A stretch of DNA of 55,658 bases, taken from Deltaproteobacteria bacterium RIFCSPHIGHO2_02_FULL_43_33 (GTDB lineage Bacteria > Desulfobacterota > GWC2-55-46 > UBA9637). The position numbers were made by a program, and so were the translations under genes. This document shows positions 1 through 55,658 of this stretch, one piece after another. How positions within the stretch are numbered: the first letter of the stretch is position 1; every line of letters begins with the position of its first letter. Where the stretch lies: NCBI GenBank assembly GCA_001798165.1, contig MGRL01000069.1, positions 1 through 55,658 on the forward strand. Reading direction: 5' to 3'. The notes below the pieces were generated by a model. The model was not told the origin of the DNA, did no database searches, and saw only the letters and a list, made by a program, of their open reading frames with translations.

Positions 1-774
1 CTTAAACGGCTCCCCAGTGAGCGGCAGACCCTCCTCTTCTCGGCCACCATGCCAGAAGAGATAAAACGTCTTGCCCACGAAACGCTTCGCAATCCGGTTA
101 CCGTGCAGGTGGGGAGCGGTTCTCCTGCGGTTACCGTGAGCCATGCAATCTACCCTGTTTCAGAGCATCTCAAAACCGGTCTGCTCCTTGAGTTGTTGCA
201 TCATACGGATACCGAATCGGTGCTGGTCTTTACCCGCACCAAACACCGTGCCAAGCGTCTCGGAGAACAGCTCGGCAAGGCTGGTTACAAAGCGGCCTCG
301 CTTCAAGGGAACCTTTCCCAATACCGGCGCCAGGCGGCTTTGGACGGGTTTCGCGACGGCACATTCCAGATATTGGTTGCGACAGATATTGCCGCGCGCG
401 GCATAGATGTCTCGCAGATTTCTCATGTCATAAACTTTGATATACCCAATACAGCCGAGGCATACATCCACCGCATAGGCAGGACAGGCCGCGCTGCCAG
501 AAGCGGCGACGCCTTCACCCTTGTGACATCAGAGGACACGGCAATGGTTCGCACCATAGAAAAAGTCCTTCGTTCCCAGCTTGAACGTCGGACTATCGAA
601 AACTTCAACTACAAAGCCCCTGCGCCCCATAAGGAACATTCGATGGCAAGGCCGGCTTTCCGGCCAGCCGCAAAAAAGACAGGCGCGCCTTCTCATGCAC
701 GGCATAAATCCCGCCCTGCAACCCAAGGTTCGGGCGCGCATAGGCGACGCTTCAAAGGTTCGCGTTCAGCGTGA
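1..774 (+). CDS. DEAD-box RNA helicase, C-terminal part (5' end outside window)
   Basis: The frame is open from base 1, so the gene begins before the window. About 257 residues are visible. They start just before motif III (LLFSATMPEE) and run through helicase domain 2, with VLVFTRTK, the motif V block ATDIAARGIDV and the motif VI block HRIGRTGRA. The last 60 residues are basic and low-complexity (KKTGAPSHARHKSRP), as in RhlE-type helicases. The expected role is ATP-dependent unwinding of structured RNA in ribosome assembly or mRNA turnover. The family call is firm; the subfamily (RhlE) is inferred from the short basic tail. The Q motif, Walker A and DEAD box are upstream and cannot be checked. 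Confidence 0.93.
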   Translation, partial: LKRLPSERQTLLFSATMPEEIKRLAHETLRNPVTVQVGSGSPAVTVSHAIYPVSEHLKTGLLLELLHHTDTESVLVFTRTKHRAKRLGEQLGKAGYKAASLQGNLSQYRRQAALDGFRDGTFQILVATDIAARGIDVSQISHVINFDIPNTAEAYIHRIGRTGRAARSGDAFTLVTSEDTAMVRTIEKVLRSQLERRTIENFNYKAPAPHKEHSMARPAFRPAAKKTGAPSHARHKSRPATQGSGAHRRRFKGSRSA

Positions 775-834
775 TGAGTAGCGCCTTCCGAATCGGATTG
801 CTTATTGCCTGATATTGACAAAATAGGAAAAGAG

Positions 835-878
835 ATGGGTGAAAGCCTGTGGGGGTTAGAGTTCCCCCTTCGGCACCA
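835..878 (+). other. 3' remnant of a tRNA-Leu gene
   Basis: The stretch reads as the 3' half of a class II tRNA-Leu: a variable-arm-like piece (GGGTGAAAGCCT), a T arm (GGGGG, loop TTAGAGT, TCCCC), the acceptor 3' strand CTTCGGC, discriminator A and an encoded CCA ending at 878. The matching 5' half (GCCGAAG...) is absent. The universal T-loop C is A here, so it would not make a tRNA. Integrating elements often leave such a fragment when they use a tRNA 3' end as attachment site; plain gene decay is the alternative. Confidence 0.65.
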
Positions 879-901
879 AGTTGTTTTGATAACCGTGAAC
901 G

Positions 902-934
902 GTAAACTGTGAAAATCGGCTTTTAACAGTTTAC
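902..934. terminator. Inverted repeat between convergent genes
   Basis: Nine-base arms GTAAACTGT and ACAGTTTAC surround a 15-base spacer containing GAAAA and TTTTA. The right arm overlaps the stop codon of the minus-strand DUF362 gene. It could act as a weak bidirectional terminator between the helicase and DUF362 genes, but there is no long T tract. Confidence 0.35.
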
Positions 935-1956
935 AATCCTGTATTCTCCCTAACTTTTTTCATCAGCTCTTTAAATTTTTCATCCCCTCTGCCTTCCAAA
1001 AGCTTGATATTATTTTTGCCGCTGCCTATTCCACGGCTAACAGCAGTTGCAATCTGTTTTTGTTCCCATATATCCTTTTCTGCAACCATCTTCCATTTGC
1101 CAAATGACTTTATTATGCCGAGACCTACTGCGTCAGCAGCCACCCTATCGCCGCTTGCAATGATAAGGTTTGTATTTGCAGCCGTCCCTTCCCATGGCCC
1201 GCCTTCTATCATAGATACCGTGCCGTCAACGATATTAAGGTCTGGCGCATAAGCAACATTAAACTCTGCCACTATCTCTTCCCAGTGGCTTGAATCTATA
1301 AGGTAAGGCCTTTGCTTAAGATGGGTGCAACCGATAAAATTTTTGAGGGTTATGGAATAGGAGGCAGACCTGTGCGTCTTTATGACTGGAAGATTGATTA
1401 TAATATCGGTCTTATAGAGCCACTCGGTAACATAGGCTGTCTTGATATATTGATTGCGGGGAAGTTCAACCTCTATCCATGCATAATCCTCAAAGATGAT
1501 GACCTCTGCCCCATTCTCTTCAGCAGCCTTTTTTATTCCATTGTTTTTCATATTCCTTAGAGTAGATAGTGTTGCCAAGGCAGACATATCTCCCACATAA
1601 ATCTTGGCCGCACCATACTCATAGAGGAGTTTAACTACAGCGCCTACAACCTGCGGATTGGTTGTTGCAGGATGAGGCTCTCCTGAGACTACATTCGGTT
1701 TTACAAGCGCTATTTTACCCTTTATATTCAGTTTCTCAAAACCGCCTATGAGGGAAACGGCATCTTTAATCATGCCTTTTACATCACTGCCGCCGGCTAC
1801 GCCTATTAGGGTATAATTTCCTTCTGTAAAGAGATTTTCACAGAGCCTTGGCAGGGATTTCTTTTTGGGTTTGAAAAAGATTTGCGCCATTGCAGACTTA
1901 TTCCATAAAAAGAGGAAGAACAAAATCAGACTAATAAAATTTCGCCGGGAAAACAT
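931..1956 (-). CDS. DUF362 domain protein with Tat-like signal
   Basis: 341 residues from ATG at 1956; a TTG seven codons upstream lies in a repeat and is less likely. The N terminus has SRRNF followed by a hydrophobic stretch and AMA, which looks like a twin-arginine signal, so export is inferred. The body matches DUF362: IALVKPNVVSGEPHP, a VVKLLYEYGA helix, TDIIINLPVIKTHRSASYS, then LKNFIGC. It lacks the CxxC ferredoxin motifs that many DUF362 proteins have. The function of the family is not established. It stands alone, with a heptamer array just upstream of its start and a hairpin at its stop. Confidence 0.85.
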   Translation of the reverse strand: MFSRRNFISLILFFLFLWNKSAMAQIFFKPKKKSLPRLCENLFTEGNYTLIGVAGGSDVKGMIKDAVSLIGGFEKLNIKGKIALVKPNVVSGEPHPATTNPQVVGAVVKLLYEYGAAKIYVGDMSALATLSTLRNMKNNGIKKAAEENGAEVIIFEDYAWIEVELPRNQYIKTAYVTEWLYKTDIIINLPVIKTHRSASYSITLKNFIGCTHLKQRPYLIDSSHWEEIVAEFNVAYAPDLNIVDGTVSMIEGGPWEGTAANTNLIIASGDRVAADAVGLGIIKSFGKWKMVAEKDIWEQKQIATAVSRGIGSGKNNIKLLEGRGDEKFKELMKKVRENTGL

Positions 1957-1962
1957 ATAATT

Positions 1963-2032
1963 ACAGGATATAGGCAATGGGCGAGAGATGATAGGAAAAC
2001 CTATAGCCTATTGCCCATAACCCCTTGCCTGT
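1963..2032. repeat. Heptamer array forming a hairpin (ATAGGCA/GCCTATT type)
   Basis: The left arm ACAGGATATAGGCAATGGGC is answered by CCTATAGCCTATTGCCCAT and CCTTGCCTGT on the right. The words recur at about 7-base spacing. It sits directly upstream of the DUF362 start codon. Confidence 0.7.
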
Positions 2033-2038
2033 CTTTTA

Positions 2039-2236
2039 CCCAAAAAATGCAGTTGCATTTTTTGGCAAACGCAATCTTTGGCCAAATACTGCGTCATCCG
2101 CCAAAGGCGAACCGGCTGTCCAAATACTCACATACTTAAAACAGTATGCTCCGTTTTGTCCAGCCAGTTTTTCCTTGTCTTCGGCTCAAATCTTGCGTTT
2201 GCCCCGAAAAATAAAAACCAAATGCATTTTTCGGGT
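2039..2236. repeat. Dispersed ~190 bp element, copy 1
   Basis: It begins CCCAAAAAATGCAGTTGC and ends CCAAATGCATTTTTCGGG. A second copy lies at 7080-7266 with the same order of blocks, including TCCAAATACTCACATAC, AGTATGCTCCGTTTTGTCC and CCGAAAAATAAAAACC. It contains several short inverted repeats (AAAATGCAGTTGCATTTT). No open frame of note. It ends at the stop codon of larB. Confidence 0.8.
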
Positions 2237-2983
2237 TTATCTATTTATTAAACTTGCCGCATACCCAGCCCCAAACCCGTTATCTATATTAACAACGGTA
2301 ACTCCGGCTGCGCATGAATTTAACATGGCCAGAAGTGTGGTAAGGCCGCCGAGGTTTGCGCCATAGCCAATACTGGTCGGGACAGCAATAACAGGTCTTG
2401 AAACAAGGCCGCCCACTACAGAGGGCAGCGCACCTTCCATGCCGGCAACAACAACAAGGACATTTGCTGCAAAAAGCTTTTCCTTCTTGTGAAGCAGTCT
2501 GTGAATACCCGCAACGCCGACATCGTAGAGCCTTTCCACCTTGTTGCCCATTGCCTCGGCTGTTACAGCAGCTTCTTCTGCCACAGGTGTATCTGAAGTT
2601 CCGGCGCAGATAACCAGAATAGCGCCTTTGCCGATTATTTCTATTGGATGGGATTTAATAAATATAGTATTTGCAATTTCATTATATGCCGCCTTGGGGA
2701 AAGCCCTTTTTATGGCTTTAGCCTTCGCCTCATCTACACGCGTTACAAGGATATTCTCTTTTCTCTCCTTCATTTTTTTTACTATGCCTGCAATTTGCGT
2801 AGAACTTTTCCCCTGGCCGAGTATAACCTCTGGAAATCCTTGCCGCAAGGAACGATGGGTGTCCAAAGTGGCAAAACCCATCTCCTCAAAAGGGAGCGTT
2901 TTTAATGCCTCCAACGCACCATGAGTGTCTACCTTCCCCCTTTTTATGTCAGTTATGAGTTTTTTTAATATTTCAATATTCAT
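2237..2983 (-). CDS. larB: LarB-type pyridinium-3,5-biscarboxylic acid mononucleotide synthase
   Basis: 248 residues, the usual LarB length. In the characterised family LarB carboxylates and hydrolyses nicotinic acid adenine dinucleotide as the first step to the nickel-pincer cofactor. The N-terminal section has the LarB-specific segment VDTHGALEALKTLPFEEMGFATLDTHR. The C-terminal half is PurE-like: VICAGTSDTPVAEEAAVTAE, GMEGALPSVVGGLV, AVPTSIGYGANLGG and VVNIDNGFGAGY. No larA, larC or larE is in the window, so a stand-alone larB is inferred here; the partner genes may be elsewhere. The stop codon abuts a dispersed repeat. Confidence 0.92.
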   Translation of the reverse strand: MNIEILKKLITDIKRGKVDTHGALEALKTLPFEEMGFATLDTHRSLRQGFPEVILGQGKSSTQIAGIVKKMKERKENILVTRVDEAKAKAIKRAFPKAAYNEIANTIFIKSHPIEIIGKGAILVICAGTSDTPVAEEAAVTAEAMGNKVERLYDVGVAGIHRLLHKKEKLFAANVLVVVAGMEGALPSVVGGLVSRPVIAVPTSIGYGANLGGLTTLLAMLNSCAAGVTVVNIDNGFGAGYAASLINR

Positions 2984-3006
2984 ATGTTGGAAATGTTATA
3001 GCGAAA

Positions 3007-3089
3007 GCAATAAATAACTTGTAGGGCAAGCCTTTAGGCTTGCTTATTTGCAGGGCTAAAGCCCTGCCCTACGTCAAGTTATTTATTGC
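3007..3089. repeat. Cruciform REP element, copy 1
   Basis: Outer arms GCAATAAATAACTTG and CAAGTTATTTATTGC are perfect inverted repeats. Inside are TAGGGCA/TGCCCTA and two small hairpins (AAGCCTTTAGGCTT and AGGGCTAAAGCCCT). Related copies lie at 30533, 30738 and 34214. Confidence 0.9.
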
Positions 3090-3096
3090 CGTTAGT

Positions 3097-3226
3097 ATAG
3101 AGGTATGAGGTTTGAGGCCGAAAGATAAAGTTAGAGGTTGGAGGATAGAGGTTGGAGGCAAATGTTTCTGCCTCAAACCTCAGACCTCCAACTTCTTTTG
3201 CCTTTGTCCTCCTCCCTCCAACCTCA
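3097..3226. repeat. Heptamer array with inverted arm (GAGGTTG / CAACCTC type)
   Basis: Words such as GAGGTTG, GAGGATA and GAGGTTG follow each other in 7-base steps on the left. CAACCTC, CTCCAAC and CCTCCCT words on the right are complementary, giving a long imperfect hairpin. It runs into the cheA stop codon (3224-3226). Confidence 0.8.
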
Positions 3227-4810
3227 AGCAATAAGCGCCGCAGGGTCAATCAAAAATACGGGTCTCCCATCTCCAAGCACAGTAACACCTATAATGCCAT
3301 GCATTCGTGTCATGGGCTGGGACAGCGGCCTTATGTATGCATCTATCTCACCTTCAAAATCATCAACCATTATCCCTGATAATTTATCCTTTACATCAAT
3401 GATAATGGTGGGAATAATATCTCTCTCTGCGATAGCCGGTATCCTCAAGGCGCCCCTCAAATCTACAAGCGGCACTTCTGCATCGTTATATATAAAATAA
3501 GGTTTAGGCCTGCCATTTTTTATTTCATTCTTATTTAAATCCATCACCTTCATCACCTTTGATATGGGCAAGGCAAAAAGCTCTTCGCCAAGAGACACCA
3601 AGAGGACTTTTATTATAGATATCGTTACGGGCAGCTCAAGAATAATCTTTGTGCCTTTGCTTGGATAAGAATCTATCTCCACCCTTCCGCCTATTGATTC
3701 AATGTTTCCTTTTACAACATCCATACCCACCCCCCTGCCTGATGTCTCTGTAACCTCTTTTGCCAGGCTTAACCCAGGTATGCAAACAAGCATGAGAAGC
3801 TCTTTGTCTGACATACCGTTTAATCTATCTTCAGGAAACCCGAATTTTTTAGCCTTTTCTTTTACTGTATTAATATCTATCCCTTTCCCATCATCTATTA
3901 TTTCTATTAATATATTGTCTCTTTGCCTGGCGACAGCAATAGTTATGCGCCCCTTTGAAGATTTGCCCACCCGCTGTCTCTCTTCCGGTGTTTCTATGCC
4001 ATGGTCAACAGCATTTCTTATAATATGGACAAGCGGGTCAGTTATGTGCTCCAACACAGCCCTGTCAAGCCTTACATCGCTGCCTTGTATTATCAACTCT
4101 ACATCCTTTCCTCCCTTTCTGCACATATCTCTTACTATACGCGGCAAATTCTGGGTCAGGTCTTCAAAGGGTATCATTCTGGCTGTTATAACTGCATGAT
4201 TGAGGCTTTCTATGGTCCTGCCGAGCAGATGCACAGCCTCCTGAAATTCCGCAGGATAAGAATGTGATGCAAGCTCCTTGAGGTGAGAGCCGACTGTAAA
4301 AAGCTCTCCTACGGTACCCATAAGATTATCAAAGACCTTACCCTCCACCTTCATGACCGTGGGAAGGCTGAGCTTTGCGGCAGAGATTGGAACTGAGGCC
4401 TGTTGTGAATTGCTTGAAGAAGTTTCCTTTTCCTCAGTTAAAATGGCCTTAACCCTTGAGAGTATTTGACCGGTATCAACATTAAGCGGCTTATCCTCTT
4501 CAATCATTTTTACAAATACCCGCAGGGTGTCTGAACCGTTGATAAACATATCTATAATTTGCTGGCTTAGGGCTATTCTTTTTTTTCTTACGGCATCCAA
4601 GACATCTTCCAGTTTATGGCTAAAGGACGCCAGATTTTCATACCCCATTGATGCTGCCATTCCCTTGATTGAGTGAAAATGCCTGAAGAGGTTATCTACG
4701 ATAGCAGTGTCATCAGGTTTTTGCTCCAAATGGAGCAATTCTGTGCTGATTCCCTGCAGATGTTCTTCTGTTTCTTGAAGGAAGAGCGCTTTATATTGGG
4801 ATGTGTCCAT
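3224..4810 (-). CDS. cheA: CheA-type chemotaxis histidine kinase lacking the P2 domain
   Basis: 528 residues. An N-terminal Hpt domain has the phosphoacceptor in FRHFHSIKGMAAS (His46). A poorly conserved linker to about residue 150 replaces the CheY-docking P2 domain, then come the dimerisation helices, the HATPase domain (N box HIIRNAVDHGIE, DDGKGID, GRGVGMDVVK) and a C-terminal CheW-like domain (about 390-528). It should autophosphorylate and pass phosphate to a response regulator encoded elsewhere. It is transcribed after mcp and cheW on the minus strand, so the three probably form one signalling core. No cheY, cheB or cheR lies nearby. The missing P2 means slower or different phosphotransfer and is common in divergent CheA proteins. 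Confidence 0.93.
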   Translation of the reverse strand: MDTSQYKALFLQETEEHLQGISTELLHLEQKPDDTAIVDNLFRHFHSIKGMAASMGYENLASFSHKLEDVLDAVRKKRIALSQQIIDMFINGSDTLRVFVKMIEEDKPLNVDTGQILSRVKAILTEEKETSSSNSQQASVPISAAKLSLPTVMKVEGKVFDNLMGTVGELFTVGSHLKELASHSYPAEFQEAVHLLGRTIESLNHAVITARMIPFEDLTQNLPRIVRDMCRKGGKDVELIIQGSDVRLDRAVLEHITDPLVHIIRNAVDHGIETPEERQRVGKSSKGRITIAVARQRDNILIEIIDDGKGIDINTVKEKAKKFGFPEDRLNGMSDKELLMLVCIPGLSLAKEVTETSGRGVGMDVVKGNIESIGGRVEIDSYPSKGTKIILELPVTISIIKVLLVSLGEELFALPISKVMKVMDLNKNEIKNGRPKPYFIYNDAEVPLVDLRGALRIPAIAERDIIPTIIIDVKDKLSGIMVDDFEGEIDAYIRPLSQPMTRMHGIIGVTVLGDGRPVFLIDPAALIA

Positions 4811-4827
4811 AAAAAAAGATGGTAGGA

Positions 4828-4881
4828 AGCAGGCGCTATGCAGCAGGCAGTTACTGCATACTCCTCACTACCTACTGCTTA
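4828..4881. repeat. Heptamer array (AGCAGGC type) between cheW and cheA
   Basis: AGCAGGC GCTATGC AGCAGGC follow in 7-base steps, and the complementary words TACTGCATACTCC and CCTACTGCTTATTGCC follow on the right. It reaches into the 3' end of cheW. Confidence 0.6.
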
Positions 4882-5392
4882 TTGCCTTCTGTATTTCTTC
4901 CATTATAGTCTGCCAGTCAAGCAGCCGTATCTTTTTCCCAGAGAGATCAATAAAGCCGAGGGTGTAATTTTCATTTGACGGCTTAAATTCAAGATTAGCA
5001 AGCTCTTCCTTCCAAAGGAAAGACAGCTCTCGTTTGCCAACATATATGCCGAGGGTTGCAGCATCCTTTTTGATAATTGCGATTTTATACGGCCTTTCTT
5101 CCTGAGCCGGCGGCAGCCCAAGTAAATTTTCAAGGCCAATTACAATTATAACCTCACCGCGCTGCGTTATAACCCCTTTAATAAGCCTCCGCTTTTCTGA
5201 AGGCAAGGCAGCATGAATAGATGGCAGGAGATGTAATCGGTTCGCCTCTACAATTCCAACTACCATATTTGCCTCTACAGCAAATGTTTCTCTGCCTATA
5301 TCCATAAGCAGTTTGTCATTTTCTTTAATGGCAGTTGGAAGAGTCATACAGTCTTTTCTGTTAACGTTATGCAGAGCGCCATAACTTCGCAT
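4868..5392 (-). CDS. cheW: CheW-like coupling protein
   Basis: 174 residues from ATG 5392; ATG 5347 (159 residues, MTLPTAIKEND) is an equally plausible start, because the first 15 residues are encoded by a small inverted-repeat element. A single CheW domain spans almost the whole protein (LLMDIGRETFAVEANMVVGI ... GVITQRGEVIIVIGLENLLG ... GFIDLSGKKIRLLDWQTIM). It should bridge the receptor and CheA in signalling arrays. It lies between mcp and cheA, all minus strand. A GAGGAG stands 10 bases before ATG 5392, but inside the repeat. Confidence 0.85.
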   Translation of the reverse strand: MRSYGALHNVNRKDCMTLPTAIKENDKLLMDIGRETFAVEANMVVGIVEANRLHLLPSIHAALPSEKRRLIKGVITQRGEVIIVIGLENLLGLPPAQEERPYKIAIIKKDAATLGIYVGKRELSFLWKEELANLEFKPSNENYTLGFIDLSGKKIRLLDWQTIMEEIQKAISSR

Positions 5393-5452
5393 ACCTGCGT
5401 TGCTCCTCGCTTTCGTCGCGCCTTGGTCTGCTGTGTTCTGACGCTCTGTATG
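5369..5452. repeat. Inverted-repeat-bounded element at the cheW 5' end
   Basis: Arms ATGCAGAGCG and CGCTCTGTAT (9 of 10 paired) enclose about 63 bases rich in CGC/GCG. It fills the gap between mcp and cheW and supplies the first codons of the longer cheW reading. No other copy was seen in this window. Confidence 0.45.
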
Positions 5453-5461
5453 CTGCTCTAT

Positions 5462-6790
5462 TTATGTCGTTGTGTATAATTTCTCAGCTTCATCCTGAGG
5501 GAAAATGGCAACCTCACTTTTATCTACTTTAAAATGTGCAACTACTTTATCTAATTCCCCGGAAAGCTCTGACAGCCTTTTGGCAGAGGAAACTAATTCT
5601 TCCATTGATGCCCTGTGATCATCAACCACCTTATCTACCTCTTCGGTAACTGAGACGCTTTCTCTCGCTATGCCTGCAATCTGGTCTGTCAGTTTGGCTG
5701 ATGTTTCTGCCCCCTCTTTTTGCCTCTGGGTAAGAGCAAGAACAGTTCCTGCCTTATCTGCAACCTCTGATGTAAATGCGCCAATTTCATCTAACGTCCC
5801 CCGCACTCTATTGATATCCTCCCGCCCTTCATGAGTAAAGGTTGCGCTCTCTGACGCAGAGTTTACCAATCGCTCCACCTCTCCCTTTATTTCTTTGATT
5901 ATTAAAGCAACATCTGCTACAGAATGATTGGTATTGTCGGCAAATCTACGCACCTCCTCTGCAACTATCGCAAAACCTCTGCCATGCTCGCCTGCCTTAG
6001 ATGCCTCTATGGTTGCATTCAGGGCAAGCAGGTCTGTCTGCCTTGCTATATGGGTAATTACATCCAGTATCTTCGGGATATTATTTATCTTTTCTTCAAG
6101 GCTGACAACCATATCCTTTGTATAATCCACACCTTGAAGAAGGGATTCCATCTTTTTCAGCGCAGATGTAGATATAACAACGCTTTTTTGAACAACAGAC
6201 CTTGTTTGAGACGCCGCTGCTGCCATATCAGTTACCTTTTCAGACACCTCATCAGACATCTTTGCCATATCCCTTACTGTCTTTGAGGCATTTTCCAGAT
6301 GCCCAGCCTGCTCCAAAGCGCCTTCAAATATCTTTGCAGTGCCGTTGCTTATATCTTCCGTAGTCTTATGTCCTTTTGTTACCACGGTATTCAATGTTTC
6401 AGCAGCCTCATAGAGATTTGTTGAGGCATCTTTTATGTGACCTACAAGACCTTTAAGACTTTTGAGCATAGTGTTTAAGGCTAAGGCAAGTTCAGTAGAC
6501 TCATCTTCAACTAATTTGCCATTGGCGCCTATGCCATCCGGTCTTGTAAGGTCGCCGCCGCTTATATCGTTTGCTAATTCAGTAAGTTCGCTAAAACCCT
6601 TTGTAAGGCTTCTGCTAAAAATGGCGCCCAGTATCAGCCCGATAACGATGGCCATTAAGAAGCTCAGCGGCTCCCTTAACCACTCCACAATATCAAATTT
6701 TTGAACAATTCGGGGAGCAAATGCGGCTGTTCCAACAACAAACAAAAACCCGATAATAAACTTATAACCCATCTGGACTCTTATCTTCAC
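5462..6790 (-). CDS. Methyl-accepting chemotaxis protein
   Basis: 442 residues from GTG 6790, nine bases after GGAGG. Two membrane segments lie close together (about 9-27 and 40-60) with only a short loop between, so there is no periplasmic ligand domain. HAMP follows (SRSLTKGFSELTELANDISGGDL), then a long coiled-coil signalling domain whose hairpin tip contains ARQTDLLALNATIEASKAG and GRGFAIVAEEVRRFAD. Sensing is therefore probably of membrane or cytoplasmic signals. It is the first gene of mcp-cheW-cheA. It could feed motility or another output; no flagellar or pilus gene is visible nearby. Confidence 0.94.
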   Translation of the reverse strand: MKIRVQMGYKFIIGFLFVVGTAAFAPRIVQKFDIVEWLREPLSFLMAIVIGLILGAIFSRSLTKGFSELTELANDISGGDLTRPDGIGANGKLVEDESTELALALNTMLKSLKGLVGHIKDASTNLYEAAETLNTVVTKGHKTTEDISNGTAKIFEGALEQAGHLENASKTVRDMAKMSDEVSEKVTDMAAAASQTRSVVQKSVVISTSALKKMESLLQGVDYTKDMVVSLEEKINNIPKILDVITHIARQTDLLALNATIEASKAGEHGRGFAIVAEEVRRFADNTNHSVADVALIIKEIKGEVERLVNSASESATFTHEGREDINRVRGTLDEIGAFTSEVADKAGTVLALTQRQKEGAETSAKLTDQIAGIARESVSVTEEVDKVVDDHRASMEELVSSAKRLSELSGELDKVVAHFKVDKSEVAIFPQDEAEKLYTTT

Positions 6791-6930
6791 TCTGTTAGAC
6801 CTCCTTTCACCTCATTAGCATTAGAAGGTTCACCCGTGAGAAGCGCCATATTTCGGCAAGCAAATATTTTTGGACAATGGTGAGTTCTAACGGAGTTCAC
6901 GCCGCTTCTTTTGAGTTTTTTCCTTACCTA

Positions 6931-7079
6931 TTAACAGTTTGTTGAAAAACTCAACAAACTCCGATTACACGGATAAAAGATTAGATTTCACAGATTAAAA
7001 CCCATTGAAATATCTGTGTAATCGTTTTTCCTAATCTGTGTAATCAAGGCTGTTGATGCCTTTTTCAACAGCCTGTTAA
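6931..7079. repeat. 149 bp hairpin MITE-like element, copy 1
   Basis: It begins TTAACAGTTTGTTGAAAAAC and ends GTTGATGCC TTTTTCAACAGCCTGTTAA, so the ends are inverted repeats. The interior is also self-complementary (GATTACACGG / TCTGTGTAATC). It is identical base for base to the copy at 30384-30532, and a diverged copy is at 24842-24990. No coding capacity. Confidence 0.93.
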
Positions 7080-7266
7080 CCCAAAAATGCAGTTGCATTT
7101 TTAGGCAACCGCAATATTTTGTCAAATACTGCGTCAAATCAGGCTGTCCAAATACTCACATACGTAAAGGAGTATGCTCCGTTTTGTCCAGCCTGCCTTT
7201 CCTTGTCTTTGAGCAAAATCTTGCGGTTGTCCCGAAAAATAAAAACCAAATGCATTTTTCGGGCTA
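7080..7266. repeat. Dispersed ~190 bp element, copy 2
   Basis: Same block order as 2039-2236 (AAAATGCAGTTGCATTTTT, CAAATACTGCGTCA, AGTATGCTCCGTTTTGTCC, CCAAATGCATTTTTCGGG). It abuts the 149 bp element directly. The 159 bases from 7267 to 7425 hold only an AT-rich stretch before the next gene. Confidence 0.8.
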
Positions 7267-7425
7267 ACCCAATTATAGGGATAAAAAGTTTACCTGTCAA
7301 CACTTGATATAAGTTACGCTTTGTATAAGCCCTATTATATCCTGCTGAAGATTTTTTATTGACTCTCTTATATTTTTTTGCTTGAATCTCTTGCAGTATT
7401 ATCACACAAAACGCAACTACTGCCA

Positions 7426-8211
7426 ATGAATACCTTTATAATAACCAAGGTCATCTTATTCCTCCTTTTGCCGCCTTCCAGCTTGATATTGATATTACTC
7501 ATTGGGTTTCTGTTTGCAATAACAAAAAGATATTCCCAAATGGGGAAGATATTCATCTTCGTAGCGCTGCTAACCTCATATCTCCTGAGTATAAGACCGG
7601 TGTCTGACGCACTCATAAAACCGTTAGAATCAAGCTTCCCTCCCTTATCCAAAGTCTCCCTAAACTTGCATAATAAAGAAAAAATAACAATAGTAGTACT
7701 GACAGGGGGGGCAGTAGACCTCGTCTGGCTTAATATACGGCCAGCGCCTTCCAGAGCCTCCCTTGCAAGGCTCATTCATGGAATAATCCTTTATCGTCAA
7801 ATTCCGGATGCTGCCCTTGTTATATCCGGCGGCAGCGGCGATCCTGAATCACCAGATATATCCGAGGCAAATGCCATGAAAGATGTGGCTATATCATTAG
7901 GCATATCAGAAAAAGATATTGTTGTTGAGGGCTGCTCAAAGAACACTGTAGAGAGTGTCAAGGCCTTAAAAGGCATTGTTGAAAACAGGAGTGTAATCCT
8001 TGTCACCTCTGCCTTTCATATGAAAAGGTCTGTAGCAATGTTTAAGAAAATTGGTATGAATGTTATCCCTGCACCAACAGACTATAAAAGCGGACAAAAA
8101 AAGATTACATTCTATTCATTTATCCCTCATGCTGAAAATCTGGAAAAATCATCCACAGCCCTTTATGAATATATGGGACTAACATGGTATAAAATAAGAG
8201 GAGCGATATAA
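7426..8211 (+). CDS. YdcF/ElyC/SanA family membrane protein (DUF218)
   Basis: 261 residues from ATG 7426; a TTG 48 bases upstream keeps the frame, but homologous N termini start at the MNTFIITK-like point. Two N-terminal membrane segments (about 8-30 and 40-55) are followed by a DUF218 domain: ITIVVLTGGAVDL, ALVISGGSGDPESPDISEA, VEGCSKNTVESVKALKG, VTSAFHMKRSVAMFKKIG. In Escherichia coli relatives of this family affect the envelope (ElyC, SanA), with no proven reaction. It precedes the polysaccharide locus, but 100 bp of operator-rich DNA separates it from the next gene. No Shine-Dalgarno is obvious. Confidence 0.85.
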   Translation: MNTFIITKVILFLLLPPSSLILILLIGFLFAITKRYSQMGKIFIFVALLTSYLLSIRPVSDALIKPLESSFPPLSKVSLNLHNKEKITIVVLTGGAVDLVWLNIRPAPSRASLARLIHGIILYRQIPDAALVISGGSGDPESPDISEANAMKDVAISLGISEKDIVVEGCSKNTVESVKALKGIVENRSVILVTSAFHMKRSVAMFKKIGMNVIPAPTDYKSGQKKITFYSFIPHAENLEKSSTALYEYMGLTWYKIRGAI

Positions 8212-8255
8212 ATATATCAAACAAAAAGCATACTTATTTAGCCTATAATCAGGCT

Positions 8256-8270
8256 GTTCATATTATGAAC
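8256..8270. promoter_or_regulatory. Operator palindrome 1 of the EPS regulator
   Basis: GTTCATATTATGAAC is a perfect palindrome with one central base. It lies just upstream of the -35 box and matches the half sites of the palindrome at 8304-8322; the two centres are 50 bp apart. Confidence 0.75.
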
Positions 8271-8277
8271 AAATCCC

Positions 8278-8306
8278 TTGACAGATTTTATGGCATTATG
8301 TTATTG
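8278..8306 (+). promoter_or_regulatory. Sigma70-like promoter of the EPS regulator gene
   Basis: A consensus -35 TTGACA at 8278-8283 is followed 15-17 bases later by the -10-like run TGTTATTG (8299-8306). The predicted start point falls at about 8312-8315, that is on the ATG itself, so the mRNA may be leaderless; no Shine-Dalgarno is present. Confidence 0.6.
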
Positions 8307-8322
8307 TTCATAACATGAACAA
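8304..8322. promoter_or_regulatory. Operator palindrome 2, overlapping the start codon
   Basis: TTGTTCATAACATGAACAA is an 8+8 palindrome with a 3-base centre. The regulator start codon (8315) is inside it. A protein bound here would block the transcription start. Confidence 0.75.
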
Positions 8323-8929
8323 TAAAAACCATCAGGCAGATGATTATCGTTCGTTTCTCCTTCTTGATGAAATATCCAAAAATGATGAAATAACACAACG
8401 CGATCTAAGCAAAAAACTCGGGATTGCCCTTGGCCTTATAAATTCTTACATAAAAAATCTCGCTTCAAAAGGCTATATCACCGTATCCGCCATTCCAAGA
8501 AAACGATACAAATACTATCTTACGCCGGAAGGTTTTATTGAAAAGACCCGTATGACCTATCATCACCTCCAGAACTTTACAAATCTTTATAGGAATGCAC
8601 GGCAAGATTTTCAAAAATTATTCTACAATCTACATAAAGAAAATATTAAAAAGGTTATTTTTTGCGGCACTGACGAGGTGGCTGAAATTGCCTATATTAC
8701 ATTATATGAATTTGATATAGAACTGGTTGCAGTAGTAGATATTGAAAGGCACGAGCAGAAATTCTTTGGTCATTCGCCAATGCTTATACAAGATTTAAAG
8801 GATATAAGCTGCGATAGGGTGATTGTTACCAGCTTTCTAAAAGAAGAAGTGTTGTATTCTGAGCTTTTAAAGGCCGGCGTACCATCTGAAAAAATACTAT
8901 TAAGAGGCAACACAAAGGGGGTTGGTTAA
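8315..8929 (+). CDS. EPS-associated winged-helix transcriptional regulator
   Basis: 204 residues. Residues 10-75 are a MarR-like winged helix (LLDEISKNDEITQRDLSKKL, SYIKNLASKGYITV, KYYLTPEGF). From about 105 on there is a nucleotide- or CoA-binding-like alpha/beta section (KKVIFCGTDEVAEIAYITL, DIELVAVVDIE, CDRVIVTSF). The N-terminal part resembles the MarR-type regulators that stand at the head of many EPS loci. Two identical palindromes flank its own promoter, so autorepression is likely. The C-terminal part could sense a sugar nucleotide or relay redox state; that is inference. First gene of the polysaccharide locus. Confidence 0.85.
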   Translation: MNNKNHQADDYRSFLLLDEISKNDEITQRDLSKKLGIALGLINSYIKNLASKGYITVSAIPRKRYKYYLTPEGFIEKTRMTYHHLQNFTNLYRNARQDFQKLFYNLHKENIKKVIFCGTDEVAEIAYITLYEFDIELVAVVDIERHEQKFFGHSPMLIQDLKDISCDRVIVTSFLKEEVLYSELLKAGVPSEKILLRGNTKGVG

Positions 8930-8931
8930 GC

Positions 8932-9234
8932 ATGTTCAATAAGATATTGTTTGCGCTGAGCCTGCTCATTATTACTGTTGTGCCTATTTCTGCCGATGAT
9001 ACTCGTAAGGTTCGCATTGGAAAACTCAATATCAATGAGGCATCCATGCAGGATTTTTCATTATTGCCGGGCATATCTGAAAAAGACGCCTATGCAATTA
9101 TTGAATATAGCAAGAAAAACAAAGGCTTTAAGAAAATAGAGGAGATTAAATTGGCCGGTATATCTAAAGAAAAATTTGAGGAGATAAATGGCCTTATAAC
9201 AATCATAGAACTCAAATCTACAAAAAAATCTTGA
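8932..9234 (+). CDS. Secreted ComEA-like helix-hairpin-helix protein
   Basis: 100 residues. A Sec signal peptide (about 1-20, cleaved after a site like VPISA) is followed by LNINEASMQDFSLLPGISEKDAYAIIEY and a second hairpin (IEEIKLAGISKEKFEEI), the pattern of ComEA-type DNA-binding HhH domains. It starts 3 bases after the regulator stop. ComEA binds incoming DNA in competent bacteria, but no com genes are near. Small HhH proteins also occur next to EPS genes with no known role. Confidence 0.8.
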   Translation: MFNKILFALSLLIITVVPISADDTRKVRIGKLNINEASMQDFSLLPGISEKDAYAIIEYSKKNKGFKKIEEIKLAGISKEKFEEINGLITIIELKSTKKS

Positions 9235-9258
9235 AAAATATGGCGCAAGGAGAAATGT

Positions 9259-10572
9259 ATGGCCTATAAAGAAATCATAGATAAAATTAACAAACGCTCT
9301 GCCAAAATAGGCATAATCGGCCTTGGTTATGTGGGCTTGCCTTTAGTAATCAGATTCTGCGAAGAGGGTTTTAATGTGTTGGGATTTGATATAGACCCTC
9401 AAAAGGTAAGTCATCTTAACCAAGGTAATTCTTATATAAAGCACATCCCTTCTGATACCATACAAAGGCTGGCAGCCAAAAAAGTTTTTTCAGCTACGGC
9501 AGATATGTCTAAATTAAGAGAGGCAAATGCCATCATTATCTGCGTTCCTACACCATTAACTGACAAAAGAGAGCCTGATATGCAGTATGTGGAGAATACT
9601 GCAAAAGAGATTGCCAAAAACTTAAGAAAAGGGCAACTTGTGTCGCTTGAGTCTACCACATATCCTGGCACAACTGAAGAACTTCTATTGCCGCTGTTTA
9701 CCGAAAAAGGCTTAAAGGCCGGCAAAGATTTCTTCCTTGTATTTTCTCCGGAAAGGGAAGACCCGGGACGCAAGGATTTTACAACAAAAACAACACCGAA
9801 GATTATTGGAGGAGTCACATCAAATTGTCTTCAAGCGGGTGAAGCCCTGTATTCAAAGATTGTGGATAAGGTTGTAAAGGTTTCGTCTCCAAAGGCTGCC
9901 GAGATGACTAAACTCCTTGAGAATATATACCGCAGCGTTAATATAGCGCTTGTTAATGAGCTGAAGATGCTCTGCGACAGGATGGGGATAGATATATGGG
10001 AGGTTATAGAGGCTGCAAAGACAAAACCCTTTGGCTTTCAGGCATTCTATCCGGGCCCCGGGCTTGGCGGCCATTGTATACCTGTTGACCCTTTCTACCT
10101 AACATGGAAGGCAAGGGAATATGATTTCTCCACAAGATTTATAGAGCTTGCCGGAGAGATAAACACCTCCATGCCTTATTACGTCGTAGGAAAGGCGGCG
10201 GATGCCTTGAACTCGAAGGGTGTTGCGATAAAGGGCTCAAAGGTTTTGGTCTTGGGTGCGGCGTATAAAAAAGACGTTGACGACATGAGGGAATCGCCTG
10301 CCGTACACGTGATAGAGCTTTTGCAAAGCAAGGGCGCGAAGGTTGATTACAACGACCCTTACGTGCCGAAATTGCCGAAGCTGAGAGGCCACACGTTAAA
10401 CATGAAGAGCGTCAAACTCGACGGTAAGACCATAAAGAAATACGACTGCGTTGTCATAGTGACAGACCATTCCTCTTATGATTATCGCTGGCTTGCCAAG
10501 GAATCGAGGCTTCTTGTTGATTCAAGGGGCGCGGTAAAGGGCATTAACGCTAAAAACATAGTGAGGGCTTAG
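9259..10572 (+). CDS. UDP-N-acetyl-hexosamine/UDP-sugar 6-dehydrogenase (WbpA/WecC/TviB type)
   Basis: 437 residues, usual length. It oxidises a UDP-HexNAc C6 alcohol to the uronic acid with two NAD+. Visible are the Rossmann motif GIIGLGYVGLPL, the EREDPGRKDF segment, the catalytic Cys273 in GLGGHCIPVDPF, and a C-terminal UDP-binding domain (VLGAAYKKDVDDMRESPA). A strong ribosome site AAGGAGAAATGT precedes ATG 9259. Up to about 10,100 the codons are AT-rich like the genes before it; after about 10,180 they switch to GC-ending codons (GTC, GCG, TCG, GAC), as in the genes downstream, so the gene looks like a chimera. The exact substrate cannot be told from sequence. Confidence 0.93.
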   Translation: MAYKEIIDKINKRSAKIGIIGLGYVGLPLVIRFCEEGFNVLGFDIDPQKVSHLNQGNSYIKHIPSDTIQRLAAKKVFSATADMSKLREANAIIICVPTPLTDKREPDMQYVENTAKEIAKNLRKGQLVSLESTTYPGTTEELLLPLFTEKGLKAGKDFFLVFSPEREDPGRKDFTTKTTPKIIGGVTSNCLQAGEALYSKIVDKVVKVSSPKAAEMTKLLENIYRSVNIALVNELKMLCDRMGIDIWEVIEAAKTKPFGFQAFYPGPGLGGHCIPVDPFYLTWKAREYDFSTRFIELAGEINTSMPYYVVGKAADALNSKGVAIKGSKVLVLGAAYKKDVDDMRESPAVHVIELLQSKGAKVDYNDPYVPKLPKLRGHTLNMKSVKLDGKTIKKYDCVVIVTDHSSYDYRWLAKESRLLVDSRGAVKGINAKNIVRA

Positions 10573-12952
<2,380 letters not shown>

Positions 12953-12956
<4 letters not shown>

Positions 12957-14434
12957 GAGATACTTTTAAAAACGCGTCATACAACACCTTTGGATATATA
13001 TTTCCGATAGCGCTTTCCATTCTTGCCATGCCCTACATGGTGAGAAAGCTCACACCGGAGGTTTACGGCATTTACATCCTCTGTGTTTCCATTGCAGGCA
13101 TGCTCTCTTTCCTTGACATGGGTTTCGGACAGGGAATCGTCAGGTTTGTCTCCAAATATGAGGCGAAAAATGACCGTGAAAGGATAAATGAGATTATAAA
13201 GGTAACCTTCACGGTGCATGCCATAATGGGGGTTGTCGGCGGCGCCGTCATATACCTTTTATCAGGGTTCCTTGCCGGAAGGGTTTTCAAGATAGCGCCG
13301 GAATATGCGGGGACAGCCGTGTTCGCCTTCAACATAGCGGCCATAGGTTTTTTCATAAACTTCATTACCGCTACTTTTTTCAGCATACCCAAGGCGCTTC
13401 AGCGCTATGACATTTTCATAAAGATACAGAATTCTATTTTTTTCTTACAGATAACCTCCGCTGTTACGCTGCTTTACATGGGAATGGGCCTGATTGAAAT
13501 TTTAGTTACGCAGGTTTTTTTCCAGACCGCCGGGTTTTTGTTCTTCTACGTTTCTTCAAAGAGGATTTTGCCGACGCTTAGGGTCGGGTTCGGCTTCAAT
13601 ACAGAAGTATTTAAGGAGATATTCGGCTTCAGCATATACACTGCCTTGAACGAAGTCACCGCAAGCGCCATATACAAGGGCGATAAGATGATAATCGGGG
13701 CGCTGCTCGGCGTGGAGGCAGTTACGTTTTACAGCGTCCCTTCAATGCTTGTCCAAGCGGCAAACGGGTTGATACATTTTTCCTCTCAGTCCCTGATGCC
13801 GGGTGTAAGCTACGCGCAGTCTTTACTTGATAGGGAAATGCTTAATGGCCTTTATAAAAAATCCGTAAGATTCGCCCTTACGGCCGGGCTTTTAATCAAT
13901 GTTCCGCTGATTCTGCTCGGAAACGCAGTTCTTACCCTCTGGATGGGAAAGGAGTTTTCGGAGAAGTCTTCATTCCTTATTCCCGTCATGTCGATAATTT
14001 TCTTTTTAAAGTCTCCGGCCCTCGTAGCGCTCTGGTTCTGTAACGGCCTCGGAAGGGCTGATATGAACTTCATGGCATCCACCACTGGGGCAGTGTTATA
14101 CCTTGTGGGAGCGGCTTTAATGGTTCCCATCTTCGGGCTTATGGGAGCCGCCGTTTCCCTTGCATTGGTGCTTGTGCCGCATCCGGTGTATTTCTACATC
14201 CTCAACCGTATGCTGGGCGTAAATTCAGGATGGTTTGTCGCAATCTTTTCAAAGGCAATTATTATTGCGCTCTTCGCGCTCGCCTTAAGGCAGTTTATAA
14301 CGTTCCCTGGCGAGATTGGGTGGTTTATCTTTATTACACTTTCTATTGCCGCAGGGGTTTTGTTTGTTGCCTATGCCATAAAAATAATCCTTAAGGAGGA
14401 TTTCATCGAAATCCTTGAGAGACTCAGACCATGA
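12953..14434 (+). CDS. wzx: Wzx-like polysaccharide flippase (MOP superfamily)
   Basis: 493 residues with 12-14 hydrophobic segments along the whole length and the N-terminal LTPEVYGIYILCVSIAG and GFGQGIVRFVSKYEA blocks of the PST/RfbX family. It should flip undecaprenyl-linked repeat units to the periplasm. The start overlaps the radical SAM stop by 4 bases and its own stop overlaps the next start, so translation is coupled. No Wzy polymerase was recognised in the window. Confidence 0.9.
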
Positions 14435-15267
14435 ACTTTATTATGAACCTTATAAAGAGAATCCTTTACAACATCAGTTGCATCCTTTTTGTCCTGAACG
14501 GCATGAAGCCATGGAGAATCGGGTATAACTTTTACAAGCATAAAAAAATCCGTGAGGCTCTTGAGCGCGGCGGTTTTGACGCAAAAAAACTTCCACCGGG
14601 CCATGGCTTCAGGATTGACGACAGGATTGTAGAATACCCGTGGCTTTTTTCAAGGCTGCCGGATGGGGAAGGAAATCTTCTTGACGCCGGTTCGGTATTG
14701 AACATTGATTATATACTTTCTCACAAGGCGCTGGGATCGAAAAAGATATTCATTTCCACTCTTGCCCCCGAGCGTCATTGTTTCTGTCAGAGAGGCGTCT
14801 CTTATGTTTATCAAGACTTGCGGGACACGTGTTACAAAGACTATTATTTTGATTGGATAGTATGCCTTTCCACCCTTGAACATGTGGGTATGGACAACAC
14901 AATGGTCTATACAAAGGACTTAACGAAGATGGAAAATGATCCTCTGGCGTATCTGCGGGTAATAAAAGAATTTCGAAGGATTTTAAAGCCTGGAGGGGTT
15001 CTTTATCTCAGCGTTCCGTTCGGGAAGCATAAAAATCATGGCTGGTTTCAGGTTTTTGATGGGGTAATGGTGGACAGGATTGTCAGCGCTTTTTCTCCAT
15101 CGTTTGCAATTGAGAATTATTTCAAATATGAACCTGATGGATGGATGACGGCTTTTAGAGAAGAGTGTAAAGAAGCTCTCTCTTATGACATGATAACAGA
15201 GAAAACACCGGGCAAGGATTACGCCGCGGCGTCCGGGGCAAACGTTTGTTTGGAATTGGTCAAATAG
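14431..15267 (+). CDS. SAM-dependent methyltransferase, class I
   Basis: 278 residues. NLLDAGSVLNIDYIL is a diverged motif I, FDWIVCLSTLEHVGMDN is motif II/III with the EHV signature, and FRRILKPGGVLYLSVPFG is the usual post-III block. The N-terminal 80 residues are basic and amphipathic and may touch the membrane. Likely O-methylation of a glycan or glycolipid, inferred from the surrounding glycosyltransferases. The start overlaps wzx by 4 bases. Confidence 0.82.
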   Translation: MNFIMNLIKRILYNISCILFVLNGMKPWRIGYNFYKHKKIREALERGGFDAKKLPPGHGFRIDDRIVEYPWLFSRLPDGEGNLLDAGSVLNIDYILSHKALGSKKIFISTLAPERHCFCQRGVSYVYQDLRDTCYKDYYFDWIVCLSTLEHVGMDNTMVYTKDLTKMENDPLAYLRVIKEFRRILKPGGVLYLSVPFGKHKNHGWFQVFDGVMVDRIVSAFSPSFAIENYFKYEPDGWMTAFREECKEALSYDMITEKTPGKDYAAASGANVCLELVK

Positions 15268-15294
15268 CAAGATAATCTAATGGGGGAGATTTAA

Positions 15295-15996
15295 TTGAAG
15301 GAAATATTAGATTCGTACATAAAAGTTGCCTTTGGCTCGTATGAGCAGGCCAAGTTTAAGTTTAAACAGTTCGAAGTCAACTATAAGCGTTTCTTTCCCT
15401 CCGGCAGGGATGCGAGGGTTCTTGACGTTGGAATCGGCAGGGGCGAGATGCTTACCTGCATGAAAATCTGGGGTTACAAAAATTACCTCGGCATCGATAT
15501 TTCGCCGGATACCGTTGATTTTTGCAAATCCCTCGGTTTGAACTGCGCGCTGGTCGAGGACATACCGGCATGGCTTGAGGACAAAAATAAGGATACCTTT
15601 GAGATTATAACTCTCCTTGATGTGCTCGAACATGTAAGAAAGGAGGAAACCATCGGCTTTTTAAAGGCGCTGAGGGCCTCTCTTAAAGACGGCGGCCTCC
15701 TCATAATTCAGACCCCGAACCTGCAGTCCCCCGACGGGCAACTCCACAGATACAATGATTTCACCCATGAGGTTGGTTATATAGAGCACAGTCTTCAGCA
15801 GGTTTTAATGGCCGCCGGTTTTAAAGACATAAAGTTCGGCGGCTTTGAGGAATTTGCGATTGGCATATTGAAAGAGAAGATTCTTAAAGTATTGCGAAGA
15901 TTCTATTGGTTTTACGTAAGGAAGCTTAGATTGATTAATGGAAATTTGAATCCAGATATATTAACCCCGGTATTTTTCGCGGTGGTAAAAAAATAG
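15295..15996 (+). CDS. SAM-dependent methyltransferase, class I
   Basis: 233 residues from TTG 15295, seven bases after GGGGGAG. Motif I is VLDVGIGRGEMLTCMK; then YLGIDISPDTVDFCKSLG, ITLLDVLEHVRKEET, LRASLKDGGLLIIQTPNLQS and a His-rich HRYNDFTHEVGYIEHS stretch common in glycan methyltransferases. Second methyltransferase in the locus, not closely similar to the first. Substrate unknown. Confidence 0.85.
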   Translation: MKEILDSYIKVAFGSYEQAKFKFKQFEVNYKRFFPSGRDARVLDVGIGRGEMLTCMKIWGYKNYLGIDISPDTVDFCKSLGLNCALVEDIPAWLEDKNKDTFEIITLLDVLEHVRKEETIGFLKALRASLKDGGLLIIQTPNLQSPDGQLHRYNDFTHEVGYIEHSLQQVLMAAGFKDIKFGGFEEFAIGILKEKILKVLRRFYWFYVRKLRLINGNLNPDILTPVFFAVVKK

Positions 15997-15998
15997 CC

Positions 15999-17258
15999 AT
16001 GCGTATATGTTTGCCTATCGGATACCTTCCCCTCGGCACGGTCGGGGGAGTAGAAACCTATGCGCGGAACCTCGTGAAGGCTCTTCAAGCGGTCGACCGT
16101 TCAAACGAGTACCTTCTGTATTGTTCCATCGCCAACGAGGAGGCTTTTCCTGCCACAGCCGAAAACTTCAAAAAAATAATTTTCGGGAAATATAAGCCAA
16201 TAGAAATCGCTAAAATGAAAGCAATGGCTATGGTCGGAGGAATCATCTTTGAATCGGGCGGCAAATCGCTGTTTATGAAAACCGTCAGGCGTTCGGCCGA
16301 ACTGGCCGTCAAGGCCGCCAAGGTTCTCCACAGTCCCAGCGGGAATTCAACCGCCGCCTCGCAGCAGTGCGATGTCATACACTACATGTTCCAGACCTTT
16401 CCCCACGAAAAACATCATGATGCGCCTGTGGTACTGACCGTCGTAGACATTCAACAAGAGTATTTTCCCCAGTTTTTCAGCAAAGAAGAACTTGAACGGA
16501 GGAGGCTTACCTATAGAGCATCAGCGGAAAAGGCCAGCCATATAATTGCCATAAGCGGATTCACCAAAAAGAGCCTTGTTGAACTCTACAACATCCCCGA
16601 CGGGAAGGTCTCCGTTACGCACCTCGGTTATGACGACAAAGTGTTCAAAAAGTTTTACGGCACGGAAGTCGACGAATTCAGGACGCGGCGCCGCCTGCCT
16701 TCAAAATTTATGTTGTACCCGGCAGCAACATGGCCGCACAAAAATCACATAAATCTCGTGCGGGCCTATAAGATAATGAAGGAAAGGTTCAGGTTCGAAG
16801 ACAAACTTGTCTTTACCGGCATCAAGAAACAAAACCACTCCGTGGTGACAAAAGAGATAGAGCGGCTCGGATTAAAGGAAGACATAATCCACATAGGCTA
16901 CCTGCCTTATGAGGATCTGCCGCTTCTCTACGGTGCGGCCAACCTTATGGTCTTTCCCTCGTTTTTTGAGGGCTTTGGAATACCGGTAGTTGAAGCAATG
17001 GCAACAGGGCTTCCCGTTGCGTGCTCAAACGCGACGTGTCTTCCGGAAGTGGTCGGTGACGCCGCAATTCTGTTTGACCCCGAAGACCCCGATGACATAG
17101 CCGTGAAGGTTCATATGCTTTACGACGGAGATTTAAGAAATGTCCTTATAGAGAAGGGGCTTGAAAGGGCAAAGTCGTTTACATGGGAGAGCACGGCCGT
17201 GGAAACCCTGAAGGTTTATGAGGAAGTTTACAAGGAATTTTCAGGAAAGAGGACTTAA
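15999..17258 (+). CDS. Glycosyltransferase family 4
   Basis: 419 residues, GT-B fold. The N-terminal domain has LPLGTVGGVETYARNLVKAL; the C-terminal domain has LYPAATWPHKNHINLVRAY and the EX7E region FFEGFGIPVVEAMATGLPVA with SNATCLPEVVGDAAILFDP. It should transfer a nucleotide-activated sugar with retention at the cytoplasmic membrane. Two bases separate it from the methyltransferase. Confidence 0.92.
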   Translation: MRICLPIGYLPLGTVGGVETYARNLVKALQAVDRSNEYLLYCSIANEEAFPATAENFKKIIFGKYKPIEIAKMKAMAMVGGIIFESGGKSLFMKTVRRSAELAVKAAKVLHSPSGNSTAASQQCDVIHYMFQTFPHEKHHDAPVVLTVVDIQQEYFPQFFSKEELERRRLTYRASAEKASHIIAISGFTKKSLVELYNIPDGKVSVTHLGYDDKVFKKFYGTEVDEFRTRRRLPSKFMLYPAATWPHKNHINLVRAYKIMKERFRFEDKLVFTGIKKQNHSVVTKEIERLGLKEDIIHIGYLPYEDLPLLYGAANLMVFPSFFEGFGIPVVEAMATGLPVACSNATCLPEVVGDAAILFDPEDPDDIAVKVHMLYDGDLRNVLIEKGLERAKSFTWESTAVETLKVYEEVYKEFSGKRT

Positions 17259-17261
17259 AAA

Positions 17262-18176
17262 ATGAGCGGACCGCTCGTATCCATAATCACCCCCTCTTAT
17301 AACCAAGGGGTGTTTATCGAGGAAACGATAAAAAGCGTTCTTTCTCAGGACTATCCGAACATCGAGTATATAGTCGTTGACGGAGGCTCAATGGACAATA
17401 CCGTCGAGATACTTAAAAAATACGAGGGAAGGCTCCGATGGATTTCCGAAAAAGACAGAGGCCAGTCGGATGCGATAAATAAGGGGTTCAGGATGTCTAA
17501 AGGCGAAATACTCGCATGGCTCAATTCCGACGATACTTTTTTACCGGGGGCGGTAAGAAAGATGGCCGAGGCCTTCAATTTCAGTCCTGATGCAGGCATG
17601 ATTTATGCCGGAGGGTATTATACGGACGAAAAAGGCAATATCGTCGACAGTCACCCGCCCGAACCTTTTGACCGTGAGAAGCTCGCCTCTTCAGGCTTCA
17701 TATTTCAGCCTTCCACTTTTTTCAGGAGAGAGGCTTTCTTTGGAGCCGGTGGTCTGGATGAGAGCCTTCATTATACGATGGACCACGATCTTTGGCTGAA
17801 GATATGCAGCAAGCATAAGGTTGGGCATATCGAGGAGTTTTTGTCAACATACAGGATTCACGGGGAGTCAAAAACCATGGCGGAAAGAAACAGGCTTGAA
17901 TTCGCTGAGGAATCTTTAAAGACGATATTCAGACATTACCGCCGCGCCCCGATAAACCGCGTTTACGCATACTGTTACTATCTCGTGAAAAGCAAGGCGC
18001 CCTACGTTGCAAGGTTTACGCCCCTGCTCGTATTTCTTGCGATCGCCGTCTCAATCGTAAAATATTTGCGCCTGAACAGGGGGATAAACATTAAGGATGT
18101 GAAACTTCTTAACCTTTCGAACATAAGGAGACTCTTCAGCGCCCGGATGGACGCGATAAAGACGGATAGGAAATGA
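17262..18176 (+). CDS. Glycosyltransferase family 2
   Basis: 304 residues. SIITPSYNQGVFIEETIKSV opens a GT-A fold, with DGGSMDNTVEILKKY and the metal site region AWLNSDDTFLPGA. QPSTFFRREAFFGAGGLDES and MDHDLWLKI are typical of this GT2 clade. The C-terminal 70 residues contain one hydrophobic stretch (FTPLLVFLAIAVSIV) and may anchor it to the membrane. The donor sugar is unknown. Confidence 0.92.
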   Translation: MSGPLVSIITPSYNQGVFIEETIKSVLSQDYPNIEYIVVDGGSMDNTVEILKKYEGRLRWISEKDRGQSDAINKGFRMSKGEILAWLNSDDTFLPGAVRKMAEAFNFSPDAGMIYAGGYYTDEKGNIVDSHPPEPFDREKLASSGFIFQPSTFFRREAFFGAGGLDESLHYTMDHDLWLKICSKHKVGHIEEFLSTYRIHGESKTMAERNRLEFAEESLKTIFRHYRRAPINRVYAYCYYLVKSKAPYVARFTPLLVFLAIAVSIVKYLRLNRGINIKDVKLLNLSNIRRLFSARMDAIKTDRK

Positions 18177-18188
18177 GGTTATGTTTTT

Positions 18189-18197
18189 TGGTATACT
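18189..18197 (+). promoter_or_regulatory. Possible extended -10 promoter inside the locus
   Basis: TGGTATACT fits an extended -10 (TGnTATAAT with one change) in the 71-base gap before the next gene, the only gap of this size in the imported stretch. No clear -35 box. Confidence 0.35.
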
Positions 18198-18247
18198 AAA
18201 AAAGTTGTTTTCCACAGAAATTTTTATGGGAGAGGAAAGGCATTATC

Positions 18248-19396
18248 ATGTCGAAAATTTATTCGGATAAAAAAATTTTTATGCTTAGGGCGAAGCTCGG
18301 CTCAAGATACATTTGGAAGTATCTGGCGGACGAATTAATCCGTGCGCATAAATTCGACCGTTCGCCGCTAAAACCACTGGACGTAGTCTGTGATATTACG
18401 TATAATTGCAACTCTAAATGTCTGACATGTTTCAGGTGGGCTTCCGCGCCCGACCCCAATGAACTCGGCCTTGAGGACTGGAAGATAGTCATTGAGAGGT
18501 TGAAGTCGTGGCTCGGAACTTTTACCATCACGTTCAGCGGAGGGGAGCCTTTTTTAAAGAAGGACATGATGGATATATTGAGATTTGCGTCCGGAAAAGA
18601 CATCGTCGTAGGAGTTGTGTCGAACGGTTCGCTGATAGACGAAGCCCTCGCAAAGGCCATATCGTCTTCAGGCATAGATGCGGTATGCTTTTCCTTAAAC
18701 AGTTTGAATCCGGCGGTTCACAACAAAACGAGGGGCAGCGACAGAAGTTTCGCTCAGGTCATGTCGGCCATTGAAAACCTTAGAGGCAGGGGCAAAACAA
18801 GGCTTGCCATCTGCGCCACCGTTATAAGAGAAAATATAAACGACCTGGCCGGTCTTGCGGAGTTCGTGGCGTCAAATGGTCTCGACGGCATCAATTTCCA
18901 GCCTTTAATGGAGGCCTCCATCATACGTAATTTTGATAAAGACGGAAAATCCACGGTGCCGCCAAAGGGTAAACTCTACGAAGGGCTGGAAAAAACAAAC
19001 ACGGAGAATGTCGATAACGTCTTTGAGCAACTTATTGCCATGAAGGAGAAAGGTTACCCGATCAACAATCCAGTCAAACATCTAAGATACATCTCGATGT
19101 ATCTTAAAAACCCCGATGACCCGAGGCTTTCCGCCCTCCCCTGCAAGATAGGCCCGAAAAACTTCCTTCTTGACCCCTTCGGCAACGTGAGGATATGTCA
19201 GGTGATGGAGCCTATAGGCAATGTAATGGCGGAACTTCCACAAAAAATCTGGAACTCGGAGAAGGCGCGGAAACAGAGGGAAATGATAAGGAGCTGCAAT
19301 AGGGCATGCAGGCTGTTGAACTGCAATTTCAAGGAATTGGACATCGCCTCCAGGGTGAGAAGGATGATGAGGTTACTAAAGAGGCGGCAAAAATAA
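18248..19396 (+). CDS. Radical SAM/SPASM domain protein
   Basis: 382 residues. The 4Fe-4S motif is CNSKCLTC (Cys54, 58, 61) after DVVCDITYN. ITFSGGEPFLKKDMMDIL is the GGE motif. Near the C terminus Cys-rich SPASM-like segments (PCKIGPKNFLLDPFGNVRIC, CNRACRLLNCNF) should bind auxiliary clusters. AGAGGAAAGG stands upstream of ATG 18248. Members act on peptides, sugars or lipids; the substrate here is unknown. One base overlaps the next gene (TAATG). Confidence 0.88.
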   Translation: MSKIYSDKKIFMLRAKLGSRYIWKYLADELIRAHKFDRSPLKPLDVVCDITYNCNSKCLTCFRWASAPDPNELGLEDWKIVIERLKSWLGTFTITFSGGEPFLKKDMMDILRFASGKDIVVGVVSNGSLIDEALAKAISSSGIDAVCFSLNSLNPAVHNKTRGSDRSFAQVMSAIENLRGRGKTRLAICATVIRENINDLAGLAEFVASNGLDGINFQPLMEASIIRNFDKDGKSTVPPKGKLYEGLEKTNTENVDNVFEQLIAMKEKGYPINNPVKHLRYISMYLKNPDDPRLSALPCKIGPKNFLLDPFGNVRICQVMEPIGNVMAELPQKIWNSEKARKQREMIRSCNRACRLLNCNFKELDIASRVRRMMRLLKRRQK

Positions 19397-20811
19397 TGAG
19401 AGCCATGAAGATACTCCTTGTAAACTGCATAAATCTGGAAGAGGGGCTTCGCGCGCAGGAGGATTCGGCGGAGCATCTGGGAATCCTTTACATAGCGTCC
19501 TCTTTGAGGAAGCATTTTACGGAGAATGAACTTGGAATGAGTGTTACCTATGGGCCGGTTTTCGGCTCGACCCTCAACGACATCAAGCCTGATGTGGTTG
19601 GTCTTTCGTCCGTTTCTCAAAACTACCACATCGCCCAGAGATACGCTAAACTCTGTAAAGAGAGAAACATCCCCGTCATAGTGGGAGGCGTTCATATATC
19701 TACGCTTCCCCACACCCTTACCGAAGACATGGACGTCGGGATTATCAACGAGGGTGAAGACGCTATAGTAGAACTCATGCGCATCTTCATGGAAGACAAT
19801 GCTCTTACGAGGCAAAAACTCGCCGGTGTAAAGGGCATCGTTTACCATGATGGCGGCGGGCTCGTTATGACGCCGTCTCGCGAGCGCATAAAAGACCTCG
19901 ATACTTTGCCGATTCCGGCGAGGGAACTTTATCACCATCCGCGCCGCGGGATATTTACTTCTCGTGGCTGCCCATACGATTGCGTCTTTTGTTTTTCAAA
20001 GCCCTTCTGGGGCGCGAAGGCGCGGTTCTTTTCCCCCGAGTACGTGGTGAAAGAAATGGCCCATATAGTCGAAAGGTTCAACGTGTCTCAGCTTTCCATC
20101 TATGACGACCTTTTTATAGCGCCGAGGGCGAGATTCAAAAAGATGGTCGAGCTTATAAGGGAGGCCGGACTTCATGAAAAGATAACCTTCAACTGCAACG
20201 TCCGGCCGAACGAGATAACGGACGAAGTCGCGGAACTCCTTAAGAGCATGAACATAACGCACGTGTTCCTCGGCATCGAATCAGGCAATCAGAGGGTCTT
20301 GAAATACCTTAAAAAACAGGCCTGCAGCGTCGAACAGAACCGTAACGCCATAAAGATACTCAAAAAACACGGCATCATCACTTACGGAGGTTTCATCATC
20401 GGTTCTCCGGACGAGACGAGGGAGGAGATAATGGACACCTACAGGTTCATCCGGAAATCCGGCATAGACTGCTTTTCCCCGCTCATGCTCACCCCGCTTC
20501 CGGGAACTCCGGTGTGGGATATCGCTAAAAAAAGAGGGCTTGTTTCGGACTTCATGGACTGGAACATCCTGAGGGAGGAATTTAACGAGGTGGAAAGCCG
20601 CCATATCGTAATGTCAGAGGTGCTTCCGAGGGAGGAACTGTCGAAACTCTACAGGAAGTTCAAAAGACTTCAGAAGAGGAAGTATTTCTACCTTGCCCTC
20701 AAACACCCATTTGTCGGAATAAGAGAAATGATACGACTTTTAAAAAGGCAGTTTCATTACATAAAACTCCTGTATTCAAGAAACGTCATAAAGGATAGCG
20801 CCAACGTCTGA
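19396..20811 (+). CDS. B12-binding radical SAM protein
   Basis: 471 residues from ATG 19396, overlapping the previous stop by one base; ATG 19405 is the alternative. A long extension to 19306 lies inside the preceding gene and is rejected. The N-terminal B12-binding part has DVVGLSSVSQNYHIAQRYA and PVIVGGVHISTLPHTL. The radical SAM motif is CPYDCVFC (about residues 192-199), followed by LGIESGNQRVLKYLKKQA and GGFIIGSPDETREE, the HpnJ/BchE-like layout. Third radical SAM enzyme of the locus and the last gene of the atypical stretch. Confidence 0.88.
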   Translation: MRAMKILLVNCINLEEGLRAQEDSAEHLGILYIASSLRKHFTENELGMSVTYGPVFGSTLNDIKPDVVGLSSVSQNYHIAQRYAKLCKERNIPVIVGGVHISTLPHTLTEDMDVGIINEGEDAIVELMRIFMEDNALTRQKLAGVKGIVYHDGGGLVMTPSRERIKDLDTLPIPARELYHHPRRGIFTSRGCPYDCVFCFSKPFWGAKARFFSPEYVVKEMAHIVERFNVSQLSIYDDLFIAPRARFKKMVELIREAGLHEKITFNCNVRPNEITDEVAELLKSMNITHVFLGIESGNQRVLKYLKKQACSVEQNRNAIKILKKHGIITYGGFIIGSPDETREEIMDTYRFIRKSGIDCFSPLMLTPLPGTPVWDIAKKRGLVSDFMDWNILREEFNEVESRHIVMSEVLPREELSKLYRKFKRLQKRKYFYLALKHPFVGIREMIRLLKRQFHYIKLLYSRNVIKDSANV

Positions 20812-20814
20812 CGA

Positions 20815-20835
20815 GGGTTAGAATCTCGCTGACCC
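20815..20835 (+). other. Hairpin resembling a decayed tRNA T arm or weak terminator
   Basis: GGGTTAG and CTGACCC pair around the loop AATCTCG, followed by CGGTTTCTTATTT. The string AGGGTTAGAATCTCG also resembles a T arm with the same C-to-A loop change as the fragment at 835-878. It lies 3 bases after the last gene of the atypical stretch. Function uncertain. Confidence 0.35.
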
Positions 20836-20875
20836 GGTTTCTTATTTAAAGAATGGAGCTTGGACAATTCATCAA

Positions 20876-22306
20876 ATGCAACCCTTAAATAAAAATATTC
20901 ATGCAGTGATTCTGGCAGGAGGCACAGGCACACGATTCTGGCCATTGAGCAGAGAGAGGTCTCCAAAGCAGATGCTTAAGATTTTTGGCGAAGACACAAT
21001 GATAAGGCAGACCATAAAAAGGATTTGTGGTCTTGTGTCTGAGCAAAATATCTCTATTGTCACAAATGAAAGATTGGCATTTGATTTAAATCTTCATCTT
21101 GAGGGGATCAAAAGAAGAAAAGACGATTTTAAGATAATCGCTGAGTCAATTGGCAGAAACACGGCGCCGGCTATAGGCCTCGCAGCGGTTTATCTTAAGA
21201 AGAATAATCCTGATTCAATAATGGTTGTATTGTCTTCGGACCACAGCATCGGTAACGAAAAAGCATTTATTGATGTGCTGAAAAAAGCAATAAAGAGCGC
21301 TGAAAAGGGGAACCTTGTTACTCTTGGCGTAAAGCCAGTTCGACCGGAAACAGGATATGGGTATATAAAAGCAGGAGTCAGGAATCAGAAGTCAGGAATC
21401 AGGAAGGTTGAAAAGTTTACAGAAAAACCTGATATTAAAACTGCGCAGCGCTATTTAGAAAGCGGTAATTACTTCTGGAACAGCGGAATATTTGTATGGA
21501 AGGTCTCCGCAATCCTCGGAGAGATAAAAAAATATATGCCGCTGCTGTACAGCGGACTTTTAAAAATAGAAAAGGCGCTGGCCACAAAAAATGAAAGAAA
21601 GATTATAGAAGAAGTGTATTCGGAACTTGAAAGCCAATCCATTGACTACGGCGTCCTTGAAAAGAGCAACAAGGTAATGGTTGCGCCCGCTGACATCGGG
21701 TGGTGTGATGTAGGCAGTTGGACAGCCCTTGATGATGTGCTTCCGCATGATGATAACGGCAATATAATCAAGGGAAATGTTGTAGATATAGCAAGCAAAG
21801 ATTCTATAATATTTTCCAGTGATAGGCTTGTTGCGACTATAGGTTTGAAAAATATGGTCATAGTCGATACCCCGGACGCCACGCTTGTGTGTGAAAAGCA
21901 TAGGGCGCAGGATGTTAAAAAAATTGTCGACGAGTTGAAAAGACGCGGCAAGGAAGAACATCTTATCCACAAGACGGTGGAAAGGCCGTGGGGGGCATAT
22001 ACGGTGCTTGAATGCGGTGACCGATATAAAATAAAAAGACTGGCTATAAAACCGGGCGGAAGGCTGAGTATGCAACTGCATCGCCACAGGAGCGAACACT
22101 GGGTTGTTGTCTCAGGCACAGCCCGCGTTACAAAAGACACAGAGGTTTATGATGTGCATCCGAATGAGAGCACCTATATTCCCATGTCGACAAAACACAG
22201 GCTTGAGAATATCGGCAAAGTCCTTCTGCAGATTATAGAGGTTCAGAATGGCGAATATCTCGGCGAGGATGATATAGAGAGGATAGACGATGATTACAAC
22301 CGTTAA
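20876..22306 (+). CDS. manC: Mannose-1-phosphate guanylyltransferase / mannose-6-phosphate isomerase
   Basis: 476 residues, bifunctional type II enzyme. The N-terminal pyrophosphorylase has AVILAGGTGTRFWPLSRE followed by SPKQML; NSGIFVWK and DYGVLEKS are also family blocks. The C-terminal cupin (about 360-470) has RPWGAYTVLECGDRYKIKRL and LSMQLHRHRSEHWVVVSGTA. It makes GDP-mannose, the precursor for Gmd and Fcl. At 21372-21405 a heptamer array (CAGGAGT CAGGAAT CAGAAGT CAGGAAT) adds about a dozen residues (AGVRNQKSGIRKVE) in the middle of the transferase domain. No Shine-Dalgarno is obvious. Confidence 0.95.
   Translation: MQPLNKNIHAVILAGGTGTRFWPLSRERSPKQMLKIFGEDTMIRQTIKRICGLVSEQNISIVTNERLAFDLNLHLEGIKRRKDDFKIIAESIGRNTAPAIGLAAVYLKKNNPDSIMVVLSSDHSIGNEKAFIDVLKKAIKSAEKGNLVTLGVKPVRPETGYGYIKAGVRNQKSGIRKVEKFTEKPDIKTAQRYLESGNYFWNSGIFVWKVSAILGEIKKYMPLLYSGLLKIEKALATKNERKIIEEVYSELESQSIDYGVLEKSNKVMVAPADIGWCDVGSWTALDDVLPHDDNGNIIKGNVVDIASKDSIIFSSDRLVATIGLKNMVIVDTPDATLVCEKHRAQDVKKIVDELKRRGKEEHLIHKTVERPWGAYTVLECGDRYKIKRLAIKPGGRLSMQLHRHRSEHWVVVSGTARVTKDTEVYDVHPNESTYIPMSTKHRLENIGKVLLQIIEVQNGEYLGEDDIERIDDDYNR
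21372..21405. repeat. Heptamer array (CAGGAGT type) inside manC
   Basis: About four and a half degenerate copies of CAGGAnT in exact 7-base steps, translated in frame. A similar word fills 22710-22738 in manB. Confidence 0.75.
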
Positions 22307-23759
22307 TCCAGGGATATTTCGCCAATACGACATCCGTGGCATTTTTAATAAAGACTTAACACCGCAAGCGGCTTATGCAATTGGCGCAGCATATGGAGCA
22401 TACCTTTTACGACTCAAAGGGTCAAAAGGGTTGAGGGTTAGTGTCGGCAGAGATGTAAGATTAAGCTCCCCTATCTTAAGAGATGCTTTAATAGAAGGAA
22501 TACTTTCAACAGGTATTGATGTTATAGATATTGGCGAATGTCCAACGCCCCTTCAGTATTTCTCTTTATTTCACTTGAATCTTGACGGTGGCATCATGAT
22601 AACCGGCAGCCATAATCCGCCGGAATTTAATGGATTTAAAATCAGCATCGGCCAGGAAACCATATACGGGCAGGCAATTCAGGAGTTGAGAAGGATAGTG
22701 GAAAGCAAGGGTCAGGAGTCAGGAGCCATAAGTCAGGAAAAAAAGGGGAAAATAGAATATTATAATATTGTTCCGGTGTATATTGATTACCTTAAGAAGC
22801 AGTTTTCAAAATACCCGCCGTCAAATAAACCTGCCGTTAAAGTTGTTGTTGATGCAGGAAACGGAACGGCAGGCCGTATGGCGCCGAAACTTTTGAGGGA
22901 GTTAGGTTGTGAAGTTGTTGAGCTTTTTTGCGACCCCAACGGCAACTTCCCCAATCATCACCCTGACCCCACTATCCCTGAAAATTTAAATGATTTAATA
23001 GCGGCAGTAAAAATACACAAAGCGGATTTCGGTATTGCTTATGACGGCGATGCAGACAGGATAGGTATTGTTGACGAAAAGGGGAAGATTGCCTGGGGAG
23101 ATCAGCTCCTGATAATATTTGCAAGAGATATACTTAAAAACTCAAAGCTCATCCCCTATAGCTTCAATCGGGGACAAAACTCAAAACCGACCTTTATCGG
23201 TGAGGTAAAATGCTCACAGGTTATGTATGATGAAATCAATAGGCTCGGCGGTAATGCCATTATGTGGAAAACAGGGCATTCTCTTATAAAATCAAAGATG
23301 AAAGAAACAGGCTCCGTCCTGGCGGGAGAGATGAGCGGACATATATTTTTTGCAGACAGATATTTCGGCTATGACGACGCAATTTACGCATCATGCCGAT
23401 TGGTGGAGATCCTTTCCGCGGAGCGGTTGCGCATTCCAAATGCCCCATTTTCCAGCCTCCTTTCCGGTTTGCCGGAAACCTATACAACTCCCGAAATAAG
23501 GGTTGATTGTCCTGATGAAGAGAAGTTTAAAGTGATTGACAGGCTATCTGAGGTTGTCAGTCAGGAAGATATGGGGATCAGGGGCATAATCAGGATTGAC
23601 GGCCTTAGATTAGTATTTGATAATGGGTGGGCGCTCATTCGGGCCAGCAACACACAACCTATTCTTGTTCTCAGGTTTGAAGCGACAACTGAAGAGGGGC
23701 TTGGGCAGATAAAAGAATCTGTGGAGAAAAAATTAAAGCAAGCGCTTTATCAAAAATAG
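22290..23759 (+). CDS. manB: Phosphomannomutase/phosphoglucomutase
   Basis: 489 residues; the start overlaps manC by 17 bases, so the two are translationally coupled. FRQYDIRGIFNKDLT is the N-terminal signature, Ser107 in GIMITGSHNPPEF is the phosphoserine, DGDADRIG binds the metal, and GEMSGHIFF and RASNTQPILVLRFE complete the active site. It interconverts mannose-6-P and mannose-1-P for ManC. A heptamer-derived insert (KGQESGAISQEKKGK, from 22710-22738) extends a surface loop near residue 145. Confidence 0.94.
   Translation: MITTVNPGIFRQYDIRGIFNKDLTPQAAYAIGAAYGAYLLRLKGSKGLRVSVGRDVRLSSPILRDALIEGILSTGIDVIDIGECPTPLQYFSLFHLNLDGGIMITGSHNPPEFNGFKISIGQETIYGQAIQELRRIVESKGQESGAISQEKKGKIEYYNIVPVYIDYLKKQFSKYPPSNKPAVKVVVDAGNGTAGRMAPKLLRELGCEVVELFCDPNGNFPNHHPDPTIPENLNDLIAAVKIHKADFGIAYDGDADRIGIVDEKGKIAWGDQLLIIFARDILKNSKLIPYSFNRGQNSKPTFIGEVKCSQVMYDEINRLGGNAIMWKTGHSLIKSKMKETGSVLAGEMSGHIFFADRYFGYDDAIYASCRLVEILSAERLRIPNAPFSSLLSGLPETYTTPEIRVDCPDEEKFKVIDRLSEVVSQEDMGIRGIIRIDGLRLVFDNGWALIRASNTQPILVLRFEATTEEGLGQIKESVEKKLKQALYQK
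22710..22738. repeat. Heptamer array (GTCAGGA type) inside manB
   Basis: GTCAGGA GTCAGGA GCCATAA GTCAGGA in 7-base steps, kept in frame within the coding sequence. Confidence 0.7.
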
Positions 23760-23802
23760 CGATTGATTTTTGGGGAAATAAATTAAATCGGAGGCTGATA
23801 GA

Positions 23803-24834
23803 ATGACTAAAAAAGCATTTATTACCGGCATAACCGGGCAGGATGGGGCGTATCTCACTAAACTATTGATAGAAAAAGACTACGAGGTTTATGGTGCCTT
23901 CAGAAGAACATCGGATTTGCATCTGAGCAGGCTAAAATTTTTAGGAGTGGATGACAAGATAAAGTTTATTCCTCTGGAGCTGCTGGAGTTTACCAATATT
24001 TACAGGGCAATGGAGAAGATACAGCCGGATGAAATATATAATCTTGGAGCGCAGAGTTTTGTTGCGCTGTCATTTGAGGAGCCGATATTTACTGCTGATG
24101 TGACGGGTGTAGGCCCTTTGAGAATTCTCGAGGCCATACGGGCGCTCAATCCAAAGATTAAGTTCTATCAGGCCTCTTCGAGTGAGATGTTCGGAAAGGT
24201 TCAGGCAATACCACAGAATGAAAAGACCCCGTTTTATCCAAGAAGCCCTTATGCAATAGCAAAACTTTTTGCCCATTGGACTACGGTAAATTATAGAGAG
24301 TCTTATAACCTTTTTGCATGTTCTGGCATTCTCTTTAATCACGAATCGCCGTTGAGAGGTTTAGAATTTGTTACAAGGAAGATAACAACCGGCGCGGCGC
24401 GTATCAAGTATGGGCTTCAGGATAAGATAGTCTTGGGAAATTTAGATACAAAAAGGGATTGGGGTTATGCCCCTGAATATGTAGAGGCTATGTGGCGTCT
24501 GCTCCAGCAACCTGAACCAGATGATTATGTCATAGCAACCGGAGAAACCCATTCTGTAAGAGAGTTTGTGGAGTTGGCCTTTGAGAAGACCGGTGTTAGG
24601 ATAGGATGGGAGGGTAAAGGTGTCGATGAAAAAGGAATAGATAAAAAAACAGGCAAAGTTGTTGTGGAAGTTTCTCCTGAATTTTTTAGGCCGGCTGAAG
24701 TGGATATTCTTATAGGAGATTATTCTAAGGCCAAAGAGAAATTGAAATGGCAGCCTAAAACCACATTTGAGGATTTGGTGAGTATAATGGTTGAGGCGGA
24801 TATCAAAATGGTTGAGAGAGATTTGAGAAAATGA
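23803..24834 (+). CDS. gmd: GDP-mannose 4,6-dehydratase
   Basis: 343 residues, preceded by CGGAGGCTGATAG. ITGITGQDGAYLTKLL is the NADP loop; EIYNLGAQSFVALSF, QASSSEMFGKV, Tyr150/Lys154 in SPYAIAKLFAHW and NHESPLRGLEFVTRKI are Gmd hallmarks. It turns GDP-mannose into GDP-4-keto-6-deoxymannose, which the Fcl-like enzyme at 10576 can reduce to GDP-L-fucose; a rhamnose product is less likely. Base composition and codons match the host rather than the 10-21 kb stretch. Confidence 0.95.
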   Translation: MTKKAFITGITGQDGAYLTKLLIEKDYEVYGAFRRTSDLHLSRLKFLGVDDKIKFIPLELLEFTNIYRAMEKIQPDEIYNLGAQSFVALSFEEPIFTADVTGVGPLRILEAIRALNPKIKFYQASSSEMFGKVQAIPQNEKTPFYPRSPYAIAKLFAHWTTVNYRESYNLFACSGILFNHESPLRGLEFVTRKITTGAARIKYGLQDKIVLGNLDTKRDWGYAPEYVEAMWRLLQQPEPDDYVIATGETHSVREFVELAFEKTGVRIGWEGKGVDEKGIDKKTGKVVVEVSPEFFRPAEVDILIGDYSKAKEKLKWQPKTTFEDLVSIMVEADIKMVERDLRK

Positions 24835-24841
24835 GCCTTAT

Positions 24842-24990
24842 CTAACAGATTGTTGAAAAACTCAACAATCTCTGATTACACAGAGAAAAGATTAGATTAC
24901 ACAGATTGAAACTCCTTGAAATATCCGTGTAATCATCTTTTATAATCTGTGTAATCAAGGCTGTTGATGACTTTTTCAACAGCCTGCTAA
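24842..24990. repeat. 149 bp hairpin MITE-like element, copy 2 (diverged)
   Basis: Same length and plan as 6931-7079, with scattered changes: start CTAACAGATTGTTGAAAAAC, interior GATTACACAG and TCTGTGTAATC, end TTTTTCAACAGCCTGCTAA. It lies between gmd and a glycosyltransferase gene. Confidence 0.92.
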
Positions 24991-25009
24991 ACTTGGTTGG
25001 GGGAAAATT

Positions 25010-26158
25010 TTGAGGATTGGCATAAATTCGCTTTTTCTCGTATCGGGTAAAGGCGGGGGCATAGAGAGGTATTTAAGAGGGCTCGTTGGCGGCCTGAAAA
25101 AGATTGATAAAAAAAATGAATATTTTATCTTTACCAATAGAAATTGCAGGGGTGCATTTGGATTTGGCGAAAACTTTCATGAGATATATTGCGATGTCTC
25201 TGCGGTTTTCAGGCCGGCCAAGATACTCTGGGAGCAGTTTGTCCTTCCATGGCAGCTGAAGAGGCATAAGATCGACATCCTTCTTTCTGCCGGCAACACC
25301 GCTCCTGTTGCGCATCGGTGTCCATCGGTGGCGATAATTTACGATATGATTCCGTTTATAAGGCCGGAGGGATTCAACACCATAGAGTTACTTGCATTAA
25401 AAACCTTGTTTTCGCTGACAGCAAAAACAAGTTCAAAGATTATAACGATTTCAAAATCCTCACAGGAGGAAATAGTCAAGAGATTGAAGGTGTCTCCTGA
25501 TAAGGTAGAAATTGTTTATGGGTCTTGCGATGAATATTTCAAGCCGGTTGGAGATAAAGGAAGGAGTGAACTCCAGAAGTACGGAATAAGCGGCGAATAT
25601 ATTCTTTATGTGGCTTCAAGCAGACCGTATAAAAATATAGATGGTTTGATTAAGGCATATAGAATTATGAAAGAAAGGCATCACATGGGGCACAAGCTGG
25701 TAGTCGTTGGCCTTGCAGGCAGGGCATATCCTGAACTTATGAAACTGGTGAAGGAATCGAAATTGGAGGGCGATGTCATATTCTGCGGCTTTGTCAATGA
25801 CGAAGACCTTCCCCTGTTGTATTCTCTATCATATGTCTTTGTGTACCCCTCCTTCTATGAAGGGTTCGGATTGCCGATACTGGAGGCAATGTCATGTGGG
25901 GTCCCGGTAGCGGCATCTCATGTTACCTCTATCCCAGAGGCTGTCGGTAACGCCGGTCTTCTCTTTGACCCGTATAATGTCGAAGAAATGGCAGAGGTTA
26001 TCTACCGTCTGATGATTGACAGTGGCCTGAGGGAATCATTGATACAGAAAGGGTATGAGTGGGTCAAAGAATTTTCATGGGAAAAAAGCGCAATGCGGGT
26101 TCTTGCAGTATTATCTGATACCTATACGGAAAATAGAATGTTTGGCAGGGGAATATAA
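25010..26158 (+). CDS. Glycosyltransferase family 4
   Basis: 382 residues from TTG 25010, placed 7 bases after a GGGGGA site. N-terminal GKGGGIERYLRGLVGGL; C-terminal YVASSRPYKNIDGLIKAYR and FYEGFGLPILEAMSCGVPVA with SHVTSIPEAVGNAGLLFDP. Typical retaining GT-B enzyme, resembling mannosyltransferases (inference). Second GT4 of the locus and the first of a three-gene run (26165, 27289). Confidence 0.92.
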   Translation: MRIGINSLFLVSGKGGGIERYLRGLVGGLKKIDKKNEYFIFTNRNCRGAFGFGENFHEIYCDVSAVFRPAKILWEQFVLPWQLKRHKIDILLSAGNTAPVAHRCPSVAIIYDMIPFIRPEGFNTIELLALKTLFSLTAKTSSKIITISKSSQEEIVKRLKVSPDKVEIVYGSCDEYFKPVGDKGRSELQKYGISGEYILYVASSRPYKNIDGLIKAYRIMKERHHMGHKLVVVGLAGRAYPELMKLVKESKLEGDVIFCGFVNDEDLPLLYSLSYVFVYPSFYEGFGLPILEAMSCGVPVAASHVTSIPEAVGNAGLLFDPYNVEEMAEVIYRLMIDSGLRESLIQKGYEWVKEFSWEKSAMRVLAVLSDTYTENRMFGRGI

Positions 26159-26164
26159 AAGATT

Positions 26165-27292
26165 GTGAAGATCTGTTTTATTCTCGAATATTACCACCCC
26201 CATATCGGAGGAGTAGAATATCTCTTTAAAACGCTTACCGAAGGGTTAAGGAAAAGGGGATATGAAGTAACAGTCCTTACCAGAAGACTCAAAGGGACCA
26301 AGGGGCGAGAGTTTGTAGATGGGGTCAGGGTAATAAGGATTAGAACATTGAACAGGTATGTCTTTACTTTTTTTTCAATACCGTGGGCCATTTTTCTGGC
26401 AAGGGGTTGTGATATAATTCATACAACAACATTTAACGGCGCCTTTCCTGCGTGGGTTGCATCAAAGGTCTGGGGGATTCCGGCGGTAATCACCATCCTT
26501 GAGGTATGGCTCAAGAAATGGAGAATGCTTACGGATATGAACTGGCTTTCAGCCTTGGTGCATAATCTCCTTGAAAGGATGATATATTTGTTGAGTTTTG
26601 ATTTTTATGTAGCCATATCGCACTCCACAGAAAGGCAGCTCTCGAAAGTCGGCGTTCAGAAAGAACGAATGAAGGTGATTTACAATGGATTTGAGCATGA
26701 TTTTTTCAACCCTGAAAGGTACGATGGGGATATTGTAAGAGAACGATATGGCCTTAAGGATGCATTTATCTGTTTTTCCTGGGGAAGACCAGGGGTTTCA
26801 AAGGGCCATGAATATCTCATAATGGCTGTTCCTCGCATTGTTGAGAAAATCCCTCACGCCGTGCTTTTATTAATGCTCAGCGACAAAGAGACCTATCGGA
26901 GGAGATACCGGTACCTTATAGACCTTATTCGGAAACTTGAGGTCAGTAGCAAGGTGATACTGGTAGAACCGGTTCCCCGAGGGGAGCTTGGTTTTTATCT
27001 CAAGGCAGCTGATTGTATCGTTATACCATCTATTGCCGAAGGGTTTGGCTACGCAGCGCTTGAGGCATGTAGTATTGGGACGCCGGTTGTAGCATCGGAT
27101 ACCACATCTATTCCAGAGGTTATAGGTGGCAGATACGTCCTCGTTGAGCCGAAAAACCCTGAGGCTATTGCTAAAGGAGTTGAGAGTGTATATAAAGGCG
27201 AATACAGGACATCTGAATTAAAGGTTTTTCCCTGGGACAGAGCTGTAGCTGAATATATGGGTGTATATGATGCACTATCATCACAGGCTTGA
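26165..27292 (+). CDS. Glycosyltransferase family 4
   Basis: 375 residues from GTG 26165. CFILEYYHPHIGGVEYLFKT opens the acceptor domain; ICFSWGRPGVSKGHEYLIMA and AEGFGYAALEACSIGTPVVA with SDTTSIPEVIGG form the donor domain. A short hydrophobic stretch near residue 65-80 may touch the membrane. Its stop overlaps the next start. Confidence 0.9.
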   Translation: MKICFILEYYHPHIGGVEYLFKTLTEGLRKRGYEVTVLTRRLKGTKGREFVDGVRVIRIRTLNRYVFTFFSIPWAIFLARGCDIIHTTTFNGAFPAWVASKVWGIPAVITILEVWLKKWRMLTDMNWLSALVHNLLERMIYLLSFDFYVAISHSTERQLSKVGVQKERMKVIYNGFEHDFFNPERYDGDIVRERYGLKDAFICFSWGRPGVSKGHEYLIMAVPRIVEKIPHAVLLLMLSDKETYRRRYRYLIDLIRKLEVSSKVILVEPVPRGELGFYLKAADCIVIPSIAEGFGYAALEACSIGTPVVASDTTSIPEVIGGRYVLVEPKNPEAIAKGVESVYKGEYRTSELKVFPWDRAVAEYMGVYDALSSQA

Positions 27293-27996
27293 AGATGCAT
27301 AAACTACTCGTCATAATGCCGGCCTATAATGAGGCTGAGAGCATTGGAAATATTATTCCAGCGGTCAAAAAAAACTTACCGTCTGCCGATATCCTTGTTG
27401 TCAACGACGGCTCGAAAGATGCTACGGCTGCTATTGCCAGAAGACTCGGAGCGCTGGTTACCGACCTTCCTTACAATATGGGCATAGGCGCTGCTATGCA
27501 GACAGGTTACAGCTATGCTGCATTAAATAACTATGATATAGCAGTACAGGTGGACGCAGACGGCCAGCATCCTCCTGACCAGATACCTTTCCTGATACAA
27601 CCGATTATGGAACAAAAGGCAGATATGGCTATTGGTTCAAGATTCCTTGGAAATGGCAATTATCGTCCTTCTTTGGCAAGAAATATCGGTATAAGGATTT
27701 TTTCCATGTTGTTATCTGCAATAACGAGTCAGAGGCTGACTGACACTACCTCTGGCTTCAGGGCTGTTAATAAAGGAGTAATAAAATTCTTTGCCAAAAA
27801 TTATCCTGAAGATTACCCGGAGGTAGAAGCTATTGTATTGCTTCGCAAGGCAAGGTTCAATATAATAGAAGTTTCTGTAAAGATGGAGGCAAGAATCGGT
27901 GGAAAGTCTTCCATTACACCTTTACATGCGGTTTATTATATGATAAAGGTGTTGCTGGCTGTATTGATAGATATTTTGAAAAAGGTGGAAAGGTAA
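27289..27996 (+). CDS. Glycosyltransferase family 2, polyprenyl-phosphate sugar synthase-like
   Basis: 235 residues from TTG 27289, or two fewer from ATG 27295. LVIMPAYNEAESIGNIIPAV, ILVVNDGSKDATA and VDADGQHPPDQIPFL are the DPM1/GtrB-like motifs. SRLTDTTSGFR-type text (RLTDTTSGFRAVNKGVI) is also characteristic. It probably charges undecaprenyl phosphate with a sugar for the TMTC-like enzyme two genes on. DUF2304 genes commonly follow such a synthase, as here. Confidence 0.88.
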   Translation: MKMHKLLVIMPAYNEAESIGNIIPAVKKNLPSADILVVNDGSKDATAAIARRLGALVTDLPYNMGIGAAMQTGYSYAALNNYDIAVQVDADGQHPPDQIPFLIQPIMEQKADMAIGSRFLGNGNYRPSLARNIGIRIFSMLLSAITSQRLTDTTSGFRAVNKGVIKFFAKNYPEDYPEVEAIVLLRKARFNIIEVSVKMEARIGGKSSITPLHAVYYMIKVLLAVLIDILKKVER

Positions 27997-28010
27997 AGGA
28001 AGGAAGGAAA

Positions 28011-28071
28011 CAGGTTAAGGTCAAGATTGAGGCTGAGGATTTCTAAACCTTAACCTTAGCCTCAACCTTAT
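28011..28071. repeat. Heptamer array with inverted arm (GGTTAAG / AACCTTA type)
   Basis: Left words GGTTAAG, GTCAAGA, TTGAGGCTGAGG; right words AACCTTAACCTTAGCC and CTCAACCTTA. The two halves pair into a hairpin between GT2 and DUF2304. Confidence 0.75.
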
Positions 28072-28079
28072 AAAGCGCT

Positions 28080-28457
28080 ATGCACTCTATCCAGATTGTC
28101 GCCATTATTATTAGCCTTGGTATTTTGATAAGCGTTGTAGACCTTATAAGACGGGGCATGCTGAAGGAACAGTATGCTATCCTATGGCTTGCATCAGCAG
28201 TTGTTTTATTGGTGCTCTCCATGTGGAGGGGGCTGTTAGATAATATTGCCCGCGCAACAGGTATCGCATATCCGCCGTCTCTTCTCTTTTTGGTGGCATT
28301 CCTGTTTCTTCTTTTAATCGTGCTGCACTTTTCCGTAATTATATCCAGCTTGAGCGAAAAAAACAAAAAACTCAGCCAGGAGATTGCAATATTCAAAACA
28401 TTTTTTGAAGAACATAAAAAAGAAGGAGGAAAAAATGAGCATAGAAAAGGTTTTTGA
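28080..28457 (+). CDS. DUF2304 membrane protein
   Basis: 125 residues. Three hydrophobic segments (about 5-20, 33-50, 68-90) with RRGMLKEQYAILWLASAVVL between, and a charged coiled-coil tail (SLSEKNKKLSQEIAIF). This is the DUF2304 pattern. Function unknown; it regularly accompanies polyprenyl-P sugar synthases of the GT2 family. Its end overlaps the next start by 23 bases. Confidence 0.87.
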   Translation: MHSIQIVAIIISLGILISVVDLIRRGMLKEQYAILWLASAVVLLVLSMWRGLLDNIARATGIAYPPSLLFLVAFLFLLLIVLHFSVIISSLSEKNKKLSQEIAIFKTFFEEHKKEGGKNEHRKGF

Positions 28458-29673
28458 AAGTAAAAGGTTTCACCTGTGGGCAGGTCTGCTGATTGCAATA
28501 TCATCGCTTATAGTATATTCCAACACATTTCATGCCAGCTTTCACTTTGATGACACGCCGCAGATTGTGGAGAACTACAGCATAAGAAATTTAAGCAATT
28601 GGTTTGATATAGTGAGAGGGCAGCGCGGCATAGCAATGTTAACCTTTGCCATAAACTACGCCATAGGAGGGCTTAATGTTGCCGGCTATCACATCGTAAA
28701 TCTTGCTATTCATATCACAAACGGCATATTGGTATATTTTCTCATTTTTCTTACCCTTGGAACTATTGACCTGGGGACAGATTTCAAATCTGATAAAGCC
28801 AAAAAGATAGCTGTCTTTACTGCGCTGCTCTTCGCTGTTCACCCTATCCAGACCCAGGCTGTAACATACATTGTCCAGAGGATGGAAGCCCTTGCATCAA
28901 TGTTCATGCTCATCGGCATTTTATTTTTCGTAAAAGGGATAAAGGCATCAAACACATCTGCAAGGATACTCCTCTATGGGGCTGTAGCTGTTTCCTATCT
29001 TCTCGGTTTCTATTCCAAGGAGATGGCCATAACCCTGCCTGCCCTTATATTTCTCTATGACTACTGCTTTATCGCAGGCAATGATATAAAGAAACTCGCG
29101 CCCCGGCTGCCGTTATATGTTGTCTTGCTCATAATGCTGGCCTTTTTGGCTGCGCCAACCTTTACCGGCCTCAAAGAGACGCCTGGTGAATCAGTAGGTT
29201 TTGGCGTTCAGAGCATAACACCAAAGGAATATTTATTTACCCAGTTCAATGTGCTTATATATTACATCACCCTGCTCTTTGTGCCGATAAACCAGAACCT
29301 TGATTATGACTTTCCTATATCAAAAGGGCTTTTTGAGATTCCTGCTGTAAAGGACGGCACCATATTAAACTTCCCTATTCCGCCGGCCTTTATATCCCTC
29401 ATGATTATTCTATCTATTGTTGGGGTTGCCATTTACCTTTTTACACGTCACGCACAACGTATCACACAACATGGCCGTTTAATCGCCTTTTTCATATTGT
29501 GGTTTTTCATCATTCTTTCCCCTACATCAAGTTTTATACCGATAATAGATGTAATATTTGAGCACAGGCTCTATCTTGCCTCTGTCGGCTTTTTTGCGCT
29601 GTTCAGCCTTGCATTGGACAGATTTTTTGAATATCTGGAGCAAAGAAAGGATAAGGTTGGGGTTAAGGTGTAG
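28435..29673 (+). CDS. TMTC-like membrane glycosyltransferase, N-terminal membrane half of a split gene
   Basis: 412 residues from ATG 28435 after AAGGAGGAAAAA. Many membrane spans. The first loop has FHFDDTPQIVENYSI with the Asp-Asp pair expected of GT-C enzymes, then LTFAINYAIGG, AVHPIQTQAVTYIVQRMEAL, GFYSKEMAITLPALIFLYDY and EHRLYLASVGFFAL. Bacterial relatives continue straight into a membrane helix and TPRs; here a heptamer hairpin at 29650-29710 introduces a stop, and the TPR half restarts at 29712 in another frame. A REP-like palindrome at 28771-28792 is read in frame as DLGTDFKSDK in a loop. Probable role: transfer of a polyprenyl-linked sugar in the periplasm. Confidence 0.85.
   Translation: MSIEKVFESKRFHLWAGLLIAISSLIVYSNTFHASFHFDDTPQIVENYSIRNLSNWFDIVRGQRGIAMLTFAINYAIGGLNVAGYHIVNLAIHITNGILVYFLIFLTLGTIDLGTDFKSDKAKKIAVFTALLFAVHPIQTQAVTYIVQRMEALASMFMLIGILFFVKGIKASNTSARILLYGAVAVSYLLGFYSKEMAITLPALIFLYDYCFIAGNDIKKLAPRLPLYVVLLIMLAFLAAPTFTGLKETPGESVGFGVQSITPKEYLFTQFNVLIYYITLLFVPINQNLDYDFPISKGLFEIPAVKDGTILNFPIPPAFISLMIILSIVGVAIYLFTRHAQRITQHGRLIAFFILWFFIILSPTSSFIPIIDVIFEHRLYLASVGFFALFSLALDRFFEYLEQRKDKVGVKV
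28771..28792. repeat. REP-like palindrome translated inside the TMTC-like gene
   Basis: CTGGGGACAGATTT is followed by CAAATCTG; the CAGATTT/AAATCTG part is a perfect palindrome. It has the same core as the 39 bp palindrome at 39837. Confidence 0.7.
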
Positions 29674-29710
29674 GCTGAAAATTTCTTTACGCTTAACCTT
29701 ATAACCTTAT
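29650..29710. repeat. Heptamer array that splits the TMTC-like gene
   Basis: Left words GATAAGGTTGGGGTTAAGG, right words GCTTAACCTTATAACCTTA, which pair. The left arm contributes the last codons and TAG stop of the upstream half; the next ATG follows 1 base after the right arm. Confidence 0.8.
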
Positions 29711-29711
29711 T

Positions 29712-30353
29712 ATGTCAGCCTTAAGACTTACAATTTCTACAACCCTGCTGCTTCTTCTTTCCATTGCAACTTTTGAGCGAAATTACGTCTGGAATGACCG
29801 TATTGTCTTCTGGTCGGATGTGGCGCTAAAATCTCCCCACAGGACCCGCTCCCACAATAATCTGGGGTCTGCCCTCATAGCGGCAGGCCGCTGTGGTGAT
29901 GCCATGCCTTCACTCATGCAATCTGTTAAGATTGACCAATGGTATATAGAGCCGCATTACAATCTTGCTATCTGCTATGTTAAAAAGAATCGTTTTGACG
30001 CTGCAATACCTGAACTTGAAAAGGTGATTAGTATAAATGTTGTCTTGAAAAAAGGGCATTATGGGGTTTCAACAGCGCCCAGATTTGAGATGCAGGCGCA
30101 CTCAACTCTGGGCAACATATACAATATGAAGGGTATGTTTGATAAGGCTGTTTTCCATTTCCAAGAGGCGTTAAAATTATCGCCAAAAGACGCTGTTACC
30201 CGTTTCAACCTTGCATTGACATACGAGACGATGGGGATGTTAAAAGAGGCTAAGGCAGAGCTTGAAGAGGTTTTAAAAATAAACCCCATGGACGAAGGGG
30301 CAAAGAGGGGCATAAAAAGGCTTGGGGCGGCTGCTGATATGGGCAAACAGTGA
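29712..30353 (+). CDS. TPR protein, C-terminal half of the split TMTC-like gene
   Basis: 213 residues. One membrane helix (about 5-20) is followed by the linker TFERNYVWNDRIVFWSDVAL and KSPHRTRSHNNLG, then about four TPRs (AMPSLMQSVKIDQWYIEPHY; AIPELEKVISIN; AVFHFQEALKLSP; AKAELEEVLKINP). Intact bacterial relatives have this region fused to the membrane half that ends at 29673. It may still be made separately and work in trans. The linker is shared with four other proteins at 33421, 35881, 36376 and 37110. Confidence 0.87.
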   Translation: MSALRLTISTTLLLLLSIATFERNYVWNDRIVFWSDVALKSPHRTRSHNNLGSALIAAGRCGDAMPSLMQSVKIDQWYIEPHYNLAICYVKKNRFDAAIPELEKVISINVVLKKGHYGVSTAPRFEMQAHSTLGNIYNMKGMFDKAVFHFQEALKLSPKDAVTRFNLALTYETMGMLKEAKAELEEVLKINPMDEGAKRGIKRLGAAADMGKQ

Positions 30354-30383
30354 ATTCCGGCGGGTTTAATACAAACGCAATAA

Positions 30384-30532
30384 TTAACAGTTTGTTGAAA
30401 AACTCAACAAACTCCGATTACACGGATAAAAGATTAGATTTCACAGATTAAAACCCATTGAAATATCTGTGTAATCGTTTTTCCTAATCTGTGTAATCAA
30501 GGCTGTTGATGCCTTTTTCAACAGCCTGTTAA
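30384..30532. repeat. 149 bp hairpin MITE-like element, copy 3
   Basis: Identical to 6931-7079 over all 149 bases. It is directly followed by a REP at 30533. The flanks outside the TTAACAG/CTGTTAA ends differ between copies, so the boundary is sharp. Confidence 0.93.
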
Positions 30533-30600
30533 TTTGTAGGGCAAGCCTTCATGCTTGCTTATTTTGCAGGGCTAAAGCCCTGCCCTACGTCAATTTATTT
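30533..30600. repeat. Cruciform REP element, copy 2
   Basis: TTGTAGGGCAAGCC and GCCCTGCCCTACGTCAA enclose the two small hairpins seen in copy 1; the outer AT-rich arms are degraded. Between 30601 and 30737 nothing else was recognised. Confidence 0.85.
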
Positions 30601-30737
30601 AATTCGTCTGTATTAGTAACCGGCAGACGGCAGACAAGAAAAGATTCAAATGCAGCAGCATTGGTGTTTCGATATATTTTTATTGCATATTCCCGATTTT
30701 TTATGATAGGATAAGCAACGAATTAAATAATGTTACA

Positions 30738-30789
30738 TGTAGGGCGAGGCTTTAGCCTTGCTTAAGCAACCCTAAAGGGTTGCCCTACT
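30738..30789. repeat. Cruciform REP element, copy 3 (variant)
   Basis: TGTAGGGC and GCCCTAC close two inner hairpins (AGGCTTTAGCCT and ACCCTAAAGGGT). It lies just before the ANTAR regulator and contains its alternative TTG start. Confidence 0.8.
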
Positions 30790-30797
30790 TGATTTTT

Positions 30798-31418
30798 ATG
30801 ACATCAAAAACAACAAAAAAAAAGCCAATCTCTGAAGATGCTATAAAGGTCCTTATTGCAGAGGATAATGCTGTTTCCAGAAAGTCTCTCTCCTCTCAGC
30901 TTGAATCACTCGGTTTTAATGTGGTTGCTGCGGCAGCCACAGGCGAAGAGGTATGCAGCCTCTTTCCTGAGCTTAAGCCAGACCTCATCATAATGGACAT
31001 TAAAATGCCGAAGATGGACGGCATAGAGGCTGCAAAGGTTATCACCAAACATGCCTCTATCCCCATAATCCTTGTAACAGGCCATTCCTCTGAGACTGTG
31101 ATTAGCAGGGCAATGGAGAGCGGCGTCGGCGTATTTGCCTATCTTTTAAAACCGATAACCAAAAAAGACCTGCTTCCTGCCATAAAGGTCGCCTTTGCCA
31201 GGCATAATGAATTTCAGACCCTAAAAAGCGAGTTCAGCGATTTAAAGGATGCCCTTGAGACAAGAAAGCTGGTTGAACGGGCAAAGGGCATTCTCATGAA
31301 ACGTCTGACCATCCCTGAGGATGAGGCATTTAAACTCCTCCAGACCCAGTCCCAAAAAGAAAACAAAAAACTTAAAGAAATAGCAGAGACCGTAATAACC
31401 GCAAGCAGGATGCTATAA
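30798..31418 (+). CDS. Response regulator with receiver and ANTAR RNA-binding domains
   Basis: 206 residues from ATG 30798; TTG 30780 would start inside a REP. The receiver domain has KVLIAEDN, the phosphoacceptor Asp in LIIMDIKMPKMDG, ILVTGHSS and YLLKPITKKDL. After a coiled coil the ANTAR domain reads RKLVERAKGILMKRLTIPED and ends in LKEIAETVI. ANTAR proteins bind paired hairpins in leader RNA and prevent termination. It is encoded 0.6 kb upstream of an mRNA leader with two hairpins (31994-32049), which makes that leader a candidate target; this is inference. No sensor kinase is adjacent. Confidence 0.92.
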   Translation: MTSKTTKKKPISEDAIKVLIAEDNAVSRKSLSSQLESLGFNVVAAAATGEEVCSLFPELKPDLIIMDIKMPKMDGIEAAKVITKHASIPIILVTGHSSETVISRAMESGVGVFAYLLKPITKKDLLPAIKVAFARHNEFQTLKSEFSDLKDALETRKLVERAKGILMKRLTIPEDEAFKLLQTQSQKENKKLKEIAETVITASRML

Positions 31419-31430
31419 ATAAATACAGAC

Positions 31431-31505
31431 TATGGGCGATAGGCAATAGGCTATGGGTAAAGAGGACGATATATAAATACAGGCAATGGGCTATGGGCAA
31501 TGGGT
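31431..31505. repeat. Heptamer array (ATAGGCA/CTATGGG type), left of the four-helix-bundle gene
   Basis: GATAGGC AATAGGC TATGGGT and, further on, CAGGCAATGGGCTATGGGC in 7-base steps. The start codon of the gene at 31500 is part of the last word (CAATGGG). Confidence 0.8.
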
Positions 31506-31898
31506 AGAAAAGGCTTTAAAGATTTGATTGTCTGGCAAAAGGCTAAAGACCTCGCAGTTGCTATTTATAAACTGAGTGGAGGAGGAGATTTGGGGCGTGA
31601 TTTTGGCTTACGAGATCAAATTAGACGCAGCGCTGTAAGCATTGCCGGTAATCTGGCTGAAGGAGATGAACGAGATACCGACAAAGAGGCAGTTCATTCT
31701 TTCTATATTGCGAAAGGTTCCCTTGCTGAATTACAGAGCCAGATTCTAATTGCTTATGAGATTGGATATCTTAAAAAAGAGGTTTATGAGAATATTAGCG
31801 CAGATTACAGTGAATTGGGCAAAGTGATTGGTAAACTCATAAAATACAGGCGAGGGGCTATGAAGGCAGGCAATAGGCAAGAGGCGATAGGGCTATGA
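31500..31898 (+). CDS. Four-helix-bundle protein (23S rRNA intervening-sequence protein family)
   Basis: 132 residues. FKDLIVWQKAKDLAVAIYKL, GLRDQIRRSAVSIAGNLAEG, FYIAKGSLAELQSQI and a final helix LGKVIGKLIKYR match the IVP/S23-like family. Function is not established; some members are encoded in elements inserted in 23S rRNA genes and relatives serve diversity-generating retroelements. The ATG lies in a heptamer array and the last 15 codons run into a second one, with no normal ribosome site. The arrays left and right are partly inverted to each other. A second family member is at 38200 with the same arrangement. Confidence 0.88.
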   Translation: MGRKGFKDLIVWQKAKDLAVAIYKLSGGGDLGRDFGLRDQIRRSAVSIAGNLAEGDERDTDKEAVHSFYIAKGSLAELQSQILIAYEIGYLKKEVYENISADYSELGKVIGKLIKYRRGAMKAGNRQEAIGL

Positions 31899-31923
31899 GT
31901 TTTCCTATCGCCTATCGCCTGTA
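31845..31923. repeat. Heptamer array with hairpin, right of the four-helix-bundle gene
   Basis: ACAGGCGAGGGGCTATGAAGG and AGGCGATAGGGC words are followed by CCTATCGCCTATCGCCTGT, giving a strong hairpin just past the stop codon; it may also end the transcript. Confidence 0.8.
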
Positions 31924-31956
31924 TTTTTATATTCTTAATCTTTTTTAATTTTTTTC

Positions 31957-31984
31957 TTGACATATTTTAATTTTTAGGTAGAAT
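31957..31984 (+). promoter_or_regulatory. Sigma70 promoter of the OmcS-like cytochrome gene
   Basis: TTGACA (31957-31962), a 16-base spacer, then TAGAAT (31979-31984). The predicted start is about 31990, giving a leader of about 130 nt. Confidence 0.75.
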
Positions 31985-31993
31985 AGACCTTAA

Positions 31994-32049
31994 GTAAGCG
32001 CTGATGGCGGTGCTTATATTTAAAGTGCAGAGGTGATGGCGCCTCAGTG
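31994..32049 (+). ncRNA. Structured 5' leader with two hairpins showing the same loop
   Basis: Hairpin 1: GTAAGCGC (31994-32001), loop TGATGGCG, GTGCTTAT (32010-32017), eight pairs. Hairpin 2: GAGG (32030-32033), loop TGATGGCG, CCTC (32042-32045), with further pairs beyond an A/A mismatch. The stems differ in sequence but the 8-nt loops are identical, which suggests selection on structure. A short GCC-GTAA-GGC hairpin and a T run follow (32050-32064). Possible target of an RNA-binding antiterminator such as an ANTAR protein, or an unknown riboswitch. Confidence 0.5.
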
Positions 32050-32121
32050 GCCGTAAGGCTTTTTGAGGTTTTTTATCTTTTAACCCAAGGCTTCGGTCTA
32101 AAAAATAAAAAGGAGGAAGGT

Positions 32122-33411
32122 ATGAAAAGACTTATTTTAATAGCCTTATTAGCACTTGGCTTAGGGTTTGGATTGACCCTGATGGCATCAACACCATCAA
32201 TGGCAGTTCACAAAGGTTCAGGCGATTTGACTTGCGGCAGCTGCCATACAATGCACAGCAGCCAGGGCGGCACATCTAGTCCTTCAATGGGCGGCGCAAC
32301 CGGCGCCCTCATCCTGCTGAGAAACTCGCTGGTCACAGGCAGAGAAACCATCCATCAGCTTTGCCTTCAGTGCCATGCAGCAGCTGGAACGCAGGGTGGT
32401 GTTCAGTTTAACGCCTGTCCCGGGACAGCTTGCACAACCCCGCCAAAGGTGTTGCTTACCTCAACCGATGCGTGGAATACGACTAAGGACTTTTCTACAA
32501 TCGGAGCAGGCGGCGACTTCCAATTTGTTGGAAGTTATGTTTCCGGTAGCTATAATAGCACTCAGGATGGCGGAACCGCACTCGGAAGAGGCCACAGCAT
32601 AGGAGGGACAGTCATCGCACCTCCAGGCAACGGTTCTACAGTGGGTACGATTGCAACGTTTAGCTGCACAACCTGCCATGACCCGCATGGAACATCAGCT
32701 ACGACCTCAACTATTAACATATACAGAAACCTTAAGGGAGGTATAGTGGCAGGGGCAACTGATAAAAATTGGTCAAATATGCTGACTAACGGTAATATAG
32801 GCACTTCTTATGTAGGCGGTCCAACTGGCGCTTCAGATGATAACAGCCTGGGAACAACCCCTACAGGTGGTTCTGGTATTGCCGCTTCAAACAATATTTG
32901 GCCGACGTATAGGTCATCTGGCACCCAGAATTCATATAGCACCAGTACTACTCCGCCAACCCTTGGTGGAACTGCTTTAACTGGTCTAGACGGCACCGGC
33001 TATACCCTTATGTCTGCATTCTGCGCCCAGTGCCATAGCTTATGGCATGAAAATGTAACAACAGGAAACAAGACCGGCTCTGATTGGAATAGGCACCCTG
33101 TGGACAACAGGATTTCAGATACCTCTTCTGCTTCAGGCGCTGGCGTAACCATTACAGACTTTACCCACTACAATACCAATATCGCAGCAGGTTTTAAACT
33201 CCCAGCTGCTAATGATGCTGGTAGTGCATTCTACTACGCAGATAACTCAGGCGACAAGGTTTTCTGTCTGTCTTGTCACTTTGCGCATGGCAGCCCATAC
33301 TATGACATCCTGAGATGGGATTACATAGCTCAGATAGATGCTGCTGGTGGCAGCCAGACCGGCAACGGCGTGGCATCAGTCAAAGGTTGTCAGCAGTGCC
33401 ATAACAGGTAA
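32122..33411 (+). CDS. Hexaheme c-type cytochrome, OmcS-like (probable extracellular nanowire subunit)
   Basis: 429 residues from ATG 32122 after AAGGAGGAAGGT; GTG upstream at 32047 lies in the leader. A Sec signal peptide (to about 33, SMA) precedes six CxxCH motifs: CGSCHTMH, CLQCH, CTTCHDPHG, CAQCH, CLSCHFAHG and CQQCH three residues from the C terminus. Number, order and surrounding blocks (CHTMHSSQGG, GGDF, GRGH, CHDPHG, NRHP, terminal CxxCH) match what I know of Geobacter sulfurreducens OmcS, also about 430 residues with six hemes. OmcS polymerises into conductive filaments outside the cell. Same role is inferred. Monocistronic by position: own promoter, and a strong terminator at 33458. 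Confidence 0.88.
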   Translation: MKRLILIALLALGLGFGLTLMASTPSMAVHKGSGDLTCGSCHTMHSSQGGTSSPSMGGATGALILLRNSLVTGRETIHQLCLQCHAAAGTQGGVQFNACPGTACTTPPKVLLTSTDAWNTTKDFSTIGAGGDFQFVGSYVSGSYNSTQDGGTALGRGHSIGGTVIAPPGNGSTVGTIATFSCTTCHDPHGTSATTSTINIYRNLKGGIVAGATDKNWSNMLTNGNIGTSYVGGPTGASDDNSLGTTPTGGSGIAASNNIWPTYRSSGTQNSYSTSTTPPTLGGTALTGLDGTGYTLMSAFCAQCHSLWHENVTTGNKTGSDWNRHPVDNRISDTSSASGAGVTITDFTHYNTNIAAGFKLPAANDAGSAFYYADNSGDKVFCLSCHFAHGSPYYDILRWDYIAQIDAAGGSQTGNGVASVKGCQQCHNR

Positions 33412-33420
33412 TACGCTGTA

Positions 33421-34182
33421 ATGTCATTGCAAGGAACTTTAGTTCCGAAGCAATCTGAAAAAGGGGGAAGGGAAACCTTCCCCCTTTTTTTCTTTATAGC
33501 CATCCTCGTTTCCTTTGTTTCCTTTCAAAGAAATATCGCATGGGATGAGGAATTGAGCATATGGCAGGATGCGGTTCGTAAGTCCTCTCATAAGGCAAGA
33601 CCACATAGCAACCTTGGCGCGGCCTTTGGAGGTAAAAGGCTTTTTCATGAGGGGGCAAGAGAATCCCGCATCGCCATATACCTGAACCCGTATCTTGCAG
33701 AGGCGCATAACAATCTTGGGAATATATATCTGGAGATGGGGTTGGCGCAGGATGCCTTGAAGGAGTTTCAAGATGCCGTTGAATTAGAGCCGTCGTTTGC
33801 AGTTGCCCATTACAATGCAGGGCTTGCATATAAGGCCATTGGCCTCATGGAAGAGGCTCAAAAGGAGTTTAAGAAGGCAGTTGAAATAAGGCCGTTCTAT
33901 GCAAAGGCCCATAATGAACTTGGCATGCAATATATGACAAATGGCATGTATGAGGCTGCTGTAACGGAATATAACAAGGCGCTGGAAGGCGATAATAGGT
34001 TTGCCCCAACGTATAATAACCGCGGGGTAGTTTATGCGCGGTTAGGCATGTGGGACAATGCCATCAAAGAGTTTCAAAAGGCCATGAGCATAGACCCTGC
34101 ATTAACCGAAGTAGAGAAAAACCTGAAAAAGGCGTATGCCAATAGAGAGGCGGCTGTCAGGAAGGCCGTAAAAAACCCTTGA
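33421..34182 (+). CDS. Membrane-anchored TPR protein with TMTC-type linker
   Basis: 253 residues from ATG 33421. A membrane helix (about 20-37) leads to SFQRNIAWDEELSIWQDAV and KSSHKARPHSNLG, then five TPRs (EGARESRIAIYLNPYLAEAH, ALKEFQDAVELEPSFAVAHY, AQKEFKKAVEIRPFYAKAHN, AVTEYNKALEGDNRFAPTYN, AIKEFQKAMSIDP). The first 20 codons are made of a small inverted repeat (33425-33453) plus a rho-independent terminator (33458-33491) that is translated as part of the anchor, so most transcription from the cytochrome should stop inside this gene. Whether and from where it is expressed is unclear. Role possibly in scaffolding an envelope complex. Confidence 0.85.
   Translation: MSLQGTLVPKQSEKGGRETFPLFFFIAILVSFVSFQRNIAWDEELSIWQDAVRKSSHKARPHSNLGAAFGGKRLFHEGARESRIAIYLNPYLAEAHNNLGNIYLEMGLAQDALKEFQDAVELEPSFAVAHYNAGLAYKAIGLMEEAQKEFKKAVEIRPFYAKAHNELGMQYMTNGMYEAAVTEYNKALEGDNRFAPTYNNRGVVYARLGMWDNAIKEFQKAMSIDPALTEVEKNLKKAYANREAAVRKAVKNP
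33458..33491 (+). terminator. Rho-independent terminator of the OmcS-like gene
   Basis: A 14-bp perfect stem (AAAAAGGGGGAAGG / CCTTCCCCCTTTTT) with loop GAAA and a T tract. It ends 80 bases after the cytochrome stop and lies inside the reading frame of the following TPR gene. Confidence 0.88.
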
Positions 34183-34213
34183 ACATATAAAGATTCTGCT
34201 GTATATACTGAAA

Positions 34214-34298
34214 GCAATAAATAACTTGTAGGGCAACCCTTTAGGGTTGCTTATTTATGCAGGGCTAAAGCCCTGCCCTACGGCAAGTTATTTATTGC
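34214..34298. repeat. Cruciform REP element, copy 4
   Basis: Outer arms GCAATAAATAACTTG / CAAGTTATTTATTGC are identical to copy 1 and the inner hairpins are AACCCTTTAGGGTT and AGGGCTAAAGCCCT. The arm bases change together with their partners (AAGCC/GGCTT in copy 1 against AACCC/GGGTT here). Confidence 0.9.
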
Positions 34299-34367
34299 CG
34301 TTACTATAAAAAGAAATTTCACCCCTACCATCTCCTTTTACCAGAAAATGCTTCATATTCACATTAC

Positions 34368-34432
34368 CGTAACGTTGCCCTTTATAGGCAACGGTTTTTC
34401 GTTGGGGATAAACCCCAACACTACGAAAATCC
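34368..34432. repeat. Dispersed hairpin repeat, copy 1
   Basis: CGTAACGTTGCCC, GGCAAC, TTGGGGATAAACCCC and CTACGAAAATCC occur in the same order in the inverted copy at 49668-49735. A TCCGCC-AAA-GGCGGA hairpin follows at 34446. Confidence 0.75.
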
Positions 34433-34494
34433 AATTTTCATGCCCTCCGCCAAAGGCGGATGAGCTACCAACTCATGTGGGTTTAGCGGCAAAT

Positions 34495-34524
34495 TTGACA
34501 TTGCGCACGTCTTTAATATATAAT
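34495..34524 (+). promoter_or_regulatory. Consensus sigma70 promoter; leaderless transcript predicted
   Basis: TTGACA (34495-34500), an 18-base spacer and TATAAT (34519-34524). The ATG at 34531 is 6 bases after the -10 box, exactly where transcription should begin, and there is no room for a ribosome site. Confidence 0.8.
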
Positions 34525-34530
34525 TAAAAA

Positions 34531-35862
34531 ATGAAGCAAATCTATATAAGGTATATCGGCATTTTTTTGCCTTTCCTGTGCATCCTGCTTTGGTCTCCTC
34601 TTCCTGCTATGGGGGCCACCATACAATATCTTTTCAGTATAGACGTTATGGCAAGCGGACAGCCCTTTGTCGGCGTAAGCGCCCTCCTTATAGATAATAA
34701 AAACAGTGAATTGTATGCCCTGGATGATGGGAACAGGCGGCTGGTTATAATGAATCTGGAGGGGGTATTCTTGTATCAATTCACCTATACGGATGCGGGA
34801 ATTAAGAATATGCCTATAGGTATAGCAGTGGCTGATGACGGGAAGATATATATTGCTGAAGGAAAGAGGGTGGTAGTTGTCGATTACAGGGGTATGTATG
34901 ACCACGATATGTCCCTCTCTACTATTCCGGATGCAAATGAGATAAACATACAGTCCGTAGCCATAGATGGCAATACCGTCTACCTCGGCACTGTTGGCAG
35001 GGTAGTGATGATGGATAAAAAAGAAGAGAAATTTATTGCTGAATTTAAAGAGGGTCTGGGACAAAACAACTATATTGCCATGGATTACAACGGGATGTAT
35101 ATAAGAGATCCGGGCGCCCTTATTATCTTTCACCTGGCTAAGGACGGCAAAGTCCTTGGCCACTTTGGCAAGATATCAGGCCTTGCAGGTGGTTTTAGCA
35201 TGACCGTGGATATGGCAGTGGAAAGGAAGAAGGGGTGGGTTATTGTATTAGATATTAACAGGGCTGCAACTATATTTTTTGATAGAGAAGGCAATTTCCT
35301 CTTTGAGTTTGGCGGCCCCGAGCTCTTTAAATGGCCGAGGGCTGTTGCAGCAGACGATGAAGGCAGGATATATGTTACGGATGGAACAGGCAAGATAAGG
35401 GTTTTTCAGATAATAGAAGACGCCCCTGTAATTAAAGAAGCCAAACCCGAGTCAAAACCGGAAATACCATCTGCTGCCCCTCCTCCTGTATCTGAACCCA
35501 AAAAGGATGAGGTGCAGAAGATAGTTGAAGAAGAGGGAAGGCTGCTGCCTCTATTTTTTGCCATAGACAGCGCAAAACTTAAAAAGGCCGACCTTTTAAT
35601 CCTTGATAAAAATGCGGTATGGCTTAAGAAAAACCCTGACGCAAAGATAAATGTGAGAGGTTATGCAGACGAACGCGGCACAGATGAATACAATCTTACA
35701 CTCTCTAAAAAAAGGGCAAAGGCAGTAATGGACTACTTTGTAAAACAAGGCATAGACTCAAAGAGGCAGAAATTTATAGGCTATGGCAAGGAGCTTACAA
35801 CAGACAAGAGTGAAACGGGATTTGCAAGGTCAAGAAGGGTAGATTTTCTTGTAGTAAAGTGA
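34531..35862 (+). CDS. Beta-propeller protein with C-terminal OmpA/Pal domain
   Basis: 443 residues. A signal peptide (to about 29, AMG) precedes an NHL-like propeller (about 35-300; blades such as LLIDNKNSELYALDDGNRRL, IAVADDGKIYIAEGKRVVVV, VAADDEGRIYVTDGTGKIRV). A Pro/Glu/Lys linker follows, then a peptidoglycan-binding OmpA domain (FAIDSAKLKKADLLIL, NVRGYADERGTDEYNLTLS, RSRRVDFLVV). It should tether a protein-binding propeller to the cell wall in the periplasm. Its position between an OmcS-like cytochrome and TPR proteins suggests a part in assembling or anchoring that system; this is inference. Transcript predicted leaderless. Confidence 0.88.
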   Translation: MKQIYIRYIGIFLPFLCILLWSPLPAMGATIQYLFSIDVMASGQPFVGVSALLIDNKNSELYALDDGNRRLVIMNLEGVFLYQFTYTDAGIKNMPIGIAVADDGKIYIAEGKRVVVVDYRGMYDHDMSLSTIPDANEINIQSVAIDGNTVYLGTVGRVVMMDKKEEKFIAEFKEGLGQNNYIAMDYNGMYIRDPGALIIFHLAKDGKVLGHFGKISGLAGGFSMTVDMAVERKKGWVIVLDINRAATIFFDREGNFLFEFGGPELFKWPRAVAADDEGRIYVTDGTGKIRVFQIIEDAPVIKEAKPESKPEIPSAAPPPVSEPKKDEVQKIVEEEGRLLPLFFAIDSAKLKKADLLILDKNAVWLKKNPDAKINVRGYADERGTDEYNLTLSKKRAKAVMDYFVKQGIDSKRQKFIGYGKELTTDKSETGFARSRRVDFLVVK

Positions 35863-35880
35863 TAACCGCATGGACAGGGT

Positions 35881-36357
35881 ATGAAGATTTTACAGTTGTT
35901 TGGCAATATTGCAATGATTGTATTGATAGGATGTTACTCCATGGCAGCTGTAAAAAGAAACGTCGCATGGGGAAACGAGCATATCCTGACTACCGATAAT
36001 ATTTATAAGTCTCCCGGCAAGGCCAGACCCTATCTCAATCGCGGACTCTTCTACTTTAACAAAAACAGGATAGACGATGCCATCAGGGAATACCTGATAG
36101 CGCTTCAGCTTGACCCTGATTATGCCTATGCGCGCAACAATATCGGGGTTGCCTACTACAACAAAGGGTATCTGGATGCCGCAATAAAAGAGCTTACAGA
36201 GGCCATACGGCTGTCCCCTGGTTATGCCGAAGCGCATTATAACCTTGGGATAGCATATGGAGAAAAGGGTCTTGCCCAAGAGGCGTATATAGAGATAAAA
36301 AAGGCCATGGAACTTAATAAGAATCTTGCCGAAGAATTAAAATATTCAAAACCATAG
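35881..36357 (+). CDS. Small membrane-anchored TPR protein
   Basis: 158 residues. An N-terminal hydrophobic stretch (about 5-20) ends in LIGC, which could be a lipobox. The linker KRNVAWGNEHILTTDNIY and KSPGKARPYLNRG is a shortened form of the TMTC-type motif. Three TPRs follow (AIREYLIALQLDPDYAYARN, AIKELTEAIRLSPGYAEAHY, AYIEIKKAMELN). It starts 18 bases after the propeller/OmpA gene, so they probably share a transcript. Function unknown. Confidence 0.85.
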   Translation: MKILQLFGNIAMIVLIGCYSMAAVKRNVAWGNEHILTTDNIYKSPGKARPYLNRGLFYFNKNRIDDAIREYLIALQLDPDYAYARNNIGVAYYNKGYLDAAIKELTEAIRLSPGYAEAHYNLGIAYGEKGLAQEAYIEIKKAMELNKNLAEELKYSKP

Positions 36358-36375
36358 GCATATCAGGATAATTAC

Positions 36376-37104
36376 ATGGAAGGCTCTGTGACAATAAAAA
36401 CACTATTTGCGTTTACCTGCATAATCCCCTTCCTTGCCTTTGTATCTTTCCAGAGAATAGCCGTTTATAAAAATGAGTTCACCCTCTGGGCAGATGTAGT
36501 CAAAAAATCATCTTTAAAGGCCAGGCCGCATAATAATCTTGCAGCCGTATATAAAGACAAAAAGATGTTTAATCTTGCGCTCAACGAATACATGGAAGCA
36601 ATAAGAGTTAACCCCGGGTATGCAGCCGGCCATGGTAATCTTGGAAGTATGTATTATGAACTGGGTAGACTTGATGAGGCTGAGACGGAAGTTAAATTAG
36701 CCCTGACTGCTAATACCCACTTTAAGGATCTGCTCCATAGACTACTGGGTCTTATATATATAAAAAAAGGGGCGCTTGATGAGGCGGCGAAGGAATTTAA
36801 AGAGGCTATAGCCATGATACCAAATTATCCAGATGCCAAGCGAAATATTGCAGTAATTTTCACTAACGAAGGATTTTTATACGCTGATAAGGGAGATTTT
36901 GAACGCGCCCTCGTGCTCCATAGAATGGCAGTTTTTGCAGATTCAGGATATCCTGATGCCCGCTATGGGCTTGCCCAGGCATACGAAGCTTTTGGCCAAA
37001 GGGAAGAAGCGATAAAACAGTGGCAGGAATACCTCAGATTAGCGCCATCAGATGAGCCGTTTAGGAAGGATGCAATGAAACATCTGGAGAGGTTGTGGGA
37101 ATAA
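36376..37104 (+). CDS. Membrane-anchored TPR protein
   Basis: 242 residues. Membrane helix about 8-25, then SFQRIAVYKNEFTLWADVV and KSSLKARPHNNLA, then five to six TPRs (ALNEYMEAIRVNPGYAAGHG, AETEVKLALTANTHFKDLLH, AAKEFKEAIAMIPNYPDAKR, ALVLHRMAVFADSGYPDARY, AIKQWQEYLRLAP). Third member of the 35.8-37.7 kb run, 18 bases after the previous stop. The Asn of the QRN motif is Ile here. Confidence 0.85.
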   Translation: MEGSVTIKTLFAFTCIIPFLAFVSFQRIAVYKNEFTLWADVVKKSSLKARPHNNLAAVYKDKKMFNLALNEYMEAIRVNPGYAAGHGNLGSMYYELGRLDEAETEVKLALTANTHFKDLLHRLLGLIYIKKGALDEAAKEFKEAIAMIPNYPDAKRNIAVIFTNEGFLYADKGDFERALVLHRMAVFADSGYPDARYGLAQAYEAFGQREEAIKQWQEYLRLAPSDEPFRKDAMKHLERLWE

Positions 37105-37109
37105 TAGCG

Positions 37110-37700
37110 ATGCCTTTAAAATCCGAGCTGTTCTTTTTTGCCGCAGTAGGTATTATTTTTTCTATTGTCACATTTCAGAAAAATGTTTTATGGGGAAGCG
37201 AAAAAGGCCTATGGCTGGATATTCTGCAAAAATCACCATCCAAGGCGCGGCCGCACACTAATCTTGGCATGGCCTATGACCTTGATGGCAATATAGCCAA
37301 GGCAGAAGATGAGTATAACAAGGCTATACAATTAGAGCCTGATTATCTTGCCGCATATGCTCCTTTGGCAGTTATGTATGGAAAAAGAGGAGATGTGGAT
37401 AGAGCTATTGAGATGTTTTTGTGGCTTATACCAAGATTGCCTAATCGGGACCCCAAGGCACATACAGGTTTGGGGGTTGCTTACATGATAAAGGGGCTTT
37501 TGAAAGATGCAGAAAGGGAATTTCAGGAGGCATTAAAGATAGATCCAAATTATGAGATAGCACACTACAATCTCGCTGAGATTTATGGGCAGATGGGTTT
37601 AAAGGATGAGGCATTAAAGCATTATAAAATATTTATTGAAAATGCGCCGCCTGCGCAAAAGGAACTGGTTATAAAAATAAAAACAAACTATGGGTTATAG
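37110..37700 (+). CDS. Membrane-anchored TPR protein
   Basis: 196 residues from ATG 37110, with GTG 37095 as the alternative overlapping the previous gene. Membrane helix about 5-22, linker TFQKNVLWGSEKGLWLDIL and KSPSKARPHTNLG, then TPRs AEDEYNKAIQLEPDYLAAYA, AIEMFLWLIPRLPN, AEREFQEALKIDPNYEIAHY and ALKHYKIFIENAP. Last gene of the plus-strand run; a heptamer hairpin follows its stop. Confidence 0.85.
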   Translation: MPLKSELFFFAAVGIIFSIVTFQKNVLWGSEKGLWLDILQKSPSKARPHTNLGMAYDLDGNIAKAEDEYNKAIQLEPDYLAAYAPLAVMYGKRGDVDRAIEMFLWLIPRLPNRDPKAHTGLGVAYMIKGLLKDAEREFQEALKIDPNYEIAHYNLAEIYGQMGLKDEALKHYKIFIENAPPAQKELVIKIKTNYGL

Positions 37701-37721
37701 GCAATGGCGCCTATTGCCTGT
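37687..37721. repeat. Heptamer hairpin between convergent genes
   Basis: CTATGGGTTATAGGCAATGG pairs with CGCCTATTGCCTGTC, followed on the plus strand by TTTTTATT. It could terminate the TPR operon. Confidence 0.7.
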
Positions 37722-37729
37722 CTTTTTAT

Positions 37730-38101
37730 TTACCCCCTGCCCCAAAAATCTTCATCAAGCAAAGCTACATGATAAAATGTATGGCCGCATTTCGGGCATC
37801 TGAGATTATACCTTTTTCCATTTACAGGATTGCTTATCTTGAGCTTTACCTGGCATTTTTCACAAGGCGCCAGATAATCCCCTGCAGTTTTGCCTTTAAA
37901 CTCTATCTCCTGTGAGCCGCAGTTATAACAGCTTTCTATTGCAAAATGTGATTGCACCTTTTTAGGCTCTTTTTCTTTTATAATGGCAATATCCGCCATC
38001 TCTCCGTCCCTATTAAAGGCGCACACATATTTTAACGGGCTTTCCCCCTTAAAATGCCCTTTAAATCTTTCGCTATTTCCGCATGTCTTGCAGATTGGCA
38101 T
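37730..38101 (-). CDS. Multi-zinc-ribbon protein of unknown function
   Basis: 123 residues. CxxC pairs at CKTC (4-7), CYNC, CEKC and CPKC plus a single Cys in YVCAFN suggest two or more zinc ribbons. The C-terminal half reads like a small rubredoxin-type or ribosomal-type ribbon (APCEKCQVKLKI ... YNLRCPKCGHTFYHV). No further homology recognised. It is separated from ychF by a four-helix-bundle cassette. Confidence 0.75.
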   Translation of the reverse strand: MPICKTCGNSERFKGHFKGESPLKYVCAFNRDGEMADIAIIKEKEPKKVQSHFAIESCYNCGSQEIEFKGKTAGDYLAPCEKCQVKLKISNPVNGKRYNLRCPKCGHTFYHVALLDEDFWGRG

Positions 38102-38110
38102 AATTATAAA

Positions 38111-38214
38111 TATAGGTTGAGGTTAAGGGTGATACAGGTTAAGGAAGACCTCAACCTGTATTTTCTTTCCCCTCAACCTTAACATGCTTTTACTTAACCT
38201 TAACCTGTCTTTTT
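38111..38214. repeat. Heptamer array (GGTTGAG / CTCAACC type), left arm of cassette
   Basis: AGGTTGAGGTTAAGGG and ACAGGTTAAGG are followed by ACCTCAACCTGTA, CCCTCAACCTTAAC and TTAACCTTAACCTGTC. The words recur in inverted order at 38572-38608 on the other side of the gene. Confidence 0.8.
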
Positions 38215-38568
38215 ATGCATGAAAGTTATTAGCATATTAATTTCTTTCCAGATGCAAGATATCAGCCCTTCCACATCCTCATACTCAACTTGATTAAAGT
38301 AACCCACTCTTTGTCCGTAAATCAAGTGGCTCTTAGCCTCGGCTAATGAGGCTCGCGAATCGTAGTAAAAATTCAATTTGTCTTTTGTATGTTTTCTGCC
38401 AAAACCTTCGGCAATATTACCGGGGATTGAAAGGGCTGCGCGTCTTATCTGAGAGGTGAGGCCATAATCTTCCTTTCTCGGTAATGTCTCTGTAAGCTTG
38501 AAAATTTTAACAGCCAGTTCCATGGCCATTTGCCAAACAGGCATATCTTCAAAAGAATTGTAGCTCAT
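38200..38568 (-). CDS. Four-helix-bundle protein (23S rRNA intervening-sequence protein family)
   Basis: 122 residues. FEDMPVWQMAMELAVKIFKL, GLTSQIRRAALSIPGNIAEG, FYYDSRASLAEAKSHLIYG and a last helix with ISCIWKEINMLITFM are the family blocks. It shares the core SQIRRAALSIPGNIAEGF pattern with the product of 31500, but they are not recent duplicates. AGGCAGG precedes the ATG. The gene is bounded by inverted heptamer arrays (38111-38214 and 38572-38608), so its transcript could fold with the gene in the loop, like the 23S intervening sequences from which the family takes its name. Confidence 0.88.
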   Translation of the reverse strand: MSYNSFEDMPVWQMAMELAVKIFKLTETLPRKEDYGLTSQIRRAALSIPGNIAEGFGRKHTKDKLNFYYDSRASLAEAKSHLIYGQRVGYFNQVEYEDVEGLISCIWKEINMLITFMHKKTG

Positions 38569-38571
38569 TAA

Positions 38572-38608
38572 CCTGCCTTTTCCCTCAACCTCAACCTTAA
38601 CCTCTATT
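38572..38608. repeat. Heptamer array, right arm of cassette
   Basis: CCCTCAACCTCAACCTTAACC is complementary to AGGTTGAGGTTAAGGG at 38112. It reaches almost to the ychF stop codon. Confidence 0.78.
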
Positions 38609-38610
38609 TA

Positions 38611-39705
38611 TTATACTGCAAATCTAAAATGTATAATGTCCCCGTCTTTTACAATATAATCCTTGCCTTCTAACCGCATTAGCCCTTTTTCCTTTGCAGC
38701 TAATTCCGAACCAGAAGCAATGAAATCATTATATGCTATTACCTCTGCCCTGATAAAACCCTTTTCAAAATCCGAATGGATTACGCCGGCAGCCTGCGGC
38801 GCCCTTGTATTCTTTGGTATCGTCCATGCCCTTACCTCTTTTTTACCGGCAGTAAAATATGTAAATAACCCTAATAATTCATACCCCTCTTTTGCAAGCC
38901 TGTCAAGGCCTGATTCTTTTAAACCGATTCCTTTTAAAAATTCCGACCTCTCAGCCTCTGGAAGCTCCGCTATCTCTGCCTCTATCTTGCCGCACATAAC
39001 AACAACCCGAGCCCCTTCTTTTGTTGCTGTTTCCCTGACCTGAGCCACAAAATGAGATTCTTCTTTTAACCCCTTCTCATCTACATTGGCGACAAATAAG
39101 ACCGGCTTTGCAGTCAAAAGGTTTAACTCTTTGAGCAGTTCTTTCATGTCATCAGTTAATGAAAGCGACCTTATCGGCCTGCCATTTTCCAGTGTCTCTT
39201 TAAATATGGTACAGCAGTCCATTACAACAACAGCCTTTTTATCGCCCGATTTTGCAAGCCTTTCTGTTCTATCCATCCTCTTTTCAACTCCCTCAAGATC
39301 GGCAAGCATAAGCTCTGTATTGATTATATTAATATCCCTTTTGGGGTCAACATGACCTGCCACATGAACGACGTCCGGGTCTTCAAAACATCTGACGATA
39401 TGCACGATTGCATCTACACTCCTTATATGGCCGAGGAATTGATTGCCAAGCCCTTCTCCTTTGCTGGCGCCCTCTACAAGGCCGGCAATATCAAGGAATT
39501 CCACAGTTGTCGGCATTATCTTTTCCGGTTTAATCATATCAGCCAATGTATATAATCTCTCATCCCTTACGGTTACTATGCCGATATTCGGGTCAATGGT
39601 GCAGAAAGGATAATTTGCCGCCTGCGCCCCCGCCGATGTGAGCGCATTGAATATGGTTGACTTACCCACATTGGGAAGCCCTACTATGCCGCATGTGAAG
39701 CCCAT
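38611..39705 (-). CDS. ychF: Redox-regulated ATPase YchF (Obg-like)
   Basis: 364 residues, standard length. GLPNVGKST is the P loop (8-16), followed by NYPFCTIDPN (switch I) and DIAGLVEGASKGEGLGN (switch II). The TGS domain at the end has GVIHSDFEKGFIRAEVI and EGKDYIVKDGDIIHFRF. YchF binds ribosomes and hydrolyses ATP. In many genomes it follows pth and rplY; here hppA lies between them. Confidence 0.97.
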   Translation of the reverse strand: MGFTCGIVGLPNVGKSTIFNALTSAGAQAANYPFCTIDPNIGIVTVRDERLYTLADMIKPEKIMPTTVEFLDIAGLVEGASKGEGLGNQFLGHIRSVDAIVHIVRCFEDPDVVHVAGHVDPKRDINIINTELMLADLEGVEKRMDRTERLAKSGDKKAVVVMDCCTIFKETLENGRPIRSLSLTDDMKELLKELNLLTAKPVLFVANVDEKGLKEESHFVAQVRETATKEGARVVVMCGKIEAEIAELPEAERSEFLKGIGLKESGLDRLAKEGYELLGLFTYFTAGKKEVRAWTIPKNTRAPQAAGVIHSDFEKGFIRAEVIAYNDFIASGSELAAKEKGLMRLEGKDYIVKDGDIIHFRFAV

Positions 39706-39729
39706 GATTGATTATTGTCTCCTTATTTT

Positions 39730-39785
39730 TGTAGTCTGCCCATTTATGGGCGCATTTTAAAACGCCGATGAATCGGCAGGCTACA
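39730..39785. repeat. REP-like palindrome
   Basis: TGTAGTCTGCC and GGCAGGCTACA form the outer arms, with GGGCGCATTTTAAAACGCC inside. It differs from the cruciform REP family. Confidence 0.75.
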
Positions 39786-39788
39786 ACC

Positions 39789-39818
39789 AAAAAAACAAAG
39801 GCGGGCTTTGCGCCCGCC
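39789..39818 (-). terminator. Rho-independent terminator downstream of hppA
   Basis: On the minus strand GGCGGGC, loop GCAAA, GCCCGCC is followed by TTTGTTTTTTT. Seven GC pairs. Confidence 0.7.
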
Positions 39819-39836
39819 AAGCATTATCAAACCTTC

Positions 39837-39875
39837 GCATACTGGGGACAGATTTAAAATCTGTCCCCAGTATGC
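39837..39875. repeat. Perfect 39 bp palindrome
   Basis: Arms GCATACTGGGGACAGATTT and AAATCTGTCCCCAGTATGC are fully complementary around a single A. The same core (GGGGACAGATTT) is found inside the TMTC-like gene at 28771. Confidence 0.92.
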
Positions 39876-39890
39876 TACAAAAACCGTAAC

Positions 39891-39909
39891 TCAAGGCTTC
39901 AGCCTTGAG
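39891..39909 (-). terminator. Hairpin right after hppA
   Basis: TCAAGGCT and AGCCTTGA pair around TC. On the minus strand it is followed by GTTACGGTTTTT, so it may be the first terminator of hppA. Confidence 0.5.
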
Positions 39910-39913
39910 AATT

Positions 39914-41935
39914 TTAAACCAAAAGCGGCGCAATAATCAATGCAACTATACTCATAAGTTTTATAAGTATATTCATTGCCGGGCCCGATGTGTCCTTAAA
40001 CGGGTCGCCGACTGTGTCGCCGACAACTGCTGCCTTGTGGGCATCCGAACCCTTTCCGCCGAGGTTGCCTTGTTCAATATATTTCTTTGCATTATCCCAT
40101 GCGCCGCCTGCATTTGCCATGAGTATGGCCAAAAGAACCCCTGCAACTGTTGCGCCTGCAAGCATTCCTCCGAGCGCGGCAGGGCCAAGTATAAACCCGA
40201 CACCAACAGGCGCCGCAACGGCAATAACGCCGGGAAGTATCATCTCGGTCAGCGCGGCCTTTGTGCTTATGTCAATGCACTTTGCGACATCAGGCTTGAC
40301 GCCTTCTTTGCCCTGAAGCAGTCCTGGAATTTCTCTGAATTGTCTTCGTATCTCATTTACCATCTTGAATGCCGCCTTGCCCACAGATGTCATGGTGAGC
40401 GCTCCGATAAAGAACGGAAGTATGCCGCCCATAAGAAGCCCTATAACGACATTAGGGTCTGTTATCAGTATCTCAAGCGCCTTGCCTGTCTTTGCGCTTA
40501 TTGCCTGGCTGTATGCGGAAAAAAGCGCAAGCGCGGTAAGCGCGGCAGAGCCGATGGCAAAACCTTTGCCGATTGCGGCGGTTGTGTTGCCGAGCGCGTC
40601 AAGCGAGTCTGTTATAGCCCGGACATCCTTGCCCAGATGGCTCATCTCGGATATGCCGCCTGCATTGTCCGCGATAGGGCCGTATGCGTCAACGCTCATG
40701 ATTATGCCTACTGTTGCAAGCATGCCGACCGCAGATATGCCTATGCCGTATAACCCGCCGGTATAGTTTGCAATAAATATCGCTCCACAAATCGCAAGCA
40801 CAGGCAGGGCGCAGCTCTCAAGCCCGACTGCCATACCTGTTATAATGTTTGTTGCAGCGCCTGTCTGGCTTGACTCTGCAATCCTTTTAACAGGTCCTGC
40901 AGATGTATAATACTCTGTCAGAAGCCCTATGGCAATGCCGCCGACGCAGCCTGAAAACACTGCCCAGTAAACGCCGTTATTCACATCAAGATAATAAACC
41001 ACTGCATAGCCTAAAATAAGGAAAAGACCTGCTGCTATGAATGTGGCGTAACGAAGCGCAGCGGCAGGGTTGTATTTCTCCAATATCCTCATTGACAAGA
41101 TGCCTATTATGGATGCCGCAAGCCCTGCCATTACAAGAACAATAGGCAATGACATAAGCGCCGTTGCAGAACCTAATTCAGCAACCCTGCTCCCTGCTAT
41201 GGCAGTTGCTCCGATTGCAATGCTTGCAACAACAGAGCCTACATACGATTCAAATATATCCGCGCCCAGGCCAGCCACATCGCCGACATTATCGCCCACA
41301 TTGTCTGCAATAACGCCGGGATTTCTCGGGTCGTCTTCAGGTATGCCTGCCTCAATCTTGCCGACAAGGTCAGAACCCACATCCGCGGTCTTTGTAAATA
41401 TGCCTCCGCCGACCCTTGCAAAGAGCGCTATGGATGATGCGCCCATTGCATAGCCGTTTATTATTGCCGCCTGTTCCGGCGTGCCGTAAAGGAGAAAAAA
41501 TATGCCAAGGCCTACAAGCCCGATGCTTGCAACCGAAAGCCCCATAACAGAGCCGCCGAGAAATGCAATGGAGAGTGATTTTGCCGTATCAGGCTTGTAA
41601 AGATTTGCTGCCTGCGCTGTCCGGACATTTGCCTTGGTGGCTGCCTTCATGCCGAAAAATCCTGCCAGCATGGAGGATATGCCGCCTCCCACATACGCAA
41701 TGCCTGTCTGCCAATTTATAAATACCGACAGAAGAATAAAGACAAGGGCTATAAATGCAAAAATGATTGTGTATTGCCTCTTGAGATAGACCATAGCGCC
41801 GTGGTGGATCATCTCGGCTATCTCTCTCATCCTTTCATTGCCGTCCGGCTGTTTCCTGATATAGCCGTATATAAGAAAGGCCATCACAAGACCTGCCAGT
41901 CCGAATATCGGCGCAAAACTTACGAGTTGCTGCAT
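39914..41935 (-). CDS. hppA: Membrane-bound ion-pumping pyrophosphatase, K+-dependent type
   Basis: 673 residues from ATG 41935 after AAGGAGGATTC; the 41 codons before it are translated heptamer repeats and are rejected. About 16 membrane spans. The pyrophosphate site is seen in [38 protein letters not shown] and [18 protein letters not shown]. The motif [10 protein letters not shown] has Ala where K+-independent pumps carry Lys, so K+ dependence is expected. H+ or Na+ as pumped ion cannot be decided by eye. It conserves energy from PPi at the cytoplasmic membrane. Confidence 0.96.
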
Positions 41936-41952
41936 GAATCCTCCTTGATAAT

Positions 41953-42105
41953 ACCGTTGTCCGTGTCCGTGAACCGTGTCCGTTTTATAAGACCGTTTCC
42001 CGTGCTCGTTGTCCGTGTCCGTTTTAAGACTTTTTTTACGGTCACGGTTTACGGTCACGAATCACGGTTTTTCTACGGTCACGGAAAACGGTCACGAATC
42101 ACGGC
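41953..42105. repeat. Long heptamer array with inverted arm (GTCCGTG / GTCACGG type)
   Basis: Left half GTCCGTGTCCGTGAACCGTG and similar, right half ACGGTCACGGTTTACGGTC and similar, with alternating 7- and 6-base spacing. It fills the gap between pth and hppA, supplies the last codons of pth and the false N-terminal extension of hppA. Confidence 0.88.
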
Positions 42106-42689
42106 TTTTTATTAAACTTATTCATCGCCTTTTCAATGCCATTTTTCACAATAACTTCCACAGCCTCTTTTACCGTCTTCAATGTCTGCCGCAACAAATC
42201 TTTCTCATCGGCCTGAAACGGGCTCAACACATAATCCGCAACATCTTCTTGACCCTTGACCCTTGACCCTTGACCCTGTTTTCCAGGTCTTCCTATCCCC
42301 AATCTTATCCTCGGAAAATCATTCGTGCCAAGCTGTTCAATAATTGATTCCATGCCTCTGTGGCCGCCGCTGCTGCCGCTTAACCTTATTCTTAGAGAGC
42401 CAAATTCAAGGTCAATATCATCATAGATAACCAGAATATCTTTCGGCTCTATATGGAAATAATCGGAAATGCCTTGAACAGCCTCGCCGCTTAGGTTCAT
42501 AAATGTCTGCGGCTTTAACAAAACTACTTCTTTACCGGCAATGTGCCCCTTTGCCCAAACGCTTTGAAAACCTCTCTTGTTCAGCTTTACGACATTGGCC
42601 TCTGCCAAAGAGTCAACTGCCATAAAGCCTATATTATGCCGCGTGTCTTTGTATTTTGTCCCGGGATTGCCGAGTCCGACGATTAACAT
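42099..42689 (-). CDS. pth: Peptidyl-tRNA hydrolase
   Basis: 196 residues. MLIVGLGNPGTKYKDTRHNI with the catalytic His, LLKPQTFMNLSGEAV, YDDIDLEFGSLRIR, GSSGGHRGMESII and DFPRIRLGIGRP are the family blocks. It frees peptidyl-tRNAs that drop off the ribosome. At 42250-42277 a TGACCCT heptamer array codes for GKQGQGSRVKGQE, about ten residues more than usual between GIGRP and DVADYVLSPF. It is next to rplY and prs as in many bacteria. Confidence 0.96.
   Translation of the reverse strand: MLIVGLGNPGTKYKDTRHNIGFMAVDSLAEANVVKLNKRGFQSVWAKGHIAGKEVVLLKPQTFMNLSGEAVQGISDYFHIEPKDILVIYDDIDLEFGSLRIRLSGSSGGHRGMESIIEQLGTNDFPRIRLGIGRPGKQGQGSRVKGQEDVADYVLSPFQADEKDLLRQTLKTVKEAVEVIVKNGIEKAMNKFNKKP
42250..42277. 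repeat. Heptamer array (TGACCCT type) inside pth
   Basis: Four exact TGACCCT copies in 7-base steps (one to the next without gaps), translated in frame. Confidence 0.85.
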
Positions 42690-42695
42690 TTAAAT

Positions 42696-42770
42696 ACCGT
42701 GTTCCGTGTCCGTGAATCGTGTCCGTGTAAAAAGTCTTTAACGGTCACGGGCAACGGACACGATTCACGG
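42696..42770. repeat. Heptamer array with inverted arm between rplY and pth
   Basis: CCGTGTTCCGTGTCCGTGAA and further CGTGTCC words face ACGGTCACGGGCAACGG and ACACGATTCACGG. Confidence 0.85.
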
Positions 42771-42773
42771 CTA

Positions 42774-43478
42774 TTATTTCTTCTTCTCTTCTTTTTCAGT
42801 TGGCGCTGCCTTTTTCTCTTCCTTTTCACCGGGCTTCTTCTCTTCTTCTTTTACCTCAAAGCTCTTGGCTATCTCTGCCTTTGCCTCTTCAGCGGTCTTT
42901 ACCTCAACCTCAGCTGTTGGGGCTGTGACGAGGGCAACAGTTATATTCGGATCGCCTACTACCTTTAAACCTTGCGGCAAAGTAATATCCTTGACATGTA
43001 GAGAATGCCCTATGGCAAGAGGAGTAACATCAACATCAATCTTATCCGGTATCTGATTTGGCAGGCACTCTACTTTTAATGTCCTTGCCTCGTGCTGCAA
43101 TATGCCGCCGAGCGCAACGCCTTGAGCCTTGCCGGTAAAATGAACGGGCACGTCCACGATTATTTTGTGGTCCATCATCAGCTCATAGAGGTCAATATGA
43201 ATGATATCTCTTTTCAACGGGTCCCTTTGGAAGCCTCTGAACATCACTGTCCGGGCCTTCTTTTTGTCGCCTTCTATCTTTAAAGTGACCAGGACATTGC
43301 TCTTTGCCTCTGTAGCAAGGGCTTTACTCAAATCTACTGTCTTAACAACCAAAGGTGTTGTCTCTTTAGATGCTGGACCGTAAAGAATGCAGGGTATAAG
43401 TCCTTCTCTTCTTAATTTTTTGGCTGCCCCTTTTCCAAGACCCGTCCTCTGTTGGGCTGTTAATTCTATCTGTTCCAT
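42774..43478 (-). CDS. rplY: 50S ribosomal protein L25 (Ctc form)
   Basis: 234 residues. TGLGKGAAKKLRREGLIPCI and LYGP open the 5S rRNA-binding domain; VHFTGKAQGVALGGILQHE and DVTPLAIGHSLHVKDI belong to the TL5/Ctc C-terminal domain. The tail from about 195 is a Lys/Glu-rich low-complexity stretch. Minus strand, between prs and pth, with heptamer arrays on both sides. Confidence 0.96.
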   Translation of the reverse strand: MEQIELTAQQRTGLGKGAAKKLRREGLIPCILYGPASKETTPLVVKTVDLSKALATEAKSNVLVTLKIEGDKKKARTVMFRGFQRDPLKRDIIHIDLYELMMDHKIIVDVPVHFTGKAQGVALGGILQHEARTLKVECLPNQIPDKIDVDVTPLAIGHSLHVKDITLPQGLKVVGDPNITVALVTAPTAEVEVKTAEEAKAEIAKSFEVKEEEKKPGEKEEKKAAPTEKEEKKK

Positions 43479-43494
43479 GTTACCTCCATTAAAA

Positions 43495-43545
43495 TACAGG
43501 CTATGGGCTATAGGCTATGGGGTTTACCCATTGCCTCTTGCCTGT
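43495..43545. repeat. Heptamer array with inverted arm between prs and rplY
   Basis: CAGGCTATGGGCTATAGGC and TATGGGG face CCCATTGCCTCTTGCCTG; exact 7-base steps on the left. Confidence 0.82.
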
Positions 43546-43550
43546 TATAA

Positions 43551-44492
43551 TTATACAAACAGCGAGCTCACCGACTCACCGTAGTGTATCCTCCGTATTG
43601 CCTCGCCTAATAGAGGCGCTATTGTAAGGGATTTTACCTTATTTAATTTCTTTGCCTCATCATTCAAAGGAATAGTATTTGTTACAATAATTTCTTTGAT
43701 AGCCGATTTTCTCAGCCTGTCTATGGCAGGCCCTGAGAGCACGGGATGTGTGCAGCATGCATAAATCTCCTTTGCGCCCTGTTTTAGAAGTGCGTCAGCC
43801 GCTTGTGTAATCGTCCCTGCAGTATCTATCATATCATCAAGAAGTATGCAGATTTTTCCATTCACATCGCCTATGATATTCATAATCTCGGCTACATTGG
43901 GCGCCGGCCGCCTTTTGTCTATCATGGCAAAATTTGTCTCAAGCCTTTTTGCAAACGCCCTTGCCCTCTCAACCCCGCCGGCATCAGGCGATACTATCAC
44001 AGTATTATCTTTATAATTTTTTTGTATGTAATCCAATAGTATCGGCGTAGCATACAAATTATCAACCGGAATATTGAAAAACCCCTGTATCTGGCCTGCA
44101 TGGAGGTCTGTGCACAAAACCCTTGTAGCGCCGGCAACAGCAATCAGGTCTGCTATTAATTTTGCAGTTATAGGCGTCCTCGGGGCAACTTTTCTATCCT
44201 GTCTTGCATAACCATAATATGGAATAACCGCTGTTATAGCATGGGCAGATGCCCTTTTGAGCGCATCAAGCATAACCAGCAGTTCCATAAGATTTCTATT
44301 AACTGGGTTGCAGGTTGATTGAATTACATAAACCTCCATGCCCCGGACGCTCTCTTGAATCTCTACACGCACCTCTCCGTCGCTAAAACTTTTTACATCA
44401 GCCTTGCCCAGAGATATGCCAAGGTGCGCGCTTATCTCCATAGCAAGCGCAAGATTAGAATTTCCCGCAAATATTTTAAGTTTATCAAGCAT
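43551..44492 (-). CDS. prs: Ribose-phosphate pyrophosphokinase
   Basis: 313 residues from ATG 44492; the 14 codons upstream are translated heptamers. [55 protein letters not shown], the PRPP loop ([20 protein letters not shown]) and [18 protein letters not shown] identify it. It makes PRPP from ribose-5-P and ATP. The array abuts the start codon, so the gene has no evident Shine-Dalgarno. Confidence 0.97.
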
Positions 44493-44498
44493 AAGTAA

Positions 44499-44571
44499 AA
44501 CCGTAAGTCGTAAGTCGTGAATCGTAAGTTGCAAAGATTTTCATTAACTACTTACGACTCACCATTTACGG
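44499..44571. repeat. Heptamer array with inverted arm (CGTAAGT type)
   Basis: CGTAAGT CGTAAGT CGTGAAT CGTAAGT in 7-base steps, answered by ACTTACGACTCACC and TTTACGGT. It lies between tRNA-Gln and prs. Confidence 0.85.
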
Positions 44572-44577
44572 TCTTTC

Positions 44578-44652
44578 TGGCTGGGGCGGGAGGATTCGAA
44601 CCTCCGAATGCAGGAATCAAAATCCTGTGTCTTACCGCTTGACGACGCCCCA
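44578..44652 (-). tRNA. tRNA-Gln (anticodon UUG), CCA encoded
   Basis: Minus-strand cloverleaf: acceptor TGGGGCG/CGCCCCA, discriminator G, anticodon stem-loop CAGGA-TTTTGAT-TCCTG, T arm CGGAGGTTCGAATCCTCCG. CCA follows directly in the genome. It lies between ispE and prs, a common bacterial arrangement, and is enclosed by heptamer arrays. Confidence 0.96.
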
Positions 44653-44654
44653 AA

Positions 44655-44744
44655 AAACCGTGATTCGTGACCGGGATCCGTGACCGTAAGAACAAAAAAT
44701 CCAGAAATATTTTTCACGGTCACGGACAACGGACACGGTTGACG
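44655..44744. repeat. Heptamer array with inverted arm between ispE and tRNA-Gln
   Basis: ACCGTGATTCGTGACC, GGATCCGTGACCG on one side; TTTCACGGTCACGGACAACG and ACACGGTTGACGGT on the other. Confidence 0.85.
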
Positions 44745-44748
44745 GTAT

Positions 44749-45624
44749 TTACAGTCCTTGTGCCGCAAAAACAGCCATCCCTTTAAACGTGTGGTCTTTT
44801 TTTATCTGTTCAAATGCCTTTCTTGCCCTATCTTCATCAAAGAAGATACCAAATACCGTTGGCCCGCTTCCTGACATTAATGCCCCTGTTGCCCCAAAAT
44901 TAAGTAATACTTTCTTTATCTCTTTAATCTCAGGATATTTTCTGACCGTTACTGTTTCAAGGTCATTTACAAGAAGACCCTGAATCTCAATAGGGTCTTT
45001 GGGAAAAACTTTTGAAATAGCTATGTTAATATCCCCTCGGCTTTTTGTCAAGTTTAAATTTTGATATACCCACTGGGTAGAGACAGGAAAGTTAGGATTA
45101 ACCAACACATACCAGAATCTTGGAAGTTCTACCGGCTCAAGAACCTCACCTCTTCCCTTTGCAATGCAGGATTTGTCTATAATAAAGAATGGAATATCTG
45201 AGCCGAGGCTGACGCCAATTTTAATTAAATCCTCTTTTGAAATGTTGGCCGATGTTATCTCATTAAGCGCCTTTAAAACTGTTGCTGCATTGCTGCTTCC
45301 GCCGCCAAGCCCGGCGGCAACAGGGATATTTTTTTTTATTCTTATAGTCAGCCTTTTATTTATGCCGGCAGCTTTAAAAAATGCCGTCGCTGCCTTATAT
45401 GCAAGATTTGTTTTATCTATGGGTATTGAGCTGTTATCGCATTCAACAGAAATGCCCGTCCCTTTCTCTATCTCTAAAATAATCTCATCATAGAGAGAAA
45501 TAGGCTGCATAAGAGATACGATATCGTGATAGCCGTCATCCCTCTTCCTTAAAACTCGTAAGAAAAGATTTACCTTTGCAGGGGATAAAAAGAGGTGGGA
45601 TTGTATATTTCTTTCACTGCTCAC
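44749..45624 (-). CDS. ispE: 4-diphosphocytidyl-2-C-methyl-D-erythritol kinase
   Basis: 291 residues from GTG 45624, 11 bases after the nuoN stop; TTG 45666 is the alternative and overlaps nuoN. Conserved blocks: SPAKVNLFLRVLRKRDDGYH, the GHMP ATP loop PVAAGLGGGSSNAATVLKAL, DIPFFIIDKSCIAKGRGE and ALMSGSGPTVFG. It phosphorylates CDP-methylerythritol in the MEP isoprenoid pathway. The first codons run through an AGCAGGC-type heptamer array (45609-45636), which makes the true start uncertain. Confidence 0.94.
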   Translation of the reverse strand: MSSERNIQSHLFLSPAKVNLFLRVLRKRDDGYHDIVSLMQPISLYDEIILEIEKGTGISVECDNSSIPIDKTNLAYKAATAFFKAAGINKRLTIRIKKNIPVAAGLGGGSSNAATVLKALNEITSANISKEDLIKIGVSLGSDIPFFIIDKSCIAKGRGEVLEPVELPRFWYVLVNPNFPVSTQWVYQNLNLTKSRGDINIAISKVFPKDPIEIQGLLVNDLETVTVRKYPEIKEIKKVLLNFGATGALMSGSGPTVFGIFFDEDRARKAFEQIKKDHTFKGMAVFAAQGL

Positions 45625-45634
45625 TGCCTGCTGC

Positions 45635-47074
45635 TCATCTAAATACCGCCCTTTGGACAAAGTCAATAGCCCACGCAGGCAAAATACCTATAATAATGGT
45701 GCCAAAGGCAGCAATGGCAAGGGCAAGACGTGTGGCACTGGTCTGGGCCACATCAAATTCTCGCGCAGGCTCTTTCATATACATCAGCATAACAATGCGG
45801 ATATAGAAATACGCAGCTATGGCGCTCGCTATTACAGCGATAACAGCAAGGGATATAAACCCTTTATGAATCAGGGCCATGAAGATATAAAACTTGCCGA
45901 CAAAGCCGGCAGTTGGCGGTATGCCTGCAAGGGAAAAGAGAAAAATGAGCATGAGCAAGGCCATGCCTCTATGCACCTTGGCAAGCCCTGTGTAGTCCTC
46001 AATATTTTCGCCGGAGAACCCTCCCTTTCTCATTACGATGATTGCGCCGAATATACCCATATTCATAAAGGTATATATAAATAAATAAAGCATGACGCTG
46101 GCAATTCCATCAGCGCCGCCGGCCACAAAACCCAATAATGCATAACCTGCATGACCGATGCTTGAATATGCCAGCATCCTTTTTATATTCGTCTGAACTA
46201 AGGCCACAACACTGCCGAAAATCATGGTCACAACTGAAATAACCGCCACAATGGCTATCCAGTTGAATGATATTGGCGCCAATGCATGCAGCATAACCCG
46301 TAAAAACACGGCAAATGCCGCTGCCTTTGGACCAACAGACATGAATGCTGTTATAGATGTCGGCGCCCCCTCGTATGTGTCTGGCGCCCACATGTGAAAC
46401 GGAACGGCAGCTACCTTAAACCCAAAACCTGCTATTAAAAAGATGGTTGCAAGAATAAGCGCTGAATCAACCTTCGCGCCGCCCTTTAGGGATGCAGCAA
46501 TATAAGACAACTGAGTCGTTCCTGTAAGGCCATAGATAAGAGATATTCCGTAAAGAAGTATGCCTGATGAAAGGGCGCCGAGGACTATGTATTTCATGGC
46601 CGCCTCATTAGACCGAATATCCTTTCTCATAAAGCCTGTGAGCAGATATACAGGAAGCGCCATAAGCTCAAGCCCCAAATATATGGTAATAAGGTCTGCG
46701 CCAGACGCCATAATCATCATGCCGCTCAAGGCAAAGAGCATTAAAATATAATACTCGCTATGCTCTATATCCTCAATTTTTATATAATTCATAGAAAGAA
46801 GTATGGCTAAAAATGTTGATAGATAAAATATTGTCTTAAAAAATGTAGCAAAGCTGTCTACAACAAACAGCCTGTCAAAGATATAGAGCGGCCTGACTCC
46901 TTCAATCCGCCAGGTCTGTATCGCTGCTATGATTACAACTGCTATGGCCAGATATGCCATAAGGTGCTTTTGCCTTTTTGACAAAAAAAGGTCAACCATC
47001 AGGAGAAGACATGCGGCTGCAATTACGATTATCTCCGGCATGCTGGCTATGATATTTATAATATTAAATTGCAT
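45635..47074 (-). CDS. nuoN: NADH-quinone oxidoreductase subunit N
   Basis: 479 residues, about 14 membrane spans. Typical blocks: GLELMALPVYLLTGFMRKD with the TM5 Glu, AVPFHMWAPDTYEGAPTSIT, MLAYSSIGHAGYALLGFVAG and LAGIPPTAGFVGKFYIF. It is one of the ion-translocating subunits of the membrane arm of complex I. Last nuo gene of the operon, 67 bases after nuoM. Confidence 0.96.
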   Translation of the reverse strand: MQFNIINIIASMPEIIVIAAACLLLMVDLFLSKRQKHLMAYLAIAVVIIAAIQTWRIEGVRPLYIFDRLFVVDSFATFFKTIFYLSTFLAILLSMNYIKIEDIEHSEYYILMLFALSGMMIMASGADLITIYLGLELMALPVYLLTGFMRKDIRSNEAAMKYIVLGALSSGILLYGISLIYGLTGTTQLSYIAASLKGGAKVDSALILATIFLIAGFGFKVAAVPFHMWAPDTYEGAPTSITAFMSVGPKAAAFAVFLRVMLHALAPISFNWIAIVAVISVVTMIFGSVVALVQTNIKRMLAYSSIGHAGYALLGFVAGGADGIASVMLYLFIYTFMNMGIFGAIIVMRKGGFSGENIEDYTGLAKVHRGMALLMLIFLFSLAGIPPTAGFVGKFYIFMALIHKGFISLAVIAVIASAIAAYFYIRIVMLMYMKEPAREFDVAQTSATRLALAIAAFGTIIIGILPAWAIDFVQRAVFR

Positions 47075-47141
47075 AATCCCTCATCTTTTTTAGTCACCTT
47101 AATCCTCTCCTCAAAAGGGGGAGGTAGGATGCCGGGGACGC

Positions 47142-48629
47142 TTATTGCGGCGGTGTAACTGTAATTTGTTTTAACAAATGTTCTGTTGAGGCATGCATCA
47201 CATTCAGAAACGGCTTTGGATAAAGGCCTATCCAGACAACAAAGACAACTAACGCAACCATTGCTATTATCTCCCTCGCATCAAGGTCCCAGACCTCCTT
47301 AAGATGTTCATTGGTAATCTCACCGAGGGCGACCCTTTTATACATGCCGAGGAGATATGCGGCGCCCAATCCGGCGCCCAGAACAGCAACCCCTGCAATT
47401 ACCTTGTTGTAGCCAAATGCCCCTACAATGATAAGCAGTTCGCCTATGAACGAGTTGGTTCCCGGAATCGCCAGAGAAGAGAGCATAAATATGGCAAAAA
47501 ATGTAGTATATACAGGCGCTACCTTGGCAAGCCCGCCATATGCAGAAATCTTTCTGGTGTGTGTCCTTTCATAGATAACGCCAACACACAGGAATAATGC
47601 GCTTGTAGAGATGCCGTGGTTCAGCATCTGCAGAATGCCGCCTTCTATTCCCGTGGTATTATAAACGAATAAGCCCAGGGTTACAAAACCCATGTGGCTG
47701 ACGCTGGAATACGCAACCAGTTTTTTCAGGTCTTCCTGAGCAAGGGCCAGATATCCTCCATAGATAATAGCCACAAGAGAAAGCAGTAGTATCGGCATGG
47801 TAAAGTAATGGGTTGCCTCTGGAAGCATTGGCATGGCAAATCTCAAGAAACCGTATGTCCCCATCTTTAAGAGTATCCCTGCCAGTATTATACTGCCGGC
47901 TGTCGGCGCCTCCACATGCGCATCAGGCAGCCATGTGTGGAACGGAAACATAGGCACCTTAATGGCAAATGCAACAAAGAATGCAAGAAATACCCAGAAC
48001 TGAACTGTGAATGAATAGTTCTGATTCATAAGGCTTAAGATGTCAAAGGTGTTGCCGCCTGCAAAATAAAGAACGATAATACCGACAAGGAGCAGCACGC
48101 TTCCTGCCAATGTATACAGGAAAAATTTAACTGCTGAATATATCCTTCTCTCACCGCCCCAAACACCGATAATAAGATACATGGGGATAAGCATCGCCTC
48201 CCAGAACAGATAAAACAGGAAAAAGTCCAGTGCGCAGAACACCCCTATCATGGCCGTCTGCATCACAAGGATGACAATCATGAACTCCTTCACCTTCTTT
48301 TCTATTGCCTTCCATGAAGCCAGTATGCATATCCAGCCTAAAAGGGCTGTAAGGAATACAAACAGGACGCTTATGCCGTCAATACCCATGTAATAGCTGA
48401 TATTCCATGAAGGTATCCATGAATATCTCTCCACAAACTGCATCTTGTGGGTGGCTGTATTAAAGTAACAGACCAGCGGAAGGGAGACAATAAAATCAAC
48501 CACCGTGAATAAAAGCGCTGTCCATCGGATGTTTACCTCATTCTTCATGAAGAGAATAACAAACGCCCCGACCAGCGGCAGAAAGGTTACAAGGGTTAGT
48601 ATCGGATAATTGTTAAGAAACTCTGTCAA
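47142..48629 (-). CDS. nuoM: NADH-quinone oxidoreductase subunit M
   Basis: 495 residues. FYLFWEAMLIPMYLIIGVWG with the TM5 Glu, KVPMFPFHTWLPDAHVEAPT with the TM7 Lys, LVAYSSVSHMGFVTLG, MLNHGISTSALFLCVGVIYE and IPGTNSFIGELLIIVGAF are NuoM hallmarks. About 14 spans. It is separated from the NuoL-like gene by a decayed DUF433/DUF5615 pair and about 450 bases of repeats, so its expression may need a promoter of its own; none was recognised. Confidence 0.96.
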   Translation of the reverse strand: MTEFLNNYPILTLVTFLPLVGAFVILFMKNEVNIRWTALLFTVVDFIVSLPLVCYFNTATHKMQFVERYSWIPSWNISYYMGIDGISVLFVFLTALLGWICILASWKAIEKKVKEFMIVILVMQTAMIGVFCALDFFLFYLFWEAMLIPMYLIIGVWGGERRIYSAVKFFLYTLAGSVLLLVGIIVLYFAGGNTFDILSLMNQNYSFTVQFWVFLAFFVAFAIKVPMFPFHTWLPDAHVEAPTAGSIILAGILLKMGTYGFLRFAMPMLPEATHYFTMPILLLSLVAIIYGGYLALAQEDLKKLVAYSSVSHMGFVTLGLFVYNTTGIEGGILQMLNHGISTSALFLCVGVIYERTHTRKISAYGGLAKVAPVYTTFFAIFMLSSLAIPGTNSFIGELLIIVGAFGYNKVIAGVAVLGAGLGAAYLLGMYKRVALGEITNEHLKEVWDLDAREIIAMVALVVFVVWIGLYPKPFLNVMHASTEHLLKQITVTPPQ

Positions 48630-48766
48630 ACTTCCTCCTTTTTAATGCAAACTGTAAACTGTTTACAGTGCAGCTATTTATTAGACGTTGTCATCTTGGC
48701 TTTGTTGCCTATTGAGTCAAAGCCAAAAAGGGCGGTTCATTTAATCCCTCTTTTTGTGTCCCTTCA

Positions 48767-49119
48767 TCAAATAATTCTGCTTCTTATCTTTTTTGGAGTG
48801 ATAACAACAAATTTGCCGTATAGAGAAACACCTTGCTCATTGAGAACCTTTATTAAAGAATCTGAAATATTCTTTAGCTCTAACGGTCTGTATCTCAAGA
48901 AAATTACACTTACATTTCTTTATGCGTAAAAACCCACTCTCCAAAATCACTATCCTCTGTCAATAGTAAGGCATCGTGCCGTTTTGCCAACTCTAAAACC
49001 TCTTTATCCTGAATCCCCTGATAATCCTTCAATACGGAGATAACTTCAAAACCCTTACTTATCAAGTCTCTGACCATTCTTAAGTCAACGCTCTCGTCAG
49101 CAAGGATTTTAAGAGGCAA
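48767..49119 (-). pseudogene. DUF5615 PIN-like protein, frameshifted
   Basis: The frame from ATG 49119 gives 69 residues (KILADESVDLRMVRDLISKG, LLLTEDSDFGEWVF) and stops at 48910. The missing second half continues in another frame down to 48767 (VSVIFLRYRPLELKNISDSL, LYGKFVVITPKKIR). Loss of one A in the run before TGTAAG (about 48915) would explain the break. DUF5615 proteins are the presumed toxin of DUF433/DUF5615 pairs. As it stands it lacks the C-terminal third. Confidence 0.75.
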
Positions 49120-49294
49120 TCAATTCCTCCTGAGAAATTACATCCGCAGAGTAAGAAAGGGCTGCTAATATATCTTCCTTTGTCAGATGAGGATAAGCTT
49201 CAATTATATCTTCTACCGTCAGCCCCTCTGATAGTTTCTTCAGAATAAGCTCTACCGTTATCCTTGTGTCTTTAATGATAGGCTTGCCGAGCAT
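49109..49294 (-). CDS. DUF433 antitoxin-like protein, N-terminally damaged
   Basis: 61 residues from the internal ATG 49294: LGKPIIKDTRITVELILKKL, VEDIIEAYPHLTKEDILAAL. Relatives start about 15 residues earlier. The proper start with its GGAGGTAGCAAG site is at 49342, but that frame hits TAA after four codons before continuing as KGRIIADPNI into this protein. Translation may restart at 49294. It overlaps the DUF5615 start by 11 bases, as in intact pairs. Probably a relic with its partner. Confidence 0.7.
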   Translation of the reverse strand: MLGKPIIKDTRITVELILKKLSEGLTVEDIIEAYPHLTKEDILAALSYSADVISQEELIAS

Positions 49295-49667
49295 TATATT
49301 AGGGTCTGCTATTATTCTACCTTTATATTATTGTGGATGCATCTTGCTACCTCCTTAATGTTATTTTATCACTTTCTATCATAGCTCAATAGGTAGAGGC
49401 AGAGGCTTTCACGGGGGCTAAACAAAAAAGCCCGAACAGGAAAATCAGAATGTCCTAATGTTTAAGGTTTTTGTCCCGAAAATCCATATTCAAATCTCCC
49501 CCCTGCTTAATACATGCAGGGGCAGGCTCTAACCCCTCTTTAATAGAGCGGGGGAAGTCATTTATCTCCCCCTTTGTAAAAGGGGGATTAAGGGAGATTT
49601 TTATTCCCCTTTGTGAGTCCGCCTAAGGCGGACTCGTGTGGGTTTCACCTGAAAATACCTCCGAAAA

Positions 49668-49735
49668 TACCCCGTAGCGCTGGGGTTTATCCTCGGCGAT
49701 TCGTTGCCCATAAAGGGCAACGCTACGATTTTCAT
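49668..49735. repeat. Dispersed hairpin repeat, copy 2 (inverted), in a gene-free gap
   Basis: Inverted copy of 34368-34432 (GAAAATCGTAGCG, GTTGCCCTTTATGGGCAAC, GGATAAACCCC on the minus strand). The whole gap 49343-49819 holds no gene; besides this repeat there are hairpins at about 49570-49595 (CCCCCTTTGTAAAAGGGGG) and 49618-49634 (GTCCGCCTAAGGCGGAC). Confidence 0.75.
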
Positions 49736-49819
49736 CCTTCTTTATGAACGAAGGTCATGTGAGTTTCATATATGGTTCGCCGCACTCAGAACAGATTTCT
49801 GCACGGACACAACATTCTG

Positions 49820-51577
49820 CTACCGTATAATAGTGTAAGCAGTAATAATAGCGAGAATACCCAGCACAATGCCGACCGCATAATGCGGGAGCAGTCCTGT
49901 CTGCACCCAACGGACTTTGCCTCCAATAAACATTACAAGGCTGGCTATGCCGTTTACAGCGCCGTCTACAATATATTTATCTATCTTATTGGAGATATCA
50001 GCAACACTATAAAGCGGCCTCAATATCGCTGTATTGGAAAGATTGCTGACAAAGTTTTCATATGCAGCTATGGGCTTGTTTGCAACCCACATAAAGACCT
50101 TCGCGCCTTTTCTGTAAAACCAATCTGTATCTATGGTTATCGCAAGTTCCGGTTTAAGCTTTTTTAAGAGCAAGAAAAAACCGAGCGCAGTGAACATAAG
50201 TATTCCAAGGGAACCTGTTATATGGTCAGGGGTATATGGCTCGAAATGCATAGAATAGGGAAGAAGGTCATATAAGAGACCAGGAAATATACCGATTGCA
50301 ATGCACAAGAATGCAGCTATAGCCATGCCTATAAGCATATTGAGCGGCGGCTCTTTGGCCCGTATCCCCGAATCTTTGCCAAAGAAGGCGTAATAAGGAA
50401 TTTTGAGGGTTGTAGAAAGAAATGTACCTACTGATGCTAAGGTTAAAAGAAGTGTTATAATTGCTCTGTGATCATGATTTGCTGCAGCAATTATCATAGA
50501 CTTGCTTACAAAACCAGCAAAAAGAGGAAAAGCAGAGATGGAAAACCCACCAATTAAATAGAGTATCGTGGTAATAGGCATGGTCTTATGCAGTCCCCCA
50601 AGTTCGGAGAGCTTGTGCTTACCAGTCACATAAATTACAGCGCCGGTTCCCATAAAGAGAAGACCCTTATAGATTATATTTGTAAACGCATGGGCTACAG
50701 ACCCATTCAGGGCCAACGCTGTTCCCATACCCACTCCAGCCACCATGTAGCCAACCTGGCTTAGGATGTGATAAGAGAGAAGCCTTCTCATATTATTTTG
50801 GAGTGTGGCATAGAAAACACCGTAGAAGGCCATTATAGCCCCCAACCAGGTTAGGATTTCTGCCCCTGGAAATACCCTTACCAAGGCATATACCGCAACC
50901 TTAGTTGTAAAAGCAGCCATAAATACTGTACCGGTTATTGTGGCCTCTGGATAGGCGTCAGGCAACCACGCATGGAGCGGCGGCACAGCAGCATTCAGGA
51001 TAAAACCTATGAGGAGGAGATAAAATGCCAGACTGCCGTTCTGCTCAATAGGCCCAAAGAGGATTGAACCTGTATCCATGTAATGAAGGATAATTCCGCC
51101 TAAGAGAAAAAGGCCTCCGGCAATATGAACCATGAGATATCTAAAGCCTGCATCAACTGCCTGCGGATTGCGCTGGATAAAGACCAGATAGACTGAGGCA
51201 AATGCCATTATTTCCCAGAAGATAAAGAGGGAAAAGTAATCGCCCGCAAAGACAACGCCGAGGGAACTGCCCATATACAGGAATGCAGCCACATGTTCGC
51301 CAGGCTTTTCCACATGCAGGGCATAGATCATATTTATAAGAGCAACTATGGTAAAAATATACGCAAATACAACACTGAGCTTATCTACCTTACCCAGGAT
51401 TACATCCCTGCCGATTAGCGTGAATGCCAAGTAGGTGCCGTGAGACATGAACATTACCGCTAAAATAGCAAGGCTGGGTATAAGCACGAGATACACCTGC
51501 CTCACCCTGCCTTTAAGGAAAGGGATTAAGATTGCGCCGAAGATAAGTATTAGCCCTGGATGAATCCAGTCAATCAT
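49820..51577 (-). CDS. NuoL-position antiporter-like subunit of complex I (MrpD-like core, NuoL-like tail)
   Basis: 585 residues from ATG 51577, six bases after GAGG and overlapping the previous stop; ATG 51589 is an alternative. The core resembles MrpD/antiporter subunits: LFIFWEIMAFASVYLVF (TM5 Glu), VPPLHAWLPDAYPEATITGT, FTTKVAVYALVRVF (TM8 Lys), LLSYHILSQVGYMVAG. The TM7 lysine position reads FILNAAVPPLHAW, so Asn replaces Lys. The tail (about 480-585) has the NuoL lateral-helix pattern VDGAVNGIASLVMFIGGKVR then LQTG-like VQTGLLPHYAVGIVLG. It sits where nuoL is expected. Confidence 0.85.
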   Translation of the reverse strand: MIDWIHPGLILIFGAILIPFLKGRVRQVYLVLIPSLAILAVMFMSHGTYLAFTLIGRDVILGKVDKLSVVFAYIFTIVALINMIYALHVEKPGEHVAAFLYMGSSLGVVFAGDYFSLFIFWEIMAFASVYLVFIQRNPQAVDAGFRYLMVHIAGGLFLLGGIILHYMDTGSILFGPIEQNGSLAFYLLLIGFILNAAVPPLHAWLPDAYPEATITGTVFMAAFTTKVAVYALVRVFPGAEILTWLGAIMAFYGVFYATLQNNMRRLLSYHILSQVGYMVAGVGMGTALALNGSVAHAFTNIIYKGLLFMGTGAVIYVTGKHKLSELGGLHKTMPITTILYLIGGFSISAFPLFAGFVSKSMIIAAANHDHRAIITLLLTLASVGTFLSTTLKIPYYAFFGKDSGIRAKEPPLNMLIGMAIAAFLCIAIGIFPGLLYDLLPYSMHFEPYTPDHITGSLGILMFTALGFFLLLKKLKPELAITIDTDWFYRKGAKVFMWVANKPIAAYENFVSNLSNTAILRPLYSVADISNKIDKYIVDGAVNGIASLVMFIGGKVRWVQTGLLPHYAVGIVLGILAIITAYTIIR

Positions 51578-51821
51578 AATAGTCCTCATCTTTCATGAGC
51601 CAGATATGGCCAATGAATTTAGAGACAAAAATAAGCAATACGCATGATATAAACCCATAAAGGGCGCTCCAGCCCGGTATCTTATCCCAAAAAAACTCAA
51701 CGTGCTCGCGATGAACAAGAAAATCTGCGATGACAATAATTGCAAGCGTAATGTAAAGGAGCCTCCAGCGTGTTTTAGCGTTTTGAGAGTCGCCGAAAAA
51801 AAGTACAATTCGTTTTATCAT
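51570..51821 (-). CDS. Small two-helix membrane protein in the nuo operon
   Basis: 83 residues. Two hydrophobic segments (about 20-36 and 53-72) separated by HREHVEFFWDKIPGWSALYG; acidic C terminus MKDEDYYD. Overlaps the next start (ATGATTGA). Not a standard Nuo subunit; its fixed place between two antiporter-like subunits suggests an accessory part of the membrane arm. No family name is given. Confidence 0.75.
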   Translation of the reverse strand: MIKRIVLFFGDSQNAKTRWRLLYITLAIIVIADFLVHREHVEFFWDKIPGWSALYGFISCVLLIFVSKFIGHIWLMKDEDYYD

Positions 51822-51856
51822 CCGCTACCCCCTTTGTTACTTGATTAAGCTGCCAC

Positions 51857-53344
51857 TCACTTAATGCCTACTGCAATTTTTGCCAGCTGCACAAAATAAT
51901 CAGGATATAAACCCACCGCTATAGAGATAATTGCTGTCAGGAATAACGGAATTGCAACCATAGGTATCTCTTTTACATCCTCATTTTCTACGTGATGACC
52001 ATGCCCGCAGCTTCCCTCCTTTTCAAAAAACGCCTTATACGTAATGGGCAAAAAATACCCGGCATTCAAGAGAGAGCTTACAAGAATAATGATAAGAATC
52101 GGTATCTCTTTCGCTTCAATAGAGCCCAATGCGATATACCATTTGCTGATAAAGCCTGCTGCCGGAGGCACGCCAATCATGCTGAGAGAGCCGAGGAAGA
52201 ATGCGGTCATAGTCCACGGCAGCTTCTTCCCTATGCCGGAAAGCTCGCTGATGAGCGTCTTATGCGCTGAGCAATAGATAGCGCCGGCGCAGAAGAATAG
52301 TGTGATTTTTGAAAATGCGTGGCTTGCAATATGCACAATGCCGCCTACGGTGCTAATCGGCGTGAGCAGAACTGCGCCGAGTATTACATAGGAAAGCTGG
52401 CTCACGGTTGAATATGCCAGCCGTGTCTTGAGGTTGTCTGTAGTTAACGCATAGATTGAAGCCATGATAATGGTAAACGAAACTATATATGCAGTGACAA
52501 TACCGAGGTCCAGAGTATGCAAGAGTCCCTGGCCAAACACATTGAGTATAATACGCAATGCGCAGAAAACCCCCATCTTAACAACTGCAACAGCGTGCAA
52601 GAGGGCGCTTACCGGCGTAGGCGCTACCATCGCTGCGGGAAGCCATGCATGAAACGGCATTATGCCTGCCTTGGCAAAACCAAAGAGGTAGCAAAAATAG
52701 ACAATGGTTAAAAGAAGCGGCGAGGCAGATACATTTGCAAGCAATCCTTGCGGCATAAAATCAAGGCTGCCAACGAGATAATATGTTGCTGCAATTGCTA
52801 TGAGCAGGAGTATTTTTGACGTGCCTACCAGGTAAACAATATATTTTTTGCTCCCCTCCCACGACTCCTCAGTCTCCTTGTGATAGACCAGAGGGTAGGT
52901 AATAAGACTCAGGACTTCGTAAAATATAATCAGGGTAAAGAGGTTTGCAGAGAATGCGCCGCCTACTGCTGCTGAGAGGCTTGTTGCAAAACAGGCAAAG
53001 AATCTTGTCTGGCTCTTTTCATGGGCGCTCCGCATGTATCCGACAGAATAGACAGATGCAAATATCCAGAGCAGTGACGAGATGGTAGCGAATACCATTC
53101 CAAGGGCATCTACCTTGAATTTAAAGTCTATGCCTGGAAGAATGGTAAATAAATTTAATTCAATGCTGCCGCCGGACAGAATAATCGGGGCCATAGAGGC
53201 TACTATCAGAAATTTGATAATGGCAGCTATAAACGAGGCCGTGTCGCGCACATTTGGCTTTTTATCAAGGGCCAATATTAAAAATGCGGTCAAGAGCGAA
53301 ACGAGAACAGCCAGAAGCGGTCTTATTGAATAAATTGTCTCCAT
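51857..53344 (-). CDS. Extra MrpD/NuoM-like antiporter subunit in the nuo operon
   Basis: 495 residues, about 14 spans. LFTLIIFYEVLSLITYPLVY (TM5 Glu), GFAKAGIMPFHAWLPAAMVA (TM7 Lys), HAVAVVKMGVFCALRII (TM8 Lys), RLAYSTVSQLSYVILG and SMIGVPPAAGFISKWYIA match monovalent cation/H+ antiporter subunit D. All charged residues for ion transfer are present. It lies between nuoK and the NuoL-like gene, so complex I may have four antiporter-like subunits. A His-rich loop (SCGHGHHVENED) near residue 445 is unusual. Confidence 0.88.
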   Translation of the reverse strand: METIYSIRPLLAVLVSLLTAFLILALDKKPNVRDTASFIAAIIKFLIVASMAPIILSGGSIELNLFTILPGIDFKFKVDALGMVFATISSLLWIFASVYSVGYMRSAHEKSQTRFFACFATSLSAAVGGAFSANLFTLIIFYEVLSLITYPLVYHKETEESWEGSKKYIVYLVGTSKILLLIAIAATYYLVGSLDFMPQGLLANVSASPLLLTIVYFCYLFGFAKAGIMPFHAWLPAAMVAPTPVSALLHAVAVVKMGVFCALRIILNVFGQGLLHTLDLGIVTAYIVSFTIIMASIYALTTDNLKTRLAYSTVSQLSYVILGAVLLTPISTVGGIVHIASHAFSKITLFFCAGAIYCSAHKTLISELSGIGKKLPWTMTAFFLGSLSMIGVPPAAGFISKWYIALGSIEAKEIPILIIILVSSLLNAGYFLPITYKAFFEKEGSCGHGHHVENEDVKEIPMVAIPLFLTAIISIAVGLYPDYFVQLAKIAVGIK

Positions 53345-53346
53345 AT

Positions 53347-53411
53347 ATCCGTTGTCCGTGTCCGTTGTCCGTGTCCGTGTTTTTCACGGTTCACGGTCAC
53401 GGAACACGGTC
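53347..53411. repeat. Heptamer array with inverted arm inside the nuo operon
   Basis: CCGTTGTCCGTGTCCGTTG and CCGTGTCCGTGT face TTCACGGTTCACGGTCACGG. It lies between nuoK and the extra antiporter gene. Confidence 0.88.
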
Positions 53412-53416
53412 TTTCG

Positions 53417-53719
53417 CTATCCTCTCATCGTTGTAATTTCATCTACATTCACCGTAGCCCTGTTCCTTACAAGGGCGACTAATATGCTTAAGGCAACAGC
53501 CGCCTCAGCAGCAGCAACAGTAATGACGAATACAGAAAACATCTGGCCGCGGATATCCTGTAAATAATAAGAAAAGGCCACAAGGTTGATATTCACAGAA
53601 TTTAATATAAGCTCTATGGACATTAAAATAATAAGAAAGTTTCTGCGCAAAAGCACACCGGCAACGCCTATGATAAAAAGCGTAGAGCTTAGGATAATAT
53701 ACCATGACAAAGGAATCAT
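53417..53719 (-). CDS. nuoK: NADH-quinone oxidoreductase subunit K
   Basis: 100 residues, three membrane helices. [38 protein letters not shown] (Glu in TM2) and [20 protein letters not shown] (Glu in TM3) are the hallmark segments; the Glu residues belong to the proton path. Minus strand, after nuoJ. Confidence 0.97.
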
Positions 53720-53741
53720 AAGTCGCTTCGCTCCATTTTGG

Positions 53742-53810
53742 ATTTACGGTTTGCGATTTTCGGTTGTCTAATTTAAAAATCGTAAATCGTAATTCGTAAT
53801 TCGTAAATCA
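53742..53810. repeat. Heptamer array with inverted arm (CGTAAAT type) between nuoJ and nuoK
   Basis: ATTTACGGTTTGCGATTTTCG faces CGTAAAT CGTAATT CGTAATT CGTAAAT in strict 7-base steps. Confidence 0.85.
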
Positions 53811-53813
53811 TTT

Positions 53814-54311
53814 TTACTTTATATCCTTTCTTCCCATCACGATAGCGCCCACCAAAGCCACAAGGAGTATTACTGAGACAATCTCGAATGGCAGGAGATA
53901 GGTTGTAAACATGGCCTTGCCTATCTCTGCAACGCTCCCGTTCAAATTGGTTGGCGCTAAAGACATACCCGTTAGTCTGCTGCCGGTAAGCGCAAATAGT
54001 ATCTCCAGTATAAGCGCTATGAGAAACACTATTACCCAGAATTGCCCAGCCGGCATAAAACTTTTAATAGCCGCATGTCGTATATCCAGCATCATGATGA
54101 CAAAGAGGAAGAGAACCATCACAGCGCCTACATAGATAAATATCTGGACAACAGCAAGAAACGGAGACCTGAGAAGAATAAATATTGCCGCCACCTGAAA
54201 AAAACATACTATCAGGGAGATGGCGCTGTGCACAGGATTTCGCAGCGAGACAACCCCTATTGCTGATATGATCGCTATTATTGCGAACATTAAGAAGAAT
54301 AGTTTTTCCAT
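53814..54311 (-). CDS. nuoJ: NADH-quinone oxidoreductase subunit J
   Basis: 165 residues, five membrane helices. VSLRNPVHSAISLIVCFFQV, FLAVVQIFIYVGAVMVLFLF (the pi-bulge helix) and the last segment EIVSVILLVALVGAIVMGRK are conserved. It follows nuoI on the minus strand with a heptamer array in the gap. Confidence 0.96.
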   Translation of the reverse strand: MEKLFFLMFAIIAIISAIGVVSLRNPVHSAISLIVCFFQVAAIFILLRSPFLAVVQIFIYVGAVMVLFLFVIMMLDIRHAAIKSFMPAGQFWVIVFLIALILEILFALTGSRLTGMSLAPTNLNGSVAEIGKAMFTTYLLPFEIVSVILLVALVGAIVMGRKDIK

Positions 54312-54315
54312 AAAT

Positions 54316-54376
54316 TAGCTCGTGGCTCATAGCTCATGGCTCATAGTTTTTGCTATCAGCTATGAGCTATCAGCTG
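54316..54376. repeat. Heptamer array with inverted arm (GCTCATA type) between nuoI and nuoJ
   Basis: GCTCGTG GCTCATA GCTCATG GCTCATA is answered by TATCAGCTATGAGCTATCAG; strict 7-base steps on both sides. Confidence 0.88.
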
Positions 54377-54382
54377 TCTTTT

Positions 54383-54928
54383 CTACCACCATCTCTTTCT
54401 TTTGCTCAAATCCGGTTTAATCTTGATGCCTTCCTTATTTCTTTCAAGCCTTGCCTTTACCACATAACCGCCTTCAAACTCAACAGGTATCTCTTGCGGC
54501 GCAAGAAGTTTTTGCTTGTCAGCAACGCCGCATTCCAAAGTAAAGCACGCAAGCTCATAATCCCTTCCCATCCTTACTGCGGTTGTTGGGCATGCATCTT
54601 CACAAAGGCCGCAGAACATGCACCGCACAAGATCTATCTTATATACCTTTGCAATCCTGTCAGCAATGCCTATGCCTCTGTCATCTTCCATAGGTATAAC
54701 TGTGATACATTGTGTCGGGCATGCCTTTGCGCAGAGCTCGCACGCAACGCAGAGTTCTCTTCCCTGAGCGTCTCTATTTAATGTATGAAGCCCTCTGAAT
54801 CTCTGATAGGGAATCCATTTTTCCTCATCAGGATAACGTAGAGTAAAAGACTTTGACACATTATACTTAAATGTCAGGGAAAGACCTTTGATAAAATCTA
54901 CAAAAAATATTTTTTTAAAAATATTCAT
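54383..54928 (-). CDS. nuoI: NADH-quinone oxidoreductase subunit I
   Basis: 181 residues. Two 4Fe-4S motifs, CVACELCAKACP and CMFCGLCEDACP, carry clusters N6a and N6b. The N terminus FVDFIKGLSLTFKYNVSKSF is amphipathic as usual. The C-terminal 40 residues (VVKARLERNKEGIKI) are longer and more basic than in many homologs. First nuo gene visible; nuoA-H must lie beyond the window or elsewhere, since a transposase relic is directly upstream. Confidence 0.95.
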   Translation of the reverse strand: MNIFKKIFFVDFIKGLSLTFKYNVSKSFTLRYPDEEKWIPYQRFRGLHTLNRDAQGRELCVACELCAKACPTQCITVIPMEDDRGIGIADRIAKVYKIDLVRCMFCGLCEDACPTTAVRMGRDYELACFTLECGVADKQKLLAPQEIPVEFEGGYVVKARLERNKEGIKIKPDLSKRKRWW

Positions 54929-54958
54929 ATTGGAAGCAAAAAGGGGACATGCTGCTTT

Positions 54959-55625
54959 TCACGCCCTTTTCTCCTTTCTCGGCCTACCCTTTGGATTTAA
55001 AGTTGATTCCAATCAAAGTTCCTTACACACCTTCATCTGCCACTCAGAGTTGCCATAAGGAGACTGTCTTATCACACTTTGTCTGACCTTTTCAAGCTCT
55101 TTTGAGGTTAAAGGCTCATCCACATATCTTTCCCAATCTCCAGGCAATTCTATTGGAATTTCATCCAGCAGAATACTTATCTTCTCACCTATCATCTCTC
55201 CATGTGATGACCATGTCCATTCTTTAGCAGAGCCGACTAAACCGGCCATTTTGGGATTTCCCTCAACATATCTCAAGACCATTAGCAGATGTTCATCTCT
55301 CTGTATGATGAAACTCTTGAATTGCCCCTGTCATATATGACCACTGCTTCCGTAGTGTCTGTGATAACGTCGGACATGACTCGTCATCAACCACTGCATC
55401 CACCTGCTCAGCTCATCTCCTCGCTCTGGCATTAGAACCATATGAAAATGATTCGGCATTAAACAGTATGCGAATATCTTTACAGGATGTCTTGCCTTTG
55501 CCTCTTTCATTATCTCTATGAATGCCTCATAATCCTTGTCCTTGTGAAAAACTTCCTGTCTTCCGTTACCCCTGTTGGTAATGTGATATAAATTTATCAG
55601 CTAATCCTCTAACAACTCTCGGCAT
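54959..55625 (-). pseudogene. REP-associated tyrosine transposase (RAYT), decayed
   Basis: Reconstructed from ATG 55625 (MPRVVRGLADKFI). A 2-base loss in the TATATA run near 55585 shifts the frame, after which HITNRGNGRQEVFHKDKDYE, IFAYCLMPNHFHMVLMPE (HUH-type His pair) and MTSHVRRYHRHYGSSGHI can be read. An in-frame TGA stands where the family has Trp (GHVWQGRFKSF) at about 55330, then LRYVEGNPKMAGLVGSAKEW continues to a second TGA at 55013, beyond which the typical tail LESTLNPKGRPRKEKRA follows to 54959. Three lesions, so no active enzyme. RAYTs mobilise REP hairpins, which this window has in number. Confidence 0.88.
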
Positions 55626-55658
55626 TGCTTATGTCCATTTTTTACATTAAAGTAGCCT

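Follow-up and report, generated by a model that had tools for sequence, protein, structure and literature searches.

The closest described counterpart of the protein dealt with here is OmcS of Geobacter sulfurreducens (PDB 6EF8, 6NEF), whose filament has 12 histidine heme ligands, of which a subunit provides 11 itself and receives the twelfth, that of heme 505, from a neighbour (PMC6584659). Among four related hexahemes of G. sulfurreducens only OmcS is known to form a wire, polymerisation of its close relatives OmcT, OmcJ and GSU2501 not being known, and it is recognised as difficult to separate true nanowire subunits from other hexahemes by sequence (PMC12977616). What cytochrome filaments do physiologically is itself disputed (PMC11077965). 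OmcS-like proteins are well documented beyond Geobacter (PMC10553843, PMC12545173, PMC10954620, PMC12203936); those of other Desulfobacterota, such as DA_402 of Desulfurivibrio (PMC12545173) and the proteins of syntrophic SRB (PMC10553843), belong to the same superfamily as the protein described here, are likewise exported and come from genomes that also carry a module of a PPIase, a 26-heme, a 16-heme and a propeller protein. This set is a published core of extracellular electron transfer (EET; PMC5539420) and, in Geobacter, a block beside omcS-like genes, termed the nanowire secretion block, has been linked to OmcS maturation and secretion (PMC12977616). As to regulation, the nearest parallel is antitermination by ANTAR-domain response regulators (EutV, NasR, AmiR), with an architecture of two small hairpins, the second of which excludes an intrinsic terminator (PMC3369931, PMC8934654), and a canonical hexaloop with A at position 1 and G at position 4 (PMC3369931).

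The DNA analysed here, called the window hereafter, is a stretch of 55,658 nt that makes up contig C69 of a 2.19-Mb genome (126 contigs, ca. 94 % complete; G000), whose host is an uncultured deltaproteobacterial lineage and not a Geobacter. It contains a gene for an OmcS-like hexaheme c-type cytochrome (32122–33411, + strand, 429-aa precursor), recognised from profile matches, a ligand alignment and a tree. The best explanation of this locus, to which we give a probability of roughly 0.55, is a filament-forming EET cytochrome controlled by antitermination in a leader RNA. The product would be an exported bis-histidine hexaheme cytochrome that acts outside the cell in an EET system, where it would most probably be the subunit from which a filament is built, with its hemes stacked in chain order. 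We are confident that it is a member of the OmcS superfamily and a component of EET.

The gene is translated without interruption into 429 aa plus a stop codon from the ATG at 32122, which is preceded by a Shine-Dalgarno sequence (AGGAGG, 32111–32116, + strand); an alternative start listed for the ORF, GTG 32047, falls inside the leader described below and is not a likely start. Residues 1–28 (32122–32205) read as an export-type signal peptide with cleavage after SMA (STPSMA/VHKG), at a position conserved in the alignments of homologs. Six CxxCH motifs, all on the + strand, start at residues 38, 81, 182, 301, 382 and 423: CGSCH (32233–32247, invariant in the family alignment), CLQCH (32362–32376), CTTCH (32665–32679), CAQCH (33022–33036), CLSCH (33265–33279) and, at the C terminus, CQQCH (33388–33402), with contexts that are, in the same order, CGSCHTMH, CLQCHAAA, CTTCHDPHG, CAQCHSLWHE, CLSCHFAH and CQQCHNR-stop. 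The first-pass annotation was accurate in this respect, having described six such motifs in about 430 residues with the last one C-terminal, as well as blocks CHTMH, CHDPHG and NRHP, all three of which occur in that order. In 20,000 shuffles of the protein the motif count averaged 0.014 and never exceeded 2, and every other ORF of at least 60 aa in the window contains at most one. A 15-bp terminator-like hairpin lies 3′ of the gene (33457–33490, + strand).

A profile of 36 relatives searched against all PDB sequences retrieved OmcS (6EF8/6NEF) as the top match with an E-value of 2.5e-41, far ahead of OmcE (0.0029), pairing positions 28–413 of 413 with positions 2–406 of 407 of OmcS; the same search gave no match to OmcZ. 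OmcS was also first with a profile of 22 close relatives (E 4.1e-23; next match, 0.093), and a profile of the wide set matched it with an E-value of 1.4e-38 (next match, 5.6e-7). Additionally, pairwise BLASTP aligned the window protein with OmcS over almost its whole length (E 7e-9, 25 % identity). The likeness to OmcS that had been proposed therefore extends over the full length of the protein, its best PDB match being OmcS and not a monomeric periplasmic cytochrome, and neither OmcE (tetraheme) nor OmcZ (octaheme) is closest to it by sequence. Both proteins have six CxxCH motifs in the same order, the last one C-terminal, a similar length and the blocks CHTMH, CHDPHG, RHP and CLSCHxAH in common. 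They differ in about three quarters of their aligned residues, in the loop between hemes 5 and 6, which is ca. 31 residues shorter in the window protein, and in the leader RNA of their genes; furthermore, OmcS has been seen as a filament, whereas a filament of the window protein is a prediction.

The heme ligands were compared across 79 aligned sequences, OmcS among them. The ligand positions of OmcS (13, 16, 51, 110, 144, 147, 243, 247, 257, 332, 335 and 404) were assigned by inference, without coordinates, as the six CxxCH histidines plus His16, 110, 147, 247, 257 and 335. All 12 of these inferred ligands have a His counterpart in the window protein, and a failure of the inter-subunit ligands to align, considered beforehand as a sign against a filament, was thus not found. 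Ten of the positions are 99–100 % His over the family, the exceptions being His247 (84 %) and His144 (51 %), the latter because many relatives have a CX5CH third site; His53, 63, 139 and 309 of OmcS have His in no more than 6 % of the family. Residue His16 of OmcS, which we take to be the inter-subunit ligand of heme 5 in the filament (His16–His332), aligns with His45 of the window protein (32254–32256, + strand), the histidine of CHTMH, which is invariant in all 79 sequences; by this alignment, from which the contact is read, heme 5 would be completed by His45 of the next subunit. The counterpart of His2 of OmcS is His30, whose conservation in the whole close family, a difference from OmcS, makes an alternative intramolecular ligand possible.

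In a maximum-likelihood tree of 79 sequences, the window protein belongs to a 27-member subfamily with support of 100/99 that excludes OmcS, is found only in the class of the window genome and comprises a number of ancient groups of paralogs. Next to the subfamily there is a second group of hexahemes from this class; OmcS lies outside on a long branch, accompanied by a single sequence (L012) of an uncultured bacterium. A separate clade holds most of the OmcS-like proteins that were sampled elsewhere in the phylum, and many of these, unlike the window protein, have a CX5CH third site. On this tree the window protein is placed as a member of a paralogous subfamily, not as an ortholog of OmcS, and the grouping with OmcS implied by the first-pass annotation was not recovered; nor does the protein extend the family much, contrary to what had been expected for a host that is not a Geobacter relative, because members from far beyond Geobacter had already been described (PMC10553843, PMC12545173, PMC12203936). 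What is new on the cytochrome side is an OmcS subfamily with multiple copies in an uncultured lineage. Of 41 related genomes, 16 encode homologs that resemble the window protein in length and in the order of the motifs, often in several copies. The window genome itself encodes three close-family members of full length (on C69, C65 and C59); C27 carries in addition an OmcS-like fragment, and C10 a hexaheme that is more distant. The fragment (G000:C27:2283–2903; L004, L056) lies inside its contig, retains only the last three heme motifs and is probably a degraded copy. The first 101 nt of C65 (G000:C65:1–101; L002) are 99 % identical to Deltaproteobacteria bacterium GWF2_42_12 (G002), of the same family as the window genome, against 64–68 % in the rest of the contig, and are a repeat or shared sequence at the contig end. 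The assignment of G002 to GWF2_42_12 comes from L042 and L008, which do not differ over 4344 bases. A seventh CxxCH is situated between hemes 3 and 4 in some subfamily members (L008, L010:7899–9251, L032 and L045).

Structure prediction with AlphaFold2 gave models of low confidence (pLDDT 57 and pTM 0.66 with 36 sequences; pLDDT 63 and pTM 0.67 with 78), and a Foldseek search with them against the PDB returned no meaningful match. Since DALI and Foldseek detect only close homologs in the case of OmcS and OmcE themselves (PMC9473688), this result speaks neither for nor against the OmcS fold. The protein could also be a periplasmic cytochrome or reductase subunit of the generic paired-CxxCH kind that has no relation to OmcS and resembles it through CxxCH alone, as might be thought from the Pfam and NCBIfam searches, which gave only the paired-CXXCH domain, and from a single-sequence phmmer search against the PDB, which yielded neither OmcS nor any other useful match. 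Nevertheless, the nearly full-length BLASTP alignment and a profile match of 386 columns, more than 30 orders of magnitude ahead of other PDB multiheme proteins, strongly disfavour this idea, which we regard as very improbable. A far more substantial alternative, although one that we consider the less probable, is a hexaheme of the OmcS family that takes part in EET without polymerising, as a soluble or surface-bound shuttle or as a terminal reductase, as OmcT, OmcJ and GSU2501 may be. The separate subfamily with several paralogs per genome, the shortened spacing between hemes 5 and 6 and the fact that none of the Geobacter paralogs of OmcS is known to form a wire as OmcS does (PMC12977616) agree with it, and His30, a seventh conserved histidine in the close relatives, could complete the sixth heme within the subunit. 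However, OmcS has an extra histidine too, His2, and yet polymerises, and the histidine of CHTMH did not vary in any of the aligned sequences. Filament formation by the window protein seems to us somewhat likely.

The genes for the PPIase, 26-heme, 16-heme and propeller set have counterparts in the window genome on contig C48, which codes for a PPIC-type PPIase, a 26-heme lipoprotein (54 % identical to its homolog in G025), a smaller cytochrome in which we counted 15 hemes, a six-bladed propeller, a triheme c7 and an HD-GYP regulator. The four core proteins are thus present, although, unlike in the described operon, on a contig other than that of the OmcS-like gene of the window. In two relatives (G017 and G025), the 26-heme/15-heme/propeller module is situated a few kb upstream of the OmcS-like gene. 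We infer that the window protein polymerises and that electrons would reach it via the 26- and 15-heme, beta-propeller and triheme proteins of C48.

Downstream of the cytochrome gene, and also on the + strand, there are a protein with one TM segment and TPRs (33421–34182) and an NHL beta-propeller protein with an OmpA (peptidoglycan-binding) domain (34531–35862), both conserved neighbours of OmcS-like genes, and three further one-TM and TPR proteins (35881–36357, 36376–37104 and 37095–37700). Genes of these TPR and NHL/OmpA types also surround OmcS-like genes in G012, G017, G019 and G025. The motif (F/Y)QRNxxWxxExxLWxDxxxKS is common to the four TPR genes that follow the cytochrome gene. A perfect promoter-like sequence (TTGACA-18-TATAAT, 12/12 matches, 34495–34524) ends 6 nt short of the ATG annotated for the NHL/OmpA gene, so near that the true start of this gene may be further downstream.

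Upstream of the cytochrome gene there is a two-hairpin leader (31994–32074, + strand) whose second hairpin excludes a terminator, as seen by folding in the window and in relatives. The hairpins, P1 (GCGCU-GAUGGC-GGUGC, 31998–32013) and P2 (GAGGU-GAUGGC-GCCUC, 32030–32045), start a few bases after a promoter-like sequence (TTGACA-16-TAGAAT, 31957–31984, + strand) that was recognised by its match to 11 of the 12 consensus positions. The 3′ arm of P2, an antiterminator hairpin, is at the same time the 5′ arm of an intrinsic terminator (CCTCA...TTGAGG followed by T6, 32042–32074), so that the two are mutually exclusive. An Rfam search with the window leader gave only chance matches (MIR396, E 5.9; sn2343, E 2.4) and no family; the fluoride and GEMM riboswitches, considered as identities for the leader, had no Rfam support.

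The distribution of the leader was examined with a covariance model built from seven relatives with equal loops, because an alignment of 11 sequences put the 6- and 7-base loops out of register; the window and C59 copies were left out of the training. The three best matches in the window genome are those upstream of its three full-length OmcS-like genes (C65, E 1.7e-10, a training member; C69, the window, 9.2e-5; C59, 3.2e-4), the next one scoring 0.044. The C48 operon carries the same P2 with a 13-bp overlapping terminator, scoring only E 2.7 with the model, and has in this way the two-hairpin leader in common with the OmcS-like genes. A search of 63 genomes of the class (cut-off, E 0.001) gave 17 matches, 15 of them before OmcS-like genes, one (G005:C40) before a PPIase/26-heme/15-heme operon of the C48 type and one (G015) before the gene of a secreted beta-propeller protein; seven of the 17 are training members, and eight of the other ten precede OmcS-like genes. 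In four newly searched genomes (G278–G281) all four matches were before OmcS-like genes, one of these being the already known RS_11_47 gene. The protein of G015 (G015:C14; L149, L173) is a 1056-aa DUF7948/SBBP beta-propeller, and no OmcS-like gene was detected in that genome. In G002 (G002:C45:50618–50809; L168, L162) two tandem leaders precede the ortholog of the window gene, the first one without a detectable overlapping terminator.

Among 21 distinct leaders, 98.9 % of the cells were paired and four of the nine pairs had changed on both sides; both measures exceeded those of 500/500 shuffles and of all slid controls, with an alignment that was fitted to the model, which favours this result. 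The U-G pair that closes the loop is kept in both hairpins. In 19 of the 21 leaders the 3′ arm of P2 forms a helix with downstream sequence that is followed by a T-rich stretch, and the overlap of P2 and terminator reached a summed score of 375 in 20 leaders, against 89.8 ± 25.3 in dinucleotide shuffles; the terminator test of the window leader alone was weak (p of ca. 0.10). The leader is therefore a structure with covariation and terminator overlap, and this shared leader is the new element of the system.

A response regulator with an ANTAR RNA-binding domain is encoded just upstream (30780–31418, + strand; Response_reg, 1.5e-27; ANTAR, 6.3e-22). Between it and the cytochrome gene there is a gene of the 23S rRNA intervening-sequence-protein family (31500–31898, + strand; Pfam match), probably unrelated; a second gene resembling this family, judged by eye only, is located at 38200–38568 (− strand). 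In our reading, control would occur after transcription start: the leader would fold into the terminator unless P1 and P2 are held in place, for which the ANTAR regulator is the most likely agent, and the same switch would act on the paralogs and on the C48 operon. The leader resembles ANTAR targets in its two hairpins and in the exclusion of the terminator by the second. Unlike these, its hexa- or heptaloops are of the type U-(N)AYGR..-G, closed by U-G, with a consensus N-A-Y-G-R in which G at position 4 fits whereas A is at position 2 and not 1, and its targets are extracellular cytochromes. The position of this A departs from the canonical A1/G4 loop, and with G at 4 and A at 2 we propose an altered loop specificity. 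We found no description of ANTAR control of extracellular cytochromes in the open papers covered by one library.

These loops would also agree with a leader that is a metabolite riboswitch or the target of another RNA-binding protein, the ANTAR gene being a neighbour by chance. In Geobacter, genes of the omcS type are under the control of a cyclic-dinucleotide (GEMM) riboswitch, which points the same way, as does the regulator near the OmcS-like gene in G017 and G025, which is of the HD-GYP and not of the ANTAR type. Against this, no Rfam riboswitch matches the leader, and two like hairpins with the second embedded in a terminator are the ANTAR architecture (PMC3369931, PMC8934654). Moreover, an ANTAR protein is encoded in all 41 genomes. 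In four genomes an ANTAR gene is no more than a few kb away from a cytochrome gene that is OmcS-like or bears the leader: it adjoins the leader in G000, G002 and G010 and an OmcS-like gene in G020. G010 has the following elements in one row: ANTAR regulator, propeller lipoprotein, leader, tetraheme cytochrome and TM-TPR gene. We thus hold a riboswitch or another protein to be a possible but doubtful explanation, and ANTAR antitermination with altered loop specificity to be reasonably probable, the contact between regulator and RNA being deduced from the arrangement of the genes and the architecture of the leader. We would give even odds to the broader proposal that an undescribed leader and an ANTAR regulator with non-canonical loops switch a whole EET regulon, made up of OmcS-like filament cytochromes and the secretion/conduit operon, in this class of uncultured deltaproteobacteria.

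Since genes that share a leader probably function jointly, an RNA switch that assigns some hexahemes to one regulon with the secretion/conduit operon offers an independent handle on which hexahemes are nanowire subunits. If the proposal is true, nanowire production would be decided by transcription antitermination, and the leader suggests a regulatory route to nanowires other than the cyclic-dinucleotide riboswitches of Geobacter.

Further upstream, the region 28384–30353 contains a gene for a multi-TM protein, with no match in Pfam or NCBIfam, followed by a TM-TPR gene. The motifs of the multi-TM product look like those of an O-mannosyltransferase of the TMTC/GT105 type. Ser and Thr make up 24 % of the mature cytochrome, and glycosylation has been reported for OmcS and OmcE filaments (PMC9473688). 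Taken together, these three points make a glycosylation link conceivable. Several ORFs in positions 1–28000 of the window gave, from their translations only, the impression of sugar-nucleotide enzymes and glycosyltransferases, which suggests that the EET genes are preceded by a polysaccharide locus.
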